31,110 nucleotides of DNA from a virus. The notes under the pieces are model-generated. The model saw nothing but the letters and a program-made list of their open reading frames with translations. It was not told where the DNA came from and made no database searches. Both the position numbers and the translations under genes were made by a program. The DNA lies in the IMG/VR virus record IMGVR_UViG_3300042883_000257, positions 1 through 31,110 of that record; one strand, 5' to 3'. Shown here one piece after another: positions 1 through 31,110 of this stretch; position 1 is the stretch's first letter; the number at the start of each line of letters is the position of its first letter.

Positions 1-1455
1 ATTACCCATCCAATACTGAATTACACCGCTTCCTGAATTTCGTGCAATTAATCCAGCCGACCCAGCATCACTTGATTGAAATTGAGCACCACCACCAGCA
101 GAAGATAAGCCATAAAAAGCCAGTCCACCAGTAGCTGAATTAGTTGAAGAAACAGTATTGCCAATACTACTCGTAAACATAGCAGTTGTTCCTGTGAGGG
201 CTCCTGTAAGCGTTGCACCTCCTGTATTTGTAATAGAAGCAAGTCCTATGCCTGAATTTCCAAAAGTAGCAATGTTTCCCGACCCATCATTTATTACATT
301 TATAGTTGCGTAGGTGCTTGAATTATTACGTGCTTGAATTGAATTGCCACTAGCTGCTCCAGCATAAATACTATGAGAACCTGTTCCACTCACGCCAAAA
401 TATCCACCAAAACCATTGGTTATATTATTTGTAAAAAAAGCATAACCACTTGTAAGATTAGATGCAATTTGCTGAGCAGCAATATTTCCTGTAAAATTTT
501 TATCACCAGCTATTGTTTGTGAGCCTGTGGTAATAACTCCTCTTGCAGTTGCACTTGCATTTGGTACGTTTAAAGTAATTACAGGTGTCGTAGTGCCATT
601 TGCTACGCTAGAGTTTAAATCAGTACCCGAAGTACCTAAAGTTAAAGCAGCGACGCTTGTAACGCTTCCTGTGCCATAGGCAGTAGAATCTACTGTGCCA
701 TCGGCTTTTAGGAATTGAGCAGATGTGCCACCTGACTTAACCAAACTTGTAGCATTTAGCGTTCCTATAATTGTAACCGCATTACCACTTCCCGAAGTCT
801 TATTAACATAAATACCCTCGCCAGCCCCACCCTTTGTAATATTTAACGCAATACCTGCACCGCTTGAATGATTGATAGTAAAGGTATCGCTACCACCATT
901 AGATGCAAAGCTACCTGTTGTACCTACCAACGCACCAGTCAATGTCTTAGCACCTGCTATCGTTTGTGTTCCTGTTGTGACCACCCCACCGAATGATGCA
1001 GATGCTGGTTCAAGGTTCAAGACTGTGCCTGTGATTGTTCCAGCATTTGCATTTGGACTTGAACCGATTGCACCTAAAGATAAAACACCCCCATCTGCAT
1101 AGTTAGGCACATTTAAAGTATTGCCTATTAAAGTCGCTGCACCCGATGTGCCTGTTGTGGTTAAAGTTATAGTACCTTGACCACCAATATCAGAAAGAAC
1201 TTGACTACCAGTTCTGTATTTAACAGTCGTAGTGTCTAAAACCAAGAATTTATCGGTGTCACTTGCAGCGTTTGTTGAAGCTGATAAAATAAAATTTCCA
1301 TCAACTTCTAAATCAGTTGAAGAAAGAAGTAAAGGTGTTGAATTACCAAACCCATCGGTTATTCGTTTTTTAACGCCAGTGATTACACTATTATCAGTTA
1401 CTTTTAATAGTGCGTCGTATGTTTCCGAAATTAATTCGCCTGTAAGTGTTGCCAT
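1..1455 (-). CDS. tail fibre protein, N-terminal part (runs off the window start)
   Basis: A 485-codon open frame starts at ATG 1455 and is still open at base 1. Its start overlaps the stop of the upstream gene (TAATG). The product is rich in Gly, Ser, Thr, Ala and Asn, with imperfect repeats typical of beta-rich fibre shafts: GVVTTGTQTIAG and later GVITTGSQTIAG, plus several TLTGxLxGTT segments. The N-terminus (MATLTGELISETYDALLKVT) is probably the tail-attachment part. The missing C-terminus is very likely the S74 chaperone-bearing fragment at 30513-31110: same strand, same composition, and an end where this piece has none. Role inferred: host recognition at the tail tip. The fibre class is confident; the receptor is unknown. 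Confidence 0.85.
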   Translation of the reverse strand, partial: MATLTGELISETYDALLKVTDNSVITGVKKRITDGFGNSTPLLLSSTDLEVDGNFILSASTNAASDTDKFLVLDTTTVKYRTGSQVLSDIGGQGTITLTTTGTSGAATLIGNTLNVPNYADGGVLSLGAIGSSPNANAGTITGTVLNLEPASASFGGVVTTGTQTIAGAKTLTGALVGTTGSFASNGGSDTFTINHSSGAGIALNITKGGAGEGIYVNKTSGSGNAVTIIGTLNATSLVKSGGTSAQFLKADGTVDSTAYGTGSVTSVAALTLGTSGTDLNSSVANGTTTPVITLNVPNASATARGVITTGSQTIAGDKNFTGNIAAQQIASNLTSGYAFFTNNITNGFGGYFGVSGTGSHSIYAGAASGNSIQARNNSSTYATINVINDGSGNIATFGNSGIGLASITNTGGATLTGALTGTTAMFTSSIGNTVSSTNSATGGLAFYGLSSAGGGAQFQSSDAGSAGLIARNSGSGVIQYWMGN

Positions 1456-1808
1456 TAATTGTATGTTATAAAGTTTTCTGGTTGCCCATCGTATGAAGTG
1501 AATGCAAAAGCTTCGCCAGTTAATTTCATTTTACCGATTTCTAATAAATTTTTGATTAACGGATCGACTTGATATTCAAAAACTTTGTAAGTCCAAAACC
1601 CTTCGGTCTCATTTAAAAAATAATCATTTACTGTAATCTCAAATTCTGAATACCGATCGATGTATAAACTTGTATTAATTGCTTGAAAAGTTACAAGATC
1701 ATTTCGTATATCGTTAACGAATTCAAAAAGGTATATAGGGCTTTCAATCGCAAGAACTCCAAGCGATAAAATCATTTCTTTTACTGTGCCTTTTTCAAGT
1801 AGTATCAT
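1455..1808 (-). CDS. small fibre-associated protein (hypothetical)
   Basis: 117 residues with no transmembrane segment or signal peptide. It is acidic and aromatic, with a predicted mixed alpha/beta pattern. Its stop overlaps the start of the tail-fibre gene (TAATG), so the two are translationally coupled. That position suggests a fibre-attachment, baseplate or fibre-assembly role. I do not recognise a catalytic motif or a named family. It is the first minus-strand gene after the divergent control region at 1809-2140, so a late promoter for the fibre genes should lie just upstream; I could not identify a convincing -33/-7 pair for it. Confidence 0.6.
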   Translation of the reverse strand: MILLEKGTVKEMILSLGVLAIESPIYLFEFVNDIRNDLVTFQAINTSLYIDRYSEFEITVNDYFLNETEGFWTYKVFEYQVDPLIKNLLEIGKMKLTGEAFAFTSYDGQPENFITYN

Positions 1809-1841
1809 TAATTATAAATATAAATTTTAAGTACAAAAAAC

Positions 1842-2001
1842 ACATATATATATATTCTATTTACTTTACTTTACTTTAGGAGTGTTACGAACACATTCTG
1901 AATGCGTTACATTTTTTATAATAGTTTAAATATCAATAAGTTACAAAATTATTTTCTGCGTTTTATTTTGAAAAACTTCCAACGTTTCACTAAAGTTTAG
2001 T
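1842..2001 (-). pseudogene. decayed fragment of a DUF4373-type replication initiator
   Basis: Translated on the minus strand, this stretch reads LNFSE, then 24 codons, then NVTHSE, then NTPKVK-stop-SK. The intact initiator gene at 21617-22240 has LNFSE, exactly 24 codons, NVTHSE, then NSPKVKKSK. The frame and spacing are kept with no indel, but four in-frame stops interrupt it (TAA, TAA, TAA, TAG). At the DNA level 1896-1915 equals 21881-21900 over 20 bases. This is a residue of a second initiator copy or of a recombination event. The flanking N- and C-terminal parts are not detectable. Confidence 0.7.
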
Positions 2002-2053
2002 GAAAGTATGGTGAAACTATGCTGAAACTATCATAAAAACATCATAAAAAATA
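1985..2053. repeat. palindrome plus five tandem 11-bp iteron-like repeats
   Basis: Bases 1985-2005 form an inverted repeat, TTTCACTAAA-G-TTTAGTGAAA, with 10-bp arms and a 1-base centre. It runs into tandem 11-bp units: AGTGAAAGTAT (1999), GGTGAAACTAT (2010), GCTGAAACTAT (2021), CATAAAAACAT (2032) and CATAAAAAATA (2043), which decay toward the AT-rich side. An 11-bp period keeps repeats on one helix face, as in replication iterons or multi-site operators. The array sits between the initiator-gene remnant and promoter P1, in the only long non-coding stretch of the window (1809-2140). Candidate origin or operator; inference only. Confidence 0.5.
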
Positions 2054-2070
2054 TTTTTAAATTATTACAC

Positions 2071-2118
2071 TTTATGACAATTTTATGACAAAAGTATTAA
2101 TTAATCATATTACTTTTG
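2071..2118 (+). promoter_or_regulatory. promoter P1, first copy of a three-copy 48-bp module
   Basis: The module holds direct repeats TATGACAA at an 11-bp period, then about 19 bases, then the -7 box TACTTTTG (2111-2118), which fits the Bacteroidetes consensus TAnnTTTG. The same arrangement at identical length occurs at 24377-24424 and 14005-14052, both on the minus strand. Here it faces right, 22 bases before ATG 2141, and should drive the plus-strand operon. The repeats cover the -33 region, so they may bind a regulator or may themselves serve as the -33 element. Confidence 0.65.
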
Positions 2119-2140
2119 TTGAACACTAAACAAAAAAATT

Positions 2141-2263
2141 ATGGATTTAATTGTATTTTTATTCTGTGCTTCACCAATAATAGTAGCTCTATTATTTGCA
2201 CTTTTAATTGATTGGATTATGAAAAATTTTAAAAAAATCGAAGCAAATGAAAACATTATTTGA
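2141..2263 (+). CDS. 40-residue single-pass membrane peptide
   Basis: The first gene after promoter P1. Residues 2-27 are almost wholly hydrophobic (VFLFCASPIIVALLFALLI is the core), followed by a basic tail, MKNFKKIEANENII, so it is probably one inner-membrane helix with a cytoplasmic C-terminus. Its stop lies inside the next gene (ATG 2247), which suggests coupled translation. Function unknown; early-expressed small membrane proteins of phages often act on host envelope functions or exclusion, but nothing here shows that. Confidence 0.55.
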   Translation: MDLIVFLFCASPIIVALLFALLIDWIMKNFKKIEANENII

Positions 2264-2474
2264 ACGCTTGAAATCTAAGCATCTTGAAAAGTTAAATCAC
2301 GAAGCTTTAAGTTATCCAAAGACTATTGAATACATAATTAATGACTTAAAAAAAAATAAATTTATTGACGATCTAACTTATAAAACTGTTTATAATTTAC
2401 AACTTATTTTAGCTGATTATCAAAATGTTTCTTTTTTAGACCTTTATAATTTATTTGAGCATGATTTGGGATAA
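2247..2474 (+). CDS. hypothetical 75-residue protein
   Basis: Second gene of the plus-strand operon, overlapping the membrane peptide upstream by 17 bases and the next gene by 14. It is lysine- and leucine-rich with a predicted all-helical pattern (for example LFERLKSKHLEKLNHEAL, and NLQLILADYQ near the C-terminus). It has no cysteine cluster, signal or catalytic motif. Tight overlaps and a shared promoter argue that it is real. No family recognised. Confidence 0.6.
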   Translation: MKTLFERLKSKHLEKLNHEALSYPKTIEYIINDLKKNKFIDDLTYKTVYNLQLILADYQNVSFLDLYNLFEHDLG

Positions 2475-2730
2475 GATTCACGCAGATTACGTTAAAAAGT
2501 TTAACGATTTGCCAAATTCAGAAACTAAGGAAGAAGTTTATAACGCATTAATTACAACAAGATATTTTGGTCAGTTAAAAAGTAAATACGCTACTTTTTT
2601 GGAAGAAACTTTATTGAAAGAAGATGAAAGTATTCTTGATATGATGCATGATCTACATCTTGAATACAAAGAAAATAAAACTTCGTTTGGCGAAGCTGGA
2701 ATAAATTTAAAAAGTGGGTGGGGGTTTTAA
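2461..2730 (+). CDS. hypothetical 89-residue protein
   Basis: Third and last gene of the plus-strand operon. I chose ATG 2461 (MIWDKIHADYV); the frame is also open two codons earlier from a TTG at 2455. It is charged and mostly helical, with no membrane segment or recognised motif. The Gly-rich end (SGWGF) is encoded within the terminator hairpin at 2711-2745. No function can be assigned. Confidence 0.6.
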   Translation: MIWDKIHADYVKKFNDLPNSETKEEVYNALITTRYFGQLKSKYATFLEETLLKEDESILDMMHDLHLEYKENKTSFGEAGINLKSGWGF

Positions 2731-2745
2731 ACCCTACCCACTTAT
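2711..2745. terminator. bidirectional terminator between convergent genes
   Basis: AAGTGGGT-g-GGGGTTT faces AAACCC-t-ACCCACTT across a short centre (2712-2743). It is a strong, nearly perfect dyad between the plus-strand gene ending at 2730 and the minus-strand gene ending at 2750. The stop codon of the plus-strand gene lies inside the hairpin. It probably terminates transcription from both sides. Confidence 0.75.
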
Positions 2746-2749
2746 TAAA

Positions 2750-3262
2750 TTAGTCTAACAAAGCAGCAATGATTCCTGAAGATACTTCAGGTGCAAGTGC
2801 AGATTCTTGACCACCGAATGTAAGTTCGTAACCGCTACGATCACCAGTTGCAACACCAGAAGCAGAAGTTCCGCCTGTGATGTCTAAACCACCAACTTTA
2901 CCAAGCATCCAATATTTACCATTCTTATCTTCAGCGATAGCGATCAAACTATTTTGAGCCAAAAGAAGAATTTCATTTCTTGTATTTGATTGAAGCTTAT
3001 TTAAGATTACGCTTAATTCTTGAGCATAAAATATAGTACCATTTTGAATTGAAGCAGTAATGGTTTCCGTAAATGAAGATGTTTCTTTTACAAGTTCGTA
3101 TTTATGAAAAAATTTAGTAGCTGCTAAAGTAATCGCAGTAACAACCCCAGCGGTTTCAGTTACTGTTGTCACGTTACCAGCTTCAATGAATAGAACTGCT
3201 TTCAATCCACCGAGTGAATCCTTACAGTCTAAGACATATCCTTGAGTTAATGCACACGCCAT
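2750..3262 (-). CDS. probable major tail (tube) protein
   Basis: 170 residues, beta-rich, with many small polar residues and a typical ending (GYELTFGGQESALAPEV) that resembles tail-tube proteins closing on a beta strand. It lies directly downstream of the major capsid gene, separated from it by a terminator hairpin. Bacteroidetes phages often carry a protein of this kind (start MACALTQGYVLDC) among their structural genes. Three cysteines lie in the first 15 residues. A head-decoration protein is the main alternative. Assignment is by composition and position, not by a recognised motif. Confidence 0.5.
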   Translation of the reverse strand: MACALTQGYVLDCKDSLGGLKAVLFIEAGNVTTVTETAGVVTAITLAATKFFHKYELVKETSSFTETITASIQNGTIFYAQELSVILNKLQSNTRNEILLLAQNSLIAIAEDKNGKYWMLGKVGGLDITGGTSASGVATGDRSGYELTFGGQESALAPEVSSGIIAALLD

Positions 3263-3273
3263 ATTTTTGAGTA

Positions 3274-3308
3274 TTAAAAAAGGGTAGGCAGTTCATCCAC
3301 CTACCCTC
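3274..3308 (-). terminator. intrinsic terminator after the capsid gene
   Basis: Read on the minus strand: AGGGTAGG, an 11-base loop, CCTACCCT, then TTTTTT. It lies between the capsid stop (3332) and the next start (3262). No promoter is visible after it, so it probably attenuates rather than ends transcription and sets the ratio of capsid to downstream message. Confidence 0.8.
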
Positions 3309-3331
3309 TTTGGTTTAAATATTAGAATTAA

Positions 3332-4285
3332 TTAAGCAACACCACCTTCTTGCCAGTAAACAATTTCGGTTGGGAATGCATATTGAACACCCATCTTGAA
3401 TTCAGCAACGAAACGCATTTCGTCAGCTTCTTTAGCGTAGAACAATTCAAATCTTTCTTCTTCGTTAAGCAAGTCAACACCTAGATAAAGGTTTGAAATA
3501 CGAGTTCCGATAAGCTTATCAGTTCCGTTCAATCCGTTAACTGCGATTAACTTAACGCTTGTGCCTGGAATAACTAATTCAAAATCAACTGCTTCTGCAG
3601 CGTGATGAAATAAGTTAGCATCCTTTAGAGCGATTGTGTAAAGTCTGAAAGCATCCATTCCCAAGAATATAGCAACATCACCATTTGCAACGATTGAAGC
3701 AGGAATAGCAGCATAAACTGCATCAACTGCAGCTATGATAGTTCCACTTGTCAAAGCAGCAACGTTTGCAACGTTACCATCAACAACACCAGCAACTGGT
3801 ACACCAGCAGGTGCGATCAATTTCAACAATCCGTCGAACTTGTTTAGTTGTGCATCACCAGAACCAGTGTCGCCTTGCCAAAGTGAAGTTTCTAAAGCTG
3901 CACCGATAACTTCTATTTTCTTTGCAGAATATTCGTCAGCAAACGGCATATAATCATACATTGATCCAGCACGCAAAGCCTTTTGAGTATATTTAGCTTC
4001 AAATGATTTAGGGCAAATTGATTCATTGATTTTAATTTTTCCAGGTGCAAGTGAACGTTGCGTGAAAGCAGTCGTACCGCTTGAAGAAAAACCACAAGTG
4101 CCACCAGCTTGAAAAACTGCATCGGTAGCCATTAGGTTAATTTTTTCAGAAGATTTGATACCTACCTGAACATTTCCAGCTGCTTCAATTATTTTAGCAG
4201 TCTTTGGGGCAAATACAAGAGCGGTTGCAAGTTGTTGCTCATTCTCTTTTACATAGTTGGTTAAACCAGTTAAATCTAAAGCCAT
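3332..4285 (-). CDS. major capsid protein, HK97-like fold
   Basis: 317 residues forming the icosahedral shell. It follows a protease (XkdF-like, 4905-5495) and a scaffold-like protein (4292-4855), the usual order for HK97-fold heads. The sequence has features expected of the fold: an N-terminal arm with helices, an E-loop-like stretch near residues 60-90, an alanine- and glycine-rich middle, and a C-terminal domain ending FAEFKMGVQYAFPTEIVYW. Its length matches compact capsid proteins of small siphophages. There is no long propeptide, so scaffold function is probably supplied in trans. The next start lies beyond an intrinsic terminator. Confidence 0.8.
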   Translation of the reverse strand: MALDLTGLTNYVKENEQQLATALVFAPKTAKIIEAAGNVQVGIKSSEKINLMATDAVFQAGGTCGFSSSGTTAFTQRSLAPGKIKINESICPKSFEAKYTQKALRAGSMYDYMPFADEYSAKKIEVIGAALETSLWQGDTGSGDAQLNKFDGLLKLIAPAGVPVAGVVDGNVANVAALTSGTIIAAVDAVYAAIPASIVANGDVAIFLGMDAFRLYTIALKDANLFHHAAEAVDFELVIPGTSVKLIAVNGLNGTDKLIGTRISNLYLGVDLLNEEERFELFYAKEADEMRFVAEFKMGVQYAFPTEIVYWQEGGVA

Positions 4286-4291
4286 AGTCTT

Positions 4292-4855
4292 TTAGTTTTT
4301 AATTGTTTGAAAAATATTTTGTAAATTTTTAAAAGCATCTGCTTTAGATACTTTGTTATGAGCCAAAAACGTATTCTTTGGCTTCTGTGTTTCAACTGCT
4401 GATTCTACTTGTGCAAATGCATCCATAAATTCAACAATCTTTTTTGTGATGTCATTCAAAAATTCAATTTTTGCTTCAACTTCTGAAAATTTACTGTTAT
4501 AAAGTTGGTTAATTTCTTCAAACTTTGAATCGTAATTAACTGGCTCAACTGCCATTTCTTCTTCAACAACAACTTCTTCTTCCATTTCAACAAGTTTAAC
4601 TTCTGAAATCACACCAGCTTCTGCGATTACTATCACAGTTCCGTCTTCGAGTTCGTGTTCGCCAACTGGTGCAGGAATTTCGCCTTCAGAAGTTACTACC
4701 GAAACCATTCCACCGACTTCTAACTTGTCGAATTTAATGATTGTACCGTCGACTAAAACGCCTTCAGCAAATTCAGTAACCACTTCATCAACTACAACCG
4801 CTTCGTCTGCAAATAACAAACTTTTGATTTGTTCTAATGCTTCTTTTGCCTTCAT
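4292..4855 (-). CDS. scaffold-like head assembly protein
   Basis: 187 residues, very acidic in the middle (VEMEEEVVVEEEMAVEP), followed by a helical, coiled-coil-like half (about residues 108-150) and a basic C-terminus (HNKVSKADAFKNLQNIFQ). This architecture, and the position between the maturation protease and the capsid gene 6 bases downstream, fit a head scaffold that is degraded during maturation. The N-terminal half has repeated beta-like segments around residues 30-80 (for example DGTIIKFDKLEVGGMVSV) that resemble a small beta domain. Function inferred from context; no sequence family is certain. Confidence 0.6.
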   Translation of the reverse strand: MKAKEALEQIKSLLFADEAVVVDEVVTEFAEGVLVDGTIIKFDKLEVGGMVSVVTSEGEIPAPVGEHELEDGTVIVIAEAGVISEVKLVEMEEEVVVEEEMAVEPVNYDSKFEEINQLYNSKFSEVEAKIEFLNDITKKIVEFMDAFAQVESAVETQKPKNTFLAHNKVSKADAFKNLQNIFQTIKN

Positions 4856-4904
4856 AATTTTTGATTAATAATTAATATATATACTTGATTTAATTTATTG
4901 CATC

Positions 4905-5495
4905 TTAAATACCAGCTGATCTTAAAATTTCTTTTATTTTTTCAATCATAGCGTCATCTTCTTTTTTAACGATGTCGGAATATCCAAAAATGCCTTCAAC
5001 GCTAAAACCTTGAAACTCACCTGATTTTACTTTTGCCCATACTTCGGCGTTATCAACCTTGTAGCTACCGAACCACGATCCGTCTTTTGCATCTTCAAAG
5101 CCTTTTATCGGCATTTTTCCCATCTCGTGATTAACTAACCAAGATTCAAACATTGTAACGCCTTGAACGGCTTTATTTGCGTCGTGCATCTCGTTTACGT
5201 TTGATTGATAACCACGCTTAAAGAATTTTTCTGCTATTTGCTGAATAGTTTCCGCATCGAATACCACGTAATGTTCACCAAATTCTTCATTGTTGCGATA
5301 AATCGGCACATCTGCCAACATCAAAGCACCAGATAAAATCTGTTTATCTTCGCTTATTACTTCAAATTTTAAACGCTCATTAAACGCTAAGAAGTTTTTC
5401 TGAATAGCTGGTCGATCAACTAAAGCGATATAATCAACTTCTGAATCGTCGGACATGTCCGAACTGATAACTAATTTATAAATTGGTAAATCCAT
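4905..5495 (-). CDS. prohead protease, XkdF-like
   Basis: 196 residues matching the XkdF type of putative phage serine protease. The start (IYKLVISSDMSDDSEVDYIA) is followed by a core with ALMLADVPIYR, HYVVFDAETI and NEMHDANKAVQGVTMFESW, and a closing block AKVKSGEFQGFSVEGIF. The conserved His in NEMHD and the Ser in GFSVEG are the likely catalytic residues of this Ser/His protease group. It acts inside the prohead, cleaving the scaffold and possibly other head proteins. It is encoded just before the scaffold-like and capsid genes. It ends in a short charged tail (KKEDDAMIEKIKEILRSAGI). Confidence 0.75.
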   Translation of the reverse strand: MDLPIYKLVISSDMSDDSEVDYIALVDRPAIQKNFLAFNERLKFEVISEDKQILSGALMLADVPIYRNNEEFGEHYVVFDAETIQQIAEKFFKRGYQSNVNEMHDANKAVQGVTMFESWLVNHEMGKMPIKGFEDAKDGSWFGSYKVDNAEVWAKVKSGEFQGFSVEGIFGYSDIVKKEDDAMIEKIKEILRSAGI

Positions 5496-5501
5496 ATTTT
5501 T

Positions 5502-7226
5502 TTAGATTGTGGCTGCTGCCTTGATTTTATTTATTCTGTCTTGACTATCTGTAATATCGCTTTCAACAACATACGCTTTTATAACTGTTTGATTTTGTAA
5601 GTTTACACCATTACCATTTGGAGTTAATGCCGTTTGTTGAACATTCACGCCCGATTGAATTGGTGCAGTCATAGCCGTCGCAAATGAAGCTGGACTTGAA
5701 GCACCCGAAGGCATCGAACCGCCACCACCACCGCCAGGAATGTTTACCGCCATTATACTTTTGACAGCTTTAAAACCTGTAACACTTGCAGCGAGAACGG
5801 CAGGAATAGCAGCTGGGAATCCTAACTTCACACCTGCTGAAATACCTAAATAAGTATTTATCAATGCTTGTGCAACGGCTAAGACTTTACCTGCTTGACT
5901 TTCTTTCCCTAATATGTCAGCAATTTGACCAGCAGTATTTGAAACGGCAAACAATAAGTCTATTTCGCCTTTTGCTTTTTCTTGTTTTATTTTTAAATCG
6001 GCAGCTGCTAATTCTTTACTTTTATTAAAATTGTTTTCAAGTAATTTTGCACCAAATGAAGCACGTTCTTCGTCTTTTAAACTTGAAGCATCTTTTATAT
6101 CTGACTTTTCTTGATCAATTGCACCAAAATCTGCAATAGCTTGAGCCTCAAATTCTGCTTCTAATTCAAGCTTTTCTTTTTTAGCTTTTGCTTCGTCTTG
6201 TATTGCTTTTATTATTGCTTCGTCATCCTTCTTCTTCTTTTCGTCAGCTTCTTTTTTATCTTGTATTGCTTTAGCGTTTGCTGCTTTTTGTTCTTCAGAC
6301 TTTTTTACTTGTTCGTCTTTTATTCGCTTTGCTTCTTCGGCATCGACTACTTTAATTTCATTGATTAAATCTTTTCTATTCTTTACAAATTCATCACCTG
6401 AAATTTTATTAGCTTTCTTTTGTGCTTCTAAGTCTTTTAAGTCATTAAAAGCTTTTTCTTTTTGTAGTTTAGCAATCTCTGATTCTTTGCCACCTTGAGC
6501 CGACAGTAATTTAATCTGCCTATCTATTTCTTCGTTACGACCTTTAGTGGATTTTGTAAGCCTATCGGAAGCACGTTCAGCTTCACTTGTTACACCTACA
6601 AAGTCCGTGACTTGGTCGACTAACTTGCCTATAAATTCACCAACCTTTGCAAGTCCAGGAATAAGATTTAAAACTACCTTTTTAACGGCATCAAAGTTTG
6701 CGACTAATAAACCGACTGCAATAACTGCTGCACCTATTCCTGTCGCTATAATAGCACCACGTAAACTTCCGAATGCTTTTAATACGTTGCCTTTTATTAC
6801 TACGGCTAAGTTCTTAAATGCGTCTTTTGATTCAAGAACACTATTCAAGCCTTCGGATAAAGCTAACGCACTTTGAACTTTTAATAGTTGCTTTTCAAGT
6901 TCAGCACTTTCAGTACCGAACAATCCAACCGCACCTTGTAAACCAGCAAAACCACCAGCGACACCTTGCAAAGTTTGTGAAAATGCTTTGAATTTAGCGT
7001 CTGGATTTAATGCTTCAACACGATCACGAAAATCACCGACTTCGTCTTTTAAATCAGCAACTTTTTGTTGTGCTTGAATAGCTTCTTTAGATGAATCACC
7101 AAACTTTCGTGATAAATTTAACGCTTCTTGTGTCGCTTCACGAAGTTCTGTCTTTATGGACTTTACAGATTTTTCGGTCTGACTACTATCGGTTGTTATC
7201 TTAAACGCAATTTCTTCTGTCGCCAT
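5502..7226 (-). CDS. tail tape measure protein
   Basis: 574 residues, the longest helical protein of the tail cluster. It sets tail length during tube polymerisation and is ejected with the DNA. The sequence shows an N-terminal coiled-coil region (residues 1-90), two hydrophobic helices around residues 155-195 (IIATGIGAAVIAVGLLVANF), a long Lys/Glu/Ala-rich coiled coil (about 225-400), a second hydrophobic stretch (450-495), then a Gly/Ser/Pro-rich linker (GGGGGG) and a polar C-terminus. The length predicts a short tail, about 85 nm by the usual 1.5 angstrom per residue rule. It overlaps the upstream gene at TAATG, with the protease gene right after it. Confidence 0.85.
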   Translation of the reverse strand: MATEEIAFKITTDSSQTEKSVKSIKTELREATQEALNLSRKFGDSSKEAIQAQQKVADLKDEVGDFRDRVEALNPDAKFKAFSQTLQGVAGGFAGLQGAVGLFGTESAELEKQLLKVQSALALSEGLNSVLESKDAFKNLAVVIKGNVLKAFGSLRGAIIATGIGAAVIAVGLLVANFDAVKKVVLNLIPGLAKVGEFIGKLVDQVTDFVGVTSEAERASDRLTKSTKGRNEEIDRQIKLLSAQGGKESEIAKLQKEKAFNDLKDLEAQKKANKISGDEFVKNRKDLINEIKVVDAEEAKRIKDEQVKKSEEQKAANAKAIQDKKEADEKKKKDDEAIIKAIQDEAKAKKEKLELEAEFEAQAIADFGAIDQEKSDIKDASSLKDEERASFGAKLLENNFNKSKELAAADLKIKQEKAKGEIDLLFAVSNTAGQIADILGKESQAGKVLAVAQALINTYLGISAGVKLGFPAAIPAVLAASVTGFKAVKSIMAVNIPGGGGGGSMPSGASSPASFATAMTAPIQSGVNVQQTALTPNGNGVNLQNQTVIKAYVVESDITDSQDRINKIKAAATI

Positions 7227-9322
7227 TATGGTATTTTAATTAATTCAACTTTTGTCAATGAATTACTTAATGGGTTATATCCATCAATTTTATTCAAGTA
7301 ATAAATTCCATTTTGAACTCTAATAATATCTTTAAAATCCAAGTTCATCACATCTACTGTATTTAATAACAAATATAAAGTAACAAGTTTAGCGTCTTTA
7401 TTAGTTTTGGTAGTCATGAAATCAAGATAATATTGCTGAAATAAATTTTCGGCTGGGTATACTGCTAAATCAAAATAAATTTCACTCGGTGTAGCAAACG
7501 CTAAATCCCAAAGCGATCCATCTGAAGGCGAATCCAAATCTAAAATATGACCAGCATACGGATATTCAGTTTCGGTACTTAATGTAGTTGCACCATTCTT
7601 TATCGTGTAGCTTGACGTAGCTTTAACACCACCATAAAAAGCAATCTTTGGATTTGTACGTATTTGCTTATATGTTCCGTTTTGATTCAGATCAAACATT
7701 GCTGAATAAACACGATTATTGAAATCATTCTTTATAAGTGGGCAAATGCTTAATATTAATTCTGTTGCATTGTCCTCTCTACTAAATTCCGTACCTGTCG
7801 GGTATGAATAGTTTCCGTAATTATTTGCGTACTTCGCTAAGTAAAATTTTGAATAATAATCAACATCATTTTTATAATTGAATGAATATTTTAAAGGTAA
7901 AAACTCCGAAGGTGGTTTAATTATAACTCCGTCACGCAAAGACATTTTATTTGTCCAATCAATTATAGTATTTGAATAAAATTCTGGGTATGGTGTGAAT
8001 CGTAAATCAAATTCGTTTTGTGGATCGCTTTCAATATACAAGTTAAGACTATTGATTATTGACTTTATAAAATCTGATTGTCGTACACCTTCAGGAACGA
8101 TTGACCGACCAGTTATTTCACTACCATAAATTAAATTTGTTTTCTTTGTGTCATCAATACCACCAACTGATAATCGTGAAGTATCAAAAAATTCAATCAT
8201 GAAAATCGGTGGTGAAAATGCGTTTGTTTTTGCAAGAAAATTAAGACCATCATTTGGTGCAAGTGTAACAGTGAACGCACTATTGAAAGAACCAGTGCCA
8301 GGAAAGAAACTAAATATTTGATTTTCAAACGTTGCAATTTCAGTACCTATTGAAGCATCATTTCTTTGACTTGCGACTATTGAAATACTTTCACCAGCGT
8401 CAAGGTTAGTATTGTAATCAAAAGTTAAATTAAAAGTAATAGATATATTACCTGCTGATATGTTTTTGATACGTGAAAGACCACCAGTAGTTTCATCAAT
8501 AGCTAAAACACCTGAAGCGATTGCAGTATTGAAATAAAAAGTGCTTGTCGGTGGTGAAAATGGATCGGTAAAATCAAATATATTATAATCAAAAGTAACA
8601 TCTGCAATTTGACCACCATAAGAAGTTAAACTTTCTTCATTATTTAATAAAATTAGCTTGTCTAAATTGTTACTATCAAATAAAGTATCATTATACGTAT
8701 ACCCGTTTTGTATGATTATACGATCAAATACTTCTTTTACTTTTATCGCTGGTCTAAAATTAAATACCGAATAGGAATCGTCGGTCGGTGTTGTTCCTAA
8801 TCCATACATCGCTAAAGGATAAATATACTTGTCATCTATACTATTATCCCATGTATTTTTAATATTTGTTAAATTATAATCATGTGTTAAGTCATCCAAA
8901 TCTAAATCGGTAAGTAATTGCTCACCTAATGCACTAAACAAGCCTGTGAGTGAGCCAAACAACGCACATTCGTATATTAGTTCACCATTGATAAATTTTA
9001 TCTCTAAGAGCCTTAAAACACCTGCAAATATTTCAACATTGTCAAGCGTGACTTTTGCAAATGCTTTCTTTAATGGATTGAAATTAACACCGATATTATT
9101 TTCTAAAGGATCGAATGGATTAGAAATATTTAAATCAAAGTACGTGCCAAGCAAAAAGTTATTATGACCAGTTCCAGGAATGTAAATCGTTTTTGAAAAT
9201 GTGGTAGTACGCCTTTCAAAATCTGCTATATCTGTGATTGAATACGTAAAATCTACATCAACATTTTTATCCAAATCTAATGCAACACCTTCAAAATATA
9301 TTTGTGTACGTTGTGTAGCCAT
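7226..9322 (-). CDS. tail tip or hub protein
   Basis: 698 residues, beta-rich and soluble. The N-terminus (TQIYFEGVALDLDKNVDVDF) and the segments FSKTIYIPGTGHNNFLLG and FAKVTLDNVEIFAGVLRL look like the receptor-side hub or baseplate domains seen in distal-tail and tail-associated proteins of Bacteroidetes phages. The middle (about residues 240-400) is a beta-sandwich-like insertion; the C-terminal end, VMNLDFKDIIRVQNGIYYLNKI, again resembles a hub domain. It sits between another tail protein and the tape measure gene, with one-base overlaps on both sides. No enzymatic motif seen. The exact position in the tail tip is inferred. Confidence 0.6.
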   Translation of the reverse strand: MATQRTQIYFEGVALDLDKNVDVDFTYSITDIADFERRTTTFSKTIYIPGTGHNNFLLGTYFDLNISNPFDPLENNIGVNFNPLKKAFAKVTLDNVEIFAGVLRLLEIKFINGELIYECALFGSLTGLFSALGEQLLTDLDLDDLTHDYNLTNIKNTWDNSIDDKYIYPLAMYGLGTTPTDDSYSVFNFRPAIKVKEVFDRIIIQNGYTYNDTLFDSNNLDKLILLNNEESLTSYGGQIADVTFDYNIFDFTDPFSPPTSTFYFNTAIASGVLAIDETTGGLSRIKNISAGNISITFNLTFDYNTNLDAGESISIVASQRNDASIGTEIATFENQIFSFFPGTGSFNSAFTVTLAPNDGLNFLAKTNAFSPPIFMIEFFDTSRLSVGGIDDTKKTNLIYGSEITGRSIVPEGVRQSDFIKSIINSLNLYIESDPQNEFDLRFTPYPEFYSNTIIDWTNKMSLRDGVIIKPPSEFLPLKYSFNYKNDVDYYSKFYLAKYANNYGNYSYPTGTEFSREDNATELILSICPLIKNDFNNRVYSAMFDLNQNGTYKQIRTNPKIAFYGGVKATSSYTIKNGATTLSTETEYPYAGHILDLDSPSDGSLWDLAFATPSEIYFDLAVYPAENLFQQYYLDFMTTKTNKDAKLVTLYLLLNTVDVMNLDFKDIIRVQNGIYYLNKIDGYNPLSNSLTKVELIKIP

Positions 9323-10563
9323 TATTTAGTAATCTTTATATTGTCGTATGAATACTGAAGTTCTATTTGTACGTTTTGCAACCCATCAACCTTGTGTTGT
9401 TTCGGCTGATATGTCGTGTCTTTGATCGTCGCTGGTACGTAATATGTCACGTTATTTATTTTTTGTTCTACATATATAGAATGTGCTTTGATCAATTCAA
9501 AAAACCATTCGTGTTCTTCGTCGCTCAATAATCTTGAATTAAGAATAACGCCTTCGGTATAATTACTAAAATAATTTTGATTTGATAAGTTGAAAACATT
9601 ATTCGTATGTTGTGAATAGCCTACATTCGTAAAGTTGTAAGGATATGACTGTATATTTTTGCGATCAATATCATAACGATTACGTTTGACTAAATTAAAA
9701 GTATATGAATCAAATCCACCAAGTGAGTTCTGCCAATAAACATTTGTTTTTTCGTATTTTGAACAATAGTCATCAAACGTAAATTTGAAAGTTTCTGAAA
9801 CTTCAGTTCCTATGTCATCAATCAAAGTAATTTCAATAGCAGTTACGTATGGATTAATTAAATAACCACCTAAAGTTTCCCACGTTGAAGCGACTGTTTC
9901 CCATGCTTCACTAACATCTTCCCAATAAATAAAGTCAGAGCCAAATGCTTCTTTGCTTATTGCAATAATTCCAGCTAAAGCAGTTAAATCAGGAATAGCA
10001 AATTCATAAACTGCCGTCGGAATACTTGCATTTGATTCATAAAGTTTTACAAGCACTTTAGTTGCTGGTTCTGTGCCGTTAATATAACTTAAAAAATTAG
10101 TACGATTATAATCACTTGTTAATATTCGTGGTGAACTTGTTAAAAACTTAGTATCTAAATCGGTAGTTGTAAATTCAGGCTGGTTAAATTCAACAAAATC
10201 TACAAAAGATACTTGCCCATTGAATGCATACTTCACTGAATCATTATAAGCCGTTCCACCGATAGTTTCAAAACATTTGATCTGATAGTTCACATAATAA
10301 CTTAAATCGTTCAGTGCGTTCCAAAATACGTCATATTCAAAGAACATTTGTTCATTTTTTATAAACGAAAATAAAAACTGTTTAACATCGCAATAAGCGA
10401 AACCTTCGTCATTCACGACCAGCTTAACACGACCGATCATTGTTGATTGAACATGGACTTCTAAATAAAGAACCGAAATAACACTATTTGTTTGCACATA
10501 ATAAATCATGTCGTTATTTATCGGTGTCCAAAGTTGCGGTGTCTGAATATAACTTATTGCCAT
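9322..10563 (-). CDS. tail structural protein, distal-tail-like
   Basis: 413 residues rich in Tyr, Asn and Phe with a beta-strand pattern throughout. Near residues 215-235 there is a short tryptophan repeat (YWEDVSEAWETVASTWETL). It lies between the HK97 gp10-like neck gene and the hub-like gene with single-base overlaps, so it is expressed and probably assembled with them. A distal-tail or baseplate role is the best guess from position. I recognise no named family. Confidence 0.5.
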   Translation of the reverse strand: MAISYIQTPQLWTPINNDMIYYVQTNSVISVLYLEVHVQSTMIGRVKLVVNDEGFAYCDVKQFLFSFIKNEQMFFEYDVFWNALNDLSYYVNYQIKCFETIGGTAYNDSVKYAFNGQVSFVDFVEFNQPEFTTTDLDTKFLTSSPRILTSDYNRTNFLSYINGTEPATKVLVKLYESNASIPTAVYEFAIPDLTALAGIIAISKEAFGSDFIYWEDVSEAWETVASTWETLGGYLINPYVTAIEITLIDDIGTEVSETFKFTFDDYCSKYEKTNVYWQNSLGGFDSYTFNLVKRNRYDIDRKNIQSYPYNFTNVGYSQHTNNVFNLSNQNYFSNYTEGVILNSRLLSDEEHEWFFELIKAHSIYVEQKINNVTYYVPATIKDTTYQPKQHKVDGLQNVQIELQYSYDNIKITK

Positions 10564-11138
10564 TATCGTTTTATTTGAATTATAATATCTTTTTTTCCTG
10601 CTTGTTTTAATTCTTTTATCAATCCTTGCGTATTGTCATCAATCGCATCGGTTAAAAAATCAGTACCTTTAGTTCCGTATTTACCAATCTTAGCAGCTAT
10701 CTTATAAGCCGTCGCTTCAAGAATAGAAACCTGTTTGTTTCCCATCTTGACCTTCTTCTTACTTGAACTTATTAAAGTACCTTGACGCTTATAACCTCGC
10801 TTCGTTACGCCTTTATCATCTAAACGTAATTGTTTATCTTTTATCCATTGAATTATCTTTGATACTGGTGGTCGCTTTCCTGCCCGTCTGCCATCGTTCA
10901 CCCATTGCCAATAATCATTCATTGAAATTTCAATCGAATAATTGCTACCGAAATATTCAACTGGTGAAACTCTTATACTATCAGAAAGACTACCCGAAGC
11001 GTTTGAATCCTTGCCATTCTTATTTGATCGCAGATTCTTTTCAGCATCTAAAGCTATTCGGGTTGCATACTTGACAAGTATATCTTCAATTTCATTGAAT
11101 GTTATCGAAGTTGATAAACTGCTAAATGGTTCTGCCAT
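10563..11138 (-). CDS. HK97 gp10-like neck / head-tail joining protein
   Basis: 191 residues. The central part (NDYWQWVNDGRRAGKRPPVSK) with PxxxIxxWI, and a later stretch of small residues ending in FLTDAI, is the usual signature of the HK97 gp10 group, which forms the head-tail joining or tail-completion ring. The protein is basic. It begins with the overlap TAATGG after the frameshifted chaperone and overlaps the next tail gene by one base. In most siphophages this gene lies near the capsid; here it sits beside the tail assembly chaperone. Confidence 0.7.
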   Translation of the reverse strand: MAEPFSSLSTSITFNEIEDILVKYATRIALDAEKNLRSNKNGKDSNASGSLSDSIRVSPVEYFGSNYSIEISMNDYWQWVNDGRRAGKRPPVSKIIQWIKDKQLRLDDKGVTKRGYKRQGTLISSSKKKVKMGNKQVSILEATAYKIAAKIGKYGTKGTDFLTDAIDDNTQGLIKELKQAGKKDIIIQIKR

Positions 11139-11440
11139 TACTTTCTCATTTTTTCAATCTGTTCGTTTTCGTTTGCTTTTTTATCTTTTAAATATGACAA
11201 AGAATTTAAAGCCTGAATAATATTGATATTCCAAACATCGTCTAACTTCACCCTTTCAAATCTTGCAATAAGTTCAGCGTTGTAAACCCATCCCCATTGT
11301 TCTGCAAAGGTTTTAGTATTTCCCGAAGTTTCTCCTTCGTCGCTTTCTTGTCCTTCAAAACTTGCTTGACCGAATAAACCCCGATAGCTTTTATTAAGTC
11401 GTTTATAAGTTTCAAAAAAAAAACGCTGGTATGATAGCAA
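11138..11440 (-). CDS. tail assembly chaperone, -1 frame extension (T part of G/GT)
   Basis: This frame has an ATG at 11440, but its likely route of expression is a -1 ribosomal shift from the upstream chaperone frame at the T run 11414-11423. After the shift the protein continues FFETYKRLNKSYRGLFG, then an acidic linker (GQESDEGETSGNTKT), then AEQWGWVYNAELIARFE and LNSLSYLKDKKANENEQ. The last part resembles the T domain of Bacteroidetes-phage assembly chaperones, which binds the tape measure and tail-tube subunits. The fused G-T product would span 11138-11910. The stop overlaps the start of the gp10-like gene. Confidence 0.75.
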   Translation of the reverse strand: MLSYQRFFFETYKRLNKSYRGLFGQASFEGQESDEGETSGNTKTFAEQWGWVYNAELIARFERVKLDDVWNINIIQALNSLSYLKDKKANENEQIEKMRK

Positions 11441-11910
11441 TCTGCAAAGTTACATTTAAGCATATCGTTTGAAATCTCATTATGCGGTTTACTTCCATAA
11501 TTCATAACAGTTTCTTTGCCGATCCAGTTAGTTTTAATAGGCATTGAAAGTGAAGCCATAATTAAGTGCAAGTTTTCAATCATTGCGTTATCACCAGCCA
11601 TAAAGGTTGTAATATCTACATATTGCCCATAGCTTAATTTAAACGCATCTAAGGACATTTTATATTTTACCTTGTTAATTGTCAAGTATTGCTTTAAAGT
11701 TCCTTCAATCTTACCATTGTGCAAAAAATCAAGCGTATGTTTAAGCTTCTTGAATTCATCAATAGGCATAACATCAACTTGTGCTTCTGTGAGTTCATTT
11801 ACTATTGAAATAAGCTTTACTTCTTTTTCGAAATCATTTAAAACGTGATCGTTAATGATTCCGTAAATCAGTTGATAATCTTCAATCGTAATCGTATTCC
11901 AATTCTTCAT
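11248..11910 (-). CDS. tail assembly chaperone (G part)
   Basis: 220 residues, largely helical, first gene after the terminator at 11931-11963. Family behaviour: the G form coats the tape measure during tail assembly, and a minority G-T fusion recruits tube protein. The zero frame reads through GTT TTT TTT TTG at 11424-11413 and goes on for about 55 more codons (LKLINDLIKAIGVYSVKQVL and on) before its stop at 11248. The overlapping second frame, its position two genes upstream of the tail hub genes, and the slippery run together identify it. Sequence similarity alone would be weak. Confidence 0.75.
   Translation of the reverse strand: MKNWNTITIEDYQLIYGIINDHVLNDFEKEVKLISIVNELTEAQVDVMPIDEFKKLKHTLDFLHNGKIEGTLKQYLTINKVKYKMSLDAFKLSYGQYVDITTFMAGDNAMIENLHLIMASLSMPIKTNWIGKETVMNYGSKPHNEISNDMLKCNFADCYHTSVFFLKLINDLIKAIGVYSVKQVLKDKKATKEKLREILKPLQNNGDGFTTLNLLQDLKG
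11413..11424 (-). promoter_or_regulatory. programmed -1 frameshift site (T TTT TTT)
   Basis: On the minus strand a run of ten T follows G 11424. In the zero frame it is GTT TTT TTT TTG, giving the slippery heptamer T TTT TTT at 11422-11416. A slip of one base back joins the 11248-11910 frame to the 11138-11440 frame. A long homopolymer is also a place where sequencing errors occur, but both frames are clearly coding and the arrangement is the standard one for tail chaperones. Confidence 0.75.
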
Positions 11911-11930
11911 ATACTTTAAATATAATTAAA

Positions 11931-11963
11931 TAAAAAAATGACTTACCATTTCTGATAAGCCAT
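11931..11963 (-). terminator. intrinsic terminator closing the tRNA/accessory block
   Basis: Minus strand: ATGGCTTATC, loop AGAAAT, GGTAAGTCAT (10-bp stem with two G-U pairs), then a T tract at 11938-11932. It separates the accessory block with its tRNA genes from the tail chaperone gene starting at 11910. The roughly 80 bases between the tRNA 3' end (12045) and this hairpin hold no gene that I can support. Confidence 0.75.
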
Positions 11964-12044
11964 TTATTATCGTCTTTCCGAATGTCAAGCAAGTTCTCCA
12001 GATTAACGGACTGGATGCCATTTAGGAAGATTACCATTTCTTCG

Positions 12045-12128
12045 CTGACAAGGAAGGATTCGAACCTCCAAGATATTACTATCACTATCGGGACAAGATA
12101 GCGTGTCTGCCAATTTCACCACCTGTCA
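12045..12128 (-). tRNA. class II tRNA with anticodon GUC (unusual)
   Basis: The minus strand folds as a full cloverleaf: acceptor TGACAGG/CTTGTCA (7 bp, one G-U), D stem GTG/CAC with loop AAATTGGCAGA, anticodon stem CTATC/GATAG with loop TTGTCCC, variable arm GATA-GTAA-TATC, T arm GGAGG-TTCGAAT-CCTTC, discriminator G. The D arm and long variable arm are Leu/Ser-like (class II), yet the anticodon is GUC (Asp). C at position 37 and a U1-A72 first pair are abnormal. CCA is not encoded. The charging enzyme cannot be read from the sequence: G73 plus the long arm would fit SerRS better than LeuRS. Confidence 0.7.
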
Positions 12129-12197
12129 TTGTATTATTAATGATTCATAAATGTTAATATTTATGATCTTTGTATTAAATATAACTTATTAGCTTTA

Positions 12198-12356
12198 TTA
12201 TTTATCCGATAAATCGATGTTTAATTTAGTAGCTTTTAATAATAATTCTAATATTGCATTCATTCCATCAATGAAGCCTATGCATTCATCGGCATTATGC
12301 TTTTCTTTGATATACATTCTAAGCATAGCTTCGAGTTGTTCTTTAGTAATAAGCAT
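12198..12356 (-). CDS. hypothetical 52-residue protein
   Basis: ATG 12356 to TAA 12198 (MLITKEQLEAMLRMYIKEKH... ending KLNIDLSDK). It looks like a small helical protein: two amphipathic helices around an EC-IGFIDG turn. It fills the space between the 84-residue gene and the tRNA in the P3 accessory block and has normal codon use for this phage. No family recognised. Confidence 0.55.
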   Translation of the reverse strand: MLITKEQLEAMLRMYIKEKHNADECIGFIDGMNAILELLLKATKLNIDLSDK

Positions 12357-12424
12357 TTTCAATTCAGTTTAATTATAAGTTTTACAAGCCAATACGGCTA
12401 TTGATTTTACATTATTACAAGGCG

Positions 12425-12679
12425 TTAGTCTAAGATTATGGGGGTGTTATTATATGATTCAAAAATTACATCTCTATCAATTATATCCTCAATCTCAGGA
12501 TTAAGACCTTCAAAGTCTTTTAGCTTATCATTCATTAATCGCTTTGTTTCTCGCCTATCGTTTTCAATCTGTATTCTTGCGTATTCGTGCATGGCTCTAA
12601 TCCAATGTTCTGAGGTAGTTCCTTCAACAAATGTGCATCCGTTTTTATTTGATATTTCTATGGCTATTTCTGCTTTCAT
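12425..12679 (-). CDS. hypothetical 84-residue protein
   Basis: Acidic, helix-rich protein (a run such as RIQIENDRRETKRLMNDKLK in the middle) without membrane segment or metal site. It follows the 68-residue gene by 13 bases in the same operon. A plus-strand open frame overlaps it but has no context support. Function unknown. Confidence 0.55.
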   Translation of the reverse strand: MKAEIAIEISNKNGCTFVEGTTSEHWIRAMHEYARIQIENDRRETKRLMNDKLKDFEGLNPEIEDIIDRDVIFESYNNTPIILD

Positions 12680-12692
12680 CTTTCTTTATGGG

Positions 12693-12899
12693 TTAGTAAT
12701 TAATAATAAAAGTGGTATCTGCCATTGCAGTGATATACCCACCAAAGCTCCCATTCTCTGCCTTAAGTTGGGTGAGTTGGGGCTTTCTAACTATCTCATA
12801 CTTATTACTCCAATGGTTTAGGCATGATTCAATTTCTCCTACTGGCATACATCCATCAAACATATCGCCTTCCATTTCATCTCTTATTGTCTTTTCCAT
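12693..12899 (-). CDS. hypothetical 68-residue protein
   Basis: Small protein with two cysteines (DGCMPVGEIESC) and a beta-like C-terminal half (NGSFGGYITAMADTTFIIN). It lies in the accessory block under promoter P3. No recognised domain. Confidence 0.5.
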   Translation of the reverse strand: MEKTIRDEMEGDMFDGCMPVGEIESCLNHWSNKYEIVRKPQLTQLKAENGSFGGYITAMADTTFIINY

Positions 12900-12926
12900 T
12901 ATTATTGTTTAGGGGTTATAACTTTT

Positions 12927-13067
12927 CTATTTCTTTATATTATTAGCTTTGTGAACGATTTTTAATACATCCTTAATCAATGTGATATTAATAGATGATT
13001 CCATTTCCCAATTTCCCCATCCCATTAATTTCAATTCTTTGATTATTTTATCGGTGGTTAGTTTCAT
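12927..13067 (-). CDS. hypothetical 46-residue protein
   Basis: ATG 13067 to TAG 12927: MKLTTDKIIKELKLMGWGNW, then a second helix ending HKANNIKK. It is short but open, starts just after the tRNA-like gene, and continues the chain of small minus-strand genes in this block. Function unknown; it could also be chance coding. Confidence 0.45.
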   Translation of the reverse strand: MKLTTDKIIKELKLMGWGNWEMESSINITLIKDVLKIVHKANNIKK

Positions 13068-13088
13068 GATGTTAATTCGTTTAATTAG

Positions 13089-13225
13089 TAGTCAGGGCAG
13101 GATTCGAACCTGCATGGTGGGTATTTTTCTTTATTACATTACAATGCGTGGAACTACCCCATGTGATCATCATGTTTTAACCTTAAAACCAACAAGTATG
13201 CGTCTGCCAATTCCGCCACCTGACT
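13089..13225 (-). tRNA. tRNA-Leu-like gene with an enlarged middle region (137 nt)
   Basis: The minus strand has a perfect acceptor stem (AGTCAGG/CCTGACT), a Leu-like D arm (GCG, GAATTGGCAGA, CGC), a perfect T arm (GCAGG-TTCGAAT-CCTGC) and A73. Between D and T arms are about 85 bases instead of the usual 35 or so. Part folds as a long variable-like hairpin (CATGGGGTA facing TACC-CA-CCATG). The expected anticodon arm is not clean: the options are CTTG-TTGGTTT-TAAG or GTTTT-AAGGTT-AAAAC. No anticodon can be assigned. It may be an insertion-bearing tRNA, a degenerate one, or a tRNA mimic. Confidence 0.5.
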
Positions 13226-13305
13226 ATTTTACTTTAATGTGTTAAGTTATAAACTATAATAAATAATAAAATTGAATATATTTGTCTTATACCGCCAAAA
13301 CCACA

Positions 13306-13395
13306 AACCTTGTGAGCGTTGCGGTGGCAGATTCCGCCAGACTTGCGGAACTGGGGGAATTATTTTGTTATAAGCAACCGTGGGAGTCGCTCGTG
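13306..13395. repeat. GC-rich dyad element R1, abutting a stop codon
   Basis: A GC-rich patch in very AT-rich DNA. It holds the hairpin TTCCGC-cagactt-GCGGAA (13332-13350), outer partial complementarity (GAGC and GTTGC on one side, GCAAC and GCTC on the other) and GTTATAAGC at 13367. On the minus strand it begins with ATCTAAC, which contains the TAA stop of the 83-residue gene. A related element, R2, lies on the other side of that gene. Confidence 0.5.
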
Positions 13396-13647
13396 TTAGA
13401 TACTATCAATGCAAAAATCTTCGCCCCATATTTCATAGAAACCACCATAACCTCCTTGTACTTCAATTTTGCAACTAAAATCTAAATTGTTTTCTCTAAT
13501 ATCTTTAAAGTCCGTCATTACGTGGTCGCCTTTTCCGTAGTATTCATCCATCATTTCTAATGCTTTTGCTCTTGATGTTGCTACTCCGATAACACTTCTA
13601 TCGTTATCGCTTTTATCTTTTTCGTGTATTACAATAATGTTTTTCAT
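13396..13647 (-). CDS. hypothetical 83-residue protein in a dyad-flanked cassette
   Basis: Soluble alpha/beta protein starting MKNIIVIHEKDKSDNDRSVI, then an alpha helix (SRAKALEMMDEYYGKG), then a Gly-aromatic C-terminus (GGYGGFYEIWGEDF). The pattern of beta strand, helix and beta strand suggests one compact domain; family not recognised. It is bounded on both sides by related GC-rich dyads (R1 and R2), like a mobile gene cassette, and its stop codon is part of R1. Confidence 0.6.
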   Translation of the reverse strand: MKNIIVIHEKDKSDNDRSVIGVATSRAKALEMMDEYYGKGDHVMTDFKDIRENNLDFSCKIEVQGGYGGFYEIWGEDFCIDSI

Positions 13648-13675
13648 TTGATTTTTTTTAAAATTATATTAAGTG

Positions 13676-13732
13676 GTATGCTTATAACAGCAGTTACACG
13701 ATGCCAGCCTTGCTGGAACTGGAATGTTAGTT
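13676..13732. repeat. GC-rich dyad element R2, abutting a stop codon
   Basis: It contains GCTTATAAC (13679-13687), the hairpin CCAGC-ctt-GCTGG (13704-13716) and AACTGG. The inner part (CTTGCnGGAACTGG) matches R1, and the GTTATAAGC box recurs inverted. On the minus strand the element starts AACTAAC, again covering the TAA stop of the preceding gene (13727-13963). Confidence 0.45.
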
Positions 13733-13963
13733 CGTTATTAAATTTCTTTTGCAATAATTTTCTAATTTATTTATTAATCTTAATGGAATGTTTGAACCAT
13801 TTTTTGCAGTCCATTGTAAAGAAGATGACAATCCGTTTATTATAGCAATTCTTTGACCTTTGTAATAAACATCAATCCAATTAGTTGACATTGGAGTTGA
13901 AAACATTTTGAATTTTAATTCGTTTGTGTCAGATAAGTTTTGTGTGTTTACTAAAGCTTTCAT
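13727..13963 (-). CDS. hypothetical 78-residue protein
   Basis: First gene after promoter P3. I chose ATG 13963 (MKALVNTQNLSDTNELKFKM); the open frame extends three codons further to a TTG. It is basic, with the segment WIDVYYKGQRIAIINGLSSS in the middle and a helical, Lys/Asn-rich end. A 13-codon frame (ATG 14003) runs from P3 into this start with an ATGA overlap and might act as a leader peptide. No family recognised. Confidence 0.55.
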   Translation of the reverse strand: MKALVNTQNLSDTNELKFKMFSTPMSTNWIDVYYKGQRIAIINGLSSSLQWTAKNGSNIPLRLINKLENYCKRNLITN

Positions 13964-14004
13964 GATTTGCAAGTTTTGTGCAACCCTTTATTGAATTGCA
14001 TATT

Positions 14005-14052
14005 CAAATGTAATACAGTTTAATATACTAATTGTCATAGAATTGTCATAAA
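14005..14052 (-). promoter_or_regulatory. promoter P3, second copy of the 48-bp module
   Basis: Minus strand: TATGACAATTC then TATGACAA (11-bp period), about 19 bases, then TACATTTG (14012-14005), a perfect TAnnTTTG. It drives the accessory block that starts at 13963 and ends at the terminator at 11931. It is 48 bases like the copies at 2071 and 24377, and shares the bases after the -7 box (AATATG) with P2. Confidence 0.65.
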
Positions 14053-14061
14053 AGAAAATAA

Positions 14062-15231
14062 TTAAATTAAAGCGTATTGACCTAATGTTCTACCTTGAAT
14101 AAAACCACGCCAGGCAAGTGCTAATGAACATACTGCATCATCATGCATTCCAACTGGTGCTGAATACTTAACACCTATTTTACTATAAACATATTCAAAT
14201 AAGCTTAATTCATCCACTATTGAACCTTCAGGATATTTAATCAAGCCTTGCTGAATTGCTATCACCAAGCCTTCAATCAACTGTTGCTTTGATTGAGGTG
14301 TAAACTTAAATCCTTCGATCATGTAGTCATCACGTTGCAAGTCTTCAACTATCGGATCGCCTACACCAGTCGCATCAATAACCTTTGGAACTTTATCTAA
14401 ACGTTTTATCTTTTCTTTTGTAGCAGACCAATCAAGCTGGAAACGATCATAGTAACAAACGCAACCATTGACATCAAGACCAATAATAACGGAATGATCA
14501 TAAGATTTAGCAAGATCAATGCCGTAACACATAGGACTGTTATTGGATATTTTTTGAATATTTCCACGTATAAAATCCATGCCAAACGGATTAGCTGCGT
14601 TTTCCATAGGATTCGCCATGTACTCTTGTTCAAATACCGCCGAAGGTAACGAAGCTTTAGCATCGTCAATTTCTTCATTAAAAATAAAAGGGTTGTCATA
14701 AGTTGTATATTTAAATGATTCAAAATCCTTTTCGCCATTACGCAAATACAAGCGATAAAAGAAGTCTTTACCTCGTGGTGTTGATATAAACAAGGCACGA
14801 CCTTGATAGTCTGTTAGCGTTGGTCTTATTGCGTTATTCCAAGCTTCTTCTAAGTTAGGTATATAACAAGCTTCGTCAATGATTACGTTGTGAAATTTAT
14901 GACCTCTAAGATTGTCTAAGCGTTCACCTGTGAAGAATCGTATTTCACCACCAGTAACAAACTTAAAAACCAAATCAGACTTGTTTGCCGTTGCAACCTC
15001 TGCTGGTATTATTTTTGCAATTTCGTCAAAGAATACTTTAGCGAGTGAGTAAGTAGGTGTGATGTAAGCATTTAATTTACAATCGAGTGCTTCCGTTATT
15101 GTGTATTGTTTACTAATCAATGTTTTTCCCCAGCGACGACCACACATCAAAACCCGAAAACGTGCTTTGCTTCCTAATACTTTACGCTGACCTGTATGCG
15201 GTCTCGGCAGATCAATTCGTATCGTCTGCAT
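14062..15231 (-). CDS. terL: terminase large subunit
   Basis: 389 residues: the DNA-packaging motor with an N-terminal ATPase and C-terminal RNase H-like nuclease. Walker A is GRRWGKT (31-37), Walker B is VIIDE (116-120), and the coupling motif STPRG is at 150-154. Nuclease acidic residues are D239 (GIDLAKSYDHS), D287 (DATGVGD) and the pair D364/D365 (HDDAVCSLALAW). The protein is compact for the family. It overlaps the small-subunit gene by 20 bases. Its end lies 10 bases upstream of promoter P3, so the accessory block is separately controlled. No intein or split is seen. Confidence 0.95.
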   Translation of the reverse strand: MQTIRIDLPRPHTGQRKVLGSKARFRVLMCGRRWGKTLISKQYTITEALDCKLNAYITPTYSLAKVFFDEIAKIIPAEVATANKSDLVFKFVTGGEIRFFTGERLDNLRGHKFHNVIIDEACYIPNLEEAWNNAIRPTLTDYQGRALFISTPRGKDFFYRLYLRNGEKDFESFKYTTYDNPFIFNEEIDDAKASLPSAVFEQEYMANPMENAANPFGMDFIRGNIQKISNNSPMCYGIDLAKSYDHSVIIGLDVNGCVCYYDRFQLDWSATKEKIKRLDKVPKVIDATGVGDPIVEDLQRDDYMIEGFKFTPQSKQQLIEGLVIAIQQGLIKYPEGSIVDELSLFEYVYSKIGVKYSAPVGMHDDAVCSLALAWRGFIQGRTLGQYALI

Positions 15232-15580
15232 CTTTATATGTCACTTCGATTTTAAATCCACCTGAAGCGTTTAAATCCATTTGTTCTTTAGGCTTACCAA
15301 ATACACGAGTTAATAATGTTTCAATTGAATATAAGCTTCCTTTTTCGATTGACTTTCTTATTGCTCCAGCAATAGTTTTTTCTAAAACAGTAGCTTTTGG
15401 ATTCGTATATACTTCTTTCAATTCTTCAAGCGTCATTGACATCAACACCTGGATAGCATCGTTTACTTCGCTAACTTTATATCCTTGTTCACGTAATTCG
15501 GAAACGTACTTTCTCGGTCTGCCATTTAAATTACCTGACTGACCTTTCTTGAATTGTGCTTCTTTATTTGGGAATGCCAT
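15212..15580 (-). CDS. terS: terminase small subunit (DUF5681-like)
   Basis: 122 residues starting with the DUF5681 signature FKKGQSGNLNGRPRKY (residues 9-24), a basic DNA-contact segment, followed by a helical region (about 30-95) and a beta-like tail. The small subunit recognises phage DNA and loads the large subunit. The 20-base overlap with the large-subunit gene supports the call. DUF5681 proteins are not all proven terminase subunits, so the function rests on position plus the N-terminal motif. Confidence 0.75.
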   Translation of the reverse strand: MAFPNKEAQFKKGQSGNLNGRPRKYVSELREQGYKVSEVNDAIQVLMSMTLEELKEVYTNPKATVLEKTIAGAIRKSIEKGSLYSIETLLTRVFGKPKEQMDLNASGGFKIEVTYKDADDTN

Positions 15581-15597
15581 ACTTGTTTTTCACTTGT

Positions 15598-15792
15598 TTA
15601 TTTAATATTGAAAAAATCTTTTAAACTCATATAAGTCTGCTCTGATTTATTATCCCAAAACATTTTACACTTACCATTTTTTAAAGGTACTTCGGTAAAC
15701 CATGCCTGCCAACCTGATTTATTTGCCGTAAACCTATGACAATTTAATTTTTGATCGCATCCCTCACCTGAACACATTGTAATATCTGCCAT
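15598..15792 (-). CDS. small cysteine-rich protein
   Basis: 64 residues starting MADITMCSGEGCDQKLNCHR, with cysteines at 7, 12 and 18 and one more near residue 43 (GKCKMFWDN). The pattern suggests a small zinc- or disulfide-stabilised fold. I have seen similar proteins in Bacteroidetes phages without a known role. It lies two bases after the 31-residue membrane peptide and just before the small terminase gene. Confidence 0.6.
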   Translation of the reverse strand: MADITMCSGEGCDQKLNCHRFTANKSGWQAWFTEVPLKNGKCKMFWDNKSEQTYMSLKDFFNIK

Positions 15793-15793
15793 G

Positions 15794-15889
15794 TTACATA
15801 TATTTAATAAATGAATAAATACTTAATACTATAAATGTAAGTGCAGTACCCATGAATGAGTAGTAAATAATTTTTTTAATGATTTCCAT
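15794..15889 (-). CDS. 31-residue membrane peptide
   Basis: ATG 15889 to TAA 15794: MEIIKKIIYYSFMGTALTFI, continuing VLSIYSFIKYM. Positively charged start and one hydrophobic helix, so a possible single-pass inner-membrane peptide. It overlaps the HNH gene by 14 bases and precedes the next gene by one base. Very short, so chance coding cannot be excluded. Confidence 0.4.
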   Translation of the reverse strand: MEIIKKIIYYSFMGTALTFIVLSIYSFIKYM

Positions 15890-16145
15890 AAATTAATTCT
15901 TTTATTTTTAAATTGTGTATTGTTTTCAAATATTCTTTATGTTGTTTTTTATCTCCATATTCTAAATGACATGATCTACATAATGCTTGTAAGTTTTCAA
16001 TGTGATCAGCTTTCTTAGTACCACCCATTCCACGACATTCAATATGATGTATGTCATTTGCTTCTTTATTGCAGAGTTCGCAAGGTATAAAATCTGATTC
16101 ATCGAATCTAAAGAATTGCAAATATAATTTAGTATGCTTCTTCAA
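15876..16145 (-). CDS. HNH endonuclease
   Basis: 89 residues with a compact HNH/zinc domain: CELC (22-25), the HH of NDIHHIECRG, NLQALC and CRSCHLEYGD. These give a Cys4 zinc site around the catalytic His-Asn-His. HNH proteins close to terminase genes often take part in DNA packaging or cos cleavage; a homing endonuclease is the alternative. The start codon is TTG, overlapping the stop of the ParB-like gene (TTGA), and no ATG lies upstream of the domain, which supports the unusual start. Confidence 0.8.
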   Translation of the reverse strand: MKKHTKLYLQFFRFDESDFIPCELCNKEANDIHHIECRGMGGTKKADHIENLQALCRSCHLEYGDKKQHKEYLKTIHNLKIKELIYGNH

Positions 16146-16645
16146 TTTACTTTCATTATTGCAGAATATTCGTCACAAATGTTTTGAAGCTTTTCGTTCA
16201 TTTCTATAAATGCGTTGTTAGTCGCTTCGATTGAAATCTTGATATAATTTTCATCTTGTAATTCATCAACTGATTCTGATTCAAATATCGGTAAGTCTAA
16301 ACCCCAGCCATTAAGTTCATCTTCATCGTATTGATTAGCGATTATATCCCAGTCCCATTCGCCAAAGCCTATGTTGTCTTTGATAATGAATTCGGCTTGT
16401 TGTGCTTCGTTTAAATTAGAAGCCTTGATAATATACACTTCTTTAAGTCCAGCTTCGTTACACGCTTTTAAACGCATATTACCGCCAAGTGTAATCATAT
16501 CATTATTAACAATGATTGGTCGGAGTTGTAACATTTCTGGAAACTCATTAATAGACTTGACAAGCTTTCTAAACTTATCGTCTTTAATTAATCGTGGATT
16601 GTTTGGATTAGATTTAACTTCACCAATCTTTACTTTCTCAATCAT
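16142..16645 (-). CDS. ParB-like nuclease-domain protein
   Basis: 167 residues. The first 90 form a ParB/Srx-type N-terminal domain: IGEVKSNPNNPRLIKDDKF, then LRPIIVNNDMITLGGNMRLKA with the GGNMR box, then a helical part. The C-terminus is acidic. Phage ParB-like proteins next to terminase and methyltransferase genes are usually nucleases or DNA-binding adaptors rather than partition proteins, and there is no ParA here. It starts by ATGA overlap with the gene upstream and ends by TTGA overlap with HNH. Confidence 0.75.
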   Translation of the reverse strand: MIEKVKIGEVKSNPNNPRLIKDDKFRKLVKSINEFPEMLQLRPIIVNNDMITLGGNMRLKACNEAGLKEVYIIKASNLNEAQQAEFIIKDNIGFGEWDWDIIANQYDEDELNGWGLDLPIFESESVDELQDENYIKISIEATNNAFIEMNEKLQNICDEYSAIMKVN

Positions 16646-16812
16646 ACTTTATCAATTAACAAGTCTATTTTATTAATTACCTTTATTTTCATCGGAACGG
16701 AGTTGCCTAACAAATCGACATCGTCAAGCATTTGAAGTATTTCAAGCATAACCATGATAGTATCTAAGTTTTGAATCTTTTCTTTTGATTCGCTTGTTTT
16801 TTCTTCAGCCAT
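16642..16812 (-). CDS. hypothetical 56-residue protein
   Basis: ATG 16812 (TAATG overlap with the previous stop) to TGA 16642 (ATGA overlap with the ParB-like gene). Acidic N-terminus MAEEKTSESKEKIQNLDTIM, then a helical leucine/methionine-rich part. Being linked by overlaps at both ends makes it convincing despite its size. No family recognised. Confidence 0.65.
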   Translation of the reverse strand: MAEEKTSESKEKIQNLDTIMVMLEILQMLDDVDLLGNSVPMKIKVINKIDLLIDKV

Positions 16813-17177
16813 TATTTTTTTGATTTACGACCACGTTTTTTAGGTAGTTCTTTTTTTACATTATCTGGATCGAAATTATTAGTCAATACCGCATTGATTG
16901 AAAAGTCAATTTCAGTCGCTTGTATGCTTTCTTTAAAATGTGAAATATCATTAGGCAAAGAATCGTATTTAGTTAATAAATATAATCTTTCAATCATTTC
17001 AGACACGCAAGACATACACCATTTATTTACTTTAAAATTAGCGTCTACTTCTTCGTTATAAACTTTTTCAAGTTCTTCGACTACCGATTTATTTAAATTT
17101 TTAATAAATCCAGCGTCACGCAATGTATGCCAATGCTGGTTATGATTATCGAGTATTGTTTTGTTTAAATAGTTCAT
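16812..17177 (-). CDS. hypothetical 121-residue protein with AT-hook-like tail
   Basis: Mostly helical with the pair CMSC (about residues 54-57) and a basic end PKKRGRKSKK. RGR in a Pro/Lys context resembles an AT-hook, so it may bind AT-rich DNA. It overlaps the membrane-protein gene upstream and the 56-residue gene downstream. Function not recognised. Confidence 0.6.
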   Translation of the reverse strand: MNYLNKTILDNHNQHWHTLRDAGFIKNLNKSVVEELEKVYNEEVDANFKVNKWCMSCVSEMIERLYLLTKYDSLPNDISHFKESIQATEIDFSINAVLTNNFDPDNVKKELPKKRGRKSKK

Positions 17178-17473
17178 ACAAGTTTTTTTATAAGTATAGA
17201 AGCAACGCTTGAAGTGAATGCTATAATTAAAGAAGCTACTATGCCATAGTTAAAATATAAAGCTGATAAAAAAGCTACCCAGAACGATAAGCAATATCCG
17301 CAATCGAAAGGTTTTAAACGATATGGTTTGCGAACATAATCATAACCAGGAATTTTTCTACCAATATCGAATTCATCACATAACCAGACGGCAAACATTT
17401 GCGGAATCATTGATACTTCGGCAAAGCTAAATCCTACACAAGCAGAACCGATAATTAATAAAATCTCATTCAT
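17174..17473 (-). CDS. small membrane protein, DUF1360-like
   Basis: 99 residues with three hydrophobic stretches (about 3-20, 60-75 and 78-95) and a loop with the motif FDCGYCLSFWVA. The CxxC plus SFWV pattern is characteristic of the DUF1360-type phage membrane proteins. Role unknown. It overlaps the sigma-like gene by eight bases and the next gene by four. Confidence 0.6.
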   Translation of the reverse strand: MNEILLIIGSACVGFSFAEVSMIPQMFAVWLCDEFDIGRKIPGYDYVRKPYRLKPFDCGYCLSFWVAFLSALYFNYGIVASLIIAFTSSVASILIKKLV

Positions 17474-18017
17474 GATAATTTAAATTTAGTTTAACGTTTT
17501 TAATTGCATTTTTTACACCATTTGCGATTGTACGAATCGGAATACCAGTTTTTATTGATACGTTTTTGTAAGTTCCTAATTGTAAATATAATTTAAGTAC
17601 TTCACATTCAAAGAATCGCAAGTCATCAATAGTCTTTTCGACTGCTTGAATCTTTGCTTCGATCTTGTCATAAGCGTTTTCGTCTTGTAATTCAAACAAA
17701 TGATTTGCAAATAATATATGATCGCTATTTTCAATTAGTTCATCGTCTATAATGTTATCCGATAATCTTTGATTTTTAAAGTTCTGATAATAAAACTTTG
17801 AATTTTTAGACCGAAATTGATTTAATCCGATACGTACAATAAAGAATTTTAAGCATTTACGCTCTGCCATATCTTCAATCTTTGCATGATCGTATTCACA
17901 AATAGTTAGAAATACATCTTGCCGTAATTCTTCCCACCATTCACCAGCGATATTCTTAAAGAAATTGATTATATCTTTATTCGTGTAATAATCGCTTATA
18001 ATCGTATTATAATTCAT
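17466..18017 (-). CDS. sigma-70-like factor (region 2 plus region 4)
   Basis: About 183 residues from ATG 18017 (the frame is open to a TTG at 18035). An N-terminal region 2-like part (GEWWEELRQDVFLTICEYD) is followed by an acidic linker and a C-terminal region 4-like helix-turn-helix (FECEVLKLYLQLGTYKNVSIKTGI-type, ending in KNVKLNLNYHE). Family role: redirects host RNA polymerase, here perhaps to late genes. The late genes lack the TAnnTTTG box of the P1-P3 module, consistent with another factor. A plain helix-turn-helix regulator is the alternative. Confidence 0.65.
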   Translation of the reverse strand: MNYNTIISDYYTNKDIINFFKNIAGEWWEELRQDVFLTICEYDHAKIEDMAERKCLKFFIVRIGLNQFRSKNSKFYYQNFKNQRLSDNIIDDELIENSDHILFANHLFELQDENAYDKIEAKIQAVEKTIDDLRFFECEVLKLYLQLGTYKNVSIKTGIPIRTIANGVKNAIKNVKLNLNYHE

Positions 18018-18399
18018 TTTGCATATACTTATCAATCAATTCAATTGTTTCGCTTACACCTGTTGAAAATGAAGCATAAGCACCTTGTGTATTTAAGTAC
18101 GTAATATACTCGCTTTGTTTTATTAAATGCTCATTAGTTTTTAACATTCCGTTAAGCTTAAATGGATTTGAATTATCAGCTTTCAATTCCAATACAAGCA
18201 TCGAATATTTATCATTTTTATAGAAGATAAATAAGTCTGGTGTGCCTTGCCCAGCTTGACCTAATCGTTTTGCTTTCTTAGCTAAGTAAATTGGCAACCT
18301 TGCACCGCTTAAATAGTTTGCCATAAACCTAACTTGTGGGTATTGTAATTTTAAATAAGTAACTATTGCAAGTTGAACAATGTCTTCAGAATTTTTCAA
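18007..18399 (-). CDS. VRR-NUC domain nuclease
   Basis: 130 residues with the PD-(D/E)xK signature of VRR-NUC proteins: GQGTPDLFIFYKN (D at about residue 55) and LVLELKA (E and K about residues 71-73). Near the start is the helical VQLAIVTYLKLQYP. Such phage enzymes act as DNA-structure-specific or repair nucleases and accompany replication helicases. The start codon is TTG overlapping the upstream stop (TTGA); the first internal ATG would cut into the domain. Confidence 0.8.
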   Translation of the reverse strand: MKNSEDIVQLAIVTYLKLQYPQVRFMANYLSGARLPIYLAKKAKRLGQAGQGTPDLFIFYKNDKYSMLVLELKADNSNPFKLNGMLKTNEHLIKQSEYITYLNTQGAYASFSTGVSETIELIDKYMQNEL

Positions 18400-18719
18400 A
18401 GACTTGAATTTAATTTAACGATTTCTTTTTCCAAATCTTGCACGTACAAAAGCAAAGTTCCGATTTGCATTCGTATCATTTCCATTTCAATCGCTGCAAG
18501 TTCATATTTTGCAAACATCTTGCTAAAATTATCCTTTGCTAAATACACAATCATTTGAGCATCGGCAATGTTTGAATCGAAGCCTTTAAGATCGTCAAGA
18601 TTTCGATTTGCGATTTGCAAGTCTAAACTTATCTTTAAAAGATTAAGTCTTTCTTCGTCAAAGAAACGATAAGCATCATTTTTTTGTTGTAATTCGATTA
18701 TTAGTTTTTTATAGTCCAT
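18396..18719 (-). CDS. hypothetical coiled-coil protein
   Basis: 107 residues, all helical with heptad-like leucines and charged runs (ELQQKNDAYRFFDEERLNLL, QDLEKEIVKLNSSL). It lies between helicase and VRR-NUC genes, three bases after the helicase, so a role in replication assembly (loader or clamp-like adaptor) is possible but not shown. Confidence 0.6.
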   Translation of the reverse strand: MDYKKLIIELQQKNDAYRFFDEERLNLLKISLDLQIANRNLDDLKGFDSNIADAQMIVYLAKDNFSKMFAKYELAAIEMEMIRMQIGTLLLYVQDLEKEIVKLNSSL

Positions 18720-18722
18720 AGC

Positions 18723-19712
18723 TTAAAAATCAAAGTCTTTACCAAATGTATTATTTAAAACTGAAACGTTTCCAGGTTCGATGTTTAATTTCTTTTTAGC
18801 TTCGTATTCAAGACCAAAATAAACAACTCCGTCAATGATTTCATAAAACCTGTTCTTTTTCCAATCCCAAAATAATTTACACATTCCTAATTTAGCAGAA
18901 CCTTTTGGCTTTGCTTTTGCAATAATTACATGAGTTTCATTTTCTTTATATGGTTGTCCATCTTTATCGTTAAACCCGACTGGTGGTCGCCACAATATTA
19001 TAAATACCATAGCTTTACGAAAGAACGATTGACCACCTGCCGATTGTCTTGGATGCGGTGGCGGGTAGTAAGTTACTCCGTTTTCGGTAATCGGTTGCTG
19101 GTCTTGTGGGTGCATACAAATAAAGATATGCTTGTTTTCTTTCTTTGCGTAGCGTCTAAGTTTCCCAACTGCATCTTCAATATATAAGTCTTGCCGACTT
19201 CCAAACTCACTCATGTTGTGCTTTACTTCATTGTAAGGATCGAATAAGATGTTGTCAATCTTTATACGATTTTCGGTTTCTAAAATCTTTGTCTGATTTA
19301 TTATATCATCAAAACTAAATGAATTTTCATCGTTATCAACTATAAAGAATTTATCATTTAAAAATCCAATAGCATTATATATATCTGCTTCTGTGCATCC
19401 ATTTACATCATTATCGAAAAATGGTTTTCTAACATATTTTGATATTAGTTCTTTTGCAAGGTCTTTATAATCACCAGTTTCAGGTGAAAATATTACGTGT
19501 CTTTCATTGTGCTTGATTGATAAGTTTAAAAGTAATTCGAGATTGAATTCAGTCTTGCCTGAATGTGGTGACGCAAGTATAAAAGTCATTGAACCTTTCT
19601 TCTTTGTGTATAATGCATCGAGACTTTCAAAGCCTACGTATTCACCTCTTTGTATTCCTGACTTGTGGAAAGCAAGTATTTCACTTTCCATTTGTAAAAG
19701 GTTTTTTATCAT
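18723..19712 (-). CDS. DnaB-like replicative helicase (RecA-fold ATPase)
   Basis: 329 residues with Walker A ASPHSGKT (47-54), then HVIFSPET (72-79), a Walker B-like IDNILFDPYN, a sensor MHPQDQQPI, and SAGGQSFFRKA, the arrangement of DnaB/Twinkle C-terminal domains. There is no N-terminal primase-interaction domain, so it is a helicase core only; a primase was not found and the host one may be used. It hydrolyses ATP to unwind DNA ahead of the fork. A candidate -7 box TATATTTA lies upstream. Confidence 0.8.
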   Translation of the reverse strand: MIKNLLQMESEILAFHKSGIQRGEYVGFESLDALYTKKKGSMTFILASPHSGKTEFNLELLLNLSIKHNERHVIFSPETGDYKDLAKELISKYVRKPFFDNDVNGCTEADIYNAIGFLNDKFFIVDNDENSFSFDDIINQTKILETENRIKIDNILFDPYNEVKHNMSEFGSRQDLYIEDAVGKLRRYAKKENKHIFICMHPQDQQPITENGVTYYPPPHPRQSAGGQSFFRKAMVFIILWRPPVGFNDKDGQPYKENETHVIIAKAKPKGSAKLGMCKLFWDWKKNRFYEIIDGVVYFGLEYEAKKKLNIEPGNVSVLNNTFGKDFDF

Positions 19713-19745
19713 TTTGTTTGTCGTTTGTGTAAATATACTTAAATT

Positions 19746-20939
19746 TTATGATAATATTGTTTTATAAACATGATCTGCAACGGATTTCATCATTAGTGGT
19801 GGAACTGCTCTACCAAGTCTTTCCCATTTATTTGAAAATGTATTTCCACAATAGTAATCATAAGGAAAACTACATATTATTTTTAATTCACCAATTGAAA
19901 GTGTTCTTTTTTCAAAAGGATGCCATAATTCAGGTGCAGTTAATACTGTGCTACAAGGTTTGTTTTCATCTAATTTTATGCGTGTCATACCACTAATTCT
20001 TTCCCCTATTCTATCGCCACAAGCCTTCATTGATTCACCAGATAATTGTAATTCATAAACTCTTTCTTGTTCTTTACTAAGGTTTTTAAATTCATTATCT
20101 AATTCTATAAAATGTCTCCTTGATGCAAACAAACCATCTGAAGAAATAGTTGAACAAACTTCGTGTTTTTCAATTGTTCTTAACTCTGTTTCATTAAAAC
20201 ATTTTTTCTTTGCGGAAATTCTTTTAATCCAAGGCAATGCTTCACCAATAGTTATTTGTTCATTTTTTGTGATTGGAAAAGTAATTTGTTTTTTTATATC
20301 TTTTCTAACACCTATAAAAATAGTTCTTTCTCTGCTTTGTGGAACTAAAAAGTTTTTAGCATTTAAAACCTTATATCTGACATTATAACCACAATCTACT
20401 AATGTATGAAATATTGTATTTTTTTCTTCACCAAAAATATTTATTTGTTCACTCCCTAATAAATTAGAAGCTTCGCCCATAGTTATTCCTTTTACATTTT
20501 CGCAAATAAAAACTTTTGGTTGCACCTCTTTTAATATTCTTGCAAATTCAAAAAATAAATCATCTGTCCTTTGTGAAGAATCTGAATACTTTTTTTCGAC
20601 GCCCCAGCCTTTTTCTCTTAATCCAGCCATTGAAAAACTACTGCAAGGTGGTGAGCCATCTAAAATATCAAGTTCACCTTTTTTAAAGCCTATTTGATTA
20701 AGTACCATTTGCCCTGTTAAATCTCTTATATCTTGCTTAAAAATATATGTTTCAGGATAATTGATAGCATAAGCATCTTGTGCAGCAGGTATAAATTCAT
20801 TTATTGCTAAAACTTTACCGCCTGCCAATCTGTAACCAGTTGAAGAACCGCCACCACCAGCAAACAAGCTAACAACATTAAATAATTCTTTTGAAGATTG
20901 TTCTTTAACAAAGTCCAAATTGTAAATAAATGGATTCAT
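19746..20939 (-). CDS. DNA cytosine-C5 methyltransferase with Arg in motif X; possible carboxymethyltransferase
   Basis: 397 residues with C5-methyltransferase motifs in order: I LFAGGGGSSTG (25-35), IV GSPPCSSF with catalytic C99, VI CENVKG (E147), VIII QSRERTIF (201-208), target recognition region about 240-340, IX RTLSIGELKIICSFP (345-359), X LGRAVPPLMM (375-384). In nearly all C5 enzymes motif X reads GNxVPP; here Asn is Arg377 (codon AGA). This residue lies by the SAM sulfonium end, and changing the same Asn to Lys in M.MpeI (from memory) lets it use carboxy-SAM. With a CmoA-like gene 6 bases upstream, it probably transfers a carboxymethyl group to cytosine. Plain methylation is the alternative. 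Confidence 0.85.
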   Translation of the reverse strand: MNPFIYNLDFVKEQSSKELFNVVSLFAGGGGSSTGYRLAGGKVLAINEFIPAAQDAYAINYPETYIFKQDIRDLTGQMVLNQIGFKKGELDILDGSPPCSSFSMAGLREKGWGVEKKYSDSSQRTDDLFFEFARILKEVQPKVFICENVKGITMGEASNLLGSEQINIFGEEKNTIFHTLVDCGYNVRYKVLNAKNFLVPQSRERTIFIGVRKDIKKQITFPITKNEQITIGEALPWIKRISAKKKCFNETELRTIEKHEVCSTISSDGLFASRRHFIELDNEFKNLSKEQERVYELQLSGESMKACGDRIGERISGMTRIKLDENKPCSTVLTAPELWHPFEKRTLSIGELKIICSFPYDYYCGNTFSNKWERLGRAVPPLMMKSVADHVYKTILS

Positions 20940-20945
20940 AATTTT

Positions 20946-21593
20946 TTATTTTATTGCGATAATGCCGATGAAATTATAAGATTGCCAAAAAGTAGTGATA
21001 TTTTTAAAACCTGCTAATTTTAATAAATCTAAATTCTGCTGAAGTGTGTTCGGTTTCATTATATATCTTAAATCTCTTTCTTTTTTTATTATTTCTTCTT
21101 CTGTAAAATTGTTGCATTTATAATCATAATGACTAAAGGCAAGTATTTCTTGCATAATTCCAATTTCTTGATAAACCTTTTCACATAAAATAAAAGCACC
21201 TCCTGTATTTAAACCATCATAAACATTTTTACAAAAATCTTTTCTGCTCATTTTGTTAAGGAATTGCATTGTAAATATTGAATAAATTAAACAAGCATTT
21301 TGTATTTCAAAATAACTATTAAGATCAACAATTGAAAAGTGTATATTATCATCTTTTTCAGGCATTATCTTTGCATTATCATAACCTATTTTTAAATTAT
21401 TATAGGGAATTGATTTTAAAAGTTTACCTGTTGAACACCCTAAGTCATAAATATTGGTATCTTTTGTTATAAAGTATTCTGACATTGAATAAATAGTTTT
21501 CATCATAATGTCGTAACTGGGAATTGATTTTAAAATATGATTGTCAAAATCTTGTATTGTATTAAAATCAAATTTTATTGTTTCTTTTTTCAT
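20946..21593 (-). CDS. CmoA-like carboxy-SAM synthase
   Basis: 215 residues of the class I SAM fold. Along its length it follows CmoA: FNTIQDFDNHILKSIPSY (10-27) matches the CmoA segment ending SVPGY; DLGCSTG (50-56) is motif I; TMQFL and GLNTGGAFILCEK (127-139) match TLQFL and GLNPGGALVLSEK; HYDYKCNNFTEEEI matches HHDFKRANGYSELEI; WQSYNFIGIIAIK matches WFQCFNFGSLVALK. CmoA converts SAM and prephenate to carboxy-SAM for the tRNA enzyme CmoB. No CmoB is present, and CmoA/CmoB are mainly known from Gammaproteobacteria. The conserved Arg near 199 of E. coli CmoA falls in KKER here (R173), shifted by one in my gapless alignment. Confidence 0.8.
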   Translation of the reverse strand: MKKETIKFDFNTIQDFDNHILKSIPSYDIMMKTIYSMSEYFITKDTNIYDLGCSTGKLLKSIPYNNLKIGYDNAKIMPEKDDNIHFSIVDLNSYFEIQNACLIYSIFTMQFLNKMSRKDFCKNVYDGLNTGGAFILCEKVYQEIGIMQEILAFSHYDYKCNNFTEEEIIKKERDLRYIMKPNTLQQNLDLLKLAGFKNITTFWQSYNFIGIIAIK

Positions 21594-21616
21594 GTTGTTT
21601 GTTTTTTTAAATATAG

Positions 21617-22240
21617 TTAATTAACTGGTATATTAAAATTTAAACTTCCTGTGTTTATTTTATTTTCATCTCGAAACCAAACGCCACGCATCTTCTGCTT
21701 CCAATTCAAAACCTTCTTGCCGTTGCTATCAATCCAGCTTGATTCATCATAATACTTCCAAGCGTTACGTGCAGCTTCTGCTTTAAATCCATTGTCTAAA
21801 AAGTATTTAATCACTTCATCAACTTCGGGCATATATACATTTACTTTACTTTTCTTTACTTTAGGACTGTTACACGAGCGTTCTGAATGCGTTACATTTT
21901 CCGTAACTGCTTGTTTATCACGCCACTCTGAAATTCGTTTTGCGTTTTTTTCTTTTTTTATCTGATACTTTTCACTAAAGTTTAGCAATTGTTTGTTGAA
22001 AGTTTCACCATTGTTTGAAGATATTAAGTCTATTTCTTCAAGAAATGACCAGCACTTTTCAAGTCGTTTGCCGACTTTACATTGATGTTTTAATACCGAA
22101 GTTTTGATAGGCTTTTCTTGTCGTGCCATTTTTTCGATCAAAGTATAAAACAATCCAAGACCTTCATATCCAAAATTTATGAATAGTTCTGAAATCTTTT
22201 CATCTTCAAAACTTGCCGTATCGTGTAAAAAATATTTCAT
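21617..22240 (-). CDS. replication initiator / replisome organiser, DUF4373-type
   Basis: 207 residues. The N-terminal 90 match the Lin1244/Lin1753-like DUF4373 winged-helix domain: a start like KYFLHDTASFEDEKI, then FGYEGLGLFYTLIEKMARQE and a hydrophobic helix before SNNGETFNKQLLNFS. The middle is a Lys/Ser linker (KKEKNAKRISEWRDK...). The C-terminal part (MPEVDEVIKYFLDNGF, AWKYYDESSW, GVWFRDE) is the typical organiser C-domain. It should bind the origin and load the helicase. Translation starts by ATGA overlap with the 44-residue gene. A broken copy of its middle part lies at 1842-2001. Confidence 0.8.
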   Translation of the reverse strand: MKYFLHDTASFEDEKISELFINFGYEGLGLFYTLIEKMARQEKPIKTSVLKHQCKVGKRLEKCWSFLEEIDLISSNNGETFNKQLLNFSEKYQIKKEKNAKRISEWRDKQAVTENVTHSERSCNSPKVKKSKVNVYMPEVDEVIKYFLDNGFKAEAARNAWKYYDESSWIDSNGKKVLNWKQKMRGVWFRDENKINTGSLNFNIPVN

Positions 22241-22371
22241 CTTGTTTTTGTTTGCGTGTAAATAACTTTGTCGAATGGATATTGATTTGAAAATCTACGT
22301 TTAGCTGAAGATTTAGAAGTTGATTTAACAACTAATTTATTTGATCTTCCATAAACTATAAATGTTTTCAT
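22237..22371 (-). CDS. hypothetical 44-residue basic protein
   Basis: ATG 22371 (TAATG overlap with the DnaA-like gene) to TGA 22237 (ATGA overlap with the initiator gene): MKTFIVYGRSNKLVVKSTSK, then SSAKRRFSNQYPFDKVIYTQ. Strongly basic, three short beta-like segments. Coupled between two initiator genes, so possibly linked to replication. No family recognised. Confidence 0.6.
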   Translation of the reverse strand: MKTFIVYGRSNKLVVKSTSKSSAKRRFSNQYPFDKVIYTQTKTR

Positions 22372-22925
22372 TAGTAATCAATAGCAGTATTTGTAAACTT
22401 TGGTAAATTAACTCGGTGCAATGTATTACTTTTTTTTGAATTTATGTTTAAAACTTTCAAAAAAGATTTAATTATTCCTTTATTTTTGCTTAACACATCT
22501 GAATAATAACTAATTGAATATTTTTTATTTAAAGTATCTTCAATAAATTGTTTATCAGCATTTGACAACTCTGTTTTTAGTATAGTCGTAGGACGCAATA
22601 TAAAGCGTTGTAAGCCATTTATTTTGTCAAGCATATAATCATGTCGATACCTCATTCTTTTATCGGTACGTAAGCTAAAATACACCTCATTTACTGCGTA
22701 TAGTATTGACGTATGATTTGCAAGTCTAAATTCTTTACTAATATCACATAAAGTCATTTCGTAATGGTTATATAAAAAGTAGGAAACTAATTGTCGTGTT
22801 TTAGTCACTTCTTTTTTGCGAGTAACCGAATTTAATAAAAGATCATAAATATTTTCGGCTGGGATTGTTTTACTTTCATAAAGTTCTGCAGCGTATCGAA
22901 TCAATTTTTTTGTCGTGTCGTTCAT
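22371..22925 (-). CDS. DnaA domain IV-like DNA-binding protein
   Basis: 184 residues. Residues about 38-80 (TKTRQLVSYFLYNHYEMTL, then CDISKEF and NHTSILYAVNEV) match the DnaA C-terminal helix-turn-helix, including the basic first helix and the NHT turn that corresponds to the DHT/DHS box of DnaA. No ATPase domain is present. It may recognise the phage origin, replace DnaA there, or interfere with the host. The remaining C-terminal half is basic and unassigned. It begins just after an intrinsic terminator. Confidence 0.75.
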   Translation of the reverse strand: MNDTTKKLIRYAAELYESKTIPAENIYDLLLNSVTRKKEVTKTRQLVSYFLYNHYEMTLCDISKEFRLANHTSILYAVNEVYFSLRTDKRMRYRHDYMLDKINGLQRFILRPTTILKTELSNADKQFIEDTLNKKYSISYYSDVLSKNKGIIKSFLKVLNINSKKSNTLHRVNLPKFTNTAIDY

Positions 22926-22932
22926 GTTCGTA

Positions 22933-22962
22933 TAAAAAAAGGGTAGTTTTTAAGCTACCCTA
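22933..22962 (-). terminator. intrinsic terminator
   Basis: Minus strand: AGGGTAG, 8-base loop, CTACCCT, then TTTTTTT. Between the 65-residue gene (stop 22969) and the DnaA-like gene (start 22925). It probably attenuates the ERF operon before the initiator genes. Confidence 0.75.
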
Positions 22963-22968
22963 TTAAAA

Positions 22969-23166
22969 TTAAAATGCTTCTTCGGTTGTGACTGGCTTCA
23001 GCTTCTTTGTTTTGCCTGGTTCTGATTCTTGATCAGCTAATGTTGGTGGTGTGAATGTGTCAATCGCTTGTTTTACCAACACGCTTTCTTCTAATTTCAA
23101 TGCACCTACACTTTGAGCCTTTAAGGCAACTTGAACAAGTATGTTCAATGCTTCGTTTTCTGTCAT
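22969..23166 (-). CDS. hypothetical 65-residue protein
   Basis: Helical N-terminal half (ALNILVQVALKAQSVGALKL) and a Lys/Glu/Pro-rich tail. It follows the SSB-like gene by four bases in the ERF operon and precedes a terminator. No family recognised. Confidence 0.6.
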   Translation of the reverse strand: MTENEALNILVQVALKAQSVGALKLEESVLVKQAIDTFTPPTLADQESEPGKTKKLKPVTTEEAF

Positions 23167-23170
23167 AATT

Positions 23171-23389
23171 TTAAAATGGTAAATCTGTTTTTACTTCTGT
23201 TAATTGTTCTGTTACTGGTGCTACGTAATCATTTACGTAAATCTTAAAGTCTGGATGCTTTTCTTCAGTTTTGTAGCTATTCGCCCACATTGAATATTTA
23301 ACATCGTTTAAGGTGAAATTAATTACTTCACCTTTTGCGGTTGTGCGTTTCCACGCTCCCCAGCTTTCTTTTTTTGCTTCTTCTGACAT
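23171..23389 (-). CDS. small protein with SSB-like C-terminal tip
   Basis: 72 residues. Beta-like segments (GEVINFTLNDVKYSMWANSY, FKIYVNDYV) suggest a small beta barrel. The last residues, VKTDLPF, resemble the acidic D-D-L/I-P-F tip by which single-stranded-DNA-binding proteins recruit partners. It sits six bases after the ERF annealase gene. Candidate ssDNA-binding protein or ERF partner; the fold call is an inference. Confidence 0.6.
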   Translation of the reverse strand: MSEEAKKESWGAWKRTTAKGEVINFTLNDVKYSMWANSYKTEEKHPDFKIYVNDYVAPVTEQLTEVKTDLPF

Positions 23390-23395
23390 TGGTTT

Positions 23396-23974
23396 TTATT
23401 TGAAATCTAATTTACGATTATTTATTGATTCTTTAAAATTAATTACATTTTGCAACATTGGATAACATACCCAAATATTTTTCAATTTGTCTAAAGTATC
23501 AACTACTTTAATTTCTGCTAAAGCTACATTTAATAAGTTAGTCATTTGAAGTTCCATTTCAGCACTTGCTTTTATTTCTTTTTCGCCTGTGTTAGTTGCG
23601 TCTGAATCTTTAGTGTCATCAATTGCAAACATTCCATTTAGTGCGTATTTACGAGCATAAGAAGAACTTGTGCCAGTGACTTGTGAACCATCCATTCCTT
23701 TTTTACTTTCTTCTTCACGTGCAAATGCTGAAACTGTCAAACTATCTTTTGCGTCGGTTATTGTAACAGTTGCTTTAACATAGTACCGATCACCAAGATT
23801 AACGAGTTCATCCGATATTGATAAATAAAGATTATGCGTTGTCAGGTGTGGCTTTAACGCTTCAAGAATATCTTCACACGATCTGTATTTGTACTTACCG
23901 AAATTATTAGTTTGATTTTTCGGTGCTTTCAAAGTGCCTTGTATTATTACAAGCTTGTCGATTAAATTTTTCAT
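23396..23974 (-). CDS. erf: ERF-family single-strand annealing protein
   Basis: 192 residues with the ERF core: an N-terminal helix, NFGKYKYRSCEDILEALKPH (25-44), a beta region with GDRYYVKATVTI, then GTSSSYARKYALNGMFAIDD followed by DSDAT, the ERF signature. ERF rings anneal complementary single strands in phage recombination and help concatemer or circle formation. The C-terminus (150-192) is the variable partner-binding part. It is followed at once by the SSB-like gene, a usual neighbour. Confidence 0.85.
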   Translation of the reverse strand: MKNLIDKLVIIQGTLKAPKNQTNNFGKYKYRSCEDILEALKPHLTTHNLYLSISDELVNLGDRYYVKATVTITDAKDSLTVSAFAREEESKKGMDGSQVTGTSSSYARKYALNGMFAIDDTKDSDATNTGEKEIKASAEMELQMTNLLNVALAEIKVVDTLDKLKNIWVCYPMLQNVINFKESINNRKLDFK

Positions 23975-23982
23975 GTCGTTTT

Positions 23983-24156
23983 TTATAAAATTACAAATTC
24001 ATTGTTTTCAAAATACCATTCTTCTTCTTGATCGAACTCATTAATAAATTCAATCAATGCAAATTTAAAATATCGTTTTGATATTACACCAAATCTGCCT
24101 TTTGTTTCGGCTTCAATCCCTTGTGGATTCGCCAATAGTTTTACTTTTGTAATCAT
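23983..24156 (-). CDS. hypothetical 57-residue protein
   Basis: ATG 24156 to TAA 23983: MITKVKLLANPQGIEAETKG, then RFGVISKRYFKFALIEFINE and an acidic end (EFDQEEEWYFENNEFVIL). It fills the gap between the 69-residue gene and erf in the P2 operon. Good codon use and no overlap problem. Function unknown. Confidence 0.6.
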   Translation of the reverse strand: MITKVKLLANPQGIEAETKGRFGVISKRYFKFALIEFINEFDQEEEWYFENNEFVIL

Positions 24157-24166
24157 GCTTTTTGTT

Positions 24167-24373
24167 TTAAATTGTGTGTACTTTAAAATCGTTAGGATTG
24201 TTATCTTTTCTGAATTTTCGCCAGTCTGGTGATACTGTTATAAAACCACCAGCGTCGATGTAATCCTTTATATATTGCTTGAAAGCTTCAGGATCGTTTT
24301 TCGCTATCTCTTTAATGCTAATTATATCACCAGCTTTTAAGCTATCAAAAAATTCAAATGCTTTTTCTTTCAT
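24167..24373 (-). CDS. hypothetical 68-residue protein, first gene after P2
   Basis: Starts MKEKAFEFFDSLKAGDIISI from ATG 24373; helical, then a beta-like segment (GGFITVSPDWRKF). The ATG lies only four bases beyond the -7 box of P2, so the message may be leaderless or start inside the gene. The frame also opens two codons earlier at a TTG, which is part of the promoter box. Function unknown. Confidence 0.6.
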   Translation of the reverse strand: MKEKAFEFFDSLKAGDIISIKEIAKNDPEAFKQYIKDYIDAGGFITVSPDWRKFRKDNNPNDFKVHTI

Positions 24374-24376
24374 ATT

Positions 24377-24424
24377 CAAATGTAATATGATTAATTAAAA
24401 GATTTGTCATAGAATTGTCATAAA
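24377..24424 (-). promoter_or_regulatory. promoter P2, third copy of the 48-bp module
   Basis: Minus strand: TATGACAATTC, TATGACAA (11-bp period), about 19 bases, -7 box TACATTTG (24384-24377). It follows a strong terminator and opens the replication/modification operon. P2 and P3 are identical in most repeat positions; P1 has one T for C in the spacer. Confidence 0.7.
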
Positions 24425-24458
24425 TAAAAACAGGTGATCAAATTAATGACCACCTGTA
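24424..24458 (-). terminator. intrinsic terminator after the lysis genes
   Basis: Minus strand: ACAGGTG, 14-base loop, CACCTGT, then TTTTTA. It lies between the spanin gene (stop 24486) and promoter P2, separating lysis from replication. Confidence 0.75.
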
Positions 24459-24485
24459 ATTAACACACAAACAAAAATGAAAAAT

Positions 24486-24872
24486 TTAATTTAATCTTTT
24501 ATAGATTACATAACTACCGACAAACAAAAATAATACAAAAAATAGTTTTTTATAGACATAGTTTTTAACAATGACTTGTTTTGTTTTAGTAATTGTTTTA
24601 GTAATTGGAATAATTATTTGTTTAGGCTTACAAATTCCTTGCACCTTTATATACTTATCACGAAACTTTTGAATCGTGATTGTCATCTGACCAGTAGTGT
24701 CGTGGATCGTGACGATTGAATCTTTGAATAACACCAAAGTATCAAGTTGAATCTTTGCTGGAATTATAATCGTGTCTTTTACTGTGATCGTTTCACTAAA
24801 TCGTGAACTTGCACACGACGCAATTAGAAGCGATATAACGAATGATAATATTAAAGCCTTATTACTTGTCAT
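24486..24872 (-). CDS. unimolecular spanin (u-spanin)
   Basis: 128 residues. A signal peptide (LILSFVISLL) ends in a lipobox IASC with Cys20, which should be lipidated at the outer membrane. A beta-rich periplasmic stretch follows (VKDTIIIPAKIQLDTLVLFK, VTIHDTTGQMTITIQ), then a Lys-rich neck and a C-terminal membrane helix (LFFVLFLFVGSYVIYKRLN). A lipoprotein N-terminus plus a C-terminal transmembrane helix is the hallmark of unimolecular spanins, which fuse inner and outer membrane at the end of lysis. It overlaps the holin-like gene by 11 bases. Confidence 0.75.
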   Translation of the reverse strand: MTSNKALILSFVISLLIASCASSRFSETITVKDTIIIPAKIQLDTLVLFKDSIVTIHDTTGQMTITIQKFRDKYIKVQGICKPKQIIIPITKTITKTKQVIVKNYVYKKLFFVLFLFVGSYVIYKRLN

Positions 24873-25065
24873 CTTCTGTCGTAAAATTCGTTAGAAACTT
24901 TCCTATCACGCCACACGATACTGCTATCATTGCAACCCATTCAAATCCTGCATACATTGAGAAACCAGCTACCAAAGTAGACGAAGCGAGTAGCGAATCA
25001 CCTATTTTTCTAAATATTTTCGGTGTTGGTGAACTATATCTTTTTTTGAGCCTTGACATACTCAT
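24862..25065 (-). CDS. small membrane protein, holin candidate
   Basis: About 67 residues from ATG 25065 (an ATG at 25059 is equally possible). Basic N-terminus (MSRLKKRYSSPTPKIFRK) and two short hydrophobic segments (SLLASSTLVAGFSMYAGF and VAMIAVSCGVIGKFL), ending acidic. Size, topology and the place between a DUF5675 gene and a spanin gene fit a class II holin. Not proven. Confidence 0.5.
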   Translation of the reverse strand: MSMSRLKKRYSSPTPKIFRKIGDSLLASSTLVAGFSMYAGFEWVAMIAVSCGVIGKFLTNFTTEDDK

Positions 25066-25078
25066 AAATATAAAATCA

Positions 25079-25534
25079 TTAACCAACGTGCAATTCAATA
25101 GTTTCATTTTTATTTAATGCTTTTTGAATCTCTTTAATTAATTGAACTTCCATCGTGCCTTGAATCCAATTTCGTATTTTGCCGAATGTAGATACTTTGT
25201 CTACAAATCTATTTTTAGCGACTAAAATACAACCTTCTGTATTTTCATGAGTATTACCACCATGAATACGAATACCTGCAAATCCTTTCACGTTCAACAC
25301 TTCAGGCATTAATCTTTGAAAGCGGTTACTTAATGACAAGATAAGACGATATTCACCAGCAGGTAAAGCGGTGCGTTTTGCTATCTTAATATTTTTGATA
25401 AATGCAACATCTTGTGATTGCTTTAATTTACGATCATAATCTTCAAGCGTATAACAAAAGAACACATCATTTACGTACATTGTTCCAAGCGTTTCGGTTT
25501 CGCTAAAAAATTCCCTAACTACCTTGATTTTCAT
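25079..25534 (-). CDS. DUF5675 protein, possible peptidoglycan-active enzyme
   Basis: 151 residues from ATG 25534 (MKIKVVREFF; an ATG at 25543 is also in frame). Conserved DUF5675 blocks: TYTLED-like CYTLEDYDRK, RTALPAGEYRLILSLSNRF, and GIRIHGGNTHENTEGCILVA with an H-x6-GC arrangement like the catalytic box of L,D-transpeptidase folds. In phages DUF5675 genes sit beside holins and spanins. Here it may be the endolysin or a cell-wall-modifying enzyme; the enzymatic activity of the family is not firmly established. Confidence 0.7.
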   Translation of the reverse strand: MKIKVVREFFSETETLGTMYVNDVFFCYTLEDYDRKLKQSQDVAFIKNIKIAKRTALPAGEYRLILSLSNRFQRLMPEVLNVKGFAGIRIHGGNTHENTEGCILVAKNRFVDKVSTFGKIRNWIQGTMEVQLIKEIQKALNKNETIELHVG

Positions 25535-25916
25535 AATATTCATCTATTTTAATTCCTTCTTTTTGTTCGTTTTTCATTATCAGCTGAATATTAAATATAA
25601 TACAAGCTAAATGATCTTCACTATTGTCGCCTAATTCGTACTTTGCTAAGTGCCTATGTAAGCTTTCAAGTGCTGCTTCGGTTGGTTGTCCTTTCTGCCA
25701 GTTGTTTTTTTCGTATTTATTAGCACCCATTCGTAAAAGATAGCCAAATCGCAAACGAACATAAGCATCTAAATGATTTACAAGTGGTTTATTTGCGTCG
25801 TCATCACGTTGGCTTCCACTTTCAAATACTCTTTTACTTGATTTAACAAAATCAGCTATTGGACTATTTGTTTTTTCTTCAATAAGTTCATAATGTATTC
25901 CTGGTATTCTTTTCAT
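25515..25916 (-). CDS. dATP/dGTP diphosphohydrolase-like (DUF5664)
   Basis: 133 residues. Core RLRFGYLLRMGANKYEKNNW, then SLHRHLAKYELGD and EDHLACIIFNIQLIM; helical with MazG-like acidic residues, as in the dATP/dGTP diphosphohydrolase N-terminal family. It should act on the deoxynucleotide pool. A short extra N-terminus (KRIPGIHYELIEEKTNSP) precedes the domain. No Z-genome genes (PurZ, MazZ) are seen, so the role is pool control or an unknown modification step. Confidence 0.65.
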   Translation of the reverse strand: MKRIPGIHYELIEEKTNSPIADFVKSSKRVFESGSQRDDDANKPLVNHLDAYVRLRFGYLLRMGANKYEKNNWQKGQPTEAALESLHRHLAKYELGDNSEDHLACIIFNIQLIMKNEQKEGIKIDEYYENQGS

Positions 25917-26047
25917 TTCTGTATTAATTTACGTAGTTCTTTAACTATTACATCAAGTTCTGCTTCTTTTAGAATTTTTAGCTTCATTAATCCTTTTATC
26001 TTTTTGTTTTCGATTGCCTTTTCTTCAAGTATCTGCATGTTTATCAT
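25913..26047 (-). CDS. hypothetical 44-residue helical protein
   Basis: ATG 26047 (ATGA overlap with the phosphoesterase stop) to TGA 25913 (overlap with the next ATG): MINMQILEEKAIENKKIKGL and LKILKEAELDVIVKELRKLI. One or two amphipathic helices, possibly an assembly or regulator peptide. Coupled at both ends, so likely real. Confidence 0.6.
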   Translation of the reverse strand: MINMQILEEKAIENKKIKGLMKLKILKEAELDVIVKELRKLIQK

Positions 26048-26787
26048 AACCATTCTATTTTACTGCCTAAATTCATTGGTATAAATATAGCAGTTTTTCC
26101 GTCAATTACAATACCACAACCAAGCGTTGGTTTCTTTGCATATACTTTGCCGTATGCCATAGCATAAGAACGCACATCAATACCACACCCGACATTCATA
26201 CCGAATATTATATCACGATCTGAAGCGGAATAATTTACCCCAGCGAATGAATGAATATGTCCAATTACAGTTGATTGACGATTATCCCTTGCCCGATTAA
26301 TTGCACCTTGTGCCCCACTCGATCCAGTTCCATGAATATAAATCGTGTTATCTATTTCGTGACTGTATGCCCACTTCCAGCCGTCGGGATAACCAAGCAT
26401 TTCATTATATGTCTTGAACATTGATTTTGGAAGTCCAGCCGTTTGAAGTTTTCTTGTTGGTAAACTTGAATGATTGCCTATGCATCCGTACACATTCGGA
26501 AACGCTTCATGCCATTTAACATGATCACGTTTTGCAAGTTCTAATTCATTGCCAGCAGATTCACCATCAGGATCAGATTCATGATAACTAATAGCATGGA
26601 AATCAGTATCGTCGCCAATATCCACAACAGTCGAAACTTGAAACTTATTAAATACTTCATAAACAAAAGCAAAGTAATCTGGGTGTGTGAATGGTGCGTG
26701 TCGATCACCAATAATTCCGACAACATTTGAATTTCTGAATGACTTGATTAAGTCATATTCATTAGAGTTTAGTCGTGGTCTATACAT
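26044..26787 (-). CDS. calcineurin-like metallophosphoesterase
   Basis: 247 residues with the two-metal phosphoesterase motifs: GDRHAP (D-x-H), DIGDDTD (GD), GCIGNHS (GNH), and GHIHS (GHxH) near residue 175. Possible substrates are nucleotides, nucleic-acid ends or phosphoproteins. In Bacteroidetes phages such proteins lie near lysis or replication genes without a known role. It follows a possible promoter at 26810-26817. Confidence 0.8.
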   Translation of the reverse strand: MYRPRLNSNEYDLIKSFRNSNVVGIIGDRHAPFTHPDYFAFVYEVFNKFQVSTVVDIGDDTDFHAISYHESDPDGESAGNELELAKRDHVKWHEAFPNVYGCIGNHSSLPTRKLQTAGLPKSMFKTYNEMLGYPDGWKWAYSHEIDNTIYIHGTGSSGAQGAINRARDNRQSTVIGHIHSFAGVNYSASDRDIIFGMNVGCGIDVRSYAMAYGKVYAKKPTLGCGIVIDGKTAIFIPMNLGSKIEWL

Positions 26788-26809
26788 AATTTTTTTTTGT
26801 TTGGTTAAA

Positions 26810-26817
26810 CAAACATA
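26810..26817 (-). promoter_or_regulatory. candidate -7 box for the phosphoesterase/lysis genes
   Basis: TATGTTTG on the minus strand fits TAnnTTTG, 23 bases before ATG 26787. No convincing TTG -33 element precedes it. The 26790-26815 stretch also has an inverted repeat (TTTGTTT-aacc-AAACAAA). Confidence 0.3.
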
Positions 26818-26845
26818 AAAAGATTAATTTAAAATTAAATGAATG

Positions 26846-27112
26846 TTAAAAAATAGCAGGAAAAATCTTTTTTATGATTTCTGAAAGTTGCCATCCGCCA
26901 GTGATACCGACACCGATAATAGTATAATAAACGTATTTGAATTTATTTTGTATATCTAAGATTTCTGTTGAATTTTTAGCAGTCTGCTTTTTGATACCTT
27001 CGCCAAAGTAATCACTTCCAAGAATAGCATCTTCAATATTTTGAACCTTGTGAGATAATATACGTAATTCGTCAAATACTCGTTCCAATGTTATACTTTC
27101 CTTCTGTGTCAT
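26846..27112 (-). CDS. coiled-coil membrane protein (XhlA-like?)
   Basis: 88 residues: a coiled-coil N-terminal half (ERVFDELRILSHKVQNIEDA) and one hydrophobic helix near the C-terminus (YYTIIGVGITGG). The layout resembles hemolysin XhlA-type holin accessory proteins. It overlaps the upstream neck gene by four bases and precedes the phosphoesterase and lysis genes. An accessory role in lysis is possible; not certain. Confidence 0.5.
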   Translation of the reverse strand: MTQKESITLERVFDELRILSHKVQNIEDAILGSDYFGEGIKKQTAKNSTEILDIQNKFKYVYYTIIGVGITGGWQLSEIIKKIFPAIF

Positions 27113-27558
27113 ATTCCGTCAATCAAAGGAAAATCAGAAGGAACGGCACACCTATCGGCTACATATGGTAAAGCTAATGTGATGCTAGCTTGAACTCCAG
27201 CAACGAGATCAGACAAACGCTCATTAAAAAAGTTGACATTGACAGAGTTGCCAAGCGTAAATTCAAAAGTATCGCTTCTTAATTGTGCAATTATGTCTTG
27301 ACAAATTAGCATTTGATCGCTTATGACATCATCTACGTTTTTATTGTCGCCGAAAACTAAATCACAAAATAAAATAGATAAAGATAAATTAAAAGTTTTG
27401 CCAGTTACGTTTGAATTTTGAATTGTGCAATACATTAAAGGATAAGTGATTGATTGACTTTCACCGAGTTCCCAAACATCGCCCCAACCGAAGTCATTTA
27501 TTTGCTTATGATCGTCTGCTAAATTATTTAACAGACTTCTTACTTCCTTTAGTGTCAT
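27109..27558 (-). CDS. tail completion / neck protein (hypothetical)
   Basis: 149 residues, alpha/beta, with YPLMYCTIQN in a context often found in tail-terminator-like proteins of Bacteroidetes phages (an acidic helix, then WELGESQSITYPLMY). Located after the connector-like gene, where head-tail joining genes are expected. No catalytic motif. Function by position only. Confidence 0.5.
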   Translation of the reverse strand: MTLKEVRSLLNNLADDHKQINDFGWGDVWELGESQSITYPLMYCTIQNSNVTGKTFNLSLSILFCDLVFGDNKNVDDVISDQMLICQDIIAQLRSDTFEFTLGNSVNVNFFNERLSDLVAGVQASITLALPYVADRCAVPSDFPLIDGI

Positions 27559-27622
27559 TCTTTACCGATGTTAAATAAGTTTTCAATTTGAAAACATTTT
27601 TGATTGAATAATTCTTTGCCAT
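27524..27622 (-). CDS. possible 32-residue basic peptide
   Basis: ATG 27622 directly after the stop of the connector-like gene (TAAATG) to TAA 27524: MAKNYSIKNVFKLKTYLTSV and NDTKGSKKSVK. It spans the otherwise empty 64 bases and overlaps the next gene. Very short and lysine-rich, so chance is possible. Confidence 0.35.
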   Translation of the reverse strand: MAKNYSIKNVFKLKTYLTSVKNDTKGSKKSVK

Positions 27623-28213
27623 TTAATCTCTATAATCTCTACCTATTGCACCGAACTGACTTTGATACATATCTGAAAAGCTTCTGAATCTTATATCTGT
27701 TTCACCTAAAAACATTCCTGTTGAATAGCTTGAATTATTCGGATGAATAGTGTCAACACCTACGCCTGGATTATTGTATAAAGGATAATCAACAATATTT
27801 TCGCAAAGATAGTTTGTGATACGTTGCGCATACCATTCAGCTTTGTTTTTGTAGTATTCCATCAAATCAAATAGTTCAGAAATTGAAGCGTCGTTTGAAT
27901 TTTCGCTTGTTTTTCTAAGTACGTTTTTATTTGTCAATTTAAATCCTAATGACATAACCATTTCACTTGCAACATACCAGCACATACAATCCGTGATGTA
28001 TAAATTAAGTAGCGTGATATTTAGTTGCGTCAAGTCGTCGTCTTCAATTTGTTGTTGAAGTTCTTGATATAAACCAGTTCCAAGTATCGGTTCGATATAC
28101 ATATCTTGAGCCTGTTTGATAGTCGGCTTTATCAATTTAGGATCGACATTGTCTTGCAACAATGATCTGTCTTTTAACGTGGTTTCGCTTATAAATAAAA
28201 TATTTAAACTCAT
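27623..28213 (-). CDS. head-tail connector-like protein (DUF6712-like)
   Basis: 196 residues, mainly helical. The N-terminal part VDPKLIKPTIKQAQDMYIEPILGT is typical of a DUF6712-type protein of Bacteroidetes phages that sits right after the portal. Helices in the middle carry a Trp/Tyr-rich pair. By position it may form the adaptor ring below the portal, like gp6 of HK97. It overlaps the portal stop by four bases. Confidence 0.55.
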   Translation of the reverse strand: MSLNILFISETTLKDRSLLQDNVDPKLIKPTIKQAQDMYIEPILGTGLYQELQQQIEDDDLTQLNITLLNLYITDCMCWYVASEMVMSLGFKLTNKNVLRKTSENSNDASISELFDLMEYYKNKAEWYAQRITNYLCENIVDYPLYNNPGVGVDTIHPNNSSYSTGMFLGETDIRFRSFSDMYQSQFGAIGRDYRD

Positions 28214-30174
28214 GCTCTTTTAATTACTACTTGTTCAACCCAACGATGTCTGCAATATGGTGTTGTTACGCCTGTTCGTGGATTATGATAAAAACCACCA
28301 CGCCTTTGCCATACGGAATAACCTAACCTTTGACTAATATTTTGTATTTCTTTGCGTGAATAAATACGATCTAAAGTTATTAGATTTTCACAAAATGCCC
28401 TTGTTGTTGGTATGATTGCTGCACCAAGTCCTGGACTTACTTCATAACTGTATTTAATTTGAATATCTGCTATCGGTCTACGTGCTGACTTCTGCTTTTT
28501 ACCTTCGTCTGTTATTTCACGAGATATGACTTCAGAACCATTATCATTGAACGGCTTAATACTTATAAGCTTGTTTGATTCAAGTGTCGCCAGTGAGCCT
28601 AAAACAACCTGTTTATCAACTTTTAAAGCAGTCACCATGTCATCAACTGTGGTTAATGGATTTTTCTGCAATAAATCAAGAATGCCAGACTGTACATTTG
28701 TGATTATTATGTCTATTTCTGCAAAATCTTGATGTGCAATCGGCTCAAAGTTTTCATCGAATTGAACTTTTCGAGATTTGATAACGTTGTAATTACTTTT
28801 TGAATCACCAAAATCAGAAAAAACACTAATAGCAAAATCATCATCGTCTTGACTAAATTGTTGTGAAGTTGCGTCTGGCAATATTTCGCCTTCTTGTTTA
28901 GGTGTTAAGCCTATCAATGCACGTATTTCATTCGGTGTCATTGATTCTAAAACTTTGTTTGCTACTAAAGGACTTAAAGCATTAATTCCGTTAATAACAT
29001 CTTGTTGTGAAGATTCGGTCTTGCTTTCTAAAATAGGTAAACCAAGCTTTTCACGAATTTCATCTTGTGTCATATTAGCTGCAATAATTGTTTCGCTAAA
29101 TTCAAAGACTAAAGGTTCTGTGTGTTTAATATGAAATTCATCTTCGATTCCAAATAAAGGTAGTATATAAGATAACCAGCGTTCAATGAATAATTGCTTT
29201 CCGTTTACATAAGTGTTTTGGAATATCTCATAAGCGTCACGCATTTCAGTACGACCACCTAAAGCACCTTCTTGTGAGATACCAAATAAAGAAGCTGAAG
29301 TAATACGATGACCAGAAAATATTTCTTGTTGTATAGTTTTATTCAACATATCAAACTGCTTATCTAAATCTGAAGCCGATAAGTCAATGACAGTCGGTGC
29401 TTTTGCAGGATCGTTATTGAAATTTATTATAAACTTTCCAGCGTTCTTTTCACCACTAAACTTATCTTTTACTTGACGCTCAATTTTACGTTGTTCTTCT
29501 TCGGTCGGTATGCCATTATTAAAAGATAACATCTTTGAAGGCATCATTCCGTTATGAATAGCGTTCAAATGAAATTCGGAAACTGCAACATCAAGTTCAA
29601 TATAGTTTAAAGCACCTTGATATGTTGGAAGCGTGTATGTGTTAACTCCTGGTCTATACTCTTTTAAATAAATTATTTGTTTACCAGTCGGATTTTCAGG
29701 ATTGAAAGCTGCTATACCTTGAATATCTGTCGGCTTTGCTTTTGTTGCCCATTCTTCGCTAATGTAAAAAAAAGTATTATCAGCATTTGAACGAACCTTT
29801 GCATAGTCTATATGATACAAAGAAACCGCATCACCAAATTGATTATATATTATTTCAAGATAACAACCACCAAAGGTTTCAATGTCTAAAGTAATTTTAT
29901 CTAAGATGTCGTTAATTGTTTCCTTTGATCTATTGATAGGCTTGTCAACTAAGTATTGCTTTGAATCGTCATCAAATACAATACCACCACCAGCGATATA
30001 ATTAGCTTTTCCATTTACGATTGCGTTATGTTTTGCCGAAGTATTGAGCAAAGATAATAAATGCAAAGGAAATCTATTATCAGCACCATAAGATACCCAA
30101 TCTTGATTCTTTTTTTCCTCGAATTTAGGCTGGGAATATTCCGAAAAGTTAATCGCTATTAAATTACTATTCAT
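28210..30174 (-). CDS. portal protein with extra C-terminal domain
   Basis: 654 residues. Residues 1-410 match portal proteins of Bacteroidetes siphophages: WVSYGADNRFPLHLLSLL at the start, PSKMLSFNNGIPTEEEQ, SASLFGISQEGALGGRTE, then IERWLSYILP. Portals form the dodecameric ring at the head vertex for packaging and ejection. The C-terminus is longer: a winged-helix-like part (about 480-560: LTTVDDMVTALKVDKQVVLG) and an end with RAFCENL and CRHRWVEQV that resembles the C-terminal motif of Mu F-type minor head proteins. It is therefore probably a portal plus a minor-head-like domain in one chain. Confidence 0.85.
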   Translation of the reverse strand: MNSNLIAINFSEYSQPKFEEKKNQDWVSYGADNRFPLHLLSLLNTSAKHNAIVNGKANYIAGGGIVFDDDSKQYLVDKPINRSKETINDILDKITLDIETFGGCYLEIIYNQFGDAVSLYHIDYAKVRSNADNTFFYISEEWATKAKPTDIQGIAAFNPENPTGKQIIYLKEYRPGVNTYTLPTYQGALNYIELDVAVSEFHLNAIHNGMMPSKMLSFNNGIPTEEEQRKIERQVKDKFSGEKNAGKFIINFNNDPAKAPTVIDLSASDLDKQFDMLNKTIQQEIFSGHRITSASLFGISQEGALGGRTEMRDAYEIFQNTYVNGKQLFIERWLSYILPLFGIEDEFHIKHTEPLVFEFSETIIAANMTQDEIREKLGLPILESKTESSQQDVINGINALSPLVANKVLESMTPNEIRALIGLTPKQEGEILPDATSQQFSQDDDDFAISVFSDFGDSKSNYNVIKSRKVQFDENFEPIAHQDFAEIDIIITNVQSGILDLLQKNPLTTVDDMVTALKVDKQVVLGSLATLESNKLISIKPFNDNGSEVISREITDEGKKQKSARRPIADIQIKYSYEVSPGLGAAIIPTTRAFCENLITLDRIYSRKEIQNISQRLGYSVWQRRGGFYHNPRTGVTTPYCRHRWVEQVVIKRA

Positions 30175-30464
30175 TTTTTTATTTTTTTATCGCCTTGTTC
30201 ATTAATGTTATATTCTTTTAAACCTAATCGAATTAAAAGTTCATTAATTATTGTTTGATCGTTATTTCCTAAATTTTTTAATATCTCTTTTTTTATAAAT
30301 ATATTTTCTTCAAAACAAATACAATTTTTATCGTCGTATATCTGACAAATAATATCAGCACCTTCACAAAAAAAAGAATATTTAAAACTAAGTATATTTA
30401 CCGAATTGATTTTTCTACGAATATTACCAACTTTTAATTCGGTGTCTAAAACTCTGATTTTCAT
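30171..30464 (-). CDS. hypothetical 97-residue protein
   Basis: Alpha/beta protein with four cysteines (FFCEGADIICQIYDD, NCICFEE) and a helical, lysine-rich end. It lies between the tail-fibre end and the portal gene and overlaps the portal start by four bases (ATGA). It may be a fibre chaperone or a head gene; nothing decides. Confidence 0.6.
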   Translation of the reverse strand: MKIRVLDTELKVGNIRRKINSVNILSFKYSFFCEGADIICQIYDDKNCICFEENIFIKKEILKNLGNNDQTIINELLIRLGLKEYNINEQGDKKIKK

Positions 30465-30512
30465 TTATTATAATACTTTATAATGTCCTGAAATAGTTAT
30501 TTTTTTCATGAT

Positions 30513-31110
30513 TTATTTATTCTTTAAAATATCTATTTCTGCTTTAAGTGCTATAATCTTTTCATTTAACTCATTGATTGCGTTTATCATTGTAGCCATT
30601 ATCGGTCTTTCTTGAATAGTTAAATCTCCATTAGCCATTCTTCCTGCTGCCTGTGGAATGTTCTTATGAATGTTTTGAGCTGAAAATCCAGTGTAAAAAT
30701 TTGCAGTATCAAGTTTTGTTTCCTCTTTCCATTTGTAAGTTATTGGTTTAATGTTTTTTAAAGCATCAAGCCCAGTTGTATAAAATCCCGAAATATTTTT
30801 TAGTCGTTCATCCGATGTAGCCGTTACGTTTCCGCTTGCATCCGTTGTTAATGCTCCTGCTCCATAAGTGAAAAGCCTTAACGCTCCCGAGTTTGAAACA
30901 ACAAATAGATTTGAAGCATCATTATTACTATTAACTAAAAACCCAGTTGTTGTACTTCCTCTAACATAAGCATTACTCCCATCTAAAATAATATTCCCAC
31001 TAAACGTAGCTGCATTTTCAACAGTCATCTGTCCACTACTATTCCAAGTAAATAATTTATTGTACCCATTATTACTTACATTTGGAGTTAAAAATGTACC
31101 TGCATTTCTC
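30513..31110 (-). CDS. tail fibre protein, C-terminal part with S74 chaperone domain
   Basis: Open from the window edge to the stop at 30513 (about 199 codons). After a Gly/Ser/Asn-rich beta part (TTGFLVNSNNDASNLFV...) comes an intramolecular chaperone of peptidase S74 type: SDERLKNI with the self-cleavage Ser, PITYKWKEE, TGFSAQNIHK, and a final coiled coil NAINELNEKIIALKAEIDIL. The domain helps trimerise the fibre and is then cut off. The N-terminus is missing here; the same-strand fragment at 1-1455 supplies it. A direct join of bases 1 and 31110 would be one base out of frame, so a little sequence is missing. Confidence 0.85.
   Translation of the reverse strand, partial: RNAGTFLTPNVSNNGYNKLFTWNSSGQMTVENAATFSGNIILDGSNAYVRGSTTTGFLVNSNNDASNLFVVSNSGALRLFTYGAGALTTDASGNVTATSDERLKNISGFYTTGLDALKNIKPITYKWKEETKLDTANFYTGFSAQNIHKNIPQAAGRMANGDLTIQERPIMATMINAINELNEKIIALKAEIDILKNK

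Follow-up and report, generated by a model that had tools for sequence, protein, structure and literature searches.

The nearest described system of the kind reported here is that of cyanophages with promoters bound by a regulator of their host. Excerpts of PMC10976474 describe host PhoB binding to phage DNA in gel shift assays (promoters of phage S-PM2d and P-SSM2 pstS), and warn that predicted phage boxes are unreliable without binding tests. The promoter module described below resembles that case in placing a putative host-regulator site at phage promoters, which would thereby follow host physiology, although here the likeness is one of sequence only. As far as these excerpts go, it differs in that the cyanophage sites serve phosphate stress, whereas here an element of heme and respiration genes heads whole operons in several types of phage. 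Among the Bacteroidetes, the HaeSR hemin two-component system of Porphyromonas gingivalis regulates TonB receptors and heme uptake (PMC3764172), but the excerpts of that paper give neither a HaeR binding motif nor a hemA target, and the system is only a lead. A term search in PMC3646045 found no binding motif for RprY.

Promoters of the Bacteroidetes primary sigma factor, sigma-ABfr, consist of a -33 TTTG and a -7 TAnnTTTG element. In Flavobacterium johnsoniae the -7 element spans -12 to -5, the RNA starts 4-5 nt further on, the T at -12 is nearly invariant and the -33 motif is weak (excerpts of PMC6847099). The -7 box of the module matches the form TAHHTTTG, whereas the -33 position of sigma-ABfr promoters is held in the module by the proximal of two TATGACAA boxes, the second lying 11 bp upstream. 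Head-to-tail half sites at a period of about 11 bp, the mark of OmpR/PhoB-type sites, were found in this box pair. Sites of that family are direct repeats of 11-bp period that overlap the -35/-33 region, and the box pair is alike in this; the orientation and sequence of the module nevertheless differ from those of any such site that could be checked.

The module and its operons in the window

The window, that is, the whole stretch of 31,110 bases analysed here, is a virus record with nearly all of its genes on the minus strand. A tail-fibre frame runs off the record at base 1 and appears to continue from its opposite end (1-1455 and 30513-31028, minus strand); the record therefore looks circular, and it is probably a circular permutation of the complete genome. 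The replication part encodes an Erf protein, a DnaA-type HTH protein, a helicase and a sigma-70-like protein (17466-18035, minus strand; phrog_1740, 2.7e-6), the last of which is a candidate for late transcription. Because the helicase-like protein matches mostly phages of Flavobacterium and Riemerella, and also of Cellulophaga, the host is probably a bacterium of the Bacteroidetes.

The module reads TATGACAA-N3-TATGACAA-N19-TAnnTTTG, and the window contains three copies of it (2073-2118 on the plus strand, 14005-14050 and 24377-24422 on the minus strand) in which all 22 specified positions are exact. A preliminary description of this DNA had recognized three copies of one module that share the box pair, its 11-bp period, the 19-bp spacing and the TAnnTTTG box, and all of these are present in each copy; the module length of 48 bp given there counts two further upstream T's. 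In 100 dinucleotide shuffles of the window, no module match with three or fewer mismatches arose. The boxes alone, at the same limit, were found three times against a mean of 1.11 expected in the window; the box pair by itself is thus less striking, and the case rests on the exactness of the copies and on the -7 box. A -33 TTTG or TTG about 19 bp upstream is absent from the window copies, which have ACAA, the end of the proximal box, in its place. The features of the three copies and of the operons behind them are given in Table 1.

Table 1. Module copies and associated features in the window
Feature	Position	Strand	Remark
Copy 1 double box, TATGACAA-TTT-TATGACAA	2073-2091	+	Predicted -50 to -32 (numbering as in excerpts of PMC6847099)
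Copy 1 -7 element, TACTTTTG	2111-2118	+	RNA start predicted at 2123-2124 (4-5 nt rule, same excerpts)
Plus-strand operon, three small genes (2141-2263, 2247-2474, 2455-2730)	2141-2730	+	Without family match
Copy 2 double box, TATGACAA-TTC-TATGACAA	14032-14050	-	
Copy 2 -7 element, TACATTTG	14005-14012	-	RNA start predicted at 14000-13999 (same rule and excerpts)
Leader element CAATAAAGGGTTGCACAAAACTTGCAA, just behind copy 2	13967-13993	-	Inverted repeat TTGCA-N7-TGCAA
Accessory block, small ORFs and tRNA-Asp (12044-12128)	12044-13963	-	
Terminator-like hairpin at end of accessory block	11936-11965	-	
Terminator-like hairpin adjoining copy 3	24430-24457	-	T tail extends into copy 3
Copy 3 double box, TATGACAA-TTC-TATGACAA	24404-24422	-	
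Copy 3 -7 element, TACATTTG	24377-24384	-	First ATG at 24373
First five genes behind copy 3, including Erf recombinase (23396-23974)	22969-24373	-	

That the copies head operons, as first proposed, holds for the plus-strand operon (ATG at 2141) and for the accessory block, which extends from copy 2 to tRNA-Asp. At copy 3 the start is ambiguous: the first ATG begins 3 nt past the -7 box, and either the first gene is leaderless or its true start lies elsewhere. The hairpin at the end of the accessory block lies in a region where six terminator-like hairpins were found and 4.9 were expected. The leader element of copy 2, possibly an operator or an RNA element, also occurs behind another operon's copy in one viral contig (L066) and, in altered form, in G397, a relative that has no boxes. 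The hairpin adjoining copy 3 is kept in relatives with its arms changed, and another terminator-like hairpin (22961-22940) follows the first five copy-3 genes. Judged from gene content, the module copies are plausible early promoters, since copy 3 heads Erf and replication genes and, in a different phage (L084, see below), the module heads an operon with a DnaA domain-IV gene.

Distribution of the module among viruses

A scan of viral contigs, in which the gap between the box pair and the -7 box was left free from 17 to 21, returned 21 stretches with 22 matches on 19 contigs, and the gap was 19 in all 22. Rescanning of those 19 records at up to three mismatches gave 28 places, and the reversed control gave none. 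The window and 19 related contigs contain 31 copies with zero to two mismatches, none with three or four, and one with five. The preliminary description had suggested a search of related phages; near-complete relatives have either two copies or three, and G002 and G009 each have three in the same layout as the window, one on the plus and two on the minus strand; copies inside the window's phage clade share descent and are not independent. A looser pattern found 45 viral stretches against eight for the reversed control; 23 of the 25 matches added in this way have a gap of 19, and a few of the 25 are probably due to chance.

The module is spread over phages of different build. A microvirus (L003; 5,842 bases, with a 123-base end repeat) that has a Phage_F capsid protein and a replication initiator carries an identical module and shares none of the 46 window proteins; no regulator was seen among its ORFs. 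In L084 and L077 the terminase and portal differ from those of the window phage, yet the module is present. In L084 it is directed away from the structural genes and heads a small-gene operon that includes an HTH gene as well as the DnaA domain-IV gene. Since both a microvirus and a tailed phage of different build have the module, the factor that would bind the boxes is probably host-encoded. In L090, of which 2,337 of 32,320 bases were examined, the module stands before a DUF932 gene, and it is absent from the cultured flavobacterial phages P12024S, FCL-2, RAP44 (49,000 of 49,329 bases) and FL-1 (50,000 of 53,088 bases). L084 and the window have a single protein in common, at 38% identity, which is encoded by a 75-aa gene in the plus-strand operon; this family (2247-2474, plus strand, in the window and 9325-9549 in L084) occurs in two otherwise different phage types, both of which have the module.

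All 28 distinct phage copies have a TAHHTTTG -7 element. This count omits group D (L085, L087 and L088), which was rejected because, with equal geometry, L085 has no plus-strand gene for more than 1 kb downstream, and also L072, L082, L083, L094 and L095, which were taken for chance matches because of other spacing or a context that looked coding-like by eye.

At terL, where 50 of 80 loci were viewed and 47 of these were long enough, the module was found at six of the 10 loci with a TerL identity of at least 88% and at none of the 37 readable loci at 76% or less; the later count, which covers all 80, gives the module at 6/80 TerL loci and 9/80 Erf loci. It was found in none of 17 further records, G397 included. 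Phages of this type thus do not require the module, which most of those with related TerL or Erf genes lack. G397 itself, a 31-kb sister of the window phage (TerL 93%, Erf 90%), lacks the box pairs at all three loci. Its alignment to the window shows that the -7 boxes are kept at the three loci and the leaders at copies 1 and 2, and that AT-rich DNA replaces the boxes; the three copies therefore behave as a set. Together with the constant 19-bp spacing and the recurrent layout, this bears out the original proposal of a promoter module that marks a regulon.

Two further observations concern promoters of this type that have no boxes. In G397 (L516/L517), TTAAAATAAATTT lies about 21 nt before the -7 box at two of the three promoter loci, and may be another shared element or an AT-rich chance occurrence. 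At the copy-2 locus downstream of terL in L362 and L363, the boxes are replaced by TATATTTG with an upstream CRP-like palindrome, TTGTG-N8-CACA.

The double box in host genomes

A scan of genome contigs gave eight matches with gaps of 17-21, three of them before hemA; a chance reading of these varied spacers was dropped because the three are hemA promoters. The host order was taken to be that of G025, a hemA match labelled uncultured Flavobacteriales, and is inferred from that one record. Among 299 genomes of this order, 47 sites were found in 46 genomes, and none in the reversed control. Individual inspection placed 38 of the 47 before hemA, four before one family of TonB receptors and five elsewhere. 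A shorter exact core gave 47 sites in 40 of 80 genomes (control, zero), namely 35 at hemA (29 read directly and six assigned by position), one at hemB, four at a bacilliredoxin-type gene, three at a TonB receptor and four others. For an unselected test, hemA was taken from 40 genomes, which yielded 28 long matches, 27 of them readable. Both TGACA cores are present in 26 of the 27; the gap is 19 in 20 loci, 18 in three and 20 in three, and in one the TTTG is not in place. Mismatches at these loci number 0-5, as against 4-7 for reversed boxes. The window module fits this hemA-type pattern, TGACA-N6-TGACA with the -7 box 19 bp past the pair. Thus the search of host genomes, another suggestion of the preliminary description, identified the box pair as a conserved hemA promoter element in one bacterial order.

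The hemA double box is not phylum-wide: among 48 hemA loci from across the phylum, which include one whose upstream DNA is too short and six that lack the STCNR marker, only three have TGACA pairs, with TTTG 33-34 nt away. No regulator gene was found adjacent to the sites inspected, and none recurs in 11 longer loci (10 hemA and one lpxK). We name the double box here as a host promoter element; full-text literature searches found no earlier description of it or of a matching regulator.

A search with the boxes only returned 62 sites, whereas the control columns sum to 31. As this is only twice the control, the case for a wider regulon rests on the recurrence of targets. The 43 sites inspected include 11 at hemA and 11 inside ORFs; others lie at multihaem cytochrome c genes in five genomes, where the distance to the -7 box is 8 bp greater, and at the start of cbb3 oxidase genes in three. 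Besides hemA, the targets of the double box are hemB, multihaem cytochrome c, TonB receptors and, perhaps, cbb3 oxidase. With neither the B12 model nor the hemin model does the score of the TonB receptor reach the cut-off. At seven host loci (L310, L314, L319, L320, L334, L337 and L344) the TATGACAA pair stands beside a palindrome, TTTAGAAT-N-ATTCTAAAT, that resembles the Riemerella Fur box as given in excerpts of PMC5609570. A Fur box reading of the pair itself was rejected, as the likeness is confined to the neighbouring palindrome.

Host and phage copies differ in the -7 element. T-12 is present in all 28 distinct phage copies and in only four of 26 host hemA copies; the other 22 have G (16) or C (6), and A-11 is present in all 26. 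A weak -7 element combined with a site over the -33 region is the usual build of activator-dependent promoters, and the poor -7 element suggests that the hemA promoters are probably activator-dependent.

Proposed mechanism and competing explanations

We favour, at a probability of about two in three, the reading that the module is a host-type regulated promoter, with boxes for a host activator and a -7 element for the primary sigma factor. The TAnnTTTG box would be read by the Bacteroidetes primary sigma factor, and the tandem TATGACAA boxes, 11 bp or one helical turn apart, would be bound by a protein of the host whose normal targets are hemA and other genes for heme, cytochromes and uptake in the order. 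With boxes predicted at -50 to -43 and -39 to -32 and centred near -41 (numbering from excerpts of PMC6847099), the bound protein would lie over the -33 region, in contact with sigma. The position of the pair over the -33 region points to a class II activator, and the 11-bp direct repeat suggests that this may be a response regulator of OmpR/PhoB type. By joining a hemA-type box to a consensus -7 element, the phage would obtain what is expected to be a strong promoter, and phages of several builds would start operons with it, probably early ones. Since the box pair is the hemA element of one host order, the regulon is most likely the host's, joined by the phage. The earlier term 'phage regulon' is therefore apt as to the regulon and most likely not as to its definition by a phage factor. 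The pair had been described as an activator site, an operator or a -33 substitute, and from the letters themselves we favour an activator site that overlaps or replaces -33, and rank a repressor operator and a plain -33 variant lower.

Phage-encoded proteins such as MotA and CII are activators of middle and early switches, and the box pair could be bound by a protein of this kind, its likeness to hemA being convergence. The copies within the clade do appear and vanish together, and the window has both a sigma-70-like gene and a DnaA-type HTH gene. However, G397, which lacks the boxes, retains homologues of the sigma-like (96%) and DnaA-HTH (74%) genes, the 5.8-kb microvirus has the module without a visible regulator, and the hemA match is far above chance in the 299 genomes; such a switch is thus unlikely. 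We also consider it improbable that the boxes are the operator of a host repressor, for example a heme- or iron-responsive one, by which the phage promoters would be repressed. Heme and uptake targets would suit a repressor, as would the adjoining palindromes that resemble the Riemerella Fur box (excerpts of PMC5609570), but the location over -33, the exact 19-bp spacing and the weak host -7 element suit activation better, and retention of the site at three phage promoters would hardly be expected.

Alternatively, the proximal TATGACAA might be a variant -33 element for sigma region 4 and the distal one an UP-like element, with no separate regulator. The fit to the -33 position is exact, and the AT-rich DNA of G397 in the same place agrees with this. 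The element is concentrated at hemA (38/47 and 35/47 sites) rather than across strong promoters, both boxes are kept, and F. johnsoniae has a weak -33 motif (excerpts of PMC6847099), all of which make this quite improbable. Very unlikely indeed is control of the phage by host PhoB through a Pho box. The 11-bp period and TGTCAT core speak for it, and the reverse complement of the box, TTGTCATAGAATTGTCATA, resembles the E. coli Pho box. The orientation of that box to its promoter is opposite to that of the module, which counts against a Pho reading, and this was dropped because no pst or pho genes are among the host targets identified (hemA, hemB, TonB receptor, cytochromes and others).

With the favoured reading, a host activator at a host-type promoter, goes a broader proposal to which we give even chances. 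The module would mark a hitherto undescribed regulon of Flavobacteriales type that serves heme synthesis, uptake and respiratory cytochromes, and phages of different families would have joined it, namely 31-kb tailed phages, another tailed phage and a microvirus. Their operons would thereby be tied to the heme and respiratory state of the host, and the tie would be gained or lost at all promoters together. This would be a case of different phage families sharing one host regulatory input. If so, infection by these phages should vary with the state in which the host keeps its heme/respiration regulator, and mutants in that regulator should support infection poorly. The module would also supply a promoter for Bacteroidetes that is short and probably both strong and regulatable.

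Follow-up and report, generated by a model that had tools for sequence, protein, structure and literature searches.

The window, the whole 31,110-nucleotide stretch of viral DNA analyzed here, very probably (at about 0.9) comes from a tailed phage with a two-gene DNA carboxymethylation cassette: its CmoA-like protein, P0002, would make carboxy-SAM (Cx-SAM), and its cytosine C5-methyltransferase-like protein, P0001, would use Cx-SAM to make 5-carboxymethylcytosine (5cxmC) by means of a motif X arginine, R377 (Table 1). We infer the chemistry of both proteins from their homology to the characterized SpCmoA and SpCmoX of Synechococcus phage S-B43. The pair is a further instance of an already published system and, since the cofactor-switch idea is part of that publication (PMC12783734, December 2025), represents no new discovery; rather, a recently described DNA modification is now seen in an unrelated small phage. 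The parts that look unpublished are a prephenate-supplying variant of the unit in relatives, the swapping of cassettes at one genomic site, and a moved arginine in CmoA.

Table 1. Features of the window and of related loci (L numbers denote loci in relatives)
Feature	Location	Strand	Basis
Whole cmoA-cmoX cassette	19746..21593	-	Empty or alternative sites in relatives
cmoX-like gene P0001, putative DNA cytosine C5-carboxymethyltransferase, 397 aa	19746..20939	-	PF00145 and 8YF3 matches
R377 codon (AGA), motif X; counterpart of SpCmoX Arg350 and M.HhaI Asn304	19809..19811	-	Alignment; PMC12783734
cmoA-like gene P0002, putative carboxy-SAM synthase, 215 aa	20946..21593	-	PDB CmoA matches, TIGR00740, fold
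R176 codon of P0002; this Arg lies one turn of the helix beyond the column of E. coli R199	21066..21068	-	Alignment
Chorismate mutase, 88 residues, between cmoA and cmoX	L012:10631-10894		PF01817, E = 1e-19
DAHP synthase-chorismate mutase fusion, same place as the L012 mutase	L016:3875-4819		PF00793 + PF01817
DAHP synthase-chorismate mutase fusion, same place as the L012 mutase	L028:632-1579		PF00793 + PF01817
DAHP synthase-chorismate mutase fusion, in a row with a ligase and cmoX	L113:10-966		
Chorismate mutase next to cmoX or cmoA	L145:534-803		
Chorismate mutase next to cmoX or cmoA	L169:5646-5939		
Chorismate mutase next to cmoX or cmoA	L170:4944-5198		
Chorismate mutase next to cmoX or cmoA	L136:3047-3292		

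In S-B43, CmoA makes Cx-SAM and SpCmoX transfers its carboxymethyl group to the cytosine in GC; wild-type SpCmoX accepts Cx-SAM only, its Arg350 replaces M.HhaI Asn304 and contacts the Cx-SAM carboxylate, and the R350N variant is inactive (PMC12783734). A ligase, CmoY, then adds glycine, and the final S-B43 base is glycyl-5cxmC (PMC12783734). The first-pass annotation had noted that an Asn-to-Lys change in M.MpeI gives activity with carboxy-SAM, which the same paper confirms for the engineered N374K variant (PMC12783734). Like P0001, this variant has a basic residue at the equivalent motif X position, but it is a bacterial CpG enzyme with an engineered Lys, whereas P0001 has a natural Arg and would be a dedicated enzyme.

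Residue 377 of P0001 is Arg, within the motif ERLGRAVPP (NKWERLGRAVPPLMMK), so the sequence bears out the earlier reading of Arg instead of Asn at motif X. P0001 matches PF00145 (DNA_methylase; E = 7e-50 in a profile search), and its top PDB match by sequence is 8YF3, the S-B43 CmoX with Cx-SAM (E = 1.6e-68), which is likewise the top fold match of its AF2 model (E = 5e-31). Direct alignment with SpCmoX gave 44% identity over 351 aligned residues and paired R377 with R350; all of the contact pairs that we checked are identical (SpCmoX/P0001: F25/F26, E47/E48, F48/F49, D69/D70, SPPC95-98/96-99, and R350/R377). Arg350 faces the cofactor in the 8YF3 crystal structure, which argues against a homologous Arg377 that points away from it. 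In a first set of 12 aligned CmoX sequences, R377 is invariant (12 of 12), as are SPPC (96-99), ENV (147-149), and R203/R205. The P0001 target-recognition region (about residues 239 to 317) was modeled with low AF2 confidence and is unlike that of SpCmoX.

The P0002 gene ends 6 bases upstream of the cmoX-like gene. P0002 matched the PDB CmoA entries 4GEK, 4IWN, and 1IM8 in a sequence search, and its AF2 model superimposes on the six best E. coli and Haemophilus influenzae CmoA chains with TM scores of 0.82 to 0.86. It is 38.6% identical to SpCmoA, a CmoA of proven activity. Against the NCBIfam CmoA model TIGR00740 it scored 119 bits (E = 2e-34), below the cut-off of 193; in control genomes, the model was uninformative about host CmoA below this cut-off. 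Judged by sequence, phage CmoA is best described as a divergent CmoA branch.

We propose that P0002 would convert SAM and prephenate to Cx-SAM, after which P0001 would flip out a cytosine, attack its C6 with Cys99, and move the carboxymethyl group to C5, yielding 5cxmC. R377 would form a salt bridge with the cofactor carboxylate and thereby select Cx-SAM over SAM. The 5cxmC mark would probably protect phage DNA from restriction. The S-B43 system likewise places CmoA beside an Arg-type C5-carboxymethyltransferase, and it shares with the window the SPPC motif, the cofactor contacts, the Arg, and a Glu...Arg change in CmoA (see below); however, S-B43 is a 214-kb cyanophage that has CmoY, whereas the window represents a small, ∼31-kb phage with no CmoY ligase, and the target-recognition regions of the two enzymes differ.

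To test the link between the motif X Arg and CmoA we used relatives, which we collected as viral contigs with CmoX, CmoA, and terminase queries and as bacterial genomes with CmoX. Our co-occurrence count was restricted to distinct genes, omitted every locus found through CmoA, and scored CmoA within 4 kb. The association was clear: CmoA was near 97 of 106 Arg genes and 1 of 27 non-Arg genes (Arg/CmoA, 97; Arg/none, 9; non-Arg/CmoA, 1; non-Arg/none, 26), with a Fisher p of 6e-19 that overstates independence because the counted genes are related. An Arg at this position is thus not common among C5-methyltransferases that lack a CmoA neighbor, and, together with the 8YF3 match and the alignment to R350, these counts support the first-pass proposal that Arg and an adjoining carboxy-SAM synthase signal a cofactor switch. 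Among the nine Arg genes scored without CmoA, three lie near contig edges, one has CmoA across the contig ends (L113), and one has it further off (L304). The non-Arg genes mostly carry Met (GMSVPP; Bacteroidota and others) or Asn, and the sole one with CmoA (L323) appears to be frameshift-broken. In the terminase-matched relatives, C5-methyltransferases without CmoA carry Asn in 7 of 7 cases. Four records (L106, L108, L109 [34.7 kb], and L117) encode an Arg-type CmoX near that of the window and no CmoA; these phages may use host CmoA, or the records may be incomplete.

One genuine class of exceptions shows that a partner of CmoA need not have the Arg: in two staphylococcal phages (L021:5642-6655 and L022:6494-7510) CmoA lies by a C5-methyltransferase with Gly in the R377 column and no SPPC. 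Thus, either Arg is not the sole solution or the partner differs. It is possible that this enzyme is a second kind of carboxymethyltransferase, one that the published filter would miss.

On one side of the cmoA-cmoX pair lies a replication-initiation-like gene (21617-22240), and on the other a DnaB-like gene (18723-19712). In the relatives L194 to L199 the site is empty: the flanking genes abut directly or are separated by 13 nt. In L214/G160 it is occupied by a TET-associated glycosyltransferase (PF20691, E = 2e-35) together with a ParB-like fragment (L214:3313-4552), and in L212 by a short C5-methyltransferase (L212:2253-2918). Because relatives have this site empty or otherwise filled, the site is one where modification genes can be exchanged, a TET-associated glycosyltransferase among them, and the cmoA-cmoX pair moves there as a cassette. 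We excluded the window's own ParB gene (16142-16645) from the cassette because it adjoins the terminase and occurs in 34 of 80 terminase-matched relatives irrespective of cmoX. The window aligns with the 31,222-base relative G160 over about 1.2 to 30.5 kb. G160 itself looks complete, given an overlap of about 232 bases between its two ends. By this comparison, the window holds nearly all of a ∼31-kb tailed-phage genome.

With no CmoY-type ligase in the window (no match to PF00733, nor to three CmoY queries), plain 5cxmC would be the simplest end product of the pair. It is possible, though on balance doubtful, that 5cxmC is merely an intermediate to which a host enzyme, or an unrecognized or out-of-record phage gene, ligates an amine, as CmoY does in S-B43. 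The glycylated final base of S-B43 (PMC12783734) favors such a step, as do ligase-like genes near the cmo pair in 68 surveyed loci, including L113 of the window's wider CmoX clade; however, PF00733 matched neither the window nor 18 of 20 related records, many of which are fragments, and the window spans nearly all of the apparently complete G160.

Two other explanations question the carboxymethylation of DNA itself. P0001 could be an ordinary phage 5mC methyltransferase, its Arg lineage noise and the CmoA gene a chance neighbor. Membership in PF00145 and also in TIGR00675 (dcm), with all of the usual motifs present, would suit such an enzyme, yet its cofactor contacts are those of 8YF3, relatives with Met or Asn instead of Arg lack CmoA, and R377 is not a chance substitution, because the Arg is fixed clade-wide and tracks CmoA; we therefore regard this explanation as very unlikely. 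We give slightly less credence still to a role of the CmoA-like gene in tRNA (cmo5U) rather than DNA modification. P0002 is indeed homologous to the CmoA of the tRNA pathway, and its PHROG annotation reads "tRNA methyltransferase," but its gene sits within 6 bases of a CmoX that bears the Cx-SAM Arg, cmoA and cmoX stay together in phages whose hosts differ widely, and no CmoB-like gene was found among the window proteins examined. DNA carboxymethylation by P0002 and P0001 accordingly remains our preferred reading.

E. coli CmoA (4GEK and 4IWN) resembles P0002 in its fold and is about 30% identical to it in sequence overall, but the two differ at the residue that holds the cofactor: E. coli Arg199 forms a salt bridge with the Cx-SAM carboxylate (PMC3663124), whereas P0002 has Glu172 in this column and Arg four residues, or one helical turn, further on (E172...R176, window 21066-21080). 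S-B43 CmoA aligns with the same Glu...Arg pattern and has been proven active (PMC12783734). Of 102 nonredundant CmoA sequences, including that of E. coli, 16 have the Arg in column 199, 46 have it at +4, 30 have it at +8, and 8 have one at both +4 and +8; the last 2 have Lys in column 199. These positions lie one turn of one helix apart, so the Cx-SAM-binding Arg appears to have shifted along one face of the helix between CmoA lineages. Sequences of the +8 group are far removed from true CmoA, and their function is less certain. An Arg that shifts along a single helix makes it simple to test, at the structural level, how Cx-SAM synthases bind the carboxylate.

The CmoA reaction consumes prephenate, and prephenate is the product of chorismate mutase. 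Where phages obtain it is an open question in the CmoX paper, whose main text does not mention chorismate (PMC12783734), and relatives of the window offer a testable, gene-level proposal. We searched 154 records for PF01817, of which one was the window and the other 153 were virus or phage records that came nearly all from CmoA and CmoX searches, and found matches in 8 (Table 1); the window had none, nor did any of 50 terminase-matched records. By count alone (8 of 153 versus 0 of 50) this enrichment is weak, and the weight of the finding lies in position and recurrence, because all eight genes are inside or next to a cmo unit. Chorismate mutase, mapped as a label on the CmoX tree, requires 7 changes, at least 4 of which are forced by well-supported branches. 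The mutase is found alongside CmoAs of three helix (Arg-position) types.

Verrucomicrobiota MAG contigs contain chorismate mutase-CmoX-CmoA trios, in several copies per MAG (L274 to L277, L279 to L285, L287, and L300 to L303); all nine of the trio mutases that we checked with PF01817 were above cut-off. The elements that carry these trios look like prophages, since the trios are repeatedly surrounded by genes such as DNA polymerase A (L303) and a gpA terminase, the latter checked in the viral relative L170. An alignment of eight of these mutases has seven invariant residues. Aligned to 1ECM, these include the spacing of the E. coli chorismate mutase active-site residues R11, R28, K39, D48, and R51.

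Based on this recurrence, we consider it likely that some phages bring their own prephenate supply to feed DNA modification, as a chorismate mutase or, with the first shikimate pathway enzyme too, a DAHP synthase fusion, within cmoA-cmoX units of several lineages and within the trios of the Verrucomicrobiota prophage-like elements; the pair in the window would then be a reduced, host-dependent form. Isolate phages hardly ever carry close relatives of these mutases (50,697 records searched). Our literature search on phage chorismate mutases, which covered the main text of PMC12783734, found nothing relevant.

Enterobacter phage Entb_45 (L183:2832-4935) encodes a U32 peptidase, a chorismate mutase, and a thymidylate synthase in a row. 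As in L012, L016, and L028, the mutase lies beside a possible prephenate-using modification enzyme; unlike those loci, the stretch that was read contains neither cmoA nor cmoX. The cluster is presumably linked to 5-hydroxycytosine and is perhaps a second prephenate-fed base modification.
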